Shown piece after piece: positions 1 through 64,000 of a stretch of 64,000 nt of DNA. How positions within the stretch are numbered: the stretch's first letter is position 1; each line of letters opens with the position of its first letter. The notes beneath the pieces are model-generated. The model saw only the letters and a list, made by a program, of their open reading frames with translations. It had not been told where the DNA came from and searched no databases. Origin of the DNA: Plicaturopsis crispa FD-325 SS-3 (Eukaryota > Basidiomycota > Agaricomycetes > Amylocorticiales > Amylocorticiaceae); NCBI GenBank assembly GCA_000827205.1, contig KN832555.1, positions 3,026,669 to 3,090,668 on the forward strand, given 5' to 3'. The position numbers and the translations under genes were made by a program.

Positions 1-681
1 TTGCAAACCAATATTCGCAGACATTGAATACCGTGGGCTCCAACGTCGTAAAGGATTTCGAGTATTTCGCTTCCTTGCGTTTCTTGTACTTTTCTTTGCT
101 GTATTCCGTCTTCAAGGAATAGTTGGCGTGCTGCTCTATCTGCATTTTGATCATGTCCTTCATTCCACGAACCGTCAGTTTCGGTACTTGGAAATACACT
201 TCAGCCACATACCGAAGCATGGACACCAGATTCCTTAAGCGCCTCGATTTCTTCAAGTGTCAAGGGCTGCACAAATTGGCCATCGTTGATGAGTTCGTTG
301 GTCGCATCGGTATCCTCTGCAAAGTCAGAACGTGAGCACTTTCCTGACGAGTAGTGATACGAAAGGCCTACCAACTTCTTGCAACGACCGCGGGGGGACG
401 ACCTGCAGAGTCTTGCCGACGATCTCAAAAGTCAATCCATAGGGTTTACCTATGAGCTCGTTTGCGTTGAACGAGCCTAGTCTTCCGAGTGTGATGACCC
501 TGTTTTGCTCACGACGTTCAGCATAAACACATTCGCGAGTGAATAGTAACGCGCACGAATTTTGTTCCGTTTTCACAGAGCGCGTGTCCCCGTTGGGAAT
601 TTTGAGGAGCACAGTATGGCCTGCCTGTATCGTTGGCTCCCTGGTCAAAACAGCGCTTGAAGAGCCTTCTCCAGTGTCCAT
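1..681 (-). CDS. TRM6: tRNA (adenine-58-N1)-methyltransferase non-catalytic subunit TRM6, 5' part
   Basis: TRM6 (Gcd10) is the RNA-binding partner of the catalytic subunit TRM61; the complex makes m1A58 in nuclear tRNA. The window holds the 5' part, exons 681-557, 499-372, 316-213 and 157 to beyond base 1, separated by GT-AG introns of 55-57 nt that keep frame. The spliced protein shows the family's N-terminal pattern: VLLKIPNGDTRSVK, LGSFNANELIGKPYGLTFEI, then NELINDGQFVQPLT, EEIEALKESG and TEYSKEKYKKRKEAKYSK followed by EPTVFNVCEYWF. These are seen in sequence and match TRM6 as I know it. The gene is cut by the window edge, so the C-terminal methyltransferase-like half is not visible. It is transcribed away from the transposon-like region that starts about 100 bp upstream. 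Confidence in family is high; exact splice sites are inferred. Confidence 0.93.
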
Positions 682-779
682 ATTGAATTTCGTGCTCGAG
701 TATAGCGCTCAAGTCGAGGACTCGCCTGTATAATTTTATCGCGAACGAACGCCGATTGATCGAAGATTTCCTCCTCCCG

Positions 780-1100
780 ATTCCGCGGCGGTTAACAAAT
801 TAACTTGGCAAATTGACTTATCCCTTACAAAATCAACTTAGCTTAGCTTTTCGCAGCATAAGTTGATTTGTCCAGTTAACTTGACGCTAGCTTTAAGCTA
901 ACAATTCAGCTTGAGGCCTACTGGGCCATGTCCGTGTTATCTGTGGTGCGTATTCCCTCCGAAACGGCCAAGGCAAACATATTTCCACGAGGCGCAGCTG
1001 CAAATTCCCCGGCAAGAACATGAACGGATGTTCGAACCTGCAAAGACCGTATATCCATTACTAACTTATGCTGACTTACGGTAGCTTACAGTCATTGCAG
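780..1100. repeat. Left subterminal repeat cluster of putative DNA transposon
   Basis: AT-rich stretch with many degenerate copies of a short motif around TTAACTT, GACTTAT and AACTTAGCTTAG in both orientations. The same motif family recurs at 7,640-7,860 and, mostly in opposite orientation, at about 8,915-9,130. The outer edges share TTGACTTAT followed by YCC in inverted orientation (about 810-822 and, reverse-complemented, about 9,095-9,108). Clustered subterminal motifs of this kind are typical transposase-binding regions of large DNA transposons; the exact termini and target-site duplication could not be fixed by eye. Confidence 0.5.
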
Positions 1101-2010
1101 TGAGCGTAGACACTCTCCAGGGCGACGAAATGCATTAAATATTGCCCGTGAATGCTTGAGCAAGTTTCCGCTAGGCAGTGGGCGCTTATGGGCGCCACAT
1201 TTTTGACTGGCCCTTAAGCGGCGTCGCATGTTCATCGACCCAGCGAACAACGTTGTTCCTCACGGTGCTGCGTCTCAGCCTTACGCACTCGAAAATGCTT
1301 AATGATTGTCCATGCTGTCCGTCGCAGCCTGCAGTGAAAGTGCCGTGCCACCTATGACTAGCAGTAAGGGCTTGAGCTGCGAGCAACTACTAATGATCGT
1401 TGTCGAGCCATGCAGACTTCGACAATCCGCTGAGCGGCGCTGGTACGTTGCCCAATTTTTTCTTACGAGTTCTATAGCCTAATGATTCGTGTGTACTGGT
1501 TCAGGACACTGCACATTGCGTACCCGGTCATTACTGTAATGGCACGGGAACACGCCGCAGGAGCAACCTGAGTTGAAGACTTAGCGCATTCCGGGCGTTG
1601 CCTAAGCGCGAGATCAGGAATTTCGATTCGCGAGTTCGTCTGCCTGCTAACCAGCAGGAAAGCAATCATTTCCTTGCAAAGCCCCAAGGCGGCAGGCGCA
1701 CCCGAAGATCTGAGCAAGCCTTGCTGTACAGTGCGTGTATGACTTGTACAAGTAGCTGCTAGAGCTGACAGCTATCGGCAGACCCATAGCGCAGTACAAA
1801 ACACGTCGAGTCGAGGATGCATACACCGGTATGACCCATCATCGAGGCGCATCGGTGTTGTCAAGTCCTGAATCTGAACGATCGGTGTCTACAAAAGGTA
1901 ACATAAATTTGGTTCCGTCTTACATGATGTGCACGCTGACGCTTTTCTTTCGATGCCCTCGCCCCCTTCTCCGACGTTTTCACTGCTCTGATTTGTACTG
2001 CCAGCTCAAG
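1101..2010. other. No gene recognised (leader of the putative transposon)
   Basis: Only short ORFs without recognisable motifs are present on either strand. A few more TAACTTA/GACTTA-like words occur near 1,062-1,090. I infer that this is the non-coding left part of the element that carries the transposase gene. Confidence 0.4.
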
Positions 2011-5000
2011 ATGTTTCGGAAGATCCTCAATTGGTTTAGGCCTGGGCAAGCATCCGACCCTCCCTACCGCGATCAGGTTCCACGACAAAACGGAGAAGGT
2101 ATGTAGAGACACGTTGAGGCCTTTCTCGTGTGAGGCTCACACCGTGCCGACAGACCCTCGTACTGCCTACGGACTCAATCATCCGTACTACGCGGCACCA
2201 TATCCTGGTCCTCCACCGTCGGCCCCTCCCTATCCGTATTTCGACCCACGCGACCCGTTACAACTAGGTCAATATCCGCCCCATCGTAGGCAGCAAAATC
2301 TGCCGTCAAATGGTAGTCAATACCCTGCAGTGCCCAGCTTACATGCGGATGTAGCGGCGAATTTCCCAAACGGCTGTAAGTGAGCTACCCAAGTGTCCTG
2401 GCTCGTATCTGATTGCTTTTTGCACATATTAGACGCGATACCACGTCACATGCAGGCCCAAAATGGTTTCTATCCCCCGCATACTTTCTCCCCGTATTAT
2501 CAGCCCTCTTATCCGACCGCCGCCTCTCCATACATGAATATGTTCGGACAGCCCATGTATCATCCCCCAAACCATGCGCTGCCTCCGCCAACAGAGCTTA
2601 CTGGTTCGAACGTGCGTATTTCTGGTGACCCCGCATCCTCCGACCCTCCGCCGCTAGGCCACACTGAGCGAGGGGGAGACAATGGGCTGGGGACTCCGAT
2701 GGTCGACCCCGAGGATCCATCATCTAACGATGGTCAGTTTATTTGTGCAATCTTATTCTATGAATCTAACTCCGTGCGTTTGACTCAGACTGGCCGGTCG
2801 GCTATCATAGGCGCGAGCAGCCTAAGGGCAACGAGACACCGCTCTGGAAGCACACGAAGTGGGTGTGGCGATCACAAGGGCACGTCACGCACAATGACGC
2901 ACCCGCGGAACGTCGCGTTTGCTTGGGTGTCATGAGGTGTAATACCTGCGGTCGTCTCTCACGGCCGAAGACAGAGGCTGGCGCACGACAAATCCAGTTA
3001 TCTGAGGGGTGCAGAGCTCCAGGCTGTGTTGAGTCGCAAGACAGTCCCCTGCTACATGAAACCTGCGACGCAAAGTCTTTCCATTTCACCGTGCGCAGGC
3101 AGGGGAGGGCGTACCTCGTCTGGGAGCATTTCGGCATGCACGATCATGATCGCCCACCCGGTGGTGGCCTCTCAAGGACGCAGGAGCTTGCGGTCGATGC
3201 ACAGGTCCTTCGTCATCAGAATGCGAGTGCTCACCAGCTTCGCACTGGTGATAGCGGACCCGGCTCAGTGCCCTTGGCCGCAATCGCGCCTCCTCTTGCG
3301 AATCCCCGCACTGCTCGATACCAGATCAGCAAAAGTCAGTCGCGGGTTGGCATCCAGCCCTCCTCTGGCAAAGGCGGTCTATCCGTTCTCCATGAGCTCG
3401 GCGCGGTCAACGAGAAATTGGGGTCGACCTTTCTCATTGATTCCGGCCTCCTCGGTCCAACATACATCACCCTTCAGACCTCTTTCATGGACACCTGCAT
3501 ACGCGAGGCCGTCGAGGCATGGATTGAGGACCGAGAAGATAGCCCTGTCTCCTCCCGTCACGGATTCGTTACCGATGGAGACCATACATTCTTCCGTAGC
3601 GGAAATCTTCTTACGACGTGCTCGTTTAATACCACTATGCAAGCCTGGGTCCCTGTCCTTTACTCATGGATCGATGGCCTCGATACCGCACATCACCAGC
3701 CACATTTCAAGGCCCTTTTCAACTCTGTAGTGAAGCATGCTGGAAAGCGCTTCAAGAAGGAGTATCTTACGCATGTGAGTTCTGACAGTGTTGTCCGCAT
3801 CGTGAGAAGTACACTTAATGTCGCCTAGATTATGGATTTTTCTGTTGCGCAACGTAATGCACACGCGGAGGAATACGCCAGCGTCATGCTTTCGCGTCTT
3901 CCATCTGTCCATGATCTATCCAATGAAGCCATCGCTGTCGAACGCCGTCGATATATCGAGGAAGCTCGTGCAGCCGAGATTGGATGCGAGACTCATTTTT
4001 ATCGCTCCTCGACACGCTTGAAGAAGAACGGCCTACTTGTCCCCCCAGCGCTCATTAACACCTTCGACGACTACATCCGGCAGCTGATGTCAGTAGACAC
4101 GGATGATGCTCAGTTTGCCGCCGTCGTCCGAGACTTCAACGTTGATTTCCCCCGGTGCCACGGATGGCTGAAGTGGTGGCTACGTCCCACCATCGCATCC
4201 ATGATATTTGCTTCGAAGCGTGTTATGGAGTCTGAGCTTATGAAGAAATACCCAACCAGCTCCAATCCTGTTGAACACCAGCACTCACTTCTTCATCATG
4301 CGACACAAATCGACAATGATCTCATTCCGGGGATAAAAGGCCTTTATCTGCATATTCGCGAACTCGAAGAACAGTACAATGCCATCCGTGGTAAGTTTAG
4401 CCAACCTTCCCTTATCTCCGTGAAGTGAAATCGGAACTCATGTCGTCTTTCTACTAGCTGGACACTTCAACCCGGAGGAGCCGCGCAAAAAGTCTCGTCC
4501 GGCTAGGCCACACTGGGACGCTAACGATGGGCGAGCTCCGGATACGTACGAGGCACTGGCAACGACTTCAGCAATGCATCATGATGCTGCCGCTGACCCT
4601 TCGCATACTCGGGCTGTAGTCATTCCGGAGCGTCTACTGGTCTCGTATCGGTGGGATGTCAACTCTTGCTTCTTTGACTCCAGTCTTCAGCTTTGGTTTC
4701 ATGCCTATTATTTGTGGTCACCGGAGACCCGGGAAACCATCGTTGCGGCACTGGGTAGTAAACCCGTCATCAGCTCGATCTTCTATCACTTCCTTCGCCG
4801 GTTACAGTGGATTACTAAGCCATCCCTAGATGACCTGGTGGGTCGGCGGGAGCTTGATCTCATGCAACGCCTTGTACGCCATGCTATCTTTGGAAAATGG
4901 AAGCTTTATCCTAATCCAAAGAGCTATGGCTGCGCAAAACGGTGGTTACGCCATGCTGTCCAGGTATGATACTATGATGCATCTATCAACCAGTTATATG

Positions 5001-7578
5001 TGCTAACAGACACGCAGGAATTGGACGAAGATACTCAAAGGCATTTCAGTGTCCAGCACACCTCTGTTATGATGTGTCCAAAAGGTCATATATTGCTGCT
5101 GCCTGCGTCAAGTCCGGTACTCTTTTTACGCATAACCAAACGTGACGTGGACACACTCCGACATGTTTACGGTACCACGGGTGGCAAGATCACCACAGAA
5201 CAATACTTCCAACATTTTGTACCCCAAATTGACGTTAGCGAAGACAGTGGTCGTACGATTCCCGTACACACCCTCTACTCCAAGGACCTGGTACCTTGTG
5301 GCCACCGCCATTGCCAGGATACTGTGTCCATCTCAGACATCCAGACATCTTGGCCGCAGCTCCTTCATATCATCCCCGAACCCCTCGTCCATCATGTATC
5401 CAGCACCGATTTTGCGGCAAGTAATCCGCTACACTACGAGCGGACATTTTGCATCTCCAATGATGCGGAAAATCACGAGCAAGTCCAGTACGAGCTTGTC
5501 GGGCGCGTCCTATATCTGGAGAAGCCCTCCCACTTTGTCACGCAGATGCTGTTGGGCAATCGGACGGTCCGATACGATGATATGGATGATCTTCTAGTGG
5601 ATTCCGGCCCTTCCTCTATCCTAGAGAAGCCAAACAGGCACACATCATTTCTCCTATACCACCGTATCTCAAAAGTGCAGGTGAGCCACATAGTTCCCTT
5701 GAGACCTATTCAAGTCATTGACCCATTTGATCATAGACCTCAACACAAACTATCGAGACCATAACGAGCAACTACAATAAAGCCCCACCATAAATTCGAC
5801 AACGCTCCGTAACCGTATCCTCCGACCATTCTTCCGAGCTGCATCTACCTTCATCGGGTGAGCAGTGGGGTACACCACCTGACCTTTCGCCGGCACCTAG
5901 TATTCCTGATACAGACTTTGGAGTATTCGATCTACTAGATCAGCCAGACCCAGCCCGTGGCCTGATTTTGAGCGGTCAAGGTGATCATCCAAGTCGCAGT
6001 CCCTCTCCTTGGGATATCAAGTGTGCAGGGTGCGGTTTTGTTGGTGACGGACATACCATTGATGATGCTGCAGAATCCACACTGCAGTGTGACGCTTGCC
6101 ACACGTGGCTGCATATAAAATGCATGACAGACCTGTTTGACTTGCCTGCGAACTACGCCGATGAAGATTACCCCTGGATATGCCCCCGGTGCTCCGGAAA
6201 GCCATTATGGAATGATACCTAGTGAGCAACTGTGACACGACCGTATATCTACAAGTTAGATGCCTATCTGACCATTTGGATTGATTCACAAATTAGCATT
6301 GGCCAGCATATACTGCTAGTCACACGATCTGATAGCAGGCTATATCCTGTCAAGATCGTAAAGAGACGTGGAAATATGGTAGACCTCGAATGGCATCCGG
6401 GCAATGTCTACGCTCGCGGTGAAAACCCGCGTGGAAACTTGCAGCGGACTACCCAGTTGTGTGTCCGCTTACACGCAGGTGCTGCACGGCCTACTGGCAA
6501 TGGGCGGAATCAAAATAACGTATGTCCCACTTTACAAAGTTGATCTCCGAGATCGGCGGCTGAAATCTGCCAGAACATTATGCGGGAAATTCTGTGGCCA
6601 GTACGCCTAAGCGAAGATTCCGCTGAGCGGCACGGATACGTGAATGAGCCAATCACGCTTGCACTCGAGTCCGCTGCATCAGCTGTCCTTGATGCGCTAC
6701 TTGGACTGCAGCCCGCCGGAGGTAAACACCTGGTCATGGTGATGTTCGGACAGTGGATGGGAGAGTTACCGCCTGACGACCCGGACCCGGAGCCAGACAG
6801 TACCGATGCAGGACCAAAGGCCATGGAGGTGCCGCGTCCAGAATTCGTGCCCAAGAAGTTGAGAGGCATGGCACGCATGCATCGTGCAAGCGACTTCCAC
6901 ACCAAACACCGTGTTCCCATCTTGCCCGGTGACCGGTCTCTCTGCTTCAATATCTTATATTGCATAAGGGTTCACCTCGGCATGTCACTGGACTCTTTAG
7001 ATGACCTCCTCATCCCTGCCGAAACGATGTTGCATCTCGTGATTCTTCGCACCTATCTCAATCGGACACCCTCCGATGATGACCAGATAGCCACTCTCTT
7101 CAAGAAAGGCCACTTTCGACGCATTCTTACCATCCACGAGCAGGCACTGATTGCATGTCATGCGTACGATGAGCACGACACTACGGACCCGTCAATTGTC
7201 CCACAATTCAGTGGTCCGGGGGCCTGTGCAACGAGGCCAAAGCATACGAAGGAACTTGACATTTCGAGTGCCTTTCCTCTAATTACAATCGAGCCGCCGC
7301 ACATCTGGGAGGCAAGCGACTCTACCGGACTCTCCGGTGGCCGTCCGTATGCGGAACTCTCCCGGAAGAACTCGCTGGCTGGTCCCCCCGCCGGACCACG
7401 ACCGAAACCAAAGATGAAGAGACGCCGTCGTCCCAGTCCTGTCGAGAACAACGAGGTCAATCCCGCGCCAGTGAGTGTGATAGATGAACAGGCGCAGCCT
7501 GCAGCAGATGACGCCAACCCTGCCGTGCGGAGAAGCAAACGCCTCAGATCCAATGCAGCGGGCGCAAGTTTGAAGTGA
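2011..7578 (+). CDS. Chimeric transposase-like gene: GCM/WRKY-type Zn cluster, DDE core, USP-like region, PHD finger
   Basis: Long multi-exon gene. Supported exons: about 2114-2375, 2433-2732, 2789-3774, 3829-4390, 4458-4973, 5018-5680, 5839-6221, 6297 to about 6440, and about 6570-7578; the first exon and the 6.44-6.57 kb join are unresolved. Order of parts: Pro/Tyr-rich N-terminus; a GCM/WRKY-like Cys cluster (RVCLGVMRCNTCGR at 2917-2958, further Cys/His to about 3,150, ending WEHFGMHDHDRPP); a DDE-like core with acidic residues in FVTDGDHTFF (3,567-3,596), around FNVDFPRCHGW and in TSNPVEHQHS (4,255-4,284); a C19/USP-like region with Cys box VNSCFFDSSLQ (4,657-4,689) and His/Asp box SHFVTQMLLG...VRYDDM (5,530-5,583); a PHD finger with C4HC3 spacing (6,022-6,192); a Tudor/chromo-like strand segment DLEWHPGNVYARG; and a basic C-terminal tail. 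The combination and flanking repeats suggest a MULE-type DNA transposon. The functional reading is inference; a domesticated gene is the alternative. Confidence 0.7.
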
Positions 7579-7629
7579 TGCGGGTTGACCCTACGGTTTT
7601 CGACTTGGATTCCTGGGTTATCGAGCACT

Positions 7630-7865
7630 AGGTTGATAATGTAGTACTGTTAGCCTCATCGGTGTACACGTTAACTTATAAGCTAGCTTACTACGAGTCG
7701 GCAAGTTAACTTATATACGCAACTTGTCGTAACTTATCTGTCTAATCTACGTGTTAACTTATGCACTTGACGGTCACTTAACTTATTCACTTAGCTTTTG
7801 TAGGACTGAACTGCATGCTAACTTATCAAATTAGCTTATGATATTAAAGCTGTTCCCGAACGTGA
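7630..7865. repeat. Internal/right TTAACTTA repeat cluster
   Basis: At least seven near-copies of TTAACTTA or TAACTTAT, all on the plus strand, interspersed with AGCTTA words, begin about 60 bp after the transposase stop codon. The motif matches the left cluster at 780-1,100. It may be the original right end of the element, with the 7.9-9.1 kb part being captured or nested DNA, or an internal binding array. Confidence 0.5.
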
Positions 7866-7959
7866 GCCTACAGCACTACAAGTATATTTTAGATGACTTT
7901 ACCGTGCCGTGCATGTGTCTGCTCCACACGTCCGTGTAGTAGAGACTGCACTGAGGTGG

Positions 7960-8420
7960 AAACTGTCTGACAACGGCAAGGGCAAGGCCAGAGCAGAACC
8001 CGGCGAGCCCAGCCCCGTACGCTCCGAGAAAGAAATTGCCGACGCACTGCACACCATCGAGACCATCCGACATCGACACCGCCTTCACCTCCCTCCACTC
8101 CGACTTCACCTTCCCCGCGCGCCTCGCCCTCCGCGCCCGTCACGGACACGAAGCTCGCGTACACCGCTGCGAACGCGCCGGTGCGCTACTACGAGCATGC
8201 GCTGAGCCAGCTGCTGTCGAAGCTCGATGCGGTGGAGAGCGCGGGAAGCGAGGACGTGCGCGCGTGAAGGAAGGTGGTGGTGGCGCGCGTGGAGCGGGCA
8301 CTGGAGGAGGTGGAGAGGGAGGTTAGTGGGAGGATGGGCGCATGGAAGGCAAGGAATGGGGTGCAGGCGGAGAAGGAGGTGGAGGCACCTGTGGCGGAGC
8401 AGGGCAAAGATCACTGCAGT
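7960..8420 (+). pseudogene. Broken BAG-domain (Hsp70 co-chaperone) gene fragment
   Basis: Pieced together across frames, this stretch reads as a fungal BAG-domain region: DALHTIETIR, then after a frame change DIDTAFTSLHSDFTFPARL, then after a second change TKLAYTAANAPVRYYEHALSQ followed by LLSKLDAVESAG, then an in-frame TGA (8,265-8,267), then KVVVARVERALEEVEREV. BAG domains bind the Hsp70 ATPase domain and act as nucleotide-exchange factors. Two frameshifts and a stop within about 450 bp indicate a decayed copy. It lies between the inner and outer repeat clusters of the putative transposon, so it could be a captured host fragment or a host gene destroyed by insertion. Identification rests on remembered family patterns; an alignment would settle it. 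Confidence 0.72.
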
Positions 8421-8910
8421 AAACCGTTAGTGAACAGCCAAGGCAAGGGGAGGAACTCAGGACGAACAGGACCACCGCGGGAGACGAGAATTCAGCCTCG
8501 ATGCGGACAAAGTCGGACGCGCTTTGTACGACCTGCTCACCATGAATCGTGTAGGCGAAGCTACGGTCCTCGACATGGGACGGGGTTGTCGCGCGCGTCA
8601 CCGTTGAGCGCCCACGCATGTGCACGGTCTTGCATTCGGACTGGCATTCGGTGCGTAGCAGCGTTGTTAGTATTGGCACCACATGCAGCTCGAGGAGGAC
8701 GGGCAACTTACGCGCATGGAAGCGGAACGACTGAGCACCGCGAGCTTGCATCAACATATGTGCCTGGAAAAGACCCAACGGGGTTGAGCACTGCAGATAT
8801 GGATGCACTCGCTAATGTCGGTGTAGCCTGAGAGGACGACATGAACATCGACGGTCAGCGTTTGACAGAGCGATCGACGGTGCGGACTCAGCGGTAACAT
8901 ACTTTTGTCA
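8421..8910. other. No gene recognised
   Basis: ORFs on both strands overlap here, but none shows a recognisable motif or convincing amino-acid composition. The stretch may be the eroded 3' continuation of the BAG gene fragment. Confidence 0.3.
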
Positions 8911-8914
8911 TCTT

Positions 8915-9135
8915 CTGCGCGGTCAACTTACTGCAGGTCCATCACCGACATATCGCACCTTTGGGCCCTGAGTAAGACTCTTGCCAGGATATTACAGCGC
9001 TCGAGGGAGTATACAGTGAAAGCCAAGTTACATTGTTCAAGCGTGAGATAAGTCAAGTGAAAGCTAGCATAAGCTATCGTGCCAAAATTCATGCTGGAAT
9101 AAGTCAATAAGTTAGCCCGATAAGTAACTTTATAC
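8915..9135. repeat. Right outer subterminal repeat cluster
   Basis: Copies of the ACTTAT/AAGTCAA family recur here mainly in minus orientation: GATAAGTCAAGTG, GAATAAGTCAATAAGTTAG and GATAAGTAAC. The reverse complement resembles the outermost left cluster (shared TTGACTTATYCC). I infer the right end of the transposon, about 220 bp before the UNC-45 start codon. Confidence 0.45.
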
Positions 9136-9355
9136 ACAATCCGATTCCGCTCGCGTGCTCCGCTGCTGCCTCTTGCTTTGGACCACCTCAATTCCTTATT
9201 TTCTCTTCATCTGCGCACACGGAACGCGCGACTGTAGGCACTCTATCGCTCTACGGAGTATCTTTGAGTGGGCGAATCTTGGTGTAGTGGTCAGTCAAGC
9301 ATCGTTCTGCCAATCCACTAATTCTCGATCTTTTTTGCATAGCTATATCGCAGCC

Positions 9356-11443
9356 ATGTCTGCAGAGCCGACAGAGGGGAAGTCATTAGATACGCTCCTT
9401 CAGAAATCCAACCAGAAATCATCGAGCTCCCTACTACCCGACGAGCTTGCGTACTTGGTCTCCGCTTTCCTACCAACCCAAGATTCCACATCCCGCTCAA
9501 AAGCCTACCTAGTCCTCGCTGCATTCTGCCAAGGGGTGCGCAGCTCATCGAAACCACCCAAGGCAGATGAGCCGGATCCAGCTACAGACAAACTTGCCCG
9601 TGCATTCAAACCCTCCGTCACGTCACGACTATCGTCAGACGCGGAAGATGATGTCCTGGCCAGCACATCTTTCCTTGTCGCTCTGTTTCAAGTCGACTGG
9701 CAGTCCGCATCAGCTATCCTTGCAGAGGATGGTATCTTGGAGTCCATCATGGATAGCGTTGACTTGCTTCCAATACCTCCGTTGCTTGGCCTGGAGGTGG
9801 CGCATCTATTGGGCCAGGCCAGCGGTCATAAATCGGCGCGCGCACATATATCGTCTCAGCATGTGGAGTGGCTAGAGGCGCAAGCTCGCCAAACGAAAGA
9901 TCGCGCATTACGCGCAGCGGCGGCCGTCGCGATCATAAAGCTCTCTAGGGGTACTGCTATAGATGCCACCGACGATTCGACAGCTTCGGGAGCGCAAAGT
10001 GGCGTTGCAAATGAGGACGAACTCGTAAAGTTGATGAAAGGGTTGATTGTGGACGATGAAAACAAGTCTTCGCTGACGGACGCTATCGAAGGATTGGCAT
10101 ATCTCAGTGTCGATCCCGCAATAAAAGAGGCGCTATCCAAGGATGCGAGCTTCTTTACCAAACTTTTCGCGTTGATACCACGGCGGCAGAGGACCCCCAA
10201 AGAAACACTCGAAATCGACTCAACGCTCATGTACGGTGTGCTCGTCATTGTGACAAACCTCTGCGTACACCGCCCACGCCTCAGCGACGAGCAGGCACAA
10301 ATCGCGAAGCTGAAACGCATGGCCGCCGCGGGCAAGAAGCCCTCAGAGGACCCTGGCAAGACGGGCGGAGATGATCCGCTGGACGATGACGAGCACGTCC
10401 GGGCGCGGGTTCGCCGTTTGATCACATACGGTGTCCTCGACGTCTTGCCCTCAATTGTGGTACTCACCGATAGCCGGGGTAACCGTGTTAACGCGTCGCG
10501 GACGTATCTCAGTCTCGTCGAGGAGAATGAGAATCGCGGGAAAGTGTTGCAGAGCGGGGGCGCTAAGACGTTGGCGTTCCTCATTCGCAAGGCGCTGCCT
10601 CCCACGACAGACTCTTCTGGTGAAGCACTCGAGCCGCCTGATCTAGAAGCGATCCAAGCCCTGGCGAAGCTGGCCATTACCGCCTCACCTATTGCTGTTT
10701 TTGGGCCGAACGCGGGTGCAGCCCATGACACCATTCGACCATTCTCCTTACTCCTTCTGCATCCTGCCTCGACACTTCTCCAGCGCTTTGAGGCTCTGAT
10801 GGCACTGACCAACCTGTCGTCTGCAAGCCCCGAAACAGCCCAACGTATAGCGAAAACGGATGGGATCCTGAACAAAGTTGAGCTCTTGCTTCTAGAAGAT
10901 CATGCCCTAGTCCGGCGGGCCGCTATGGAGCTCATCTGCAATCTCATCGCGGGCAGCGATGATGTCTTCGAACGATACGGGGGAGCCGGCGCAAGCAAAT
11001 CGAAGCAGCAGGTACTACTTGCGCTGTCGGACGTTGACGATCTTCCCACACGACTTGCGGCATCTGGGGCGCTGGCAACACTGACCACTGCACCGAGTGC
11101 ATGTACGGCATTGTTCAGCCTTCACCTCGAGCGCCACCGCGTGCTGCCCATTCTCGCGCAGCTGATCGATCCCTCACTTGCGGCAGCACTGGACGGCGAC
11201 GAAGAGGACGAGCGAAGTGACCTTCAGGGAGACCCCGGATTAGTTCACCGTGGCGTCATATGCACACGCAACTTTCTGCTTAGCATCACAGATGTTAAAG
11301 CGAAAAAGGACATGGCGAAGGAGGCGGGAGATGTGGGGCTGACTGCGGCGCTTGCAGGTCTAGTAAAAGGGGGTGTTGGCGAGCCAGTCCTTTCGCCGAC
11401 TGTGCAAGCAGTGAAGTGGCTGGTGGATGTTGGGAAGGATTGA
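9356..11443 (+). CDS. UNC-45/Cro1/She4-type myosin chaperone
   Basis: Single-exon gene, 695 aa. UNC-45/CRO1/She4 proteins (UCS family) are ARM-repeat chaperones that fold or stabilise myosin motor domains. The protein is built of repeated amphipathic helices: LVSAFLPTQDSTSRSKAYLV near the start, a central ARM region, LASVLQRFEALMALTNLSSA-like helical pairs (here STLLQRFEALMALTNLSS, about residues 475-492), VRRAAMELICNLIAG (about 520-535) and a C-terminal VLSPTVQAVKWLVDVGKD. No TPR domain precedes the ARM part, as expected for fungal members. The chosen ATG follows a stop-free leader but is the first Met that starts a natural N-terminus (MSAEPTEGKSLDTLLQ). The next gene downstream on the same strand encodes a class I myosin, a likely client. 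Absence of introns is unusual here, since its neighbours have 4-17 exons. Confidence 0.88.
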   Translation: MSAEPTEGKSLDTLLQKSNQKSSSSLLPDELAYLVSAFLPTQDSTSRSKAYLVLAAFCQGVRSSSKPPKADEPDPATDKLARAFKPSVTSRLSSDAEDDVLASTSFLVALFQVDWQSASAILAEDGILESIMDSVDLLPIPPLLGLEVAHLLGQASGHKSARAHISSQHVEWLEAQARQTKDRALRAAAAVAIIKLSRGTAIDATDDSTASGAQSGVANEDELVKLMKGLIVDDENKSSLTDAIEGLAYLSVDPAIKEALSKDASFFTKLFALIPRRQRTPKETLEIDSTLMYGVLVIVTNLCVHRPRLSDEQAQIAKLKRMAAAGKKPSEDPGKTGGDDPLDDDEHVRARVRRLITYGVLDVLPSIVVLTDSRGNRVNASRTYLSLVEENENRGKVLQSGGAKTLAFLIRKALPPTTDSSGEALEPPDLEAIQALAKLAITASPIAVFGPNAGAAHDTIRPFSLLLLHPASTLLQRFEALMALTNLSSASPETAQRIAKTDGILNKVELLLLEDHALVRRAAMELICNLIAGSDDVFERYGGAGASKSKQQVLLALSDVDDLPTRLAASGALATLTTAPSACTALFSLHLERHRVLPILAQLIDPSLAAALDGDEEDERSDLQGDPGLVHRGVICTRNFLLSITDVKAKKDMAKEAGDVGLTAALAGLVKGGVGEPVLSPTVQAVKWLVDVGKD

Positions 11444-11829
11444 ATGAGGTCGATGTTAACGTTTGTATGTGCGTAACCTCATGCGACTAGCCTTCAGAAC
11501 TCACTTGTATAGTACGACCGTCGCGCAATCATTGGTATGCTTCATCAAATAGCTGTACAATAAGTTGCGCTCGACTCCTCACCGCTGTACCGGCCCCCTT
11601 ATACGATCCTCGCAGCTATCATTTTCTACCAATCAAATCAATAAATTGACAGGCGGCGACGAGAGCTGCGGGACGCGACGCGACGTTGTGACGGAGATTG
11701 AGACCCACGTGGCCTATTATAATTACCGGACTGCTGTGGCTCATCGCATCTACTGCTTAAACCTCGATATATACCCTCTCTACTGTCTTTCATCTCTGGT
11801 GCTGGATAGACGACTGGCATACAACTAGC
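11444..11829. promoter_or_regulatory. Intergenic region between UNC-45 and myosin I
   Basis: 386 bp without a gene. It must contain the UNC-45 3' end and the myosin promoter. A TATATA-like stretch (ATATATACCC) lies at about 11,767, some 60 bp before the myosin start codon. Nothing else is recognised. Confidence 0.35.
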
Positions 11830-14800
11830 ATGGTATGTCGAGAAGTAATCAACTGTACACGTTATACTTAAATCAACATATAGGCACCCTCCAAGAAGGC
11901 CGGCAAGAAGGCGGCGGCGGCGCCCAAGAAAACAGGCGGGACGTCCAAGGTCGCAAAGGTGCGGCAGGAACCTCCAACTTCAACGCGATACTCTTTGATG
12001 AACCAGCAAATGCTCGCAGGCGGATTGGAAGGAGGGCTTCAAGAAGAAACAAGTCGGCGTATCCGACATGACCCTTCTCACCACTATCAGCAACGAGAGC
12101 ATCAACGAGAATCTACAGAAACGGTGGACGAATGGCGAAATCTACACTTACATTGGAGCCGTATTAATATCAGTTAACCCCTTCAAAGGTGAGCTTCACC
12201 GCCGTACACGCGCAGACTCGATACTACTGCCTCGCGACGCGCAACAGATCTCGGCATCTACACCGAGGAAACACTGGCGCGATACCGTGGAAAGAACAGG
12301 CTCGAGGTTCCGCCGCACGTCTTCAGTATCGCTGAAACGTCGTATTACAACATGAACGCCTACCACGAGAACCAGTGCGTGATCATCTCCGGGGAGTCGG
12401 GCGCGGGCAAGACGGAGGCGGCCAAACGCATCATGCAGTATATCGCAGCCGTGTCAGGTGGACAAGACAGTAGCATCCAGGAGATCAAGGACATGGTTTT
12501 GGCCACAAATCCCCTCCTGGAAAGTTTCGGTTGTGCGAAGACCCTGCGGAACAACAATTCGAGTCGACATGTAAGCCTTCCGTCGATCACGGGCATACGC
12601 CGATGCTGAATGCACACAGGGAAAATACCTCGAAATCATGTTCAACACCCAGGGTGAGCCCGTCGGTGCCCAGATCACGAATTATCTCTTGGAGAAGGGT
12701 CGGGTCGTGGGCCAGATCGAGAACGAGCGCAACTTTCACATATTCTACCAATTCACCAAGGGAGCATCCGACGAACAGCGAGGTGGGCACTGTGATTCTT
12801 TCATTGAAACTGTGTTATTCACGCGTGTCCTCAGAAATGTTCGGCCTCCAAGGCCCAGAAGCATACGCGTATACGAACCTCAGTAATTGCCTCGAGGTGC
12901 AGGGAATTAATGACGTCGATGACTTTGGCGAGACCATAGTGCGTGCATCAGCACCCTCTGTAGGTATCACTCTGATTGTGAAGCCACTTTCAGCAAGCGA
13001 TGCAAGTCATAGGTCTCAGTGCGGATGAACAAGGCGAAATCTTCCGCATGCTTGCTATCATTCTCTGGCTTGGGAACGTTCAGTTCTCCGAGCTAGATGA
13101 CGGCAACTCGCAAGTCGTGGACACCGGTGTTACTGACTTTGTAGCATATCTCATGGACGTAGACGGCGCCCTCGTACAGAAGGTCCTAACGTCGAAGGTG
13201 ATGGAGACTCAGCGAGGTGGTCGACGTGGATCGGTCTACGATGTCCCCCTCAACCCAGCACAAGCGACATCAGGAAGGGATGCTTTATCCAAGGCGATAT
13301 ATAACAATCTCTTCGAGTGGATCGTTTCGAGGATCAATGTGTCGATGAAGCCAAGAAGTGCGTCCGCCCATGTCATCGGAATCTTGGTGAGCTTCATATC
13401 GGTGTGGCGTGGTGCTAGTTATTCACGAACCCGCCGGGTAACAGGACATTTTTGGTTTCGAAATTTTCGAAGTGAGTGTCGCTTTGCCGGACTATGTACA
13501 GTACATATCTGATGCGGCCATTCTATGAAGGACAACTCCTTCGAGCAGCTCTGCATCAACTATGTCAACGAGAAGCTTCAGCAGATCTTCATTGAGCTGA
13601 CTCTCAAGACGGAGCAAGAAGAATATGTGCGGGAACAAATACAATGGAACCCCATCAAATACTTCAACAACAAGATCGTCTGCGACCTCATCGAGGAGAA
13701 GAGACCCCCTGGTATCTTCGCCGCCCTAAACGACGCTTGTGCCACGGCCCATGCGGACCCTACCGCCGCCGACAACAGCTTCATCCAACGGACTTCGCAG
13801 CTTGCACAGAACCCGCATTTCGAGTCCCGTGGCTCGCAGTTCCTCGTCCGGCACTATGCAGGCGACGTGATGTATAACGTCGCTGGTATGACGGACAAGA
13901 ACAAGGACTCGCTTGTGAAGGATCTACTGGATCTCGTTGCCGGGAGCAGCAATCAGTTCCTGCAGTCGCTGTTCCCCGACCGACCAGACCCCAACAGCAA
14001 GAAACGGCCTCCGACAGGCGGTGATCGTATCAAGGTAGATATCGTCGCTTCCTATAATGTACAGTAGGCTGAGATTATTTTTTAGCAATCGGCAGGAGCC
14101 CTTGTCGACAACCTCATGAAAGCGCAGCCGTCGTATATCCGTACCATCAAACCTAACCAGAACCGAAGTTCAACGGAATACGACTCCAAGGCTATTCTCC
14201 ATCAAATCAAGTACCTCGGTCTCCAGGAAAATATTCGCGTGCGGCGAGCTGGATTTGCCTACAGGAATACCTTTGAGAAAATGGTCGAACGGTTCTACTT
14301 ACTTTCCCCGGCGACCTCATATGCTGGAGAATACACCTGGCAGGGAGACCCGAAATCGGGCTGTCAGCAGATCCTCAAAGACACTGGTATCGCGAAAGAT
14401 GAATGGCAAATGGGCGTCACCAAGGCCTTCATCAAGAACCCGGAGACGGTAAGGTGCCCAGGTCCCCAATTGCGTGTCTACCTCTGACAGCGCCTTTCTA
14501 GCTTTTCGCACTCGAAACTATGCGAGATCGTTATTGGCACAACATGGCGGGTCGCATTCAACGTGCCTTCCGCAATTACCTCCGATACAAAACGGAGTGC
14601 GCCCGTCGCATACAGCGGTTCTGGAAGAACAACAAGGAGGGAATCGCGTATGCGCAAGTCCGGGATTACGGACACGAGATTCTTGCTGGGCGGAAGGAAC
14701 GGCGGCGTTTCAGCTTGCTCAGTTACAGGCGTTTCATGGGCGACTACTTGGACATCAACGGCAAGAGCGCACTTGGGGAGGAGCTGGCAACCGTGTGTGG

Positions 14801-16548
14801 TATTGGATGTAAGTCGCATCGGAGCTGTCTGTATATCTACCTGACCATCCTTGCAGCCGATCCTGTAACCTTCAGTTCGCGAATCCAGTTGCTCGTGGCG
14901 AAACTCGGACGCTCTAGCAAACCTAGTCCTCGCTTCATAGTCGTGGTAAGCACCATTCATCCACTTACGCCCAACGCTCCTGCTCACTCGTGGTCGAAGA
15001 CTGCCAAAGCAGTGCATATCGTCGTTGTGACGAAGGAGGGCACCACGCTCGATCGAAAAATACCTCTTGTAACTATCAAAGGCATATCTATGTCAAATCT
15101 TCGCGATGATTGGATGGTAAGAGAATCATATAAGTCCCTCCTATCCCAGTCTCGCTGACCGTGCTCGAAGATATTGAATTGTAATCCTTGCGAAGAAGGA
15201 GATCCAATTCTGCATTGCTACTTTAAGACAGAGCTAGCTGCAAATCTCATGCGTCTTACACAGGCTAGCATTAATCTGACGATCGGACCCGTGTAAGTCG
15301 ACATACATAGCTTTACGCAATGCATCACTGACGATGTGGCATAGGCTCGATTACTTGAAGAAGAAGGACAAGAAGGCGCAGATCAAGTTTATCAAGGACG
15401 AGACTGTCACCAAAGACGACACGTACAAGAGCCATACTGTGCATGTGGCGAGCGGCGAGCCACCTGGTAGCTTGTCTCGCCCTCCAGCGAAGAGGAAGCC
15501 CGGTGTCGTACGCCCAATCACTTCCGGTAAACTTCTGAAGAAAGGTGGGCCGTCGGAGGTATGTCTAATTCTTTGGTTCGCGTTGTGCTCACCCTAACAT
15601 TTTCGAGTAGAAACCGAAGGCGGCGTCTCGGCCAAAACCAGCCACTCAGCCTTTACCAGGTCATTCGGCTCCTGCGGCGGCTGCCCGACCCCCTGCCTCC
15701 ACCCCTGCAGCGCGGTCGGTTCCTGCTGCGAAACCGAATCGTAACTCTGTTCTGCCACCTCCACCACCCCCGCCCCCACCTCCAGCTCCGGCCGCTCCTG
15801 CAGAGCCTGATGTCCCCTTGTACAAGGCAAAATTCGCTTTCGAGGGCCAGGAAGGCGAAATGACCCTGAAAAAGGATGACATCGTTGAGCTAGTCGAGCA
15901 AGACGATAATGGTTGGTGGCTAGTCAAGATGGACGGCCGAGAAGGATGGGCACCCAACAACTATCTCGAATTGGTGCCTCCAAAGCCGAAGGCCCCTGCT
16001 GCTCCGCCGCCACCTCCCAATCGTCGTCTCCCCCCTTCAGCACCCGCAGCCCCTGCGGCTACTAAGCCAACGCCGGCGACAGTGCCGAAGCCCACCGTCA
16101 AAGCGATGGCTGCCGATGCCTCTGCGAAACCCGTTTCCGTGTTCCCCGGGATGGCACCATCCAATGGATCTGCGACCCCGTGGAAGAAGCCTGCAGCAAC
16201 CCAAGATAGTCCAGCCAGCTCACGACCAAGCAGTTCGGTGGGTGGAGGGAGACCCCCTCCTCCTGTCGCCACAAAGCCGAAGCCTGCGCCTCCGCCAGTC
16301 GGTGCTAAACCTGGAGCCCCGAAGCCTCCCGGAAAACCTCCTGTCCCTAGTGCTCCAAGGCCTGGGGCTGCTGCAGCGCGACCCGCAGCTCCGAAACCTC
16401 TCGGGGGCGGCGGGGGTGGGGGCGGCCCTGGTCTTGACCTAGCAGCTGCGGTAAGTACCTTGTGCATAATGATAGTGTTCCACTGTTCTGACGTCCATGA
16501 CACTCACAGCTCGCCAAACGTGCACAGAAGATCGCCGAGAACGAGTGA
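11830..16548 (+). CDS. MYO1: Class I myosin (Myo1/Myo5 type) with TH1 and SH3 tail
   Basis: Single-headed actin motor acting at cortical actin patches in endocytosis. Exons: 11830-11832, 11884-11958, 12020-12188, 12248-12570, 12620-12782, 12835-12938, 12994-13386, 13445-13471, 13531-14034, 14086-14448, 14502-14808, 14857-14945, 15000-15116, 15171-15292, 15345-15558, 15611-16450, 16510-16548; 1,283 aa, near the usual fungal length. Visible: P-loop GESGAGKT (about residue 130), switch/relay DIFGFEIFE and [17 protein letters not shown], actin-binding [12 protein letters not shown]-site Ser in RRGSVYDVP (about 357), IQ-like helices [14 protein letters not shown] and [13 protein letters not shown]1 tail (about 770-960), SH3 [16 protein letters not shown]-like domain (about 1,060-1,115) and long Pro-rich stretches. 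The TEDS Ser implies PAK/Ste20-type phosphorylation as in yeast and Aspergillus. The C-terminus ends [12 protein letters not shown] without a clear acidic DDW Arp2/3 motif. The start codon is alone in its exon. Confidence 0.95.
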
Positions 16549-16800
16549 AAGGTCGGACTAATGGCACTGTATTAAAATAAATAGAATTATGTAGATGCAG
16601 TGGTAAGGAATGTAAGGCATGGTGGATGGACCATAGGGAGTGTGCATGAGGCGGAATGCGAATGATGTTGATGCAAAGGTGAAGGTATTGATGAAGAGTT
16701 TCCAGTTTCCAGAGGGTGTCTATTACAGGCCGAGCATGATTTCGTGAAGCGAATGGATAATGTAAGTACTTAGCATACAGTGTCAGTCCCTAATCGTTGA

Positions 16801-18717
16801 TCATGACGGCGTTATGGTGATTGGTGGAGGCACAGACGACGCCGAGTCCCGCCTGACCGACGCAGCGTCTGGTTCGTCGTCGGAGTCTTCGTCGCTTCCT
16901 GACACCCGCACAAAATTGGGATGCAAGTCTGCAATCCCCAGACCGACAGTGTCATCGTTATCGGGTAGCTGGCTAGGGTCAATGTCCTCCAGAGTGACAT
17001 CGCCGCCTGAATCCCTTCGCCAGTTGCGCACCTCGTCTGCATGGAGGACCTTGGTGCCGCCTTTGGCAGTGCCAAGGAAATCCTCGGGTTTCGATTCGAG
17101 GGCTCGCTGCCCGCCAGTTATGAGGCCGTCAAGCAGAAGCTTGACGCGCTTGTACATCGCGTCCTCTGTCCCTTCCTGTGCATCGGATCCATCTTGTTCC
17201 TCGTCCTCGTCATCCTCGTCGTCGTCTTCAGCGGTGTCGTCGTGGTCAAGCGACGATTTGACGGCGCGATAGGCACGAGGGGGAAGTATTAAACGAGACT
17301 CTCGAAGTTTGCGCCGGAGGTCACGAATCTCCTTCGCTTGTCGATGTTTCGTGCTCTCGAGCGACTGATTGATTGCAAGAAGCGAGCGGTTGGTGATTTC
17401 TAGATCCGCAATCTGAGGGTGTTACTGTCAGTGGTTGGCGACGCAAAAGTCAGTCGTGCCGAGTACCTTTCGGTTAGACTTGGCCGCGGCTTTGACCTTC
17501 CGCTCCTCTCCTACATCATCATCATTGGAGTTTCCATCCCCGTCCGCGCTGTCATCGTCGTCACTATCTGCAGCCAGTGCAGCGATGTGGTTGACACTAT
17601 TCTTCAAGCTCGTCGATCGGCGGTGACGTAAACCCTGCAGACCGTTATTCATGTGAACGGAGGCAAGTGTATGCATACTTCGACTATCTGCGGAGCTCTC
17701 AGTGTGAGCCGACGCAGACGAACGCGAAATAGAGGAGCGTGAGGAGAATGAGACGGCTGATGTTGGCGGAGATACGGGTGGAAGCGGTATAGTAGCAGGA
17801 TCAACTCGTGTAGCAGATGCTGGGCGGCCATACTGGATAGCCTGGTCATCGTGTGCGGAGGCGAATGGTTGATAGTGGTGGTGATTGTTCGGAGATGGCG
17901 TCGGACGCGTCGTCGCGAAGCGGTAGGGGTTCGCAGCTGATACTGCGGTCGTTATCGGGTAAAATGTCTGCGCCTGCCCCGGGTTGGCCTGGGTATCAGG
18001 AGAGCTAGGTGCAGAGTTGAGAGTGAAAGTATGTCCAGATATGGACGGGGCGCGGGAGCGCGGTTGAGCAGATCGAGGACCGGGGTGTGGGGAGGACTCT
18101 GGTGTATTCCTCGCTAAACCAGAAACTTTGGATTTAATCCGTATTGGTTGGGCAGAGAGATGCGAAGAGGATGTAGTCGACCCGTTCCAGTCTTCAGCGC
18201 CGAGAGTAGTCTGCTCTGACGGAATGGCGCTGCTCGAGGCGGAATAGCCATGCAGTGATGCGACCGACGCCTGTCGTTGCAACGAGAAACTTCCTGGGCG
18301 CGGTCTACCTGGACTCATCTTGGACGCGTCCGTGGCCACTGTAGTCAGTGATCTCTGTCGCGAGTCTGGCGTCGATAACGCCGGAGAGCTAGGCGGTCGG
18401 ACTGTAACGCGTGCTTTCACGCTAACTGTTGGGGGAGAATTTGCGCCATTACCGGTACGAGTGGTTGGCGACTTGTATGGTGAAGGGGCCCGGGATATCG
18501 TGCTAGCACTACTGGGAGCTGTCCTGCTGGAGCTGCTTGTCGTTGACAGTGTGCTCGACACCTTGCGCACCGTCGCGCTACTGTTCACCTTCGCCCGTGG
18601 CCTCACAACATTCCCATTGCTCAGAGGAGGCGAAAGAGATGTTCCAGGAGCTGGCGAATGCGGCTTAAATGGCGACGTGGGTCTTGACCTGGGTGCGTTA
18701 CGGGAGGACGGTCGCAT
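16801..18717 (-). CDS. Ser/Pro-rich protein with C-terminal coiled coil, function unknown
   Basis: Two exons, 18717-17467 and 17412-16801, joined across a 54-nt intron; about 620 aa. The first two thirds is low-complexity Ser/Pro/Thr/Arg-rich (SRPTSPFKPHSPAPGTS and many SP/TP sites), suggesting phosphorylation and intrinsic disorder. After an acidic DSDDDDSADGDGNSNDDD stretch comes a short coiled coil (IADLEITNRSLLAINQSLES, then KHRQAKEIRDLRRKLRESR), then acidic and Ser-rich tails. The LEI-NxSLLAIN coiled coil looks like a conserved fungal module, but I cannot name a function. The start is uncertain: an upstream in-frame Met at 18,996 would add 93 residues; I prefer 18,717 because translation becomes family-like from MRPSSRN, or the true first exon may lie upstream. 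The gene converges on the myosin gene, with 252 bp between the stops. Confidence 0.7.
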
Positions 18718-19111
18718 AGAGGTGTCAATGTTGTGATAGTCGACTTTGGCAGTGACCTTGGCTGAACTGAGCTGTCTGCGTTTCGCGTGAGATATTTCTG
18801 GCTCACTTTTCGCTTCAATGGACCCTCCATGGCATCTGAAAGAACGCGGACTAGTAGAACAGGAAAAAGAGGAGGAAATGGCAGGAAACGGAGAAGCGGA
18901 CGCAGACTTTAGCAGCTCAGGATCGGCTTCACGGATCTGTGATTTGCCCCTGACCGTCGGCAGCAAAACATATTGGAAACAGTCGATGCAGCTCAAACGT
19001 TTGGACTCTCAGAAACAGATACATTTGTTGTAAAACATGGAGGGGGAGGTGTACATCGTAGTACAAAGGTACAGCTCGTGTAGTGTTCTGCGAAAAAAAA
19101 TGAGCAGGAAT

Positions 19112-19988
19112 TTATCTCAGGCCTTTCTTGGCCAGGACGTCCTCAACCACTTTCTCCACCAACACCCGCATGCCCTCCCCTCCGCCCCCACCCAGCGCAG
19201 CGACCACACTTTTCTCCACGTACTTCCCTACCATGTCTACCTCGATGTTCACTTTTGCGCCGATCGGTTTGCGGGGTAATGTGATCTTCTCCTGCGTATG
19301 TTGGATGAGCATAACGCCAAATGTGCGTTGTGCGTCGTCGACCGAGGTTAATGTCAGCGATGCGCCGTCGATCGTCACGTAGCCTTTTGGGATAAGATAG
19401 GGTAAGAGCGAAGGCCGAGTCGATGTAGGTTCCGGTAACTGGAAGAGCAGGCGAACAGAGTCACCGTCGACGCTCCGGTCCACGATAACAGCTGTTGAAT
19501 CTACGTGTGCCTTTGTGGAATTCAGTGTCGAATACAGGCGGTTATACTGCGCTGCACGTACCTGGACAAAGTGCCCTCCAAACCTGACATGTGCACCCAT
19601 CGCGCGTTCGAGATTTAGCTGATCGCCCTCCTGACGCTCTCCTAAATAGTCCGTAGCGACTTCAGCTCGTGCAATCTAGCTGCGTGCGTATAATATTTGG
19701 ACATACCCAGATCAGTCCTCTCCAAGGTCTCGTTGGCTAACCACACCTTGAACCACCCTCCGTCTTTCTCGACGTCAAATTCTGTCACGGTAAGGCACGC
19801 GCCATTCACCGCAATAGAGTCGCCGACATGACAGTCGCCTAGGATCGGTGCGGACTGGGAGATGACGAGCGTGCAGCCTCCCGCGTCACGGATGATAAAC
19901 TGGACAGTGCCCAGGTGCTCAATCTGTTGTAAAACGGTCAGCAAGCGTATATATAATGCGTACAAAGGCGTACTAGACCTGTAAACAT
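19112..19988 (-). CDS. RIB5: Riboflavin synthase
   Basis: Catalyses the dismutation of two 6,7-dimethyl-8-ribityllumazine molecules to riboflavin, the last step of vitamin B2 synthesis. Exons 19988-19974, 19923-19707, 19641-19562, 19510-19112; 236 aa, normal for the family. The N-terminus MFTGLIEHLGTV is the family hallmark and is only restored when a 15-nt first exon is joined, which fixes the start. Two homologous lumazine-binding repeats follow: one with GDSIAVNGACLTVTEF and the second with GYVTIDGASLTLTSV, plus LERAMGAHVRFGGHFVQ between them. The C-terminal VDMVGKYVEKSV is typical. It lies head to head with the D-amino-acid oxidase gene, 190 bp between start codons. Confidence 0.96.
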
Positions 19989-20178
19989 TTCTGTGTTCAA
20001 GGTGTAAACAGAACGGTGCCGGTGACTCGTTCAGCAAGTTGAAGAGGAAAGATCGTATAGCCCCTGTCTTTTGTTCCTTGCTACTTCTTCAATAGCGCAA
20101 TTCCGCTTCGAGATCCATGGCGGCGTACTTGGAAAATAGGGCAGATAGCCAAGCGATAGCCCTTTACTCTGAATTACC
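19989..20178. promoter_or_regulatory. Divergent promoter between riboflavin synthase and D-amino-acid oxidase
   Basis: 190 bp separate the two start codons. No TATA box or clear operator was seen; a pyrimidine-rich tract (TGTCTTTTGTTCCTTGCTAC) runs at about 20,067. Shared regulation is inferred from position only. Confidence 0.5.
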
Positions 20179-21648
20179 ATGTCGGAATCTCCCCGAAAGA
20201 TCGTGATTGTTGGTGCTGGCGTCATTGGGCTAACCATTGCCCACCTGCTCACCGCAGAGACGTCGAAGACGTCGGGCTGGGAGGTCTCAATCGTGGCGCG
20301 CGATATGCCTGGCGATGTCGATTCTACTGGTTGGGCTAGTCCATGGGCGGTTCGTTCTCACCTATATTCGCAAGTACGCGATTCTCAATGCGTAGGTGTG
20401 GTAGGGCGCGAATTGGTCACCTATTGGTGGCTTCGACAAGCGCGTACAAGATTGGGAGAAGGTGACCTTGTGAGCCGTCCATAATACGTTCGACTTGATA
20501 TAGGGCTATGCTCAGTTCTGTTCTTCGCATCGCCCAGCAATAAGCTATGGGACATGATCCCTAGTGGTTTGGTCATGGTGCGTCAAACTCGTTCATATTA
20601 CCAATGTGCATTTGGAAGATGATTTACTGTTGCAGAGTTTGCCATCTCGTGTTTATTCTGACGAGGAAGTGGCCGTTCCCACCGTCTGGTACGAGCATCT
20701 CGTCCGAGACGTGCGTGTTCTACCTCCTGCGCGAGCCATCCTCACCAATGTCCTGCAGTTTGCAGTCATACCTGCGGATGAAGTCCCGTCGAAATACAAG
20801 ACCGGCCTTTCCTACAAGACGCTCTCCGTCAACCCGAATATTTACATGCCATGGCTCAAATCCGAGCTTGACTCTCGTGGGGTCCAGTTCACTCGCAGGA
20901 CTCTTGCCAGCTTGGACCAGGCTGCAGAGCTAGCCGGTGCCGAGGGCATTATCATCAATGCGACGAGTCTAGGTCAGTCAGCTAAAGCCTCATCTCGAGG
21001 TACCCAAATGACCCCAATGACAGGCGCCCGCTCACTAATCGGCGTCGAGGATACGGCCGTGTATCCCATCCGGGGACAGACGATCCATGTCTACGCGCCC
21101 ACCGTCAAAGAATTTCTTTCGGACACATCGCCGGCGGGCGCGGAACATATCACTTATATCATCCCCCGTCCAGGTCCAGATGACACTGTTCTTTTGGGCG
21201 GCACCTACCAGTCGGGGAGCTGGGATACGTCTTTCGACGGACCTACAGCCGCTGGGATATTTGAGCGATGCGCGGCTTTGGCGCCGTCCCTCAAAGAGGA
21301 CCCGCGGACAAGGATCCTGGCACACGGTGTTGGCCTGAGGCCGGGAAGAAAGGGCGGCCCGCGTGTTGAGGTAGAGTGGGTTGAGCTGCCTTTGAAGGGT
21401 GCTCTCGTCCCCACGCCAGGTGAGACTCTGACAATGGCACATGGCAAACGATTGGTTATCCATGCCTGTAAGCATATTCCACTTTCACCGCACGTCATTT
21501 TCTAAGAGCCTGTGTATAGATGGATTCGGGTGAGTACTATCAAGGGTAAAGGGAATATTCCTGACATTGCATTTGCAGAGGAGCTGGCTATCAGAACTCG
21601 TGGGGCGCTGCCGAGGAGGTGCAACGATTGCTGGAGGCACATATCTAA
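20179..21648 (+). CDS. D-amino-acid oxidase (FAD-dependent)
   Basis: Oxidises D-amino acids to 2-oxo acids with release of ammonia and H2O2. Exons 20179-20349, 20405-20469, 20538-20577, 20636-20972, 21024-21467, 21520-21529, 21579-21648; 378 aa, typical length. Seen: Rossmann FAD motif KIVIVGAGVIGLTIAHLL (residues 7-24), SPWAGANWSP, the mid-protein AEGIIINATSLGARSL, and the family signature GVGLRPGRKGGPRVE (about 302-316), whose Arg binds the substrate carboxylate, followed by HAYGFGGAGYQNSWG. Exon 6 is only 10 nt, yet restores the conserved GFGGAG. The C-terminus ends RLLEAHI without a peroxisomal SKL-type signal, unlike many fungal homologues, so the location may be cytosolic. A D-aspartate oxidase specificity cannot be excluded. 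Confidence 0.93.
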
Positions 21649-21965
21649 GAAGCAGACGTGAACAGCGGCAACGGGTACTTAGCCCAACTTGTATTTCTTC
21701 CATAGTGACTAGTGACTGGTTGACATGTCGTGAGTAGCATCATGCTTGTATGTACTTTACATTGTATACACGCGGTGATGTAGAAACGACGAACATGTGA
21801 GACTAAGGAACCTGAACTTCGCAAGTTAACCGCCGGTGTCCGCGTACGCAGATGCATGAAATGCGTTTCGAAAGCAATCTATAAAAACTTCTTACAACAT
21901 AGCATCCATTAACTTGTACATGGTAACAACACCTCCGACAGATTACCCAGCCGCACGTCGTCCTA

Positions 21966-23632
21966 TCAGTCGAGCTCTTCGCTCCAACCACCTGGGATAT
22001 GTTCATCGTCCCTGCCACTCTCCCCGCTCCTCGAGTTCGACTGGCCACCCCCAGGAGGCGCGGGAGCACTAGTCCCACTGCCACCAGCGCTGGAGGCCCC
22101 GCCCATACCGAACAGCGCGCCCAAGAGACCGCCGGCGTTCGGAGGCGCGGGTCCACTACCCGGCGGACGCGGAGCGCCAGAACCAGCGCCCCCTGATGCG
22201 CCAGAGGATCCGGGTCCATGGTGCTCAGGCTGGGGGATGAGGGCATGACTGCCGGAGGGGGAGGTGAGGACACGAAAATGATACCAAAAACATGAATAAT
22301 CACCGGCAGACTGGACATGTACCGCTGGACTTCAGCCACGGGATGATGCACCCTTCGTGGAATGGGTGTTTGCACGGAAGAGTGACGACAACTTGCTCGT
22401 CGGGATCTTCCGAATCGAGCTTGAATTGCTCCTTGCATACCGCGCAGTCACGTTCTAGGAGGGGTGCTGCATGCAATCGTATTTAGCCCGTGCTATATAG
22501 AATTAACAGAGCGAGTAGACACATACATCCGCTTTCGAGGACTTCCCGAGGAAGATTTGACATTATTTCTTCTGTTGCTGGTACTGGTCGAGTGGTATTG
22601 GAGTTTTCCATCAATTGTGTTATAATTTGGTCCAGCGCTACAACGCTGATATGAAGGTGATCCTATTCTTTGTATTCATCATGACACACGCACCTTCCTG
22701 GCCAAAGACATAGTCACCCCACCTGCCACCGCCTGGACCTTCTGCATCGCCGCTCGTAGGCAGTCCAAACATGCCAGCAAATGGGTCGCCCGTGGCCCCA
22801 AACGGCCTGTTCCCCATTAACGCAAGCAGGTACTGCATCATCATGGGTCCCGTTATTTCGTTGTCTCCTCTCCCATGCGGCCCTCTTCGAAGAAAACTAA
22901 GGCGAGGGCAAGAACGATGATCAGGAAACCGCCCACGCCGAGGAGAAACAGCCCTCACTCGGACATAGTCATGGGCACCTCGTCCTGGTTTGTTGACGAG
23001 GTCGACTCCCCGCTTCCACTCCCTTGCCTTGGTCCGCGTCCCAGCGTGTTCGGCCCGCGAAGTACCCATGTTCGTCTAGAAGCTGTGTTCGGCCCTGCTA
23101 CATCAATCCTGATTCCGCGACCGGCCTACATATTCTGCGTCAAAATTTAGAGAAACGGAAATGCCGAAGACGCCACTTACCGCGGGCACTGCGCCTCCCG
23201 CACTTGGTGAGCGGGAGCGTCCTTCTGAGGGTGTACGACCCTGTCCCATTAACGCATGCAAGTTCAGCAAGAAATTGTCCATCCCGGGAGGGTAGTTGTC
23301 GGTGTCAAAATCCCCGTCATGTGCATGCTGGTGGTACTCTCGTGGATCATCGGACGGATTCTCGAGCTGTGGCGGCTTCAGCTTCAGCGTTCATCGGAAG
23401 AACGCTGCTCGCAAACCTTCTCGACGAACGTGCCATTGCATGATGCGCAGTGTGGGTCAGGGACCTAAGAGGTATTTAGTTGATTTGGAAAGCAGCCCTT
23501 CAACGCGAGCTCACCATGAGGGGTCTCATTTCGGCGTGGCACTGATTGTCGGAGATGATGTCAATTGGTATAAACTGGAGAATGAAATGCAATGACCTCG
23601 TGACAGTACCACATAGGCTCTCTGGACGACAT
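21966..23632 (-). CDS. RING-H2 E3 ubiquitin ligase, RNF115/RNF126-like
   Basis: Nine exons: 23632-23597, 23541-23515, 23464-23417, 23366-23181, 23125-22959, 22896-22694, 22637-22527, 22466-22304, 22248-21966; 407 aa. The N-terminus holds a zinc ribbon (WYCHECHAEM and DPHCASCNGTFVEK, residues 8-37). The middle has MMMQYLLALMGNR and YVFGQEALDQIITQLMENS, typical of the RNF115/126 family. The RING-H2 domain (about 264-312) shows CAVCKEQF, LPCKHPFHEGCI and WLKSSGTCPVCR, with C3H2C3 ligands. A Gly/Pro/Ser-rich tail ends in WSEELD. In animals the zinc ribbon binds ubiquitin or clients such as BAG6, and the ligase acts in protein quality control; that role here is inference. The start is fixed by recovery of the first zinc-ribbon CxxC. 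Confidence 0.9.
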
Positions 23633-24417
23633 TGTCGATGAATGCGCAGAATTCGACGGCGATGGTGGTGGTAGAGAGTCAAGGAGCTCGGTGCTGTTTG
23701 TTCTGGCAAGTTCTGTGGTTTTGTCATGACGCGCTGAGCCTGAGGCTGGGGATTGCGCTGCAATTCCTGGTTTGGTAACCCCTTCCGATCACTGCCGTTT
23801 CCTTCTTGCCTTCATCTCGTCTTGCTATCGCACTACAAGTCGTCGATATATGTAGCTTTGCTGTGACCGGAATGGCATGGAATCGCACAGGTGGAAGGAG
23901 TGAACACAGCGCTCGGTGTTTCAGCGACACAGCGCGTATACAGCGTCGATACAGCATGTGAGTACTTCATCTTCGACGTCGTTCCTAGGATGATCTCTTG
24001 GTTCCCTATTATACGAGTACTTCCTCTGGAGGTATGAGATCATACACCGGGTTTTCCTGATCTTTACCTTACGTTCGCATGCTGTTCAAGAGACTCGGCG
24101 CTGACGATGTGCTGGATGACAGGCATGATCGACTCATCAGTGATCCTCGTGTTTCGCTGTCCTTGAGGTTGCCTTGACGGAGAATATCTTCGAGCGGTCA
24201 GCTGGACGGTGGTTTGCTCGTTAGCAGTGTAAACATTGTTGAAATTCTGTAGACCCCGCGTGCCTAACTGTAGCCAACGGAAATGTGAATTTGAAATACT
24301 ATATGTACACACTCTACATCGTACCGAAATATGGTTGGCAAATTCCTAAGTCCTTTCGCTGAACGACGTACTCGACGATCACTCCGGTGGCCCTGATCAG
24401 CTTGCAGATTGTCCTCG
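23633..24417. other. Intergenic region between divergent RING ligase and ABC transporter genes
   Basis: About 785 bp that should contain both promoters. No ORF with recognisable motifs and no repeat stands out. Confidence 0.4.
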
Positions 24418-27400
24418 ATGTCTGTACCACTCCCGCGATGTGTCCTGCAGGTGTCCGCGAACAAAACGGCCGGGACGAACGTAAACGCATCTTCTCTTCA
24501 ACCTCACCTCGTAGCAGAGCCTCGGTTTCATGCACCTCGCGCTGGGCACCCTCATTCCCGCCAGTATCATCCTACTCACCGCGTTTTACGATGTGGTCTC
24601 TGTGCTGAGCTTTCCCCCCGCGTTCCGGAACGCTCTACGCGCTCTGGCGTCTCCGTTTCACAATTTCTTGACTTTGGACGACGTCGAAGGCCCTGTTGCT
24701 CGCCCATGCAAGACGCCGCCGTGGAAAATCCGTACTCTCGTCGCTTTAGCGTGCATTGAGTCCGTGGGCTGGCTTTCGTATTTCGCGTATGCGCTCGCGG
24801 TGGCAGAAACCGCATCCGTCGTGCAAGGAGCAGTCGCGTTTTTCGCATGGGTGCGTCGTGGCTAGCTCGTGCTGTGACCTCGACTGACGTGTGCCTAGGT
24901 CTATGCCGCCTCTCGTATTGTGCTCAAGCCGCCATCGACGCCGCCGTATCTCCTGATCCTTTTCTCCGTGGCCCATGTCCTCGCAGGTGCCGTCGATCTA
25001 GTGCACCATACCGTGGAAGCGGGCGCACAGGGCGGCCCGCTCGCGCTCGATATCGCGTGGATCCTCTTCTCGGCTGCCTTCATATGGCTCGCGGGCACAC
25101 TGCCCCTGCAGGTCGTCCAGCCTGCCGAAAACGTAGCGCGCGAAAAACAAGTCCCGTCGAGCCGCCTGTCGATGCCCGAGGACAACGTCGATCTCTGGTC
25201 CTGGTCGACGTTCTCCTTCGTGCAGCCCATATTCGATCTCGCGTCGACGCGCCGGCTGGACGGCGATGATATCTGGACGCTGTCACCGTATTTCCGGCAC
25301 AAGAATCTGTTCAGAAAATACCTGGAGTACCGAGCAACGCATCCCGCTCATGGCCTGCTCCGGTTCTTGCTGGTATCGAACTCGCTTGATCTTATTCTTG
25401 ACATTGTTCTTGAGCTGTGGAGCGCGGTAGTCGGTGCGCGTATATGGTTTTTATGCTCAACGCAGGTAATTGACCGCGTCAAACGTAGGTTTTGTCCCCC
25501 CGTACGCGCTTCAGCAGATCCTTAGCGCGCTCGCGACACCGACACCGTCATCGCGAGCGACGGCCTATTACTGGGCACTGGTAACGTTTATAGCCCATCT
25601 CTCCTTTGCGCAGAAGGATCTCTTGCAGTGCTGGCATACCCGGCGCTGCTACGAACGCACGCGCGGCCAGCTATTTTGCGCACTCCACTGGAAGGCGCTC
25701 AAAAGACAAGACGTCAGCGGGAAGGTCACGCAGGACGACGGCGATGGCGAAAAGGCGAAGGGCAGCGCCGACCTGGGGGTCATTTTGAATTTGATGCAGT
25801 CAGTTCATCGTGCGGGCGCGCTTTGCGCAGAGCTGTTAATAACGTCTCGTATGCCAGGGGAGATACGTATGCGGTGTCGCAGCGGTTCTGGGAGTTTTCC
25901 GCTATCTTTGCATCGCCTGTTCGTCTCGTCATCGCACTCGTGTTTCTGTACAAGTGAGTTTTTCGAATGCATCTGTGGAATCATCTCATTAGTGTCTGTG
26001 TGTCTCAGTGTCCTTGGGTGGAGTGCGCTTACGGGCGTCGTCGTCGTGCTGGTAGCGTATGCACTCAACTACCCGCTCGCAAAATACAACATATACGTAC
26101 GTGAATTGAGTCCCGTCCATAGAAATGCCACCTTACATAGTACGCAAGATCACCCGCCGTTCTTGGAAGGCAAAGGATGCAAGGATGAACGTGGTCAATG
26201 AACTGCTCCAAAATATCCGTTTCCTAAAATTCTACGGCTGGGGTGAGACCGAAGACATCTATGTAGCATAACCTCTCTGACCACCGTTGCAGAGAACCAC
26301 TGGGCGCGAAAGTCGCGCGAATCACGAGAGACGGAGCTGGGCTGGCGCATCAAGGAAAACGTCGTCGACACCGTGATCACGTTCATCTGGACATGGATCC
26401 CCTCGGCCATCGCCCTCACCTCGTTCCTCTGCTATACGCTCGTCGCGGGGGAGCGTCTCACGGTTGCGAAAGCGTTCACGTCCATCGCCTTGTTCTCGCA
26501 GCTCCAGGGCCCGATGATGGTCCTCCCGGGGCAGTTCTTTGCGATGTTACACGGTGAGTCCACACACCTCCAATTCTCTGGTGAGCATTTCTAAAATAGT
26601 GCCTGTCAAGCCTATGTGTCTATGCAGCGTATCAACGATTTCCTCGCGGAAGACGAAGTCCCGGCGTGGGCGTCTTCGCTCAAAAATGCCGAAGGACTGG
26701 TAGATGCGGCAGACAAAATTGGGTTTCGTGAAGCTACGTTCGAGTGGCACGGTATGCCTAAAATGGCGCCTGCACCTGCTCGGTTTGAACTGGGCCCCCT
26801 GGATATCGAGTTCCCCAAGGGTGAACTTACACTCGTAAGCGGTAACACAGGCTCGGGCAAGACCGCATTGCTCGCTGCTCTGCTGGGAGGTAAGTATGCT
26901 GATCTCTTTATGCATCATTGGCGGCTGATTTCTGCGAGACAGAGATGCACTGTAGGTCGGGTGCCGTGTTCCTCGACAAGATGGATCATCAAGTTGCCTA
27001 TTGCGCGCAAAATCCTTGTCTGTGATATTCAAACCTTCGAGTGCTGCGTCTCCGTTGACTTACCGTTCTGACCCCAGGGCTTGAGCATGCAACCATCCGC
27101 GACAACATCATATTTGGGTCGAAGCGCGGGTACGACGAAGAACGATACAACTCTGTCGTAGAAGCGTGTGCACTCAGCCATGACCTCGAGGTCTTTGATG
27201 CTGGGGATTTGACGGGTAGAATTGTTCCATGCAAACGACTAACAGTAGCTAATGATTACCCCAGAAATCGGAGAGAAAGGGATTACATTGTCAGGTACGT
27301 AGAATGTTTTCGCTGCTGTCCGTGCACTCAGAACTATGTAGGCGGACAGCGTGCCCGAATCGCTCTTGCACGCGCTGTGTATTCGGAAGCCAAGGTTATC

Positions 27401-30100
27401 CTGCTCGACGATCCGTGCGTAAACCGTCAGGAGTAAAGTGGAACGTTTCATTGACGTTCTGTATAGATTGGCTGCCGTGGACATGCACACAGCACAACAC
27501 ATCGTGTCGCACTGTCTTACTGGAAGCCTCGCCCGCGACCGAACCATTATTCTGGTGACCCATCACATATCCCTCTGTCTCCCCATATCTTCTTACCTCG
27601 TAGAGCTCTCCCGCGGGAAAGTTTTACGAAAGGGTACAATCCGCGAGTTCGAAGATCTGGGCCAACTGCAGAAGATCGTCGAGGCTGAAGATGACGTTCA
27701 GCCAGATCCAGACCCAATCCCGGTGGGCACAGCGGATCTGAATGAAGTTGATTTCGAGCAGAAAGTGCAGAAACCAGCAAAGAAGACCAGTGGAAAGCTC
27801 ATTGAAGCCGAGGCTCGCGCCGAGGGTCGAGTATCGTATCGCACGTATTGGACATATATTCGAGCGGCTGGGATAGTCTCTTGGGTTATGACCCTCCTTT
27901 TGATGCTGCTCATTCGCTTCATCAACATAGGCAATCAGGTAAGTCGACTGACAACCTTGTGCATACCAAACGGCTCATCTAGTCGATGTCTAGGTGTTCC
28001 TAGCGAAATGGGGCGAAGCTTACCATGAGAAAGGATACCTGCCGACTTCATTCGTTTTTCTCAACATACGGCATCCGTGGGGACTGCCATCTCCGGACGA
28101 CAATGTCCGACCCTGGCTTATGGTATATCTATATATCTCCTTGGCTGGAGCATTCTCAGTGCTAGCCTATATCTCGATAGGCTACTATGCTAGCCTTCAA
28201 GCGTCGAGGTCGCTTTTCATATCCCTACTCAACAGGCTAACTCGCGCGCCAGCTCGTTTCTTTGACGTCACTCCCATTGGCCGAATCCTCAATCGTTTCA
28301 CTACAGACATCAACACCGTCGATGGTGCTCTACAAAATTCGGCGCGCGATGCTTTGTCTGGTGCACTCAACTTTCTCGCGTCGTTCATCGTGATAATCAG
28401 CGTGGTGCCTACATTCACGCCGTTCGCCCTCTTCATCGCATGGCTGTACATCCGACTCGCGCCGCCATATATCCGGGCTTCGCGCGATCTTCGACGGTTA
28501 GAGTCCGTGTCGCTCTCACCCGCTTTTGCTGGGTTTGATGAGCTCTTGCGCGGGCTCGCACATGTGCGGGCGTTTGCAATGGAGGGACGATATCAAGATA
28601 GTTTTTACAAAAAGGTCGACACCTTCCAAACGTTCGACCATGTCTATGTGCGTTTGAACACTGCTCTATTCTGGTAGCAGTTGATGGACCTCGTATGCAG
28701 TGGCTCGTTAGTGGATGGCTGCAGTGGCGTTACGATTGTAAGCATGATCATAAACTTGATTCACAAAAATTTCTTAGACGCCGCATGCAGGTCTTGGATC
28801 CGTTGTCGTATTCCTTACCACGCTGTTCGCCTTGTGGAAGGGTGTAACGGACGGCTGGGCTGCCCTTGTCATTGTACAGGCTGGAACCTTTGCCGAGGCT
28901 TCCAGGCAGCTCGTGAGGTTCGTTTACGGCTTTCAGTCTGATAGTGTGTTTCCTGACTGCGCGATGTTAGAGTTGCTGCACAGCTGGAGCTAGACTTTAA
29001 CTCTGTGGAGCGTATTGTCGAGTACCTCGACGTGCCACAAGAGGCACCGCCAGTCATTGAAAAGAACAGGCCGCCCGCTTATTGGCCTTCAACCAGAGGC
29101 GGGCTCGTGTTCGAGGACCTTGTTGTCCGCTACGCACCCGACCTGCCTGTCATATTGCAGCACTTATCGTTCACAATCAAACCGTCAGAGAAGATTGCAG
29201 TTGTGAGTCTTGATTAATCTACGGGCGTTTTTTCCGCAAAACTCAATGTCGTTTTCGATAGGTCGGGCGAACGGGATCTGGTCGGTGCATTGACTATGCC
29301 GAGCAATGTGTAATAATCTAACATCTCTCTCTCGCTAGGAAAATCCACGTTGGCATTATCGTTGCTGAGAATGGTCGAACCGAGCGAGGGGAGGATCATT
29401 ATGGACGGCATCGACATATCCACGATCGGACTAGAAGATCTCCGCACACGTATAGTGAGTCCTACTCTACGAACATGCAATAACTTATTCTCTAATTTCG
29501 CCGGTAGACCATCGTCAGCCAAGACGTGTCTCTGTTCTCCGGCACTATCCGCAGCAACCTCGATCCTTTCGAGGAGCACACCGACCGAGAATGCTGGGAC
29601 GTCCTGGACCGATGCCATCTAACATCGTCGCTCGGTCAAAGTGCTGACAGACAAGCTGTCTCACTCGATATGCCGATGAGCCAAGGCGGCTCGCTAAGCG
29701 CGGGCGAGAGACAGCTCGTCGCTTTGGCCCGTGCCGTACTGCGTAGAACGAATATCGTGATAATGGACGAGGCGACGTCTCAGATCGACTCGCGGCTTGA
29801 TGATCAGGTAAGTCTAATGCCTGAGCCTCGGTACAGTGCGACTCATCGCCGACGACGCAGATTCAAAAAACCATTCGGGAGGAGCTCTCGGACGCACTTG
29901 TCATCACGATAGCACATAGGCTGAAGACGATCGTGGACTACGACCGTGTGCTCGTGCTGGATGCGGGGCGTATTCTGGAGTTCGGAGAGCCGAGGGAGCT
30001 GCTCAAAAAGTCGGGGAGTAGCTTCCGGGAGATGTGTAGGCGAAGCGCTGACTGGCCTCTTCTCGAGGCCGCAATAGAGGGGAAGTCGTTCTCTCACTAA
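24418..30100 (+). CDS. ABC transporter, ABCC/MRP subfamily (Yor1/Ycf1-like full transporter)
   Basis: About 1,518 aa in 22 exons. A 33-nt first exon (24418-24450) joined to 24515 is probable; MHLALG at 24,530 is the fallback start. Main exons: 24515-24850, 24899-25433, 25489-25798, 25858-25953, 26009-26100, 26141-26242, 26293-26553, 26611-26889, 26943-27017, 27078-27215, 27265-27294, 27342-27414, 27467-27938, 27994-28647, 28701-28737, 28791-28917, 28971-29202, 29262-29280, 29339-29454, 29508-29807, 29861-30100. Order: N-terminal membrane segments, TMD1, NBD1 (Walker [10 protein letters not shown]-loop CAQNPW, signature [11 protein letters not shown], Walker B VILLDDP), TMD2 (helices from about 27,880), NBD2 ([48 protein letters not shown]). 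NBD1 has Asp where the catalytic Glu should be, normal for ABCC. Such pumps export conjugates, toxins and drugs at vacuole or plasma membrane; the substrate is unknown. Confidence 0.93.
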
Positions 30101-30327
30101 CTATCTTCGATGCTTTGCAACGCTTTATTTAATATTATTCGCGCACACCATTTGCAAAAAGAGTGAAATTGCTATTCATATAGCGCAGTCTATGCAAACT
30201 AGGGAGCGAGCAGAAAAGGTAGCCTGGATTGCACATGAGTTCAGTTATTCAATGAACCAGCATCCAAACCCGAGTGTATGATACAGAGTATTCACGAGAG
30301 CCTGCGTATGGTCTTGGTCTATGATCT

Positions 30328-31681
30328 TTAGTCGGAACGGCGGTCCAGCAGAAGACCAGGGTGTGCGATGTTGAGAGTGATGATCGCCAAAATGATCATG
30401 GCACCATCGAGGACATCTGCAATGAATCAATATCAGCCGCGCACACATAACCTCCCGAGGCCGAAGACATACTGAAGTAAACCTGGGTGTGGATAATCCT
30501 CCCGTTCCACCCGTCGGCTAGCTCGATCGTCCGGTAGATAGAGCTACAGAATTGTTAGGCGAGATCCTCTGGGTTGAGCGCAGACAACATACCGAACGTA
30601 GAAGCAGCACAGGCTGAACAGCAAGGAGGCAATGAGGATTCTCATCCGCGGTCCCGCGCGCGGGGCTGCGAGCCTTTGTTTGACGCCCATCTCAATCGAC
30701 TCATCCGCGGATGCCGTTGCCACTTGCCGGAGGGGCACGTCGCGGAAGTACCGAACAAGATACTCCATCACCAAAAGGCCATATATCGTTATGGATACTT
30801 CATGAAAGAGTTAAGACACCACAAAAATAGCAGGAGACGGATCTGGGACGCACTGAGCTGGAAAATGATGCCACCCAGCATGAGATCGCGACCCTTTACA
30901 TAGCAAGATGAGTTTGGTCGGACGCCGTAGGCTACAGAAAGAAAGACTGACTTTGATAGGGTTTTTGCCTGTATCGACAGCGTGTGCTGCGGTCGCGCCA
31001 CCGAGGGCTTGCACGATCAAAGCGATGACATCCTTTGGCAACATAAACGTAAGCACTAGAGGAGTAGATCTAAGCAGCAACATACAGCGCTGCAGAACAC
31101 TATCATGTCTATAAAAATTCGGGGGAGTAGCGTCAACGAGCGTTGCTAGGATAGGAGAGGAACAGAACGAACAAATCTTGGCAGAGAACCGGCTGTACTG
31201 CGAGCCCAATACGCCGATAACGCGACCAAATATAACGAAGTTTGCGGCAATAAGCGGGGTGGGGGCTACGATAGTGGTCACGATTCTGCAAGAGCATATA
31301 TCAGCAAGGTGTAGAAAGCAAGAAAACAATGAGGACCTACTGGATGAGGAACGGGGTCGTTGTGAGCGGGCTGAAGCTGGACCATAGCCGCCCACACCAT
31401 CCGATGATCTCTATCACTCCTGCAAGCACAGCAGTACACATGAGCCACCACATGCGATACCGTATCGCCTGCCCAAAGTGGGCCGCTGGGAAGCAGGCGG
31501 TGAGTACATGGGAAATGCAGTGGAGTGAATGCATACCGGTGGACAGACTGAAAAGGACCACGTATGCTATGCATACGGCCTTGATGGGCACATAGCCGTA
31601 CGGAGACTCTGCCAAGCAGTTAATAAAATGCTCGCCAATTGGAAACAGCGACATACCATTGACAGAACTCGGGGCTGGCAT
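30328..31681 (-). CDS. RTA1-like seven-transmembrane protein
   Basis: Eight exons: 31681-31537, 31485-31341, 31285-31173, 31055-30952, 30893-30854, 30797-30593, 30543-30473, 30416-30328; 303 aa, normal for the fungal RTA1/RSB1 family, whose members affect resistance to 7-aminocholesterol, sphingoid bases and other lipophilic toxicants. Seen: ESPYGYVPIKAVCIAYVVLF, HFGQAIRYRMWWLM, GVIEIIGWCGRLWS, TTIVAPTPLIAANFVIFGR, YSRFSAK, DVIALIVQALGGATAA, DLMLGGIIFQL, RTIELADGWNG and DGAMIILAIITLNIAHPG, all typical in this order and giving seven hydrophobic helices. The third intron (31,056-31,172) is the least certain; spacing to the next conserved block supports it. The gene ends tail to tail with the ABC transporter, 227 bp between stops. 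Confidence 0.93.
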
Positions 31682-31689
31682 TGGAGTCG

Positions 31690-32245
31690 GTGTGCGAGAT
31701 GTATTGAAGGGGGAAAGGAGATATGTTACTGCGATTTCACCTCCCGCAAAGGAGGCTGTTTATACTGAACTGCGTACGGCCTCATTAAGTGATCGCTATG
31801 CGAAAATGAAGTGAATTGGAGGGGCAGCCTGGGGCAAGCAGCATCGTAACCTCGGTAAGTCCTCGTATGCCGTTCTAGTACGAATCGTGCTTACGCAAAA
31901 ACTCAATCTTGCAACTTTGTTCACCGGCGGAAGCACCGGATAAAATGATGTGGCGTGCCTGAAACGCTTAGCATGAGTATCTGAGTCTCTTGCAACTTGG
32001 TGCTGAACACAGGCTGAACATACGCACGATGCTTCACATTTTCATGAGAGCTTCACCGTCGCAGTTTGATTTTGAACGGGCAGCCGCGGTCGAACTGGAT
32101 GATAATATTTTAATAAATAATTAACGTCGATGATTTTGGAAACACGTGACCCGAGCCGCGTCGACGCCAAATGTTTCTTGAACGCACCGTCGACCCCGCC
32201 CGCCGTCCACAATCCTCGACCTGCACGCCGGTCGACACGACAAAC
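31690..32245. other. Intergenic region between divergent RTA1-like and membrane-protein genes
   Basis: No gene recognised. An AT-rich tract (AATATTTTAATAAATAATTAA) lies at 32,102-32,122, about 125 bp before the start codon at 32,246 and may serve the promoter of the plus-strand gene. Confidence 0.35.
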
Positions 32246-33184
32246 ATGAGACTCAGACATTTCCCCTTCCTCCTTTCCCTCCTACTCATCGTCCACGCAA
32301 TCCCCGTCGCAAGATACGGCGAGAGCAACTCGGTGCAGGGCACGCCGGGTCAAAATCGCGACCTTGGCAGCCTTCTGGGAGGGGGAGGCGATGAGCCCGA
32401 CTCCGAACCCGACCCCGACCCCCCGCAGGCACAGGTTGTCCCCAAGACTACGCAGGCTGCACACCCGACTAGCACTGCAGATGCAATCAGCGGGCTGCTG
32501 ACGGAGGAGGGGTCGAACCTCAAGACGACGAAAGGAACGCCAACGAGCACGACGTCGAAGGGGACCGCCACCACAACCTCGCTCACGGATGCGTCGGCGT
32601 CGCCCACGCCGTCCTCTGCGCCCATGACGACGACGAGCACCGCGGCGAGCAGCGGCACCATGGCGGTCCCGACGGACGCAAAGCCAGCCCCAACCGGCAT
32701 CAACGGCGAGTCGATCGAGTGGAAGGTCATCGGTGTCACGGTCATCGCGGTCAGCGTTATCGGCCTGATCATCCTCATCACGACATTCTTCGACCAGTGG
32801 TGGCGGTTCGTCAAGGAGGTCATCTTCGGGCGGAAGCACAACGACGGCGTGGAGGACCTGCTGCCGGACTGGGAGAAGCGCAGCTGGGAGTTCAAGCTCG
32901 CGGGCGAGGACAGCCGGTACCCCACCATCGAGTCGCTGCCCTCTGAGTCGCGCGCAATGCAGGACAAGCAGCAGATCGTCGAGGAGGACACGCGGCACCC
33001 GTTCCCCGCGCGGCCCAGTCCCGCGCACCTCCCGAAGGTGTTCTCGCCGCAGGCGGAGGAGGAGAGCGTGTTCCCGCCTACACACAACTTCTATCAGACC
33101 AACCATCAGCCCGGCGCTGAGAACATGCATGCCCCCGTGCAGCTACCGTCGGCCAACATCTTCGGCGATAATGCACATACGTGA
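32246..33184 (+). CDS. Type I single-pass membrane protein with Ser/Thr-rich ectodomain, function unknown
   Basis: Single-exon gene, 312 aa from the Met at 32,246, chosen because it begins a clear signal peptide (RLRHFPFLLSLLLIVHAIPV); an upstream in-frame Met would put 25 charged residues before it. After the signal comes a Pro/Asp-rich and then Ser/Thr-rich region (TSTTSKGTATTTSLTDASAS) likely to be O-glycosylated, then one transmembrane helix (about residues 163-188, VIGVTVIAVSVIGLIILITT), a WW-R-FVKE juxtamembrane patch and a cytosolic tail of about 120 aa. The architecture resembles fungal wall-stress or mucin-like sensors, but no WSC or other named domain is visible, so that is only an analogy. 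Confidence 0.75.
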   Translation: MRLRHFPFLLSLLLIVHAIPVARYGESNSVQGTPGQNRDLGSLLGGGGDEPDSEPDPDPPQAQVVPKTTQAAHPTSTADAISGLLTEEGSNLKTTKGTPTSTTSKGTATTTSLTDASASPTPSSAPMTTTSTAASSGTMAVPTDAKPAPTGINGESIEWKVIGVTVIAVSVIGLIILITTFFDQWWRFVKEVIFGRKHNDGVEDLLPDWEKRSWEFKLAGEDSRYPTIESLPSESRAMQDKQQIVEEDTRHPFPARPSPAHLPKVFSPQAEEESVFPPTHNFYQTNHQPGAENMHAPVQLPSANIFGDNAHT

Positions 33185-33337
33185 CCGCGGCGCCCCCACT
33201 CTCATTCATCATATACCCTCATAGCATCCGAGTCGTCTCGTACGAGCACCGGCTCTCAACGTACCATATATCAAAGTCTTCCCAATATCTCGAGCATGTA
33301 TCATTTTCCGCGGAGTACCGAATTAACGATGTTTCTA

Positions 33338-33648
33338 TTAGGCCTTTTCAGCAGGCGATGCTTCAGGTTGGTATCGTGGTGGCGACATGTTCTTTTCGAG
33401 GTATTGTGACGCGAGGAGACCGCCTGCGGCGAACACGCAGAGGCCTATGGAGATTGCGAATCTCGTTTTATGGGGCAGCACTGTGGCATAGCTCAGCATG
33501 CTGGCCATTGAGCAAATTAAGAGTGGTAGGATACGCTACCTGCATACGACTCCCAGATCGTTCGTTCAGCGACTGGCTTGTCTCGTATCGACCGTGGCAG
33601 CGGCTGCTGAGATGGCTTCTTGAACACCCGCGCGTTATTTTTCGCCAT
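33338..33648 (-). CDS. Small single-pass membrane protein (83 aa), probably mitochondrial, function unknown
   Basis: Two exons, 33648-33540 and 33480-33338, with a 59-nt intron. The N-terminus is basic (MAKNNARVFKKPSQQPLPRS, then IRDKPVAERTIWESYA), followed by one hydrophobic helix (FAISIGLCVFAAGGLLAS) and a short polar tail. The size and basic-then-hydrophobic layout resemble small mitochondrial inner-membrane proteins. I do not recognise the family. The reading is supported by in-frame splicing that adds exactly the membrane helix and ends at TAA. It would be missed by length-based gene calling. Confidence 0.62.
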
Positions 33649-34165
33649 CGTGGATACAACGTAGTCGTCGACAGCTAGGAATTCCAATGCACTGAGCACT
33701 GAGCTAAGTCGCAGCGACCGGCTGTTGTAACTTGTGCAAAGCGGTGCAAATGAGGATGAAGCCAGGATGAAGCAAGACGGAGTCGCCACTCGGACTCGGA
33801 GGACCGTCGGTCTTGCAGCTTCACGCGGCACGTGGCAGGAGTCGCGCCAACGCGACGCGGATTGTCGTTTTCTGCTGGAGTCCTGTTTGTACTTAACTAA
33901 TCTTAAAGTTATAGAACGGCAGTCAAAACTGCGAATATGCCCGTTACACTTGCTACAGTACAAAAAATACAACGTATAAATATATGGTGGTGGAAGACAT
34001 AGGACCAGCAATATCGAAAAAGAGGAGAAGAAGGAGTCCGCGATAATAAGATGTGAGTATGCGGCATGGCGGGCCAGTGCGGCGGCGACTCTAAACAACT
34101 TTATAAGTCTCCATCACGTCGAACAGTGTTCTCAAAATACGCACCAGCAATCAAAAAGACCATAA
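33649..34165. other. No gene recognised
   Basis: Contains the presumed promoter of the 83-aa gene and an AT-rich stretch (about 33,890-33,985, including TATAAATATATGG). No further coding signal. Confidence 0.3.
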
Positions 34166-34837
34166 TCATCCCCACAGAGTCATCTTCCACAATTCGACAG
34201 CGCCGCATTCATCACGTCGGGGGACGAATATGACCCCAAGTCGCGTAGCTGTCTCGAACCCGCCCTCCGCGCACGGCGTCGTCGTCAGCCCTGCCATCTT
34301 GAACGCAGACATCACTTGTCCGTATGTGCCCTTCAGCAGTGCTGCCCCCTGCTCCTTCTTTGAGCGGCTGGGATCTGGGAGCTCGGAGGTGGTGATGTCC
34401 ATGCCTGTCTCGAGCATGGCGTTCTCGATGATGCTCCGCAAGCGGCAAACCGTGCGACTAGACGCCCCACGGGGCGTAGAGACGATACCTCTACTGGTAG
34501 AGTGCACACCCAAGCTGCTAGTAGATGCGGACGCGGCGGATTTCGGAGGGGGGATGGGTGCAGAAGCAGAGGCATCAAGAGATAGTTCGGAGGGGGTGGA
34601 GAATTGGAGGAAGAGTCCTCGGCCTTCACTGGGAACTGGGGCTTGTTCCACAGCTACACGCGGAGCTGGTGATGGCTCTGCAACAACAGTGCTATCCGAC
34701 CAGGAGCTCGACGCGTACGAGTCGCTGTCCGAGATAAGCGACGAGCGCGACGACCCCACCGCAGTCCACGAAGACAACGACGTCGTGGACTCTGCATGCG
34801 CCGGGACGTACCGACGCGCTTCGGAGTGACGATCCAT
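34166..34837 (-). CDS. Hypothetical Ser-rich protein
   Basis: Open frame of 223 aa from the Met at 34,837 (MDRHSEARRYVPAHAES), which continues open upstream to 35,068, so the true start or an upstream exon is uncertain. The first two thirds is Ser/Ala/Pro-rich and disordered (SSLISDSDSYASSSWSDSTV). The last third looks folded: VCRLRSIIENAMLETGMDI, KGTYGQVMSAFKMAG and RLGVIFVPRRDECGAVELW. I do not recognise a family. Composition and the structured C-terminus favour a real gene over chance, but antisense ORFs also exist here. Confidence 0.4.
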   Translation of the reverse strand: MDRHSEARRYVPAHAESTTSLSSWTAVGSSRSSLISDSDSYASSSWSDSTVVAEPSPAPRVAVEQAPVPSEGRGLFLQFSTPSELSLDASASAPIPPPKSAASASTSSLGVHSTSRGIVSTPRGASSRTVCRLRSIIENAMLETGMDITTSELPDPSRSKKEQGAALLKGTYGQVMSAFKMAGLTTTPCAEGGFETATRLGVIFVPRRDECGAVELWKMTLWG

Positions 34838-36120
34838 CGGCACTGTGTGCGAGCGCGGGCGTGTCGGGCGGGATGGTGGATGGGCGATGGGCTTCGGGCT
34901 CCAGGATCGAAACGAGCGGATGGAGACGTTGGCGAATTCGACGATGTATGGGATGCCCCACGCGTTCCACCGGATGTCCTTCGCCGTATTTATATGCCCT
35001 CCCATGACAATGAGCCCGAGGTAAAACGCGGCGCGAAAAAGAGGGTGGGTTCGACAGGATTGATGCACCGACGGAGAAGAAAGGCGCTAGAGGGAGGGCG
35101 ATGACGGCAGATGGATGATTCAGAGACCATATATGGTACACGAGAGATGGTCCTGTAGGCCAGGGCACTGCAAGAATTGAGGCGGGAGAGCCTCGTGGTA
35201 AACACGACATTGAGTACATGTCTAAACAGATGTTCAACGCATGCAATCGTCGATAAGCCGTAGTTGCGTAAAATGCCGAGCGATAGCCATCAGGCAATCT
35301 GAAGCTGAGATACGATACACCTGCCCATAAAACCTTCGCCTTGCTCTGCTTAGGTGAGAGCAGGGAGGGGACCACGAAACCGACATAACGCAGGATGAGA
35401 CGCCCACACCACCTAGATTTGTGACGGGTATCATATAGGTGCAACTCGCCAGGTTGTGTAATGAATTCAGCGCACCTGCCACTGAAAAGAACTACATTTC
35501 CGCGCAAGGAGCATGCGAAAACCTAGATCTTGGAACGTGTCAATATTAATTTCCACAAGTATGAAAAATGAGTCCAGGGGGCAGCATTGCGCACTAGTGC
35601 GTGGTGATCTTGTCCGTGTCGCTCTCTCGTGCAGAACACGACAAGGTCAAGAACCGGGTCACGCGAAATCGCAGACATACGGGAATGAGAGCTTAGGCCT
35701 AGGGCCTCAAATAAGAGCCACTGCACGTTGCGTGGTAGGTACTCTAGCTAGACTGTTGCTGAGTCTAAGCCGTTGAAAGAAATGAGATGATAGTACAATG
35801 ATACGAAAGAGTCGCACTGTTTACACGTGTTCGACACCCATTTGCGTCGATGTGGCGGAGAAGTTTCTGGTGCGGCCGTGCGTTGTCCTGCAATCTGAGC
35901 CACTGAGCGTCGCGGTCACAAAAAATGAAGCCGTGAAACGTAGGGCATCCGGTGGCAAGCGTCTGGAATGAGCACCCATCTGCATAGGCGTGATCCCGTA
36001 TCACCAATGAGCGACACGCGGTCCAAATTAACGCACCTCCCTCTGACTGACAGAGCCATTCCACAACATGAATATGCAGTTCATAACCACGTCGCGATTG
36101 ACGGTTAGGTGAATCAGATA
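34838..36120. other. No gene recognised
   Basis: About 1.3 kb with only short ORFs on both strands, no intron-linked conserved blocks and no obvious repeats. Confidence 0.35.
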
Positions 36121-36284
36121 ATTTGCACAAGTGGAACATCCATGTTCAGTGTACACTGACAGGCGAATGTTTTACACATCTACAGATTGTATGGTTTCAA
36201 CACTGCGGAGCCACATATATCAATGTCATCCCGCGAGGTAGTACATACCGCCAAGTAATTGCGCACCTTGTAATAGACGGAGTT

Positions 36285-36660
36285 TACGCGAAGCGCACTT
36301 TCTCGCCCGGGAGTTCCTCGCCGAGGAGCACAACGCCCTAGCAGACTCGCCCAATCAGGGGGAGGTGGAAAGCTGCGCATATATTTCCTTGTGATCTTCT
36401 AGCCCTTCTCATCGTTGTCCAGTTTCTCTGCAAGGGCATTGCCGTCGTTCCCGAGCAGGATTACAGCGTCCTCTTGATCATCCGCAAGCTGCACACCTTC
36501 GGCGCGGCGGCCGCGCTAACCATGGGTCTGATGGTGACTTCGATGCGGAGGTTGCACGAAGTTGCAGAGATTGAGGTCGCGCGTCTAAAGGGTAACGGGT
36601 CATAGCGCGAGAAGCCAGGGAAAAGATGTAGCCTGGCGCCTCGATGTGTAGGCGCACCAC
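36285..36660 (-). pseudogene. Truncated, disrupted copy of the DUF89/ARMT1-like gene 3' end
   Basis: On the minus strand this segment repeats the 3' exons of the intact gene at 39,263-41,181. The last exon reads GVVLLGEELPGEKVRFA then stop, against AVVLLSEGRPGEKVRFA in the intact gene. The preceding exon reads GNDGNALAEKLDNDEKG then a TAG where the intact gene has Trp (GDDGDALAEKLDNEEKG-W). Further upstream APKVCSLR is kept while the frame drifts. The in-frame stop and the absence of the 5' part make it a pseudogene. Flanking similarity may reach down to about 36,160 (shared TTACACATCTACAG). Confidence 0.85.
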
Positions 36661-37402
36661 ATGAAGCATGAGCATGAGCAGAAGGCGCAAGTGTGCCCCC
36701 GTAAATCTCTTGCAGAGGGTCGCCGGTCTCGTCGACAAAGCTGAGCGTTGATGAGCGCGGGAAGCAGGCCGAGACGACGCGACTTCGACTCAACCATTTC
36801 GCACATACGCGTCGGACACATACATATAGGAACGACTATCTTCCTATTCGTGTGGCTACCTACAGTACGGAAGACTACGTTAGACAAGAATATCCGAGCC
36901 CGTGAGGTTGAAAGAATTGTCTCTCGTCTGCTAAAGGAGACCAACATACGCCGAATTCGGTGAGTCTCTATCAATACTCTGCTCTCCGTATTGTCATCGC
37001 TAGAAAGTCCTGCATCTGTTTCTTTTTGTCCCAAAAGTTAGGCAAGTAGGTGTACACCTGAACGCATCCGATATGCACGCTGACATTCGCTCGGCAGTAC
37101 ACCATCTTCTGACTTGATACACTTGGGCTGCCATTCACCGTCCCTCGGGGACGATCTCGTTTCACGCTTCGCCCAGGGCTGCATACGTTACTCTATAATT
37201 CACCTCGGTCTATGCGAAGCTCCTCACTGGGGCCGGCCAATCGGTGAGCATGATCCTTATTGTCTGCTTATTGTCGCGTCTGATAAAAACGCACGGTCAG
37301 GAGTATGGTCTACGTCAAATAAATACTCTGACTTGGTCCCGGCTCGGTGGGGAGCCCAAAATTGAAGCCCCCACCGTAACGATTTTCCCTCCTTTGTCTG
37401 CG
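36661..37402. other. No gene recognised
   Basis: About 740 bp without convincing coding sequence; it should contain the promoter of the next plus-strand gene. Confidence 0.35.
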
Positions 37403-38747
37403 ATGTCCATACCACCTCTCACAGATCGCTCTCGCACTGATCCCGCAAGCCGCTCGACCCTTCGCCCGTCTCCCGGGGTTTCGTCTGCGTCGTCATCTCA
37501 ACTGCATAGCGAGTTGAATCGCTTCGAGCGTTTACGCATATCGTATGCTGTTCCCCCTGCACATCGAGGGAATTCATCCTCCTCGGCACATAATCTGTCC
37601 ACTTTGCATACGTCTGGACATCGAATACTACGACCGCCTCCATCTAATGTACACGGGCGGGGTGGCCATGCCAATCACCACCAGACAGCCCAGCTCACCC
37701 ATGATGCGTTAGCGAGGGCCAGTCGTAGTCCGCCGCTTCCGCTTAGTGGCTACGCGACGCATGTGATACCAGGCGTAGGATGGGCTGCTGTGCCGGATAA
37801 AATGCCGTACATCGTTGTAGGGCCTCACTCAACGACGATCTACCATCGTGCCCCTCTCCCGAGACCTAGAGGCGTCGTCGGAGAAGATTCCCAAGAGTTC
37901 GAAACCATACAGATTCACAAATGGTCGGCTGGCAGATCTTGTGCGTCTAAAGAGGTTTTGAATCGCGATCTGTATATCTAACAATGCGTACAACAGACGC
38001 CCCCGTACTAACTACACCCCTCGCTCAGGCTATACTAGCCGAGCCGTCGATCAACCCGTTATTCCTTCCTTCAGCCAACGACGACCGGACGCATATCAAA
38101 TGGAATCTGCTTTACCCTGACTCTTACGCCCGCCCATCTAATTCCCTCTCTCCGAAAGCGTGGGCGGATAGGCTGAACGAGCCCGCAACCTTCCCGAGGT
38201 TATCAAATATACATGTCATTTCGCCGTGTTTTCCGTGGATGATCGAGATACGGTCGGATGCTCAAGATGTTGCTCTCACTTGTCACGACGTGATTGAGCA
38301 GCTGCATCGATTTCTGTATCAGTTCCTCTCCAACACCGACATGGACACTGCGCTTCCGACGCACCAGGATGCCATGTGGGAGTCCTTCGACGCCAGCCGT
38401 AATCCTCCCGACGAACTACCTGGTCGCCTGTTGATCGGCCCAATATTCAACGGGTTGCGCCACGTAGAATGGCTATGCGGGACTACCGAATTCCTAGGTC
38501 TTGACGCAAACTCTGAGTATATACGGGAGCGAGTGGGTGTCGTTATCCCCGGGATGTTTGTGCTATCCTGTGCCAAGCCACCTACGGTCAAAGAGTCGGA
38601 TCAACCTGCACAAGTCGCAGAGTCCAACTTAGAGCTTGGTGAGCTGCTTGTTTTCTTTGCCGTTAGCCGTCTTGCTCATTCCTGTGTCCTTTTTTAGTCG
38701 TGATGGCTAAGTCTCCTCGCCCACCGACACCAGAGATAGCATCCTGA
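37403..38747 (+). CDS. DUF6699-like protein, function unknown
   Basis: Three exons, 37403-37940, 37997-38638 and 38698-38747; 409 aa. The N-terminal half is disordered (Ser/His/Pro-rich, RSTLRPSPGVSSASSS). The C-terminal half looks like the basidiomycete-expanded DUF6699 fold: a HIKWNLLYPDSYA strand region, WADRLNEPATFPRL, SNIHVISPCFPWMIEIR, then VTLTCHDVIEQLHRFLYQFL-like (here ALTCHDVIEQLHRFLYQFL) and FNGLRHVEWLCGTTEFLGL. No biochemical role is known to me. The first intron uses donor GTGCGT at 37,941, chosen because it joins the two open frames directly; without it the second frame would need its own start at 37,984. The last exon ends PPTPEIAS. Confidence 0.72.
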
Positions 38748-39262
38748 TTCGTCTGGGCCGCAATGTCCTCAGGCAATTGAAAGTCTGCGGATTTTATAAG
38801 CCTGGTGCCCCTCAAGCAGCCGATTAATACTGTGCGTGTATACGACTGTAACTCCTTGGTATCAATCCTCACTTCCTCACGATCATCACTTGTCATGCTT
38901 GTTACTCTCTCCTTGCTCTCTGTGCACTTTAAGTATGGGTCCTGGGACCCTCGTAAAGATATCGCCGCCACATATCGGTAAGATAGGCCTCAAGAAGTGC
39001 CCGAACTATCTCTTTGAAAACATGAGTGCTCCTCCCTCAAAGGGAAGTGAAAGGATTTGGTTGAATTGATCGATTTGTACAAGGTGAGAATACATGTTTT
39101 GATCCACACTGATGGAAATGCAAATGCCAGGCATGTCTTACACATCTACAGTCGCAATACTACAAGCCACCCACTGTTTATATCAGCCCATGATGCACAA
39201 CAACACACAGCATACATCAACTCACTATCCAGTAAAAGGAATGACCGCATTCTTCTAAGTTC
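38748..39262. other. Intergenic region between convergent genes
   Basis: 515 bp between the stop codons of the DUF6699-like gene and the ARMT1-like gene. Part of it (about 39,090-39,150) resembles sequence beside the pseudogene at 36.16 kb, so the duplicated unit probably included 3' flanking DNA. Confidence 0.4.
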
Positions 39263-41181
39263 TCATGCAAAACGAACTTTCTCGCCCGGGCGTCCCTCGC
39301 TGAGGAGCACAACAGCCTGACACGCGCGCCCAGTCAGCCATCTGCAGATATAGACGCAGACTCAAACTACGCACATATTTTCCGCTAATCTTCCAGCCCT
39401 TCTCCTCGTTGTCCAGTTTCTCCGCAAGTGCATCACCGTCGTCCCCAAGTCCGACGACCACATCGCTCTTGATCGTCCGCAAACTGCATACCTTCGGCGC
39501 ACCGGCAGCGTTAGCCATGGGCCCGATAGCGATCTCGAAAGGCGTCGACGCGGGGGCCGCGCAGTCGTAAGTGAGCTTGCGGTGGTTGAGGTCGCCCTTG
39601 AAGAATACGAGGTCGGAGCGCGAGAGGTGGAGGAAGAGATCGGGCGCCTCGTTGTGGAGGTCCCAGAAGGTGTATCCCGTGCACCAGAAGGGGTGCTGCT
39701 CGTACACCCACTTGCCTTCTTTCTCGTATTGCTGTATCGCATTTTCAGCACAGCGCGACGGACATAACACGCGGTCTGACGTACCTTCCAGCGAGCCCCG
39801 AGGTGCCGAAGAGACTGTATCTCCGCTTCGGAAGCGTTGGGGAACAGCTGCCCGTACACCATCGTATTGAGCAGCCACTCCCAGTCCTTCTTCGTCACAT
39901 CCGACACAAACCACGCGAAGCGCTTTCCGTGAAATCGCACTTGGCTCGCAAGGCCGCTCTGGATGAGGAAGTCCGCGTAGACGCAGTCGCAGTAGAGCTC
40001 GAATCCAGCGTTATCCAGCACAAAGTCGATGCGACCGCCGGTCTTCTCGCGGAGGTTCTTGACAGTGTCCCAGAGTTGCGGGAGGTGGTTTCCGAGAATG
40101 TTCTTCTCGGTGGCTGCGAGGTGGTCTCCGCCCGTGGACTGGAGGGACTTGATCTGTTCCTCCGACATGTCGATGAGAAGGGAGAGATCAGTCGAGTTAC
40201 CCCAGAGGCACACTGTACATAGGTTCAATCACGTTGGCTCGGCGATGTTAGATACATACGACGCGGAACTTACCTTGCGTGAGCTCGAGGAACATCAATC
40301 GCTCAGCCTCTAGATTATCGAAGGGTTTGCCGCTGGCCAACTTGTTGTACGGTTCAGCGAAACGCATGGACAGCTCGAAGACAGCATCCGACGAGCGCGA
40401 GAACGTATCGCACTGTGTTATGATCAATGGATGAAGAGACCGGAGTCGGACGTGACCCTCACCTTCTGCCTGTAAAAGACATCGTAGTCGAGCCAGTACT
40501 TGCTCACGCTAAAGCATTCGTGCAGACGGCGGTACTTGTATGCCTCTGCAAACAGCCAAGGGGCGTTCATGAAGTCCTTGCCTAACGTGGAGCCGTTAGT
40601 CGCTGCAGAAAACTCAGCGTTTTGTTGCTAACCTTGAAAGTATTTCGCGATCTCTTTATTCCAAAGAGCGACGTCTGCCTCATTGTCGTCGATAATGGGG
40701 CGGAGCTTCCCGTTGCCCGTGAGATCGTGCATAAGGTCGTGCATACGGTCAATACATGCGACCAGGTCGACAACTTTGTCTTCGGACGACTGCTCGTTGA
40801 GCGTGCGCGTCGTGTCTTCGATGGCCTTTCCAAGAATCGTCGGAAGACGGTGGCCCATAGTCGCGTAAGCGAAGGAGTACTCATGGTATCCGCGGTACCT
40901 GCAATGCTCAGTGAGGTGAGGTTTCGACGGAGGGAGTGAACAAAGACGATTACGCAGGCCAGGGCGGATTGTTGGGGTCAATCTAAGATTCCGACTACGC
41001 GTCAGAAATACGGCGCAGACGTGACAGCGGGTGTACATACCCTGGACGGCGTGCGAGGCCATGGCGCCTTGATATCTTTCTTGCTCGGCAAATGGCCAAG
41101 GTGCAGAGTCACGCGCGACGGCGCGCCCGAGGCGCCCGAGGCACCCGAGACACCCGCACGGTTTTCGACAAGGTTTGCCAT
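39263..41181 (-). CDS. DUF89/ARMT1-family damage-control phosphatase
   Basis: Eight exons: 41181-41041, 40982-40954, 40898-40633, 40581-40463, 40412-40274, 40212-39785, 39731-39375, 39316-39263; 510 aa, close to yeast YMR027W. The family are metal-dependent phosphatases acting on damaged or overflow sugar phosphates such as fructose-1-phosphate; the protein-glutamate methyltransferase role once claimed for human ARMT1 is disputed. Seen: IDPNNPPWPAYRGYHEYSF, LPTILGKAIEDT, WGNSTDLSLL, the metal-site region DFVLDNAGFELYCD, FHGKRFAWFVSDVTKKDW, HPFWCTGYTFWDL, the FFKGDLNHRKLTYD motif and APKVCSLRTIKSDVV. The start at 41,181 (MANLVENRAGVSG) was chosen because only that frame splices into IDPNNPPWPA. 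A broken copy of its 3' end lies at 36.3-36.66 kb. Confidence 0.93.
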
Positions 41182-41908
41182 TTGTGTGTGTTGGACGATC
41201 TACTGTTGAATTTGGTCGCTGTTCGTAGGGCGAAAACGTGCGTCAATGAGACGACTGTAGCGACACAACTAGAGGAACTCACGGCGCGTTTGAAGGGCTG
41301 AGAAACGGCAAAAAAAGCAGATGGATTCGTGTATACAAGTCGAATTGCAGGGCGGGTCGTCGTGGTACGAAGGAGAGAGGCAATCGCGATGGGTTGGTGC
41401 CGGGCGCGCAAGTTTCTGAGGAGCCAGCGCCAAATACGTCATGGCCCACGATCGATCTTATACCTTTTCTGAATATTCCTCGATAATATACCGAGCCAAT
41501 AACAGTTTAGCACGGCGCTCCACATCGCTGCCCACTGGCAGTACTTATCCAGCAAACGTTCTGCCAGACGGAAGGATGTCGAAAGCTCGGAAATACCTGG
41601 AATCGTGTCTGCAGCGCGGTCGAGAAATTTGGTTGGCAAAGAGTAGCCTAAAACCACCGCTACGCCATAAATTAAGGCTTCCATCCGTATAAGGAAACTC
41701 GTATCCTTGAGGCTACATTTCGACGGTCGCTCGACGCTTAGTTAGACCAGGTTAGGCCCTTCAACTGCTGGTTCAGCAACAGAACTTCGGGGATTTACGC
41801 TTTGACTACGGTTCGGTCTAGGCTTGATATAACTCCGATTCGTTGGGTTCAACCGCGGTCCCAAGAGCTGTGCTGATAATGGAGGGCATCTTCAAACAAG
41901 GGTCCATC
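41182..41908. other. No gene recognised
   Basis: Includes the promoter of the ARMT1-like gene. Short ORFs only; no recognisable motifs or repeats. Confidence 0.3.
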
Positions 41909-42010
41909 GGCTGGGTGGCGTAGTTGGTTATCGCATCTGTCTAACATTCAACGGTTTGAAGCCCGAGAACTTGCGCACAGAAGGCCCCAGGTTCGAGCCC
42001 TGGTCTAGTC
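41909..42010 (+). tRNA. tRNA-Val(AAC) with 29-nt intron
   Basis: Acceptor GGCTGGG pairs with TCTAGTC (three G-U pairs), with discriminator A at 42,011. D arm TGGCGTAGTTGGTTATCGC, anticodon stem TCTGT/ACAGA around loop C-T-AAC-A-C, and T arm CCAGG-TTCGAGC-CCTGG are all intact. The anticodon AAC is at 41,943-41,945. The intron, 41,947-41,975, sits one base 3' of the anticodon, the canonical position for nuclear tRNA splicing. A TTTT run at 42,017-42,020 would terminate RNA polymerase III. Confidence 0.92.
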
Positions 42011-42011
42011 A

Positions 42012-42340
42012 ATATCTTTTGTTACTCGAGCTGTGAGAGTTGATTGAAACTGGGTTCCCTGTAATTGTTTTTGCGCGCACGTCCTCCACCCCAGATAGAG
42101 ATCCGTACATACCCACAAGGATACTGTATTATCTTGCTTGTCTTAGTCTCCGAGACGATTAGACAACAGTCGAACTGGAGTCTGGAGGACAATGAGGAGC
42201 AGCCACATGCCCAAAATGGTGATTCACGGTCATGTGGTTAACTGCACTGTCGTTCGAATTATTGCATTTCTCTTTACTTTCATTTCAACCTTTTACTTGA
42301 CCTTGTTTCCGCTGCGTTTCCCCCTTCTACCGGCACCGCC
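42012..42340. promoter_or_regulatory. Intergenic region between tRNA-Val and the coiled-coil gene
   Basis: About 330 bp, pyrimidine-rich just before the start codon at 42,341 (TTTCTCTTTACTTTCATTTC at about 42,268), as often seen in fungal promoters. No gene is seen. Confidence 0.35.
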
Positions 42341-45300
42341 ATGTCTTCCTGGAACATCGGTAAAGACGATGTATCCGAGGAAACACAGACCCTCAAGAAC
42401 CGCCTCGCCAGCAAAGGTTCGTCTCGTCTGCAGGTCGTCAAGGCTTGCCACTGAAGACAGCTACGTTTAGACACGCAATGCGCCTCTCTCCAAGGACAAC
42501 TCATGAAACGCGATACCGAACTCGACGAACTTAAGACGACATTGAACGAAACACTACACAAGGTAACGTCTCCGTTCTCCCGGGGGATCGCTCAACTGAC
42601 CTCGCGCAGCTCGCGCACGAAGCCAATCGTGCGCTCAAACTCGAACGCGACTACGCACGATGCTCAGAAGACCTGCGCAACGAAAAGATACACGCCCAGA
42701 ACGCCGCAGAGGCCCTCACAGCCGCCCAGGACAAGATCAAAGCCGAGGAGCTCGCATCGCGTGAGCTCCAGACCGCCATCGACACCCTCTCTCACCGCTC
42801 CGACGCCGCGTCCGCCAGCCAGCTCAAGCTCGAGCGCGAAAAGGCTACCCTCGAGGCCCGCGTGCGCGAACTCCAGGTGGAGGCCCGGCCGCAGCGTCCA
42901 CCGAGCACTGGCATCCCGCGCCCAGCCCGTGCCCGCTCGTCCTCCGTCAACAACTTCAACACACCGAATCTCGAACACGAACTCGCAGAAGTGCGCGCCG
43001 CGTCGGCTAAGAAAGACGCGGACCTGCGCAGTGCGGGCACGAAGCTTGCGCGCGTGCAGGCGGACCTGATGAAGATCGAGAACGAGAAGATCGCCATGGA
43101 GAAAGAGATGCAGAGGAGGATACTCGACTTGGAGAACTCGCTGGAAGAGAAAGAGGACGAGCTGGAGCACTTCAGGGCGCAGGGCGGCGGCTGCTCGAGG
43201 GAGAGGGAGGAAGAACTTCTCCAACGGATTGACGAGGACGAGGCGAAGATAGCCGCCATGGAGACGCTTCTCGGCGATGCTCAGAACATGGACAAGATGA
43301 AGATGGCTCTGCAGAAGACCGAGCAGCAGCTGCGGGCAGAGATCGCCAAGGTGTCGCGCAGCGAAGCCACCCATGTTGAGCTTGTGCGAGAGAAGGAGGC
43401 CGCTCTCGACCATCTTGAGGATGCGCGTACGGAGATCGCCTCGCTCAGACAGACAGTACAGGAGAAACAGGACAGCATCGCCGCCCTCCGCGCCTCCGAA
43501 GAGTGCGTTCTGTGTTTCTTTTCCGTCTCGACCCGCGCTCACGGATTATACAGGGATCTCAAGCAGAAGCTAGCAGCGGCTGAGTTAGCCCGTCCAAGCC
43601 GGTTAGATTTCTCGTTTGACGACAAGGCATGTCCGAGCTTCGGCGGCGGGTTATACTTTGACTCTAACACGACGTTACCGTCTGGTCAGTCCACCCCCCG
43701 TCCACAACGGACAGCGGCCGTCGTGGAGACGCCCGTGAAGCACGACGATGAGGCCGTTGCGACGTACATTGAGCGCCTCCTCGGTGCTGTCGACAGGTTG
43801 CGCGACGAGCGAGACGGGCTGCGGCGTGACCTGCAATTCGTTGAGACGGAGAACAGGTTCACCATCCAGGCGCTGGAGGCCAAGATCGCTAGCACATCGA
43901 CTAGCACTACCGAGCTCGACACTCTGAAACAGCAGTTTGCTGAAGCGTCTGCCCGCGAAGCCGATATCTTACGCACCCAGGAGAAGCACACCCAGCGCGC
44001 CAACTTTGCAGCCAAGGTCGCGGGTGTCATCATTGTCCGACTGCAATCCCAAGTCGATTCGCTCGCCGTTCACGCTGCTGAATCCTCCGAACGGGTCGAG
44101 ACCTTGCAAAGTCAACTGGCAGGCTCTCTCGAAGAGGCTCGCGAGAAAGAGGCAAGTCTCGCAGAGACTACGGCGCGGCTATCACACGTAGAGACACAGC
44201 TGGAGGCTGCCCTCCTGGACCTGAGGGCAGCGGAAACCCGTCAGGAAGAATTACGCGCCATTAGCGAGTCCAAGGAGCTAGCCGCGGAGTCCAATGCCGA
44301 AGACGTGCTCGCCGAACAGCAAGCTACCGCGGAGACAGTGAAACAGCTGGAAGATCAGATCACCGAGCTCAACACGGCCCTGGAGGACGTGGAAACGCAA
44401 CGCAACTCGCTCAATCTCCAGGTGACGAACCTCCAGTCCGACCTGGAGTCTGCCCAGCAGGAGCTCGTCGACGCGGAGAGCCGCTACAGCACGCTGCAGA
44501 TGCACCAGCTCTCGTCGATGTCCGCGAGCGACGCCACGCGCGCGCTGCGGCAGCAGATTGAGGAGCTCGAGATGCGCGTGCTGCGCAGGACGGAGCAGAT
44601 CGGCGTGCACCAGCACGACATCAAGCGCCTCGAGACGAACCTCCGGCTCCAGGAGGAGCGCATCACGGAGATGACGGCGGAGCTCGAGACCCTTGGCGCG
44701 CAGAAGGAGGCGATGGTGGAGGACTGCGCTGACGCGCGGGAGGCGAGGGACGAGGCGGTCCAGCGCGTCGATGCACTGGAGCAGGAGGTCGAGAGCCTGG
44801 AGGAACGCGTGGAGGCGCTGGAGGTCGAGCGGGAGCAGCAGGTGATGGCCGTCGTCGAGGTTGTCGCGGACACGGTCGTGCGGTCGCGGCGGGCGCTCAC
44901 CGACGTGACGAATGTTGCGAACAAGCGTGCTACTGAGGATGTAGCACTCGCCCGCAAGGCTGAGGATCTTGCACAGCACCACGCAGTCGTGCTCAAGGAC
45001 CTAGCGTCGGTTCGTTCTGACCACGCCGATGCGCTTCAGTTGCTCGACAAACGCCAAGCGATAATGAGTGAACTGCAAACCTCACTGCGAAACTCGGAAG
45101 ACGATGCGCGACAGATAACGGTCGCTCTCGCCATGGCGCAAGTCTCTTCAAGAAATCACGCTGCCGCCTTCTCCGCATCTAAAGCCGCGAATAATACCCT
45201 CCAGACGCGCGTTGACGAACTGAGCGCTCTGCTCCAGAGCAATGACGCCGGAAAGGAGATGGAGGCGCTTCAAACACTGCATGCCGCAGAAGTATCTGAC

Positions 45301-47291
45301 TTGAGTGCCCGTCTCGAGCAGAGCACCTCCGAGTTACAGGACGCTGCTAGCCGACTTGCCGACCTCCAGAATCGCCACGACGAAATCATCCGCGAATCTG
45401 AGGAGGCCAAGCGGCTATTCGATGAACGATTGGCGGCATTGTCGAGCCAGATTGAAGCTGGGGAACAACTGGAGCACGATCTCATCCAGCTACGGTCTGA
45501 CCACACTGTCGAGGTTCAGCGTCTACAGGAGCGCCTCGACGCTACGGAAGCGGATGCGCAGCAGACTAAGCAAGCTATGGCGGACCTGGAACTCAGCAAC
45601 CGCCAGATCGTCGATGAGCTTACCCAGCTCAAGGAAGATCATGAGCGCCATCTCGTCCAGTCCTCCGAGCGCACACAAGCCGCTAACAAGCAGTTCGAAA
45701 ACGAATTGGCTGATCTCGTGTCCAAACATGCGGAGAAGCTTGGCGACTTGCAGGCACGGCTCGAACACTCTGAGGACGAATATGCGCGCCTTCAGACCAG
45801 GCTTCAGGCGGAGATCGACGCGCATACGAAACAGCAGGAGGTGCACACTTCGGAGTTGCAGGCATTGACTGAGCGTTATCAGAATGCAAATGCAGCTGAA
45901 ACAGAGTTGCGTCAAGAGTTGGCTACTGTTCGCGGGCAGGCGGTTCGGGCGACCTTGGAAATCCAGTCTTTGCAGGAGGACAGGGCGTCCCTCCAGATAG
46001 AGACAACGAATTTGGAGGCCGAGATTCAGCGTTCGCTCTCGCTGACACGCTTTTTGGAAAGCCAAGTGAAAGAGAGGTACGCACTGTGTCCGTATGGTAT
46101 TAGCAGAGTAGTTAAGGCTAACTTGACACCCCTACAGTGAAGTTACGATCGCGTCTCTGAGAAGTGTCATCGAGCAAACGAAAGCCGACCTCTCTCACTC
46201 CGAGCAATCTGGTAAAGCCATCGAGATGGAGCTTACGTTGCAAGTCGCGCAACACGAAAGGCTTATCGCCGGACTGCGTCGCGAGGTATCTACGCTTCGG
46301 GCTGTCCCCAGTCTTGAGGGAGTAGTTGCGGAGCTCCAGGAGAAGAACCAGGAGATGGAAGAGCTGTTACGGAACAAGTGCGCCGAAATTGAGGATAACG
46401 ACGACCGGTTCATCGAGTAAGAGCATTCGTCTGCCGTTATTTTTTTTAAGAAAGACTAACGCGTATTCCGTGTGGCGCAGGATGCTCAAGGAGAAGAAAA
46501 AGCTGGTGGCCAAGGTGGACTCGCTAACTCGAAAGGTCACAAATCTGCAAACCAAAGTCACCGCCGCAAAAGAGCGAGAATCTTTTACTGCAGCACAATC
46601 CGCGCCTACAAGTATCATCTCTTCGAGAGCCACTCAATCCCCAGCGGTTCCTCCTGTCCCTTCCTTACCACCGGTCCGTGCCATGGCCTCCGTTCCCTCA
46701 GCCCGAACTCCCTCCGCATCGGCCGGACCCGCTGCACACGCTAGAGCAACTTCAGGCCCTTCAACGGTGCCACGCCCAAAAACTCCTGAACGGTCGGTAC
46801 ATCCTACTGTTTTCAAGGCAAGGACACCCGAAAGAGGCAGACCGTCCTCAAGCACTCCACCCACGGAAACGGAGATGCCTTCCGCCGGCAAAAAACGAAG
46901 ACTCCCAGACGACTTTGAGGAAGCAGAGCAACCTCGGCAGGCCATCGTCGCTGATGGCTTGCGATCCGATAGCTCGACCCCGCGGCTACGGAGAGTCATT
47001 TCTGGCCCTCATACCGGCTTCACGCCCGTTCGACACCATGCCACTCGCACGACGCCCTCTCAGCTGTCGCCGATCCGCAGGGTGACTGCTGGTATGACAC
47101 GGACGCATGCTATCGCCGACGTAACGAACAGTCCTCGTTCATTCTCGCAGGCAAATCCGTCAACTGCAAAAGCGTCGAAGCGAAGCTGGTTGGGTAAAAT
47201 CAGAAATACTGGAGCGACACCCTCAGCTCCCCGGCCAGCGTCTGCTATACGGCACAGCGTCTTCGAACGAGGTCCTGGAGAGAGGTCATAG
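42341..47291 (+). CDS. Giant coiled-coil protein (about 1,540 aa), function unknown
   Basis: Exons 42341 to about 42420 (join uncertain), about 42461-42562, 42610-43502, 43554-46076, 46138-46416, 46481-47291. From the third exon on, 1,501 residues are in one continuous spliced frame. Almost the whole protein from about residue 30 to 1,270 is heptad-rich coiled coil full of Glu/Gln/Leu/Ala (KLEREKATLEARVRELQVEA, QIEELEMRVLRRTEQIGVHQ), broken by a Pro/Ser linker (RPPSTGIPRPARARSSS, about 42,895). The C-terminal 270 aa is disordered and basic, with repeated TPE/TPS sites (PRPKTPERS, KARTPERGRP, GKKRRLP nuclear-type basic patch) and ends in RHSVFERGPGERS. This layout resembles spindle-pole, kinetochore or nuclear-pore coiled-coil proteins, but no diagnostic domain is visible. 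The first splice junction gives a frame conflict with the best consensus sites. Confidence 0.85.
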
Positions 47292-47651
47292 GCTTTCCTG
47301 TGCCTCAGTGTCGTGGTATTTGGGTGTTATGATTCTATGACTTTATGATTATGCACCCCCGACTCGGTTGAGATCGGTGTATCGTAGCCCTCGGTTTTTT
47401 GTATCACTTATGATTTCTACATTGAATTATTCCTCTCTTTTTCTTGGCTCGGTTTGCTGTATCATATGTGTTTTCTCTCTGCGATATTGCGAGACATCCG
47501 TTTTCTTTGGGCGACAAGGAAGAGCCAAATTTGGAAGTCGTAGTATTCGGTGCGAGTCGCGATCATGAGCGCGAAGTTCCTGCGCTTGTCGCTTGACGTC
47601 AACTATCTTTCTCAGTGCCGACCTTGGTCTCTATACTTTGTCGCTGCCACT
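47292..47651. other. Intergenic region upstream of tomosyn gene
   Basis: 360 bp between tandem genes, T-rich, with no gene. An in-frame Met at 47,565 lies upstream of the chosen tomosyn start but does not look family-like. Confidence 0.35.
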
Positions 47652-50600
47652 ATGGCGCTATTCAAACATGACCGTGTAACATATCTGGATCTCTCGACAG
47701 AGCTGCGCGACATGGAAGACTTCAAACTGGAAACGCTTCGCACCCTGGAATATCACTTAGATGTAGTAGCCTTGGCCGTCGACCCTGTGCATGGTCTTCT
47801 TGCTACTGGTGCGACACAGCTACGTTTGCTGTCATAGACGCCACATATCTCAGCCAAGTCCAGGGACAACTAGTGGTGTAATTCACCTCTTTGGAGGAAC
47901 TGGGGTCGACTTGAGCTTCACCATCTCGGACTCATTGAGCATCAAATTCATTCAGTTTGCAATACCCTTATTTAAACTCGTGTGTATCGGTGAGAACTGT
48001 CATATCCCTACATTCATAGTAGCTACTAACAAGGTTACAGATAGCAGCGACCGTCTTCATCTCTATGACCTCTCGTCTTATGGCCGTCCTAAACTGCAAC
48101 ATATCACTAGATTCAACAGTCCCATAAAGTGATGAGATGCCGCAAGTTGCAGTCTATCTATCTGACTGACCAAATTTACGCAGCTCCATCACACTTTCAC
48201 CATCCCATTCTCACGTTCGTTTCAATCCTTTCATATGAGACACCTCCACGGACTAATGTCAGTGACTAGGCTTTCCTTGCCCTAGGCTCAGGAGAAATCA
48301 AAACATATGACATACTGTGCCATCAAAAGTCCCCCTACTCGATTCCTAACATGTGGACATTGTACGAGAAAAAGATTACGGCGAGTGGATTGGGTGGTCA
48401 ACCGACGCATTCGAATCCTGATTCGTATGAATTTCCGCCTCACGGATGGCTCTAGTCTCTAATCCATTGATCACAGGCAAGTGCCAATGGACGTTATAAT
48501 TCACCCACGGGACTTGAATTTGGTGTTCGTCGTATACGGAGGTAAATCGCAAATTCATCTTTCACCTCTCGACTCACACCTCTTAACACTGAAAACAGGT
48601 GGAATCGTACTCTCGGACCTCGTGAATCTTGTTTTACGCAGTTCATACCAGCAACTTCTAAGACTTGTTAATTTGACAGACTCATCGCAATACATTGCGA
48701 GTGTACGAGTACACGATAATGCCTGGCGCCCCAGGAGGCGCCGGTTATGCGAATGGCGTAGGTGTATGGCTTTCTTGAGTTGCTCCTGCTTTATTCATAC
48801 TCATACGTGTAGGACATTATGAATCATCGACGACCAACAGTCACTGCGATGGCTATCCATCCCGCAGGTAAATTTCAATCTCACGGGTACACTTTTTGCA
48901 CATTCATCGCATCATTTGAAGGGCACTTTTTCGCGGCTGGATACGCAGACGGATCGATAGCCTTTTGGGCTATTGAGGACGAAGACCAACCATTCCTCGT
49001 GAGAACTGTCGACGATATCGACGTCCACGTAGTCGATGGAATTAAGTTGGAAGAACATTTCTCCAACGCTGGAGGAGAAAGCCAACCTCCGGCTCCCTCC
49101 ATCCGCGAACCTATCTTCAAACTCGCCTGGAGTGGGTTCAGCAATTCTCCCGATCCCCGTGGTGGAGAAACGGCACTTACGATCTTGGGAGGCCTGGAAA
49201 ACGAGGACAGCTCTGGAGTCACAGTGCAATGGCTACCCCCATTTAATCCTGCGGATCCTCCTGCCAGCCCTTCTACGAATACCAATCACCCGACTTTGCA
49301 CCCGCACACGCGAAATGCCATGCGCCAGTCTGTCTTACCCTCCAAGACCTTTTTCTACTCGACCTCCGGAACGACCCAGGACTTTCTACTCGTTCCAAAA
49401 GACAGCCCACATTTTGCGAATGCGTATGACCCGACCTCCATCGTATTCTTGTCTGAAGCGGAGGGCAGGACACGAGCCGTCGAGGCATTTGAGTTCCCGC
49501 CACCAGAGTTCTCGGTGTCTCTCCCGCCTGCTCCGGGTGAAGCCAGTGACGATCAGCCCGCAGACGATATAGCAGAAGATCTAGCGGCCACTTTGGAGTC
49601 CATGAAAATGTCGATCGGCCCTACTCCGCGGGAGCTCCCGTCTGCGTTGTGGAGTGGGCCTCGGGGCGTAGTCCATGGCCAGCTTCTGAAAATCGATAGG
49701 TTTGCTTACAAGACGTTGGTGGAGCCGGAGAACTCGTCTGACAACGGCCTCGGACTATCGGGTGGATTTGCGTGGACCGACGCTTCACATGCCAAACTCG
49801 CCAAAGTACCATCTTTTGTCATTCCAACATAGCGCATACTAATGGTGTTGATTAGTACGAACCAAACAGGATCCTGGTGACTCACCACCGTGATCTATCG
49901 ATCCATTTCCAAGATCTCAGCGCTCAGATTCTCGTCAACTCTGAAAATAGTCCAGTCCAATTTGACTTTCCTCGACACTTACCTGGGCTAACCATCGATG
50001 TGTCCCCCCTTTTAACGGAGGCGGCGATCGTGAAACGCACGTCACCACGGTTCTGCGATGATGCTCGCACGGAGTTCATCCGCCTAGCCACCGATTCACT
50101 CGAAATCGTTACGGGCTTCAAAAGCGGCGAGTTACTGGTTTACAGACTACGTGCCACGGAGGTCCCTCGGTATAGAGAGGCAGCCGACCCGGAGCTAATC
50201 ATACTTGAGCACGTCCCGCAAGATCAACATAAAAGGTATCATCCGTATTTTATGTTCGCCGCTGGCAGAGGTGCCATTTCTGCCTGTGAGATATCGGACA
50301 TCGGTGAGTCTCTATGTCTCGTATCTGATTGGGCTTGGAAAGCCTTATGCATAATGTAGGATTCCTCGCGGTCGCATTTTCGGATGGGTCTTTGTTCATT
50401 GTGGACCTTCGGGGGCCCAGCATCCTATTCCGCTCTGTACCTGATGAAAAGGCAAAGCACCGACACTCTATTGGTCTCCATCTAAGGCCGGCCGCAGACG
50501 AGCCAGTGAAAAACCTTGTTTGGACTGTGAGCAGGCTAGGCACGGGTGAGTGCGACTCAAGTCTCGCTAGCAACCACCAATTTATTTCATACATGTGGTG

Positions 50601-51918
50601 CTTAGACACGCAACTCCAAGTCCGCTTGATAGCAATACAAGAGTCCGGGAACGCAAAAGTATTCACCGTGAAGCGCTCCGTGGCTGCATCCTGGACCGTT
50701 CAAGTGGAAATGGATGATGCAGAGGGAATGTCGCACCCTGTGCCGCGCGGTTCTTTCGTCATCGACAGCGTTACAGGCCTTCCATGCAAAGCTGATGGGA
50801 CCCGACTTGCGGCCACTGGACAGACATCTCGTGGCTCCTCCATAGAGTCGCACAATGTGTGGATCTCATGTGGTGCCAAGGGGGCGAAGTCTGTAGGCGA
50901 CATTACGGGTGACCGCGTTGCTAAAATCGATTGGGGCAGCAAACATGGAAATGTACGAAGCACTCAGCTCATTGAACACAACGGTGAGCTGCATTTTACT
51001 TACCTTACTACGCCAGACGCTCAGAAAATGATATCTAAATTGCAGGATCCCATGCGCTGCTCGCCATCAATGACAAGCCCGAGGGTTTAATATACTCTTT
51101 ACCACATCTGGAGCTGATACAGGCATTACCACTCCCTCAGGTGTCAAACGAGTAAGCTATATCTTCCTACAACTCACGTCTCGACCCTCATACAGCCGTA
51201 GGAACGAATGTGGCGCAGATGAGACGGGGGCTTACATCGAGTGGATGCGGCATCGGTCGTCAGCCTTAGTGCAACGCGGAATATTCCACAGTCTCTTCGA
51301 CTTGCACCGCGCATACGCGAAACCCGAGTACGATCTAACAGTCCCCAAGCGTAGTGTTCCCAGTCAGCCCCAGCCCGTGTCCACAGGCCTCGCATCGCTC
51401 CTTGGATCGTGGTTCAAGTTCAACCAGACCATGACGGGGGATCAGATAGACGCTCTTTGTACGTGTCATATTCCACTCTTCGTTACACCGGGTCTAAATA
51501 TACCTAGTGGCGGGACCCGACCGGCCAATTCCTGAACCAGTGCATCCTCCCGCTGTTCAAGGCGCGCGTGCAGCCGGAACTTCAAGTGACAGTGCCTACG
51601 CCGCTCTCAAAGCCGCTCAAGGTACTGGGAACGACATCTACGCCCGTTTATCTGCTGCCGTGTCAGAAAGAGGGTAAAGTGCATCATTATTCATGCCTCT
51701 CAGTCCGCTGATACAACAACTGCTCTACAAGACAAAAGCTGGGCGATCTGGAAGACTCATTCAACTCCCTCGAAGCAGGGAGCAGGAATATGGTCTCTGA
51801 GGTGCGCCGCCTCTACTGCTCCTTAATTTTGTGAATACCTCCTGACCTTGAATGTTCTGGTTTGAAGGCGAAGAAGTTGGCGGCAACGCAGTCTGCGAAG
51901 AGGTGGTTTGATATCTGA
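47652..51918 (+). CDS. Tomosyn/Sro7/Lgl-family exocytosis regulator with C-terminal R-SNARE motif
   Basis: Eighteen exons: 47652-47808, 47864-47989, 48041-48128, 48184-48214, 48270-48424, 48477-48541, 48599-48621, 48680-48757, 48813-48867, 48922-49805, 49856-50303, 50360-50545, 50606-50983, 51046-51151, 51196-51458, 51508-51673, 51732-51801, 51868-51918; 1,109 aa. Lgl/tomosyn proteins form double WD40 propellers that bind Q-SNAREs and control vesicle fusion at sites of polarised growth. Seen: MALFKHDRVTYLDLSTELRD, LRTLEYHLDVVALAVDPVHG, IHLFGGTGVDL, VPMDVIIHPRDLNLVF, LRVYEYTIMPGAPGGAGY, HFFAAGYADGSIAFWAIED and later propeller blades. The C-terminus SERGQKLGDLEDSFNSLEAG plus SRNMVSEAKKLAA is a SNARE motif with Arg at the expected zero layer (about residue 1,069). 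Yeast Sro7 lacks a clear R-SNARE, so this protein is tomosyn-like. Confidence 0.92.
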
Positions 51919-52117
51919 ATGTACCACGATGGCGGTCGGTATAAATACCCTGTAATGTACTTAGTATATCGTCGAATCATCCCTCGAGAAGGGAACTGAA
52001 GGGCCTGCTCAGTGCTGCGGTATCCGTCCCTGTAATGCACTAGCTAGCAGTATTTTTGGTCGTCCTAAATTTATCGCTGGAACGACGGCAGTAGGGTAGC
52101 GTGAAGAAAGATTTGGG

Positions 52118-52623
52118 CCTGTTAATAACCCAGTTAATAACAACCGCCCTCCAGGGTATATATTAACCGCTGTTAATAACGTCAATAAATAAAGTCACGT
52201 GCACGCTTCCCCTGCGATTTCTGCGATTTCTTCCTCAAAAAACCGCGCTACCAGGGATGAGCGGAAAGCGCGAAAATCGGCATGCCAGTGCACTCGAATG
52301 CCTCGTAACATCCACTGAATCTGGGAGCTTGCCCGTTCGTGCGCCTGTGCGTTGCAGCATGCGAACCGCTCCTCCGACGCCGCAATATCAGCCATGTCCG
52401 GGGGCGTATTGCGATTTAAAATACTTTGGGCTTACCTCCGACTCCCGAGCACATTTGGTGTCTTTTCCTCTCGGAAGGCCTGTACCCCCCAGTAATGCTC
52501 AAAATCTCTCGTCCGGCCCTGAGAATACCTCTAAGTAGCGTGCACGTGATACTTTTATACATGTCTTGAATTCACCCAAAGTTCAAATATTTTTTGACCG
52601 GTTATTAACCGGTTATTAACAGG
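52118..52623. mobile_element. Small inverted-repeat element (MITE-like)
   Basis: The 13-bp words CCTGTTAATAACC (52,118-52,130) and its exact reverse complement (52,611-52,623) bound a 506-bp segment. Further GTTAATAAC copies lie just inside the left end (52,133; about 52,174), an inverted copy lies inside the right end (52,600-52,609), and one more lies just outside at about 52,640. There is no coding capacity. Inverted ends with repeated subterminal motifs and small size fit a non-autonomous DNA transposon. It sits about 270 bp upstream of the next gene and about 200 bp after the tomosyn stop. Confidence 0.6.
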
Positions 52624-52895
52624 TGTTAATTAACCGATGTTAATAACTTTCGAATTTTTCCCGCTACTCTAGACGGCAGAGGGCAGCAAGGCTGAAACAC
52701 GTGGGTGAATGGCCCCTGTCCAGGCGTGTGCTCGAGAATCGACTGAGGCCAGAAAAGACCGAGCAACTCACGCCGGCAATTTCTCAGCCAGGCGTCTCTC
52801 AATCCTTTCCTTTGCACCGCCATCTCCATACGTTTTTTTGCGCGAGCGCAGCGTAGGCTATAGTCTCTAATCCCGCCAGCGTGCAGCATCGCAGC

Positions 52896-55467
52896 ATGGC
52901 CGCCAATTACGACCACTTGAACGCTGGTTCCGGTCATGCACCCTACTCCGACGACCCGCAGACACCCTATGGCTCCACTACCCACGCAAACTATCCAACT
53001 AGTCAGTCTCCGTACGGATCCGGAGACCCCTACCACAACGAATCGCAAGGGTTCATCAGCCCTCCCGCAAAAAGAGGCATTAGTCCTTGGATAAAATTCG
53101 GAGTCCCAGTACTCATTCTCGTCATCATCGGTGCTGTAGTTGGAGGTGTTGTCGGCAGCCGCAAACACAACAATGATACCGCCGCCGCTTCCTCGAGCGC
53201 CAGTGGGAGTGCTGCAGCTAGCGCTGCAGCTAGTGCACAGAAGGCCATCGGAGTATTCGCCACTTCGACGAACAGCGACTTCATGATGCCCGTATATCCC
53301 TCTACCGTGAGTGAATTTTGGCCCGCTATTCATTCCATGAAGATATTCACATGCGACATAGACCAACACCGCGGCCTTTACCACCCCAACCTTCAGCCCT
53401 TCTACCGATGCTTCCGTTGCCTGGCCCAAAGATTCATTCCAGCCGTCCAAACCCTCTGTCACGACCGTTCGCACTGATAGGCCTCGCCTGATTGCGCCTG
53501 CCTACAAATGGGCTGCGTTGCCTCAGTTGATTGCAAACAACGCCTACCTGCAGGAGTGGAACAAAACCATCTTCGGCAACGCATCCGACTACTACAACCT
53601 GCCACCAGTCGTATATTTCTTGGACGGTGACAGCGGTATTCTGGATAACTCTCGCGATGTGAAGAGGAGAATCAAGGCCTTCGCATACGTCTACCGTATG
53701 ACGAATGACACCAAGTGGGTGGACAGGGCGTGGTCGGAGCTCAAGGTATGCATTCGAAAGTGTAATATCGCCATCGTACTGACGCTGCCCATAAGAATGC
53801 TGCTGGGAATGGCACAACGTCCTTCGGACCGGATACTGACAAATGGAACTCGGGTCATTTCCTCGACACCGCGGAAATGACTGCGGCATTTGCTATCGCG
53901 TACGACTGGTTGTATGACCAGTGGTCATCGGATCAGAGAGCTGCCATAATGTCGACCATGATCACCTACGGGCTGAACTACGGAGTAACTGCGCTTGTCG
54001 GCCCCGACACAAATTTCATTGGATGGTGGACGACAAACACCACCGGAAACTGGAACTGTGTGTGCAACAACGGGATGACGATGGGTGCGCTCGCGATTTT
54101 GAACGATGACACCACTGGCATTGCCGCCCAACTCCTTGGAAAAACCGTTGACAACGCAAAGCAGAACTGTGCCATGGCGACGAGCGACGACGGTACTTGG
54201 GCAGAGACCGCGAACTACTGGTACTTTGGAACGACCGGCCACGCTGAAATGGCTTCGTCGCTCATTACTGCTACCGGCTCCGATTACGGGCTGCTCGACA
54301 CCAACTCCAACTTCTATCTCTCCGGCTTGTTCCACATGTACGTCCATGGCCCTACGTCGCTTTTCAACTACGGCGACCACGGCCCCAACAAATACTCCTC
54401 CACTGCAAATTCCATCATCTTCTACGCCTCCCAGTACAACCAGCCACAGTACGCACTGTACCAGCGTGATCAGTCTGACGCTGCCGAGCCGTGGTCGATG
54501 TTTTGGTATGACCCGACCGTCGTGGGCGCCTTCTGGGATGGCTTGCCCCTGGACCACTTCTTCGACAACCAGCTCGACCAGTGGGGCTCGATGAGGAGCA
54601 GCTGGACGGACAACAACGCGCTCTATGTCGCGATGAAGGCGGGCATGAACCAGGGCCACCAGACGCACAACGATCTGGACGCTGGTGACTTTGTCATCGA
54701 CGCTCTCGGCACGCGCTGGGCTGGCGAGCTTGGCTCGGGCGATTACAGGTCGCCGTCGTATTTCAGCAACGATAGTCAAGATAGTTTGCGGTGGACGTAT
54801 TACCGGAAGATGACGGAGGGGCAGAACACCATTCTGGTCAACCAGGCAAACCAGAATGTGCTGGCCAAGCCGTCGATCAAGTTCGGGACTACCAATGAGA
54901 CGCAGGGCTCCAGCACCGTCTATACCGTGCCAGACAACTCCGCAGCGTTCTTCACCGCGGACCTCACTAGCGCGTACTTCGATGTGTGAGTACCAGTCCA
55001 TCGTACTCTCGTATCTCTACTTACTTTCTGCGTATCATAGCACATCTTTCAAACGCGGCATCCGCACCATTAACGCGCGGAAGCAAGTGCTTCTCCAGGA
55101 CGAGATCACCGCGAGCGCCAACATCCAGTGGCGGATGCACACAAACGCGACAGTGACCGTCGACTCGTCGGGCACGTCCGCGACGCTGGTGATCGGCGAC
55201 CAGAAGCTGACCATGACGATCTTGAACCCGCCGTCGGGCGTGAAGATCAACACGGGCCCGGCGCAGCGGTTCTCGACGGACCCGACGCCGCCCGAGGCAG
55301 ACCAGCCCAACCCTGGTGTTACAGTGGTGTCGATCGACGGTATGAGCAGCGGCACGTATAACCTGCAGGTGCTGTTCAACCCGCAGTGGCCGGGCATGTC
55401 GTCGAGCGACTTCAAGACGCCGTCGTCGGTCGACTTGGACAACTGGTCTGCGACGAGTCACAACTAG
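52896..55467 (+). CDS. Membrane-anchored heparinase II/III-like polysaccharide lyase
   Basis: Four exons, 52896-53306, 53362-53745, 53796-54985, 55041-55467; 803 aa. The N-terminal 64 residues are polar and tyrosine-rich, followed by a single transmembrane helix (about 66-87, GVPVLILVIIGAVVGGVVG) and an Ala/Ser linker, so the protein should be type II with the catalytic part outside. Residues from about 150 form an (alpha/alpha)-barrel-like region (ALPQLIANNAYLQEWNKTIF, HFLDTAEMTAAFAIAYDWLY, WNCVCNNGMTMGALAI, ETANYWYFGTTGHAEM). The following beta region has QGHQTHNDLDAGDFVIDALG and TRWAGELGSGDY, the heparinase II/III family signature with conserved His/Asp. Several N-glycosylation sites (NKT, NAS, NTT) are present. 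Substrate is unknown; uronic-acid polymers of the fungal or prey cell wall are possible. An alternative Met at 52,881 would add five residues. Confidence 0.88.
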
Positions 55468-56353
55468 GGTTTTTTCTTTCTGGTTCAAGGACATTTGTTG
55501 GTGTGCATTCGACGGCCGATTAATCAAGTGTCGAGGTTGACTTGTGCTTTACTTTCCCTACGGACATTCTATTTTTTTTCACCTTGCATCTCGAAACGGC
55601 ATAGTGCGCTACTTGTTGCATTACCTTGTTGTAAGTCACAGTCATTCTCTCCCTCGCTCTTAATTGATGACCATGTCGTTCCAGGTTCCATCTTGACTTG
55701 CAGGTATCATTTGTGCGAGGGTGGCTTGCGGTTCACGGACACTTTTACGGACATATCTCTACCGCACATACTTACTACGAAATGGCGTGTCCATAATCCT
55801 ACCAGCTATCGGACTCTACAGAGCTGCCTGTCATTTTTGTATCCCCTTCGCACTGGGCCAGTATTGTATACATCTTCGCTAAGTCTTGGCAAGCGTCGCG
55901 ACGATCGCCTCGGAAATTGCGTTCATGACTTCTTGCCGCTTCTTTGCCGAGCCCGGCGGCTGATCATCTTGCAACTCTATCTTGCTATGTTTTTGTGATC
56001 TGAAGACATTGAATGTCTTTAGGCTCGAATTAAAAGGCATGGCACATATGCTCACTACCCTTGAGCTGCGCAAGATACCCTGACATCTGCGTCGTACCCT
56101 CCCATGATACTATGTGCTCGAAGAACGACAGAAAACGGTGGAGCCTCGATATCGTAAGGACTCCGGGTAAAGATTCCGCTGTCAACCAATTTGGGGTCAG
56201 CCTCATTTCACAAACTATTTTTCCTTATCACGTCTTCTTCCCAACTGTCCTCAGTTTTCTCTCTTCTGCTTTCCTCGTCCAGCGTCCGTCGTCTGTTCAT
56301 AAATCTTATCCACCCCACACCTACACGGTCTCTCGCTCTCTCGCCACATAGAG
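55468..56353. other. No gene recognised
   Basis: About 890 bp between the lyase and the Kex2-repeat precursor gene. T/C-rich tracts just before the start codon at 56,354 fit a strong fungal promoter. No coding motifs or repeats noticed. Confidence 0.4.
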
Positions 56354-57103
56354 ATGCATTCCACTCGCTTTTCCACCCTGTTCCTCGTCCTCGCCGTGCT
56401 CTTCGCGTTCTCTGCAGCGGCTAGCAACGTTCAGCACGCCCGCAGCCCCGCGCCATCCAAGCGCGCGACCTCACCCGTCCAGGCACGCGCACCGGTCCCC
56501 TCCAAGCGTTACGCCGCACGCGCGCCCGCCCCATCCAAGCGTCACGTCGCGCGTTCGCCCGCCCCGTCCAAGCGCTACGTTACTCCCGTCGTCGCCCGTG
56601 CCCCGGCTCCCTCGAAACGCCTCGAGGGGCGCTCTCCTGCCCCATCCAAACGCCTCGAAGCACGCGCCCCTGCCCCGTCCAAACGCTACGCACCCTCATA
56701 CCCCGTCAATGTCGTGAAGCGCGATGCGGCCGAGCAAAACGTCGCGCTCAATGGCATTCCTACCACTGCACGCGCCATGTGCCCCGCCCCGATGTCCGCG
56801 TGCCCCGTTTCTGGGTCGCTGTCAGCCACCAGCGCGCGGAGTGCGGACGCGTTCGAATGTGTCGATTTCATGGCAGACCTGAAGTCGTGCGGCGGCTGTT
56901 CTAGCCTTTCTTCTGGGTGAATTCCATGCCTTCCCCATTGCGTTAAGCTTTGCAGCCCCTGATTCTTTCTTTTGAGTAGGCACGACTGTACCACGATCAA
57001 GGGTGCTGTCGGTGTTTCCTGTGTTGTCGGAACGTGCAAGGTCCGGTCCTGCTCGGCGGGTTACACATTGTCAGCCGACCAAAAGACATGCATCGAGGCA
57101 TGA
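56354..57103 (+). CDS. Secreted precursor: Kex2-type KR-spaced repeats plus CPL1/PriA-like Cys-rich domain
   Basis: Two exons, 56354-56916 and 56980-57103; 228 aa. A signal peptide (about residues 1-23, STLFLVLAVLFAFSAAAS) is followed by tandem repeats each ending in Lys-Arg: KR at residues 36-37, 51-52, 62-63, 73-74, 88-89, 99-100, 110-111 and 122-123. Predicted products after Kex2 cleavage are 11-15-mers such as YAARAPAPS-KR, HVARSPAPS-KR and LEARAPAPS-KR, with core R-(A/S)-P-A-P-S. The C-terminal 90 residues are Cys-rich (CPAPMSACPVSGS, FECVDFMADLKSCGGCSS, HDCTTIKGAVGVSCVVGTC, KVRSCSAGYTLSADQKTC), resembling the CPL1-like domain of mushroom PriA proteins. Repeat cleavage is inferred from the dibasic spacing; the domain call is from family knowledge. 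Roles could include wall protein or peptide signal. Confidence 0.85.
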
Positions 57104-57384
57104 TCAGCCGTGCGCGCACTGCCCGATTCCCACTATCCACATATCGCCTGTCCGTCGTACCCCGGCCTTCCTTTCCTGCTTAGATATATCATATCCCATG
57201 GCAATACTGTCCTACTTCTTCATCTATCCGTCACAAATTTAATTTGGGTTCTTAGTTGCTGATAAAACTGTCAAAACTGGACGGTGATAGGAGAGCCCGC
57301 GCGCATCCTTCACCCAGTGGAGAAACGTTTTCCTGCAGGGGGAATTGAACCCACGGACTTTTTAGCCACAGGTCACGTGACCCC
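57104..57384. other. No gene recognised
   Basis: 3' flank of the precursor gene. On the minus strand near 57,340-57,360 there is a tRNA-B-box-like GGGTTCAATTCCC, but no complete tRNA fold was found. Confidence 0.3.
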
Positions 57385-57440
57385 TGCTTACGATGTAGGC
57401 GTCGAGCTGTCCGGCGCACTCGACGCCTACATCGTAAGCA
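57385..57440. repeat. Perfect 22-bp inverted repeat with 12-nt loop
   Basis: Arms at 57,385-57,406 and 57,419-57,440 are exact reverse complements; the left arm starts TGCTTACGATG and ends GCGTCGAG. The loop is CTGTCCGGCGCA. Transcribed, it would form a long hairpin. No poly-T follows, so it is not an ordinary terminator-like element. Confidence 0.9.
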
Positions 57441-57494
57441 TTTCCCACGGTCGGACACAGACATTTTTCGTTATTCGTTCTTTCCCTCTTTCCT

Positions 57495-57680
57495 CAGTCG
57501 TTACACTATCTTTGCAGTGCGACTGAGGTACGTTGTGTTCCACTACATTACACAGTTACTTTAATACTCATTCATGTACTAGACGCGACCCGCTTCGCAC
57601 TTATAGGTACATACAATGCAGTCGTTACACTATCTTTGCAGTGCGACTGAGACGCGACCCGCTTCGCACTTATAGTTTCT
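57495..57680 (+). repeat. Interleaved direct repeats, probable 5' LTR remnant of the copia element
   Basis: A 33-bp word beginning CAGTCGTTACACTATC occurs at 57,495-57,527 and again at 57,619-57,651. A second word, GACGCGACCCGCTTCGCAC, occurs at about 57,592-57,610 and 57,652-57,670. These duplications lie just upstream of the retroelement gag and probably belong to its LTR or leader. A matching 3' LTR was not found in the window. Confidence 0.55.
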
Positions 57681-57788
57681 GACAGGTTATGAGCCCCGGG
57701 GACGCTTAGGGACCCTCGTACACCACAGACTATCCTCAGTCACTAGACTCACCACCGCGCGCTCGTAGCCTGACCCGCTCAGTGTGCA

Positions 57789-59550
57789 ATGTCCACCTCG
57801 GACTCAACTACGTGTCCGGTCCTCCAAGGACCGGAGAACTTCCAGATATGGCGACTCCGCATCACCGCAAAGCTGCGGGTGGAGAAGGTCTACGGTGTTG
57901 TCAGCGGCGCCGAACTAGCACCCTCTTCAGCCGCACCTCCACCTGCTGTAGCCGCACCTCCACCCGCTGCTGCGGCACCTCCACCTGCTGCTGCCACTTC
58001 CATCTCTACTCCCGGAACGCCTCATGGCGACACCGACTCCAGCATCTCCGCCAAGCTGTCGGCCGCCACCGACTCCTGGGAGATCCGCGACGCGAAGGCC
58101 CACGGCATCATCATGCAGTACATCTCCGACAACCTCGCTCTCCAAGTCGACGGCGTTGCCACCTCCAAGGGGCTGTACGACAAGCTCACGGACATGCACG
58201 AGAAGACGAATGTTGGCGTCACGGCCTTCTACACGTTCCGCAAACTCATACGTCTCAAGTGGGATGGGACGTCTCCCGTCGGTGACCACATCGCCAAGCT
58301 CAACTCTGCTCATCGGAGGCTCACTGCCATGAACAAGTCCCTCGACGACGAGGTTATGGCGTATCTCCTCCTCGAGTCTCTCCCCTCCTCTGGCGGCTGG
58401 GAGACCTTCAAGTCATCCGTCCTCAATTCACTCCCCACCGACTCCAAGCTCTCGTTCCTTAACGTCCAGACGCGCCTCAACTCCGAGGCGACCCGTCTCG
58501 CAGGCTCTGCCGACACCGCCACGTCCGAAGCTGCCCTCAAGGCGTCAAAGCCTGGCAAGGGCAAGGACCGGTCCAAGTCCAAGAAGACCTGCTCTCTCCA
58601 CGGCTTGTGCTTCCACTCGACCGAGGAGTGCCGAGAGCTGAAGGAGAAGAAGAAGAAGGGGAAGGAGAAGGCGCATCGGGCGGAAGAGGACACCAGCTCC
58701 AGCTCATCCTCCGATGACTCCGGTGACGAGCGGGCAGAGTACGTGAAGGTTTCTCATAGCAGTGGGAGCGGCAAGCCTGTACATATGTCGAAGAGCCTAT
58801 CGAACCGTCTTAAGGCTTATCTTGCGTCCGAACCAAGTACCTCAGCCAAGAACGACATCATCATTGACTCTGGTGCTTCATCGCACATGATTCCGCACCG
58901 CGCATGGTTTACACCCGGCTCCTACACTCCGCTTCACCCCCGACGCTCTATCCGCTTTGGCGACGAATCCACCGTCGAAGCAGTGGGAGTGGGCACTGTC
59001 GAGCTCACAACTGCCGTCGGCAATAAGACGTTCACCCTCCAACTGTCGAATGTTCTATTTGTCCCAGCATTCACGCTCTCCCTCGTATCGGTGAACCGAC
59101 TTACGCGTTTTGCGTTTCAAGTCCTCTTCACAGGCCACGACTGTCGCGTCCTGCACAACGGCGCCACTGTCATGGAAGCTCACCACAAGAAGGGCCTGTA
59201 CCACCTCCACGTCAAGCCCATTTCCTATCCTGAGCAAGCTGCTCTTGCAGTCGACATCAATGTCCTCCATCGCCGCTTTGGCCATACCGACATCAACAGC
59301 TTACAGCGTATGGTCAAGAAGGGTCAGCTCAAAGACATCGACACCGTCACCGGCACTCCCGAGTTCTGCGAGCCATGCGCACTCGGGAAGATGAAGAAGC
59401 TCCCCTTCAAATCCGATGGACGTTGGAAGGCTCGGCGTCCGCTACAACTCATCCACTCTGATGTCGGTGGTCCAGTCACGCCTGCAGCCCGCGACGGCTC
59501 CAGGTACTGGATCACCTTCACCGACGACTACAGCCGTCACCCCACCCGTT
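57789..59550 (+). mobile_element. Truncated Ty1/copia retrotransposon: gag, protease, start of integrase
   Basis: One long open frame (to 59,645, with foreign-looking sequence after about 59,550). Gag begins MSTSDSTTCPVLQGPENFQI and contains KLRVEKVYGVVSGAE, YDKLTDMHEKTNVGVTAFYT and LIRLKWDGTSPVGDH-like helices. A Cys/His knuckle-like CSLHGLCFHSTEEC follows. The aspartic protease site is DSGASSHM at about 58,866. The GAG-pre-integrase zinc domain shows VLHRRFGHTDINSLQRMV and EFCEPCALGKMKKL (HHCC). The integrase core starts (IHSDVGGP, YWITFTDDYSR) and is then lost. Reverse transcriptase and RNase H are absent, so the copy cannot act on its own. Confidence 0.92.
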
Positions 59551-59950
59551 TCTGTAGTGATATTGCATCAAATATCCAGATATCCCAGTGGCCTTGTTGC
59601 AATGTAAGCCCACTGTGGCCTGCACTGCTTTTTCAGCCACTTTAGGCCTGGCAGACCTTTCGGCTGCCTCTCCGGCTTCCCGGCATGCCTTCGGAGTCCA
59701 AAATTTCTGTCTGTACATGGGGGCACGGTACCCATTGCTCCGAACGCTCAAAAACATCACGTGACCTTTTCGATGCACGCGAGTACAGGGTGCACGCTGG
59801 GGGGGTATTTGGATACAAAAAAAATCAATTTAAAAAATGATCAGGGTGGGTGCACATCACTCCCACCCAGACAAATGCTACTTAGACTATAAAACCCACA
59901 CCTGCAATAACAGCAGGGATGGGTGGGTAAAGGACTATACTAGGACTGCA
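59551..59950. other. No gene recognised; boundary between retroelement and minisatellite
   Basis: Mixed sequence with an A-rich stretch at about 59,816-59,840 and a TATA-like CTATAAAACCC at 59,887. The truncated retroelement frame runs into it without further homology. Confidence 0.35.
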
Positions 59951-59994
59951 AGTGGGGGAGGGACAATAGGCGGGCATGCTCGAAGCCACACGAG

Positions 59995-60800
59995 CGGGGG
60001 TGGCACGGGACAATGCGCGACAGGGGACGGTACGCGACGGGGACGGTACGCGACGGGGGACGGTGCACGACGGCGGACAGTGCACGACGGCGGACAGTGC
60101 ACCACCCACGGCAGTGCGTGCACAGCGGCGTGCGTGCCATGCCTGCGCGTGACAGGGGATGGGGTGCGTGCTGCAGCTACGCGCGCCGATGGACGGTGCG
60201 CGATGGGGGACGGTGCACAACGGGGGACGGTACACGACGGTGCGCGACCCACGGCGGTGCGGCGTGCGTGCCGTACCTGCGCGTGACAGGGGATGGGGTG
60301 CGTGCCGCAGCTACGCGCGCCGATGGACGGTGCTCGACGGGGACGGTGCTCGACGGAGCCGGTGCGCGATGGGGACGGTGCGCGACGGGGACGGTGCGCG
60401 ACGGGGACGGGGCGCGACGGGGACGGGGCGCGACGGGGGATGGTGCAGGGCGGTGCGTGCACAGCGGTGTGCGTGCCGTGGCTGCGCGCAACAAGGGACG
60501 AGGTGCGTGCCGCAGCTGCGCCCGCCGATGCATGGTGCGATGGGGGTCGGTGCGCGACCCAGGGCGGTGTGCACAGCGGCGTGCGTGCCGTACCCGCGCG
60601 CGACAGGGGACGGGGTAGGTGCTGCAGTTGCGCGCCGAGGGACGGTGCACGTCGGGGGACGGTGCACGACGTGGACGGTGCGCGATGGGGACGGTACATG
60701 ACGGCGGACGGTGCGCGACCCACAGCAGTGCGTGCACAGCGGCGTGCGTGCCGCAGCTGCGCGCGCTGGGGAGCTGGACAGGGGACGAGCGCGGTGCTGT
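59995..60800. repeat. GC-rich minisatellite with higher-order units
   Basis: Tandem degenerate short units built on GACGGTGCGCGACGGGG are grouped into longer blocks that start near CACAGCGGCGTGCGTGCC at about 60,118, 60,257 (partial), 60,459, 60,577 and 60,736. The long overlapping ORFs on both strands follow from the absence of AT-rich stop codons and are not genes. Confidence 0.9.
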
Positions 60801-61119
60801 ACACGCCGGTAGGGGCTGTAAAAGATGATTGGTTAGTTTCGGATTGCGCGCGCGACACGAAAGCGTCAAGGAATTGCCCGTGCCGGCGCGTTCGGCTGTC
60901 CAGGGTCGGACAATTCTTACTTGCGCGGCACGGGCGGGTGGGAAAGGGAGGAGAAAAGACATGGTGGGGCGGGCTTACCTGTGTGGCCTTGCTGCTCACC
61001 ACCTGCTAAACCCTGCGCCGCGCGATTGCGCGCCGGCGCACCATCCCTCGATGTCGAGTCTCCTGCGTGCACGGGGGCGGAGCGTGTCGTGCGTGCGTTG
61101 TGCGCGCGTGTGTGTGCGC

Positions 61120-62310
61120 AGTGCGTGACGTGTCCTGCAAAAAGGCGGTTAGCGTCAAAACTAGCGGATAAAAATTGAAGAAAAACTTACCTATAGATAA
61201 TGAAAGGTGAAACGATACCCCCTGCGAAGTTGCAGGGGGTGGGGCGACGTTGCGGCGTGCTGGGACGCGGTGGACGTGGGCGACGAGGACAAAGAGTGAA
61301 AACGAACATCGACGCGCGTTTGTCGATTTCAAACTCCGCCGGATTTCTCCGCGGAGGCGCTCGACGACGCCAAACGCCTTTCCTCACGCTCCACACGTCC
61401 GTTTTTCGAGCTGAAAAATGTAGATGGGTCTCGTAAGTACCCGTAGATAGTATATAAAAAGTTTCAATTTTTTTCGTCGGGGGGATGAAGCTCAGTAAAT
61501 GAAAGACTGCGAATTTCGCGACAATTTGCGATAATGGGGCTATCGTCGATGTATAGCGCTTGACCCCCTCGTTTTTAGGCTCTGAAAAAATTATATTCGT
61601 GTTCAGGGGGCTGAAAAACCCCCAGAACGAATTTACAGAGTCAATAGCTCTGACGTGCCCAGTGCAGGAGCTGAATCCGAGCCTGGAAGCACTGGGATCG
61701 AGCATTTCGGTCATCCGAAATGCTCGATCCTAGTGCTTCAAACAACAGTTTCAGCTCGTATAGTGGGCACACTTTCGCTGTTGACTCCGTAAATTCATTC
61801 TGGGGGTTTTTTAGCCCCCTGAACACGAATATGATTTTTTCAGAGCCTAAAAACGAGGGGGTCAAGCGCTATACATCGACGATACCCCCCATTGTCGCGA
61901 ATTGTCGCGAAATTCCCGGTCTTTCGGTTACTGAGCTCCATCCACCCCACGAAAAAAATTGAAACTTTTTATACACTATCTACGAGTACCTACGAGGGCA
62001 TAATACATTTTTCAGAAAGAGAAACGGTCGTGTGGAACGTGAGGAAAGGTATTCCGCGTCGTCGAGCGCCTCCGCGGAGAAATCCGGCGGAGTTTGAAAT
62101 CGACAAACGCGCGTCGATGTTCATTTTCACTCCTCGTCCTCGTCGCCCACGCCCACCGCGCCCCAGCACGCTGCAGCCTGCAGCGTCGCCCCACCCCCTG
62201 CAACTTCGCAGGGGGTACCGTTTTTTCTTTCTTTTCACTTTGTAAGTTCTTTTTTTCTTTTTTGACCGCTATTACACGAGCTAACGACGCTTTTACAGGC
62301 CACGTCGCGG
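61120..62310. repeat. About 1.2-kb imperfect palindrome
   Basis: Sequence from about 61,120 to 61,714 is repeated in inverted orientation from about 61,719 to 62,310, with only scattered differences and small indels over the inner ~515 bp. The centre at 61,703-61,732 reads CGAGCATTTCGG-TCAT-CCGAAATGCTCG. Matched landmarks include TACCCCCTGCGAAGTTGCAG at both outer ends, AAATCCGGCGGAGTTTGAAA and CCCCCTCGTTTTTAGGCTCT. It may be a fold-back element or two head-to-head copies of one unit. Confidence 0.93.
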
Positions 62311-62509
62311 CCCGCACGCACACACCACCCACGTCGCACGCACCCACGGCGCACACGCCCACGGCACACGCACTCCCCTTCCCTACCCCGTCGTGTACAC
62401 CGCCGCACACACGTCTCCGCCCACCGCGCTGCCCGCATTCCCACCACCGCGCCCGCTGTAACGGCTGCGCTGGCAATGCAAATGCCGACGCGGCGTCATT
62501 GCAGCTCGA

Positions 62510-63325
62510 CGGGATGGATAGCAGGGAGGTGGGATGCGGCAGGGAGGTGGGATGCGGCAGGGAGGTGCGACGCGGCAGGGAGGTGCGACGTGCGACGCGG
62601 CTGGGAGGTGCGACGTGGCTGGGAGGTGCGACGCGGCCGCACGGCAGGGAGGTGCGACGCGGCTGCACGGCAGGGAGGTGCGACGCGGCAGGGAGGTGGT
62701 GTCCACACGTCGCGCCCCACGTCTTTGCGCGTCCTCGCCATTCGCGCACCCCCACATCCTCTGTGCCCCACGTCCTCGCACCGCGACGTCCTCGCACCCA
62801 CGTCCTAGCACGTCCGCGCGCCCCGCGTCCTCGTGCCCCGCGTCCGCGCACCCCGCACCCCTCGTCCTCGCAGCCCGCGTCCTCGCACTCCCGCGTCCTC
62901 GCACTCCCCGGCCTACGTCCTCGCATTCCACGCGCCCCGCGCCTTCGCACCCGCGTCGTCGCACGCCATCGTACCCCCGCGTCCTCGCTCCCACGTCCTC
63001 GCACTCCGTGGGCCCCGCGTCCGCGCACCCCTCGTCCTTGCACCCTGCGTCCTCCTCGCCCACGTCCTCGCACTCCACATGCACCGCGTCCGCGCACCCC
63101 TCGTCCTCGCACCCCCTCGTCCTCGTGCCCTCGCGTTTTCCGTGGCCCACGTCCTGGCACCCCGCGTTCTCGCACGCCATCGCACCCCTTCGCACCCCGC
63201 GTCCTCCCCGGCCACGTCCTCGCCGTCCCCGTCCTCGCACGTCCTCGCACCCCTCATCCTCGCACCCCCGCGTCCGCGCACCCCGCGTCCCCCATGTCCT
63301 CACACTCCACGTCCTCGCACGGATC
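62510..63325. repeat. GC-rich minisatellites flanking the palindrome on the right
   Basis: First array, 62,515-62,700: about ten copies of an 18-20-bp unit like GGGAGGTGCGACGCGGCA. Second array, about 62,720-63,320: many copies of a 13-15-bp unit like GTCCTCGCACCCCGC. The C-rich strand here mirrors the G-rich strand of the array at 60.0-60.8 kb relative to the palindrome centre. Confidence 0.9.
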
Positions 63326-63619
63326 ATACTTTTTTTTCAATAGTTTTAATATATATGTCCTATGTCTGTACCCTGACATGCAGGAATGAAAAAAAATTGC
63401 TACCCTATCTACATGAAAATTAGTGATCCAAGTGAATGAGTGAACAGAAAAAAATCGAAATAAAATCGAAATAAAAAACAGAAAATATTCGTGAGGCCCG
63501 AGCGCGCTGCGCGCAATGTCGAAGGCTATTGTGGACGGTTATATCATATCTCCGAGCCAATGTCCGAGCCAAATCCGGGCAGACAAATCATTTGAACACC
63601 TCAGTGTCACGTAAACCCA
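63326..63619. other. No gene recognised
   Basis: AT-rich, with several A runs (for example GAATGAAAAAAAATTGC at 63,385). No coding motif. Confidence 0.3.
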
Positions 63620-63666
63620 TCCTAATTAGCTTGCCATAGGGGGGGGGAATGGCAAGCTAATTAGGA
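63620..63666. repeat. Perfect 18-bp inverted repeat with G-run loop
   Basis: TCCTAATTAGCTTGCCAT at 63,620-63,637 and its exact reverse complement at 63,649-63,666 flank an 11-nt loop made almost only of G. The arm also contains the palindrome CTAATTAG. Confidence 0.9.
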
Positions 63667-64000
63667 CCGATTGTTCCAATTCCCCGACTCTCCCCGTTAA
63701 TTCTGAATAATTTCGCTATATACCAAAGGAGAGAGTCCCTGAGTCCTGCACTAAGTGATACCGGCTACCGGTGGCAAGTTACCGTCGCCGCGTCAGTCAG
63801 TCTCAGCCACAACCTGGCTTCAACACGTCCCGCGCGCGTCGGCTTCGGCGTCATCGTTCCGACGCGTCGTGCTCGTCGTCGCCGACGATGAGCTCGACTA
63901 TTTCTTCAATTCTTCATCTTTTTCTTAGGTTTCTTTTGTAGCCCACTCATATACATGTATTCTAATGTCTTCTATGTAATCAATTCGCTTTCAAATGAAT
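63667..64000. other. No gene recognised at window end
   Basis: About 330 bp with no supported coding region, no telomeric TTAGGG array and no recognised LTR end. Confidence 0.3.

What the first reader, a model, noticed from the sequence alone, without database searches (positions are those of the whole stretch)
2011..7578. Chimeric transposase gene joining GCM Zn cluster, DDE core, USP-like peptidase region and PHD finger
One gene appears to carry a GCM/WRKY-type DNA-binding Cys cluster, three acidic residues placed as in MULE DDE transposases (VTDGDH, the FNVDF region, TSNPVE), a deubiquitinase-like Cys box (VNSCFFDSSLQ) with a later His-Phe and Tyr-Asp-Asp box, a PHD finger (C4HC3) and a Tudor/chromo-like strand. 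Each block is seen in the translation; the family names are from established knowledge; that they form one transposase protein is inference. A mobile element that brings its own chromatin reader and peptidase could manipulate host ubiquitin or histone marks.
Basis: partly seen in the sequence, partly recalled or inferred. Interest (0 to 1): 0.8.

Follow-up and report, generated by a model that had tools for sequence, protein, structure and literature searches.

The report
Jumping gene with built-in deubiquitinase
A mushroom genome carries a mobile DNA element whose one large gene joins a DNA-cutting transposase to a ubiquitin-removing-enzyme fold and a histone-tail-reading finger, a combination shared by related genes in other mushrooms, which suggests that some jumping genes bring their own tools for handling the host cell.

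The parts
778..786 (.). left copy of the 9-bp target-site duplication CGATTCCGC
   Evidence: identical to 9142-9150
787..9141 (+). the transposon, 8,355 bp, starts GGCGGTTAAC, ends TATACACAATC, no clear terminal inverted repeats
   Evidence: same ends on three other copies with both ends
787..912 (+). left end shared with non-autonomous copies (78-84% identical)
2011..7578 (+). gene; exons 2011-2098, 2154-2375, 2433-2732, 2789-3774, 3829-4390, 4458-4963, 5018-5680, 5866-6221, 6297-6519, 6574-7578; 1,636 aa with this splicing
   Evidence: exons 1-7 and the last part equal two deposited proteins
2791..3168 (+). GCM zinc DNA-binding domain (aa 205-330)
   Evidence: profile vs 1odh E=2.9e-13; Foldseek 5.9e-6
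3391..4459 (+). DDE core, RNase H-like (aa 405-720), interrupted by two introns
   Evidence: model secondary structure; conservation
3574..3576 (+). catalytic D466 (VTDGDH)
   Evidence: Asp in 72 of 73
   Evidence: Asp in 72 of 73
3985..3996 (+). C585-x2-H588 motif
   Evidence: 66 of 66 each
4273..4275 (+). catalytic E681 (NPVEHQH)
   Evidence: Glu in 71 of 71
4619..5680 (+). USP (peptidase C19) fold (aa 774-1109), interrupted by one intron
4667..4669 (+). USP nucleophile C790
   Evidence: Cys in 61 of 63; end-point offset equals USP30 C77 and USPL1 C236
5531..5533 (+). USP H1060
   Evidence: His in 50 of 53
5576..5578 (+). USP D1075
   Evidence: Asp 37, Asn 15 of 53
5791..5793 (+). in-frame TAA met if intron 5681-5736 is used
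6022..6192 (+). PHD finger (aa 1162-1218)
   Evidence: PF00628 29 bits, cut-off 24
6214..6468 (+). Tudor/MBT-like barrel (aa 1226-1285), weak, interrupted by one intron
6511..7197 (+). helical C-terminal domain of unknown fold (aa 1300-1510), then basic tail
7948..8393 (+). captured fragment of a host BAG-domain gene, 86% identical
9020..9141 (+). right end shared with non-autonomous copies (74-76% identical)
9142..9150 (.). right copy of the 9-bp target-site duplication CGATTCCGC

Best explanation
A cut-and-paste DNA transposon that works like a Mutator-like element (MULE) and lacks clear terminal inverted repeats. Its single gene encodes a transposase with fused accessory domains. Likely action: the GCM domain recognises the element's ends; the RNase H-like DDE core (D466, D535, E681) cuts and joins DNA with a 9-bp stagger, which gives 9-bp target duplications; the USP domain removes ubiquitin or a ubiquitin-like tag, most likely from the transposase itself or from chromatin or repair proteins at the site; the PHD finger, perhaps with the Tudor-like barrel, tethers the complex to histone tails. 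Shown by computation: ends and duplications, non-autonomous siblings, domain order, USP and GCM folds, conserved catalytic residues. Inferred: the RNase H fold of the core, every biochemical step, the substrate of the peptidase and the histone mark. The local copy carries an in-frame TAA between USP and PHD and may now make only the GCM-DDE-USP part.
For: Both ends and a perfect 9-bp duplication in 4 of 4 copies that have both ends. Short copies share only the ends with the large element. D466 72/73, D535 72/73, E681 71/71, C585 and H588 66/66. First-to-second Asp spacing 69, as in the active MULE Muta1, D214-D283. GCM. USP fold; Cys 61/63, His 50/53, Asp or Asn 52/53. PHD. Same domain order in relatives. 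Captured BAG fragment, a habit for which MULEs are known (abstract of PMC6446971).
Against: No Pfam MULE match in the window exons at E up to 1, nor among the 25 of 30 families shown for 28 relatives. Profile comparison with two MULE proteins of the same genome was inconclusive. No clear terminal inverted repeats. Only one copy of the gene was found in this assembly (counts there are lower bounds). In-frame TAA. No solved RNase H fold appeared in the rows shown.
Confidence: 0.82

Rival explanations
1. The local copy is dead or truncated: the TAA ends the protein after the USP domain, and the PHD half is untranslated or a separate remnant, as the deposited two-gene annotation has it. This concerns this copy, not the family, and is compatible with the best explanation.
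For: In-frame TAA 5791-5793; the deposited models end there and restart inside the PHD finger. At this point 24 of the 36 relatives that a motif search picked out (of 80) fit the exon starting at 5737 better, 9 fit the exon-skipping form better and 3 tie; a few of the 36 rows are off-target matches. One copy found.
Against: A 185-nt GT..CAG intron 5681-5865 would remove the TAA in frame. Catalytic and zinc residues on both sides are intact and both halves stay open.
Confidence: 0.5
2. The gene is a domesticated host gene with transposase ancestry; its domains now serve a chromatin role.
For: One copy found in this genome; many deposited single models in other species.
Against: The gene sits inside a unit with a 9-bp duplication and ends shared with short mobile copies. 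Several species have four or five listed protein clusters (Agrocybe pediades 5; Favolaschia claudopus, Flammula alnicola and Ephemerocybe angulata 4 each). DDE residues are intact.
Confidence: 0.07
3. The core belongs to another DDE superfamily (Rehavkus-like, hAT-like or one not yet named) rather than to MULE; the mechanism is the same in outline.
For: No PF10551 match, no TIRs, inconclusive profile comparison. Rehavkus also has a PHD finger and 9-bp TSD (PMC6446971 table).
Against: D-D-CxxH-E pattern with Muta1-like spacing, 9-bp TSD, zinc finger of the GCM type; Curupira MULEs also lack TIRs.
Confidence: 0.25
4. The USP-like domain acts on SUMO or has another use (self-processing, binding only) rather than removing ubiquitin.
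Confidence: 0.35

Closest known systems
Mutator-like elements (MULEs), e.g. Muta1 and Curupira
   Same: zinc-finger N-terminus, D-D-CxxH-E pattern with the 69-residue D-D spacing of Muta1, 9-bp TSD, non-autonomous derivatives that share only ends (for Muta1), host-fragment capture; Curupira also has no TIRs
   Different: GCM finger, USP and PHD fused on, no PF10551 match. The words GCM, Ulp1, ubiquitin and peptidase do not occur in the main text of the 2019 MULE survey; I saw its section 6 part 1 of 2 and passages, not the whole table
Ginger1 and Mutator transposases with Ulp1, OTU or PHD (PMC2836005)
   Same: a transposase with a C-terminal protease of the ubiquitin/SUMO system; one Ginger1 family has Ulp1 and PHD, and the paper aligns Ulp1 and PHD domains of Ginger1 and Mutator transposases
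   Different: Ginger1 core is integrase-like (Gypsy type) with TIRs; the proteases are Ulp1 or OTU, not USP
Trichomonas vaginalis XP_001314237.1, transposase_11 with Peptidase C19 (in PMC2836005)
   Same: a C19 (USP) domain in one chain with a DDE transposase
   Different: another transposase family (IS4/transposase_11), a protist, no GCM or PHD stated
VTD deubiquitinases of Helentrons (PMC9741609)
   Same: deubiquitinase inside a transposon protein; proposed to protect transposition factors from degradation
   Different: another protease family with an Asp-x-His motif, rolling-circle transposons
USP30, Ubp8, USPL1 (USP family)
   Same: fold and Cys-His-Asp/Asn order
   Different: 9-17% identity in the rows shown; fused to a transposase

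Membership tests
MULE superfamily | D-D-E triad with CxxH between second D and E | tested here: met
   D466 72/73, D535 72/73, C585 and H588 66/66, E681 71/71; compared with Muta1 residues and spacing
MULE superfamily | target-site duplication of about 8-11 bp | tested here: met
   9 bp, perfect, in 4 of 4 copies with both ends
MULE superfamily | RNase H fold of the core | tested here: inconclusive
   strand/helix order and positions of D466, D535, E681 fit, but no transposase among the fold rows shown; segment not folded alone
MULE superfamily | match to the MULE profile PF10551 | tested here: inconclusive
   none in window exons at E up to 1; not among 25 of 30 families shown for 28 relatives at E up to 0.5; hhalign with two MULEs of this genome inconclusive
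MULE superfamily | terminal inverted repeats (usual, not obligatory: Curupira has none) | tested here: not met
   first and last bases do not pair; imperfect subterminal similarity reached by 1, 4, 15 and 25 of 300 shuffles in the four copies
MULE superfamily | placement in a tree of DDE cores | not tested
   no set of MULE cores was at hand
USP (peptidase C19) | USP catalytic fold | tested here: met
USP (peptidase C19) | Cys-His-Asp/Asn triad | tested here: met
   C790 61/63, H1060 50/53, position 1075 Asp or Asn 52/53; end-point offset, gaps not seen, puts C790 on USP30 C77 and USPL1 C236
USP (peptidase C19) | isopeptidase activity | not testable with these tools
   needs purified protein
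GCM domain (PF03615) | GCM zinc cluster and fold | tested here: met
   profile vs 1odh E=2.9e-13, Foldseek 5.9e-6; Pfam under its cut-off in this copy (15.1 of 25 bits), matched in 8 of 28 relatives at E up to 0.5
PHD finger (PF00628) | C4HC3 pattern and score over cut-off | tested here: met
   29 bits vs 24; 17 of 28 relatives match at E up to 0.5; ligand columns 33-41 of 34-41
H3K4me3-reading PHD fingers | cage Trp before the His (recalled) and methyl-lysine binding | tested here: inconclusive
   W1190 here, Trp in 19 of 34 relatives; TAF3 PHD among best profile matches; binding not testable
Tudor/MBT (royal) family | barrel fold | tested here: inconclusive
KDZ transposases (PF18758) | match to the KDZ profile | tested here: not met
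   none in window exons at E up to 1; a KDZ elsewhere in this genome gives 8e-60

The most novel reading that the evidence does not exclude
A self-contained chromatin-directed transposase: its PHD finger (and Tudor-like barrel) reads a promoter mark such as H3K4me3, and its USP domain strips ubiquitin from promoter chromatin (for example from H2B, as SAGA's Ubp8 does, by recall), so that the element enters, or escapes silencing at, gene starts. By my reading of ORF lists all five insertion sites have an ORF whose 5' side faces the element (Pfam supports such a gene at four of five, at one of them below its cut-off, and on both sides at two: TRM6/UNC45 and PX/pyrophosphatase). About 0.75^5 = 0.24 would be expected for random intergenic sites, so this is only compatible.
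Probability: 0.13. Interest if true: 0.85.

Novelty: new variant of a known kind. Interest (0 to 1): 0.56.

Why it matters
Ulp1, OTU, VTD and C19 proteases have been taken up by unrelated transposons. This adds a USP-type domain inside a MULE-like transposase, next to a histone-reading finger, in fixed order in 29 of 80 relatives. Repeated capture of such enzymes suggests that ubiquitin or SUMO signalling is a real obstacle to transposition. Because the ends, the target duplication and short non-autonomous copies are now defined, the roles of the peptidase and the PHD finger could be tested by mutation in a yeast assay like that used for Muta1. It also shows that the deposited annotation has the gene split in two and unnamed.
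Full report
What is there. The window lies in a 33.2-Mb, 49-contig assembly. The best protein match is the deposited Plicaturopsis crispa FD-325 SS-3 protein PLICRDRAFT_171919, 100% identical over the 891 residues searched, so I take the organism to be that mushroom. From ATG 2011 to the stop ending at 7578 I modelled ten exons with GT..AG introns of 54-75 nt, except one of 185 nt. Residues 1-1109 equal the deposited protein, and residues 1196-1636 equal a second one, PLICRDRAFT_421890. The public annotation therefore splits the gene.

The stop codon. With the 56-nt intron 5681-5736 of the deposited model, the frame meets TAA at 5791-5793 and that protein ends. To see what relatives do I picked rows with a motif (36 of 80 relatives; a few are off-target): 24 fit the exon beginning at 5737 better, 9 fit the exon-skipping form better and 3 tie. 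A 185-nt intron 5681-5865 would keep the frame. Without RNA I cannot decide between a nonsense mutation and alternative splicing.

DNA-binding domain. Residues 205-330 are a GCM zinc domain: profile of 43 sequences against mouse GCM1 (1odh) E=2.9e-13, Foldseek 5.9e-6, Cys/His columns nearly invariant (58-69 of 61-71). Pfam GCM stays under its cut-off in this copy (15.1 of 25 bits) and matches 8 of 28 relatives at E up to 0.5.

DDE core. Conserved residues are D466 (72 of 73), D535 (72 of 73), C585 and H588 (66 of 66 each) and E681 (71 of 71), with three Trp columns invariant in 71 of 71 before the Glu. In the AlphaFold2 model of P0001 (mean pLDDT 77.8; 574 of 1,127 residues at 90 or more) D466 is on the first of three strands, D535 follows the next strand and E681 is on a later helix behind a helical insertion, the order I expect of an RNase H fold. 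In the active MULE Muta1, alanine at D214, D283, E419, H307 or W401 abolishes activity (section read); its first two Asp are 69 residues apart, as here. Against this: no Pfam MULE match in the window exons, none among the 25 of 30 families shown for 28 relatives, an inconclusive comparison with two MULEs of this genome, and no transposase in the fold rows shown. 'MULE-like' is the fair term.

Is it one protein? Profiles of six segments, made from up to 42 of these sequences, were searched against 82 proteins. Of 80 relatives (the two deposited halves left out) 69 have GCM and DDE, 58 also USP, 31 also PHD, 29 also the Tudor-like segment and 27 all six; of 25 with 1,400 aa or more, 23 have the first five. 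Hits are partly by construction, and many relatives are partial or short models; 51 of 80 lack at least one of the five segments. No relative had the PHD without the USP, but the searches were anchored mainly on the N-terminal part. The 74 named proteins are from Agaricomycetes (class by recall). Some species have several listed clusters: Agrocybe pediades 5; Favolaschia claudopus, Flammula alnicola and Ephemerocybe angulata 4 each, as expected of a mobile family.

The element. Searches with the flanks found the left end at three further places and a fourth, and the right end at three. Comparison fixes the ends: GGCGGTTAAC at 787 and TATACACAATC ending at 9141, with the duplication CGATTCCGC at 778-786 and 9142-9150. 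The other copies with both ends are 883 bp (C2:1.396 Mb; CTTTCTATC), 912 bp (C2:0.852 Mb; CGAATTTAG) and one on C21 (GTCAGATAG) split by a 16.4-kb insert; all four duplications are perfect. The short copies share about 125 bp of left end and 120 bp of right end with the large element and are 80-98% like one another. The first and last bases do not form inverted repeats; imperfect subterminal similarity is reached by 1, 4, 15 and 25 of 300 shuffles in the four copies. A left end alone lies on C4.

Gene capture and site. Window 7948-8393 is 86% identical to part of a BAG-domain gene 0.43 Mb away. The element lies between TRM6 (Gcd10p family, minus) and an UNC45-type gene (plus); by my choice of start codons (about 680 and 9356) these are some 0.3 kb apart without it. 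A second copy lies between a PX-domain gene and a pyrophosphatase gene that point away from it. By eye, each of the five sites has an ORF whose 5' side faces the element; Pfam names such a gene at four (at C4 a desaturase under its cut-off). About 0.24 would be expected by chance for intergenic sites, so targeting is not shown.

How it most likely works. GCM binds the ends, the DDE core excises and inserts with a 9-bp stagger, the PHD finger tethers to histone tails, and the USP domain edits a ubiquitin-like mark on the transposase or on local chromatin or repair proteins. Architecture, ends and conserved residues are shown; each activity is inferred.

What is known. Ulp1 in Mutator and Ginger1, OTU in Ginger1 and Helitrons, Ulp1 with PHD, and Peptidase C19 with transposase_11 in Trichomonas are in PMC2836005 (passages and discussion section read); an OTU gene in MuDR-6_HM, a PHD finger in Rehavkus and a TIR-less MULE (Curupira) are in PMC6446971 (passages, abstract, section 6 part 1 of 2); VTD deubiquitinases of Helentrons are in PMC9741609 (passages); fungal transposons with TET/JBP in PMC12730594 (one passage; no occurrence of GCM, PHD, ubiquitin or protease). 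Ten searches of an open-access library listed no paper on a USP in a GCM/DDE transposase with PHD. I rate it a new variant of a known kind.

Noticed in passing
G000:C21:128452-145792 (L020, L021): A short copy of this family is split by a 16.4-kb insert that encodes a KDZ transposase (PF18758, E=8e-60): nesting of two transposon families. Part of the insert reads N.
   Followed up: partly
G000:C13:897127-897354 and C5:422915-423109 (L001, L002): Two MULE transposase loci (PF10551, the first over and the second under the cut-off) coexist in this genome.
   Followed up: partly
P0022 (Gloeophyllum trabeum) and P0082 (Mycena rosella): Deposited relatives that look like chimeric gene models or nested insertions: one is also tagged Hydantoinase_B, the other joins a piece of this DDE core to DUF6589.
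   Followed up: no
P0063 and P0065 (Mycena): Two relatives show GCM-DDE followed directly by the Tudor-like and C-terminal segments, without USP or PHD: partial models or a protease-free variant.
   Followed up: no
window 913-2010 and 8394-9019: About 1.7 kb of non-coding element DNA that the flank searches matched nowhere else in the assembly; origin unknown.
   Followed up: no
O92526 (Bracoviriform inaniti), structure-search hit: A 544-aa wasp-virus protein matches the model over 458 columns at E=3.6e-8; it might be a MULE-type transposase.
   Followed up: partly
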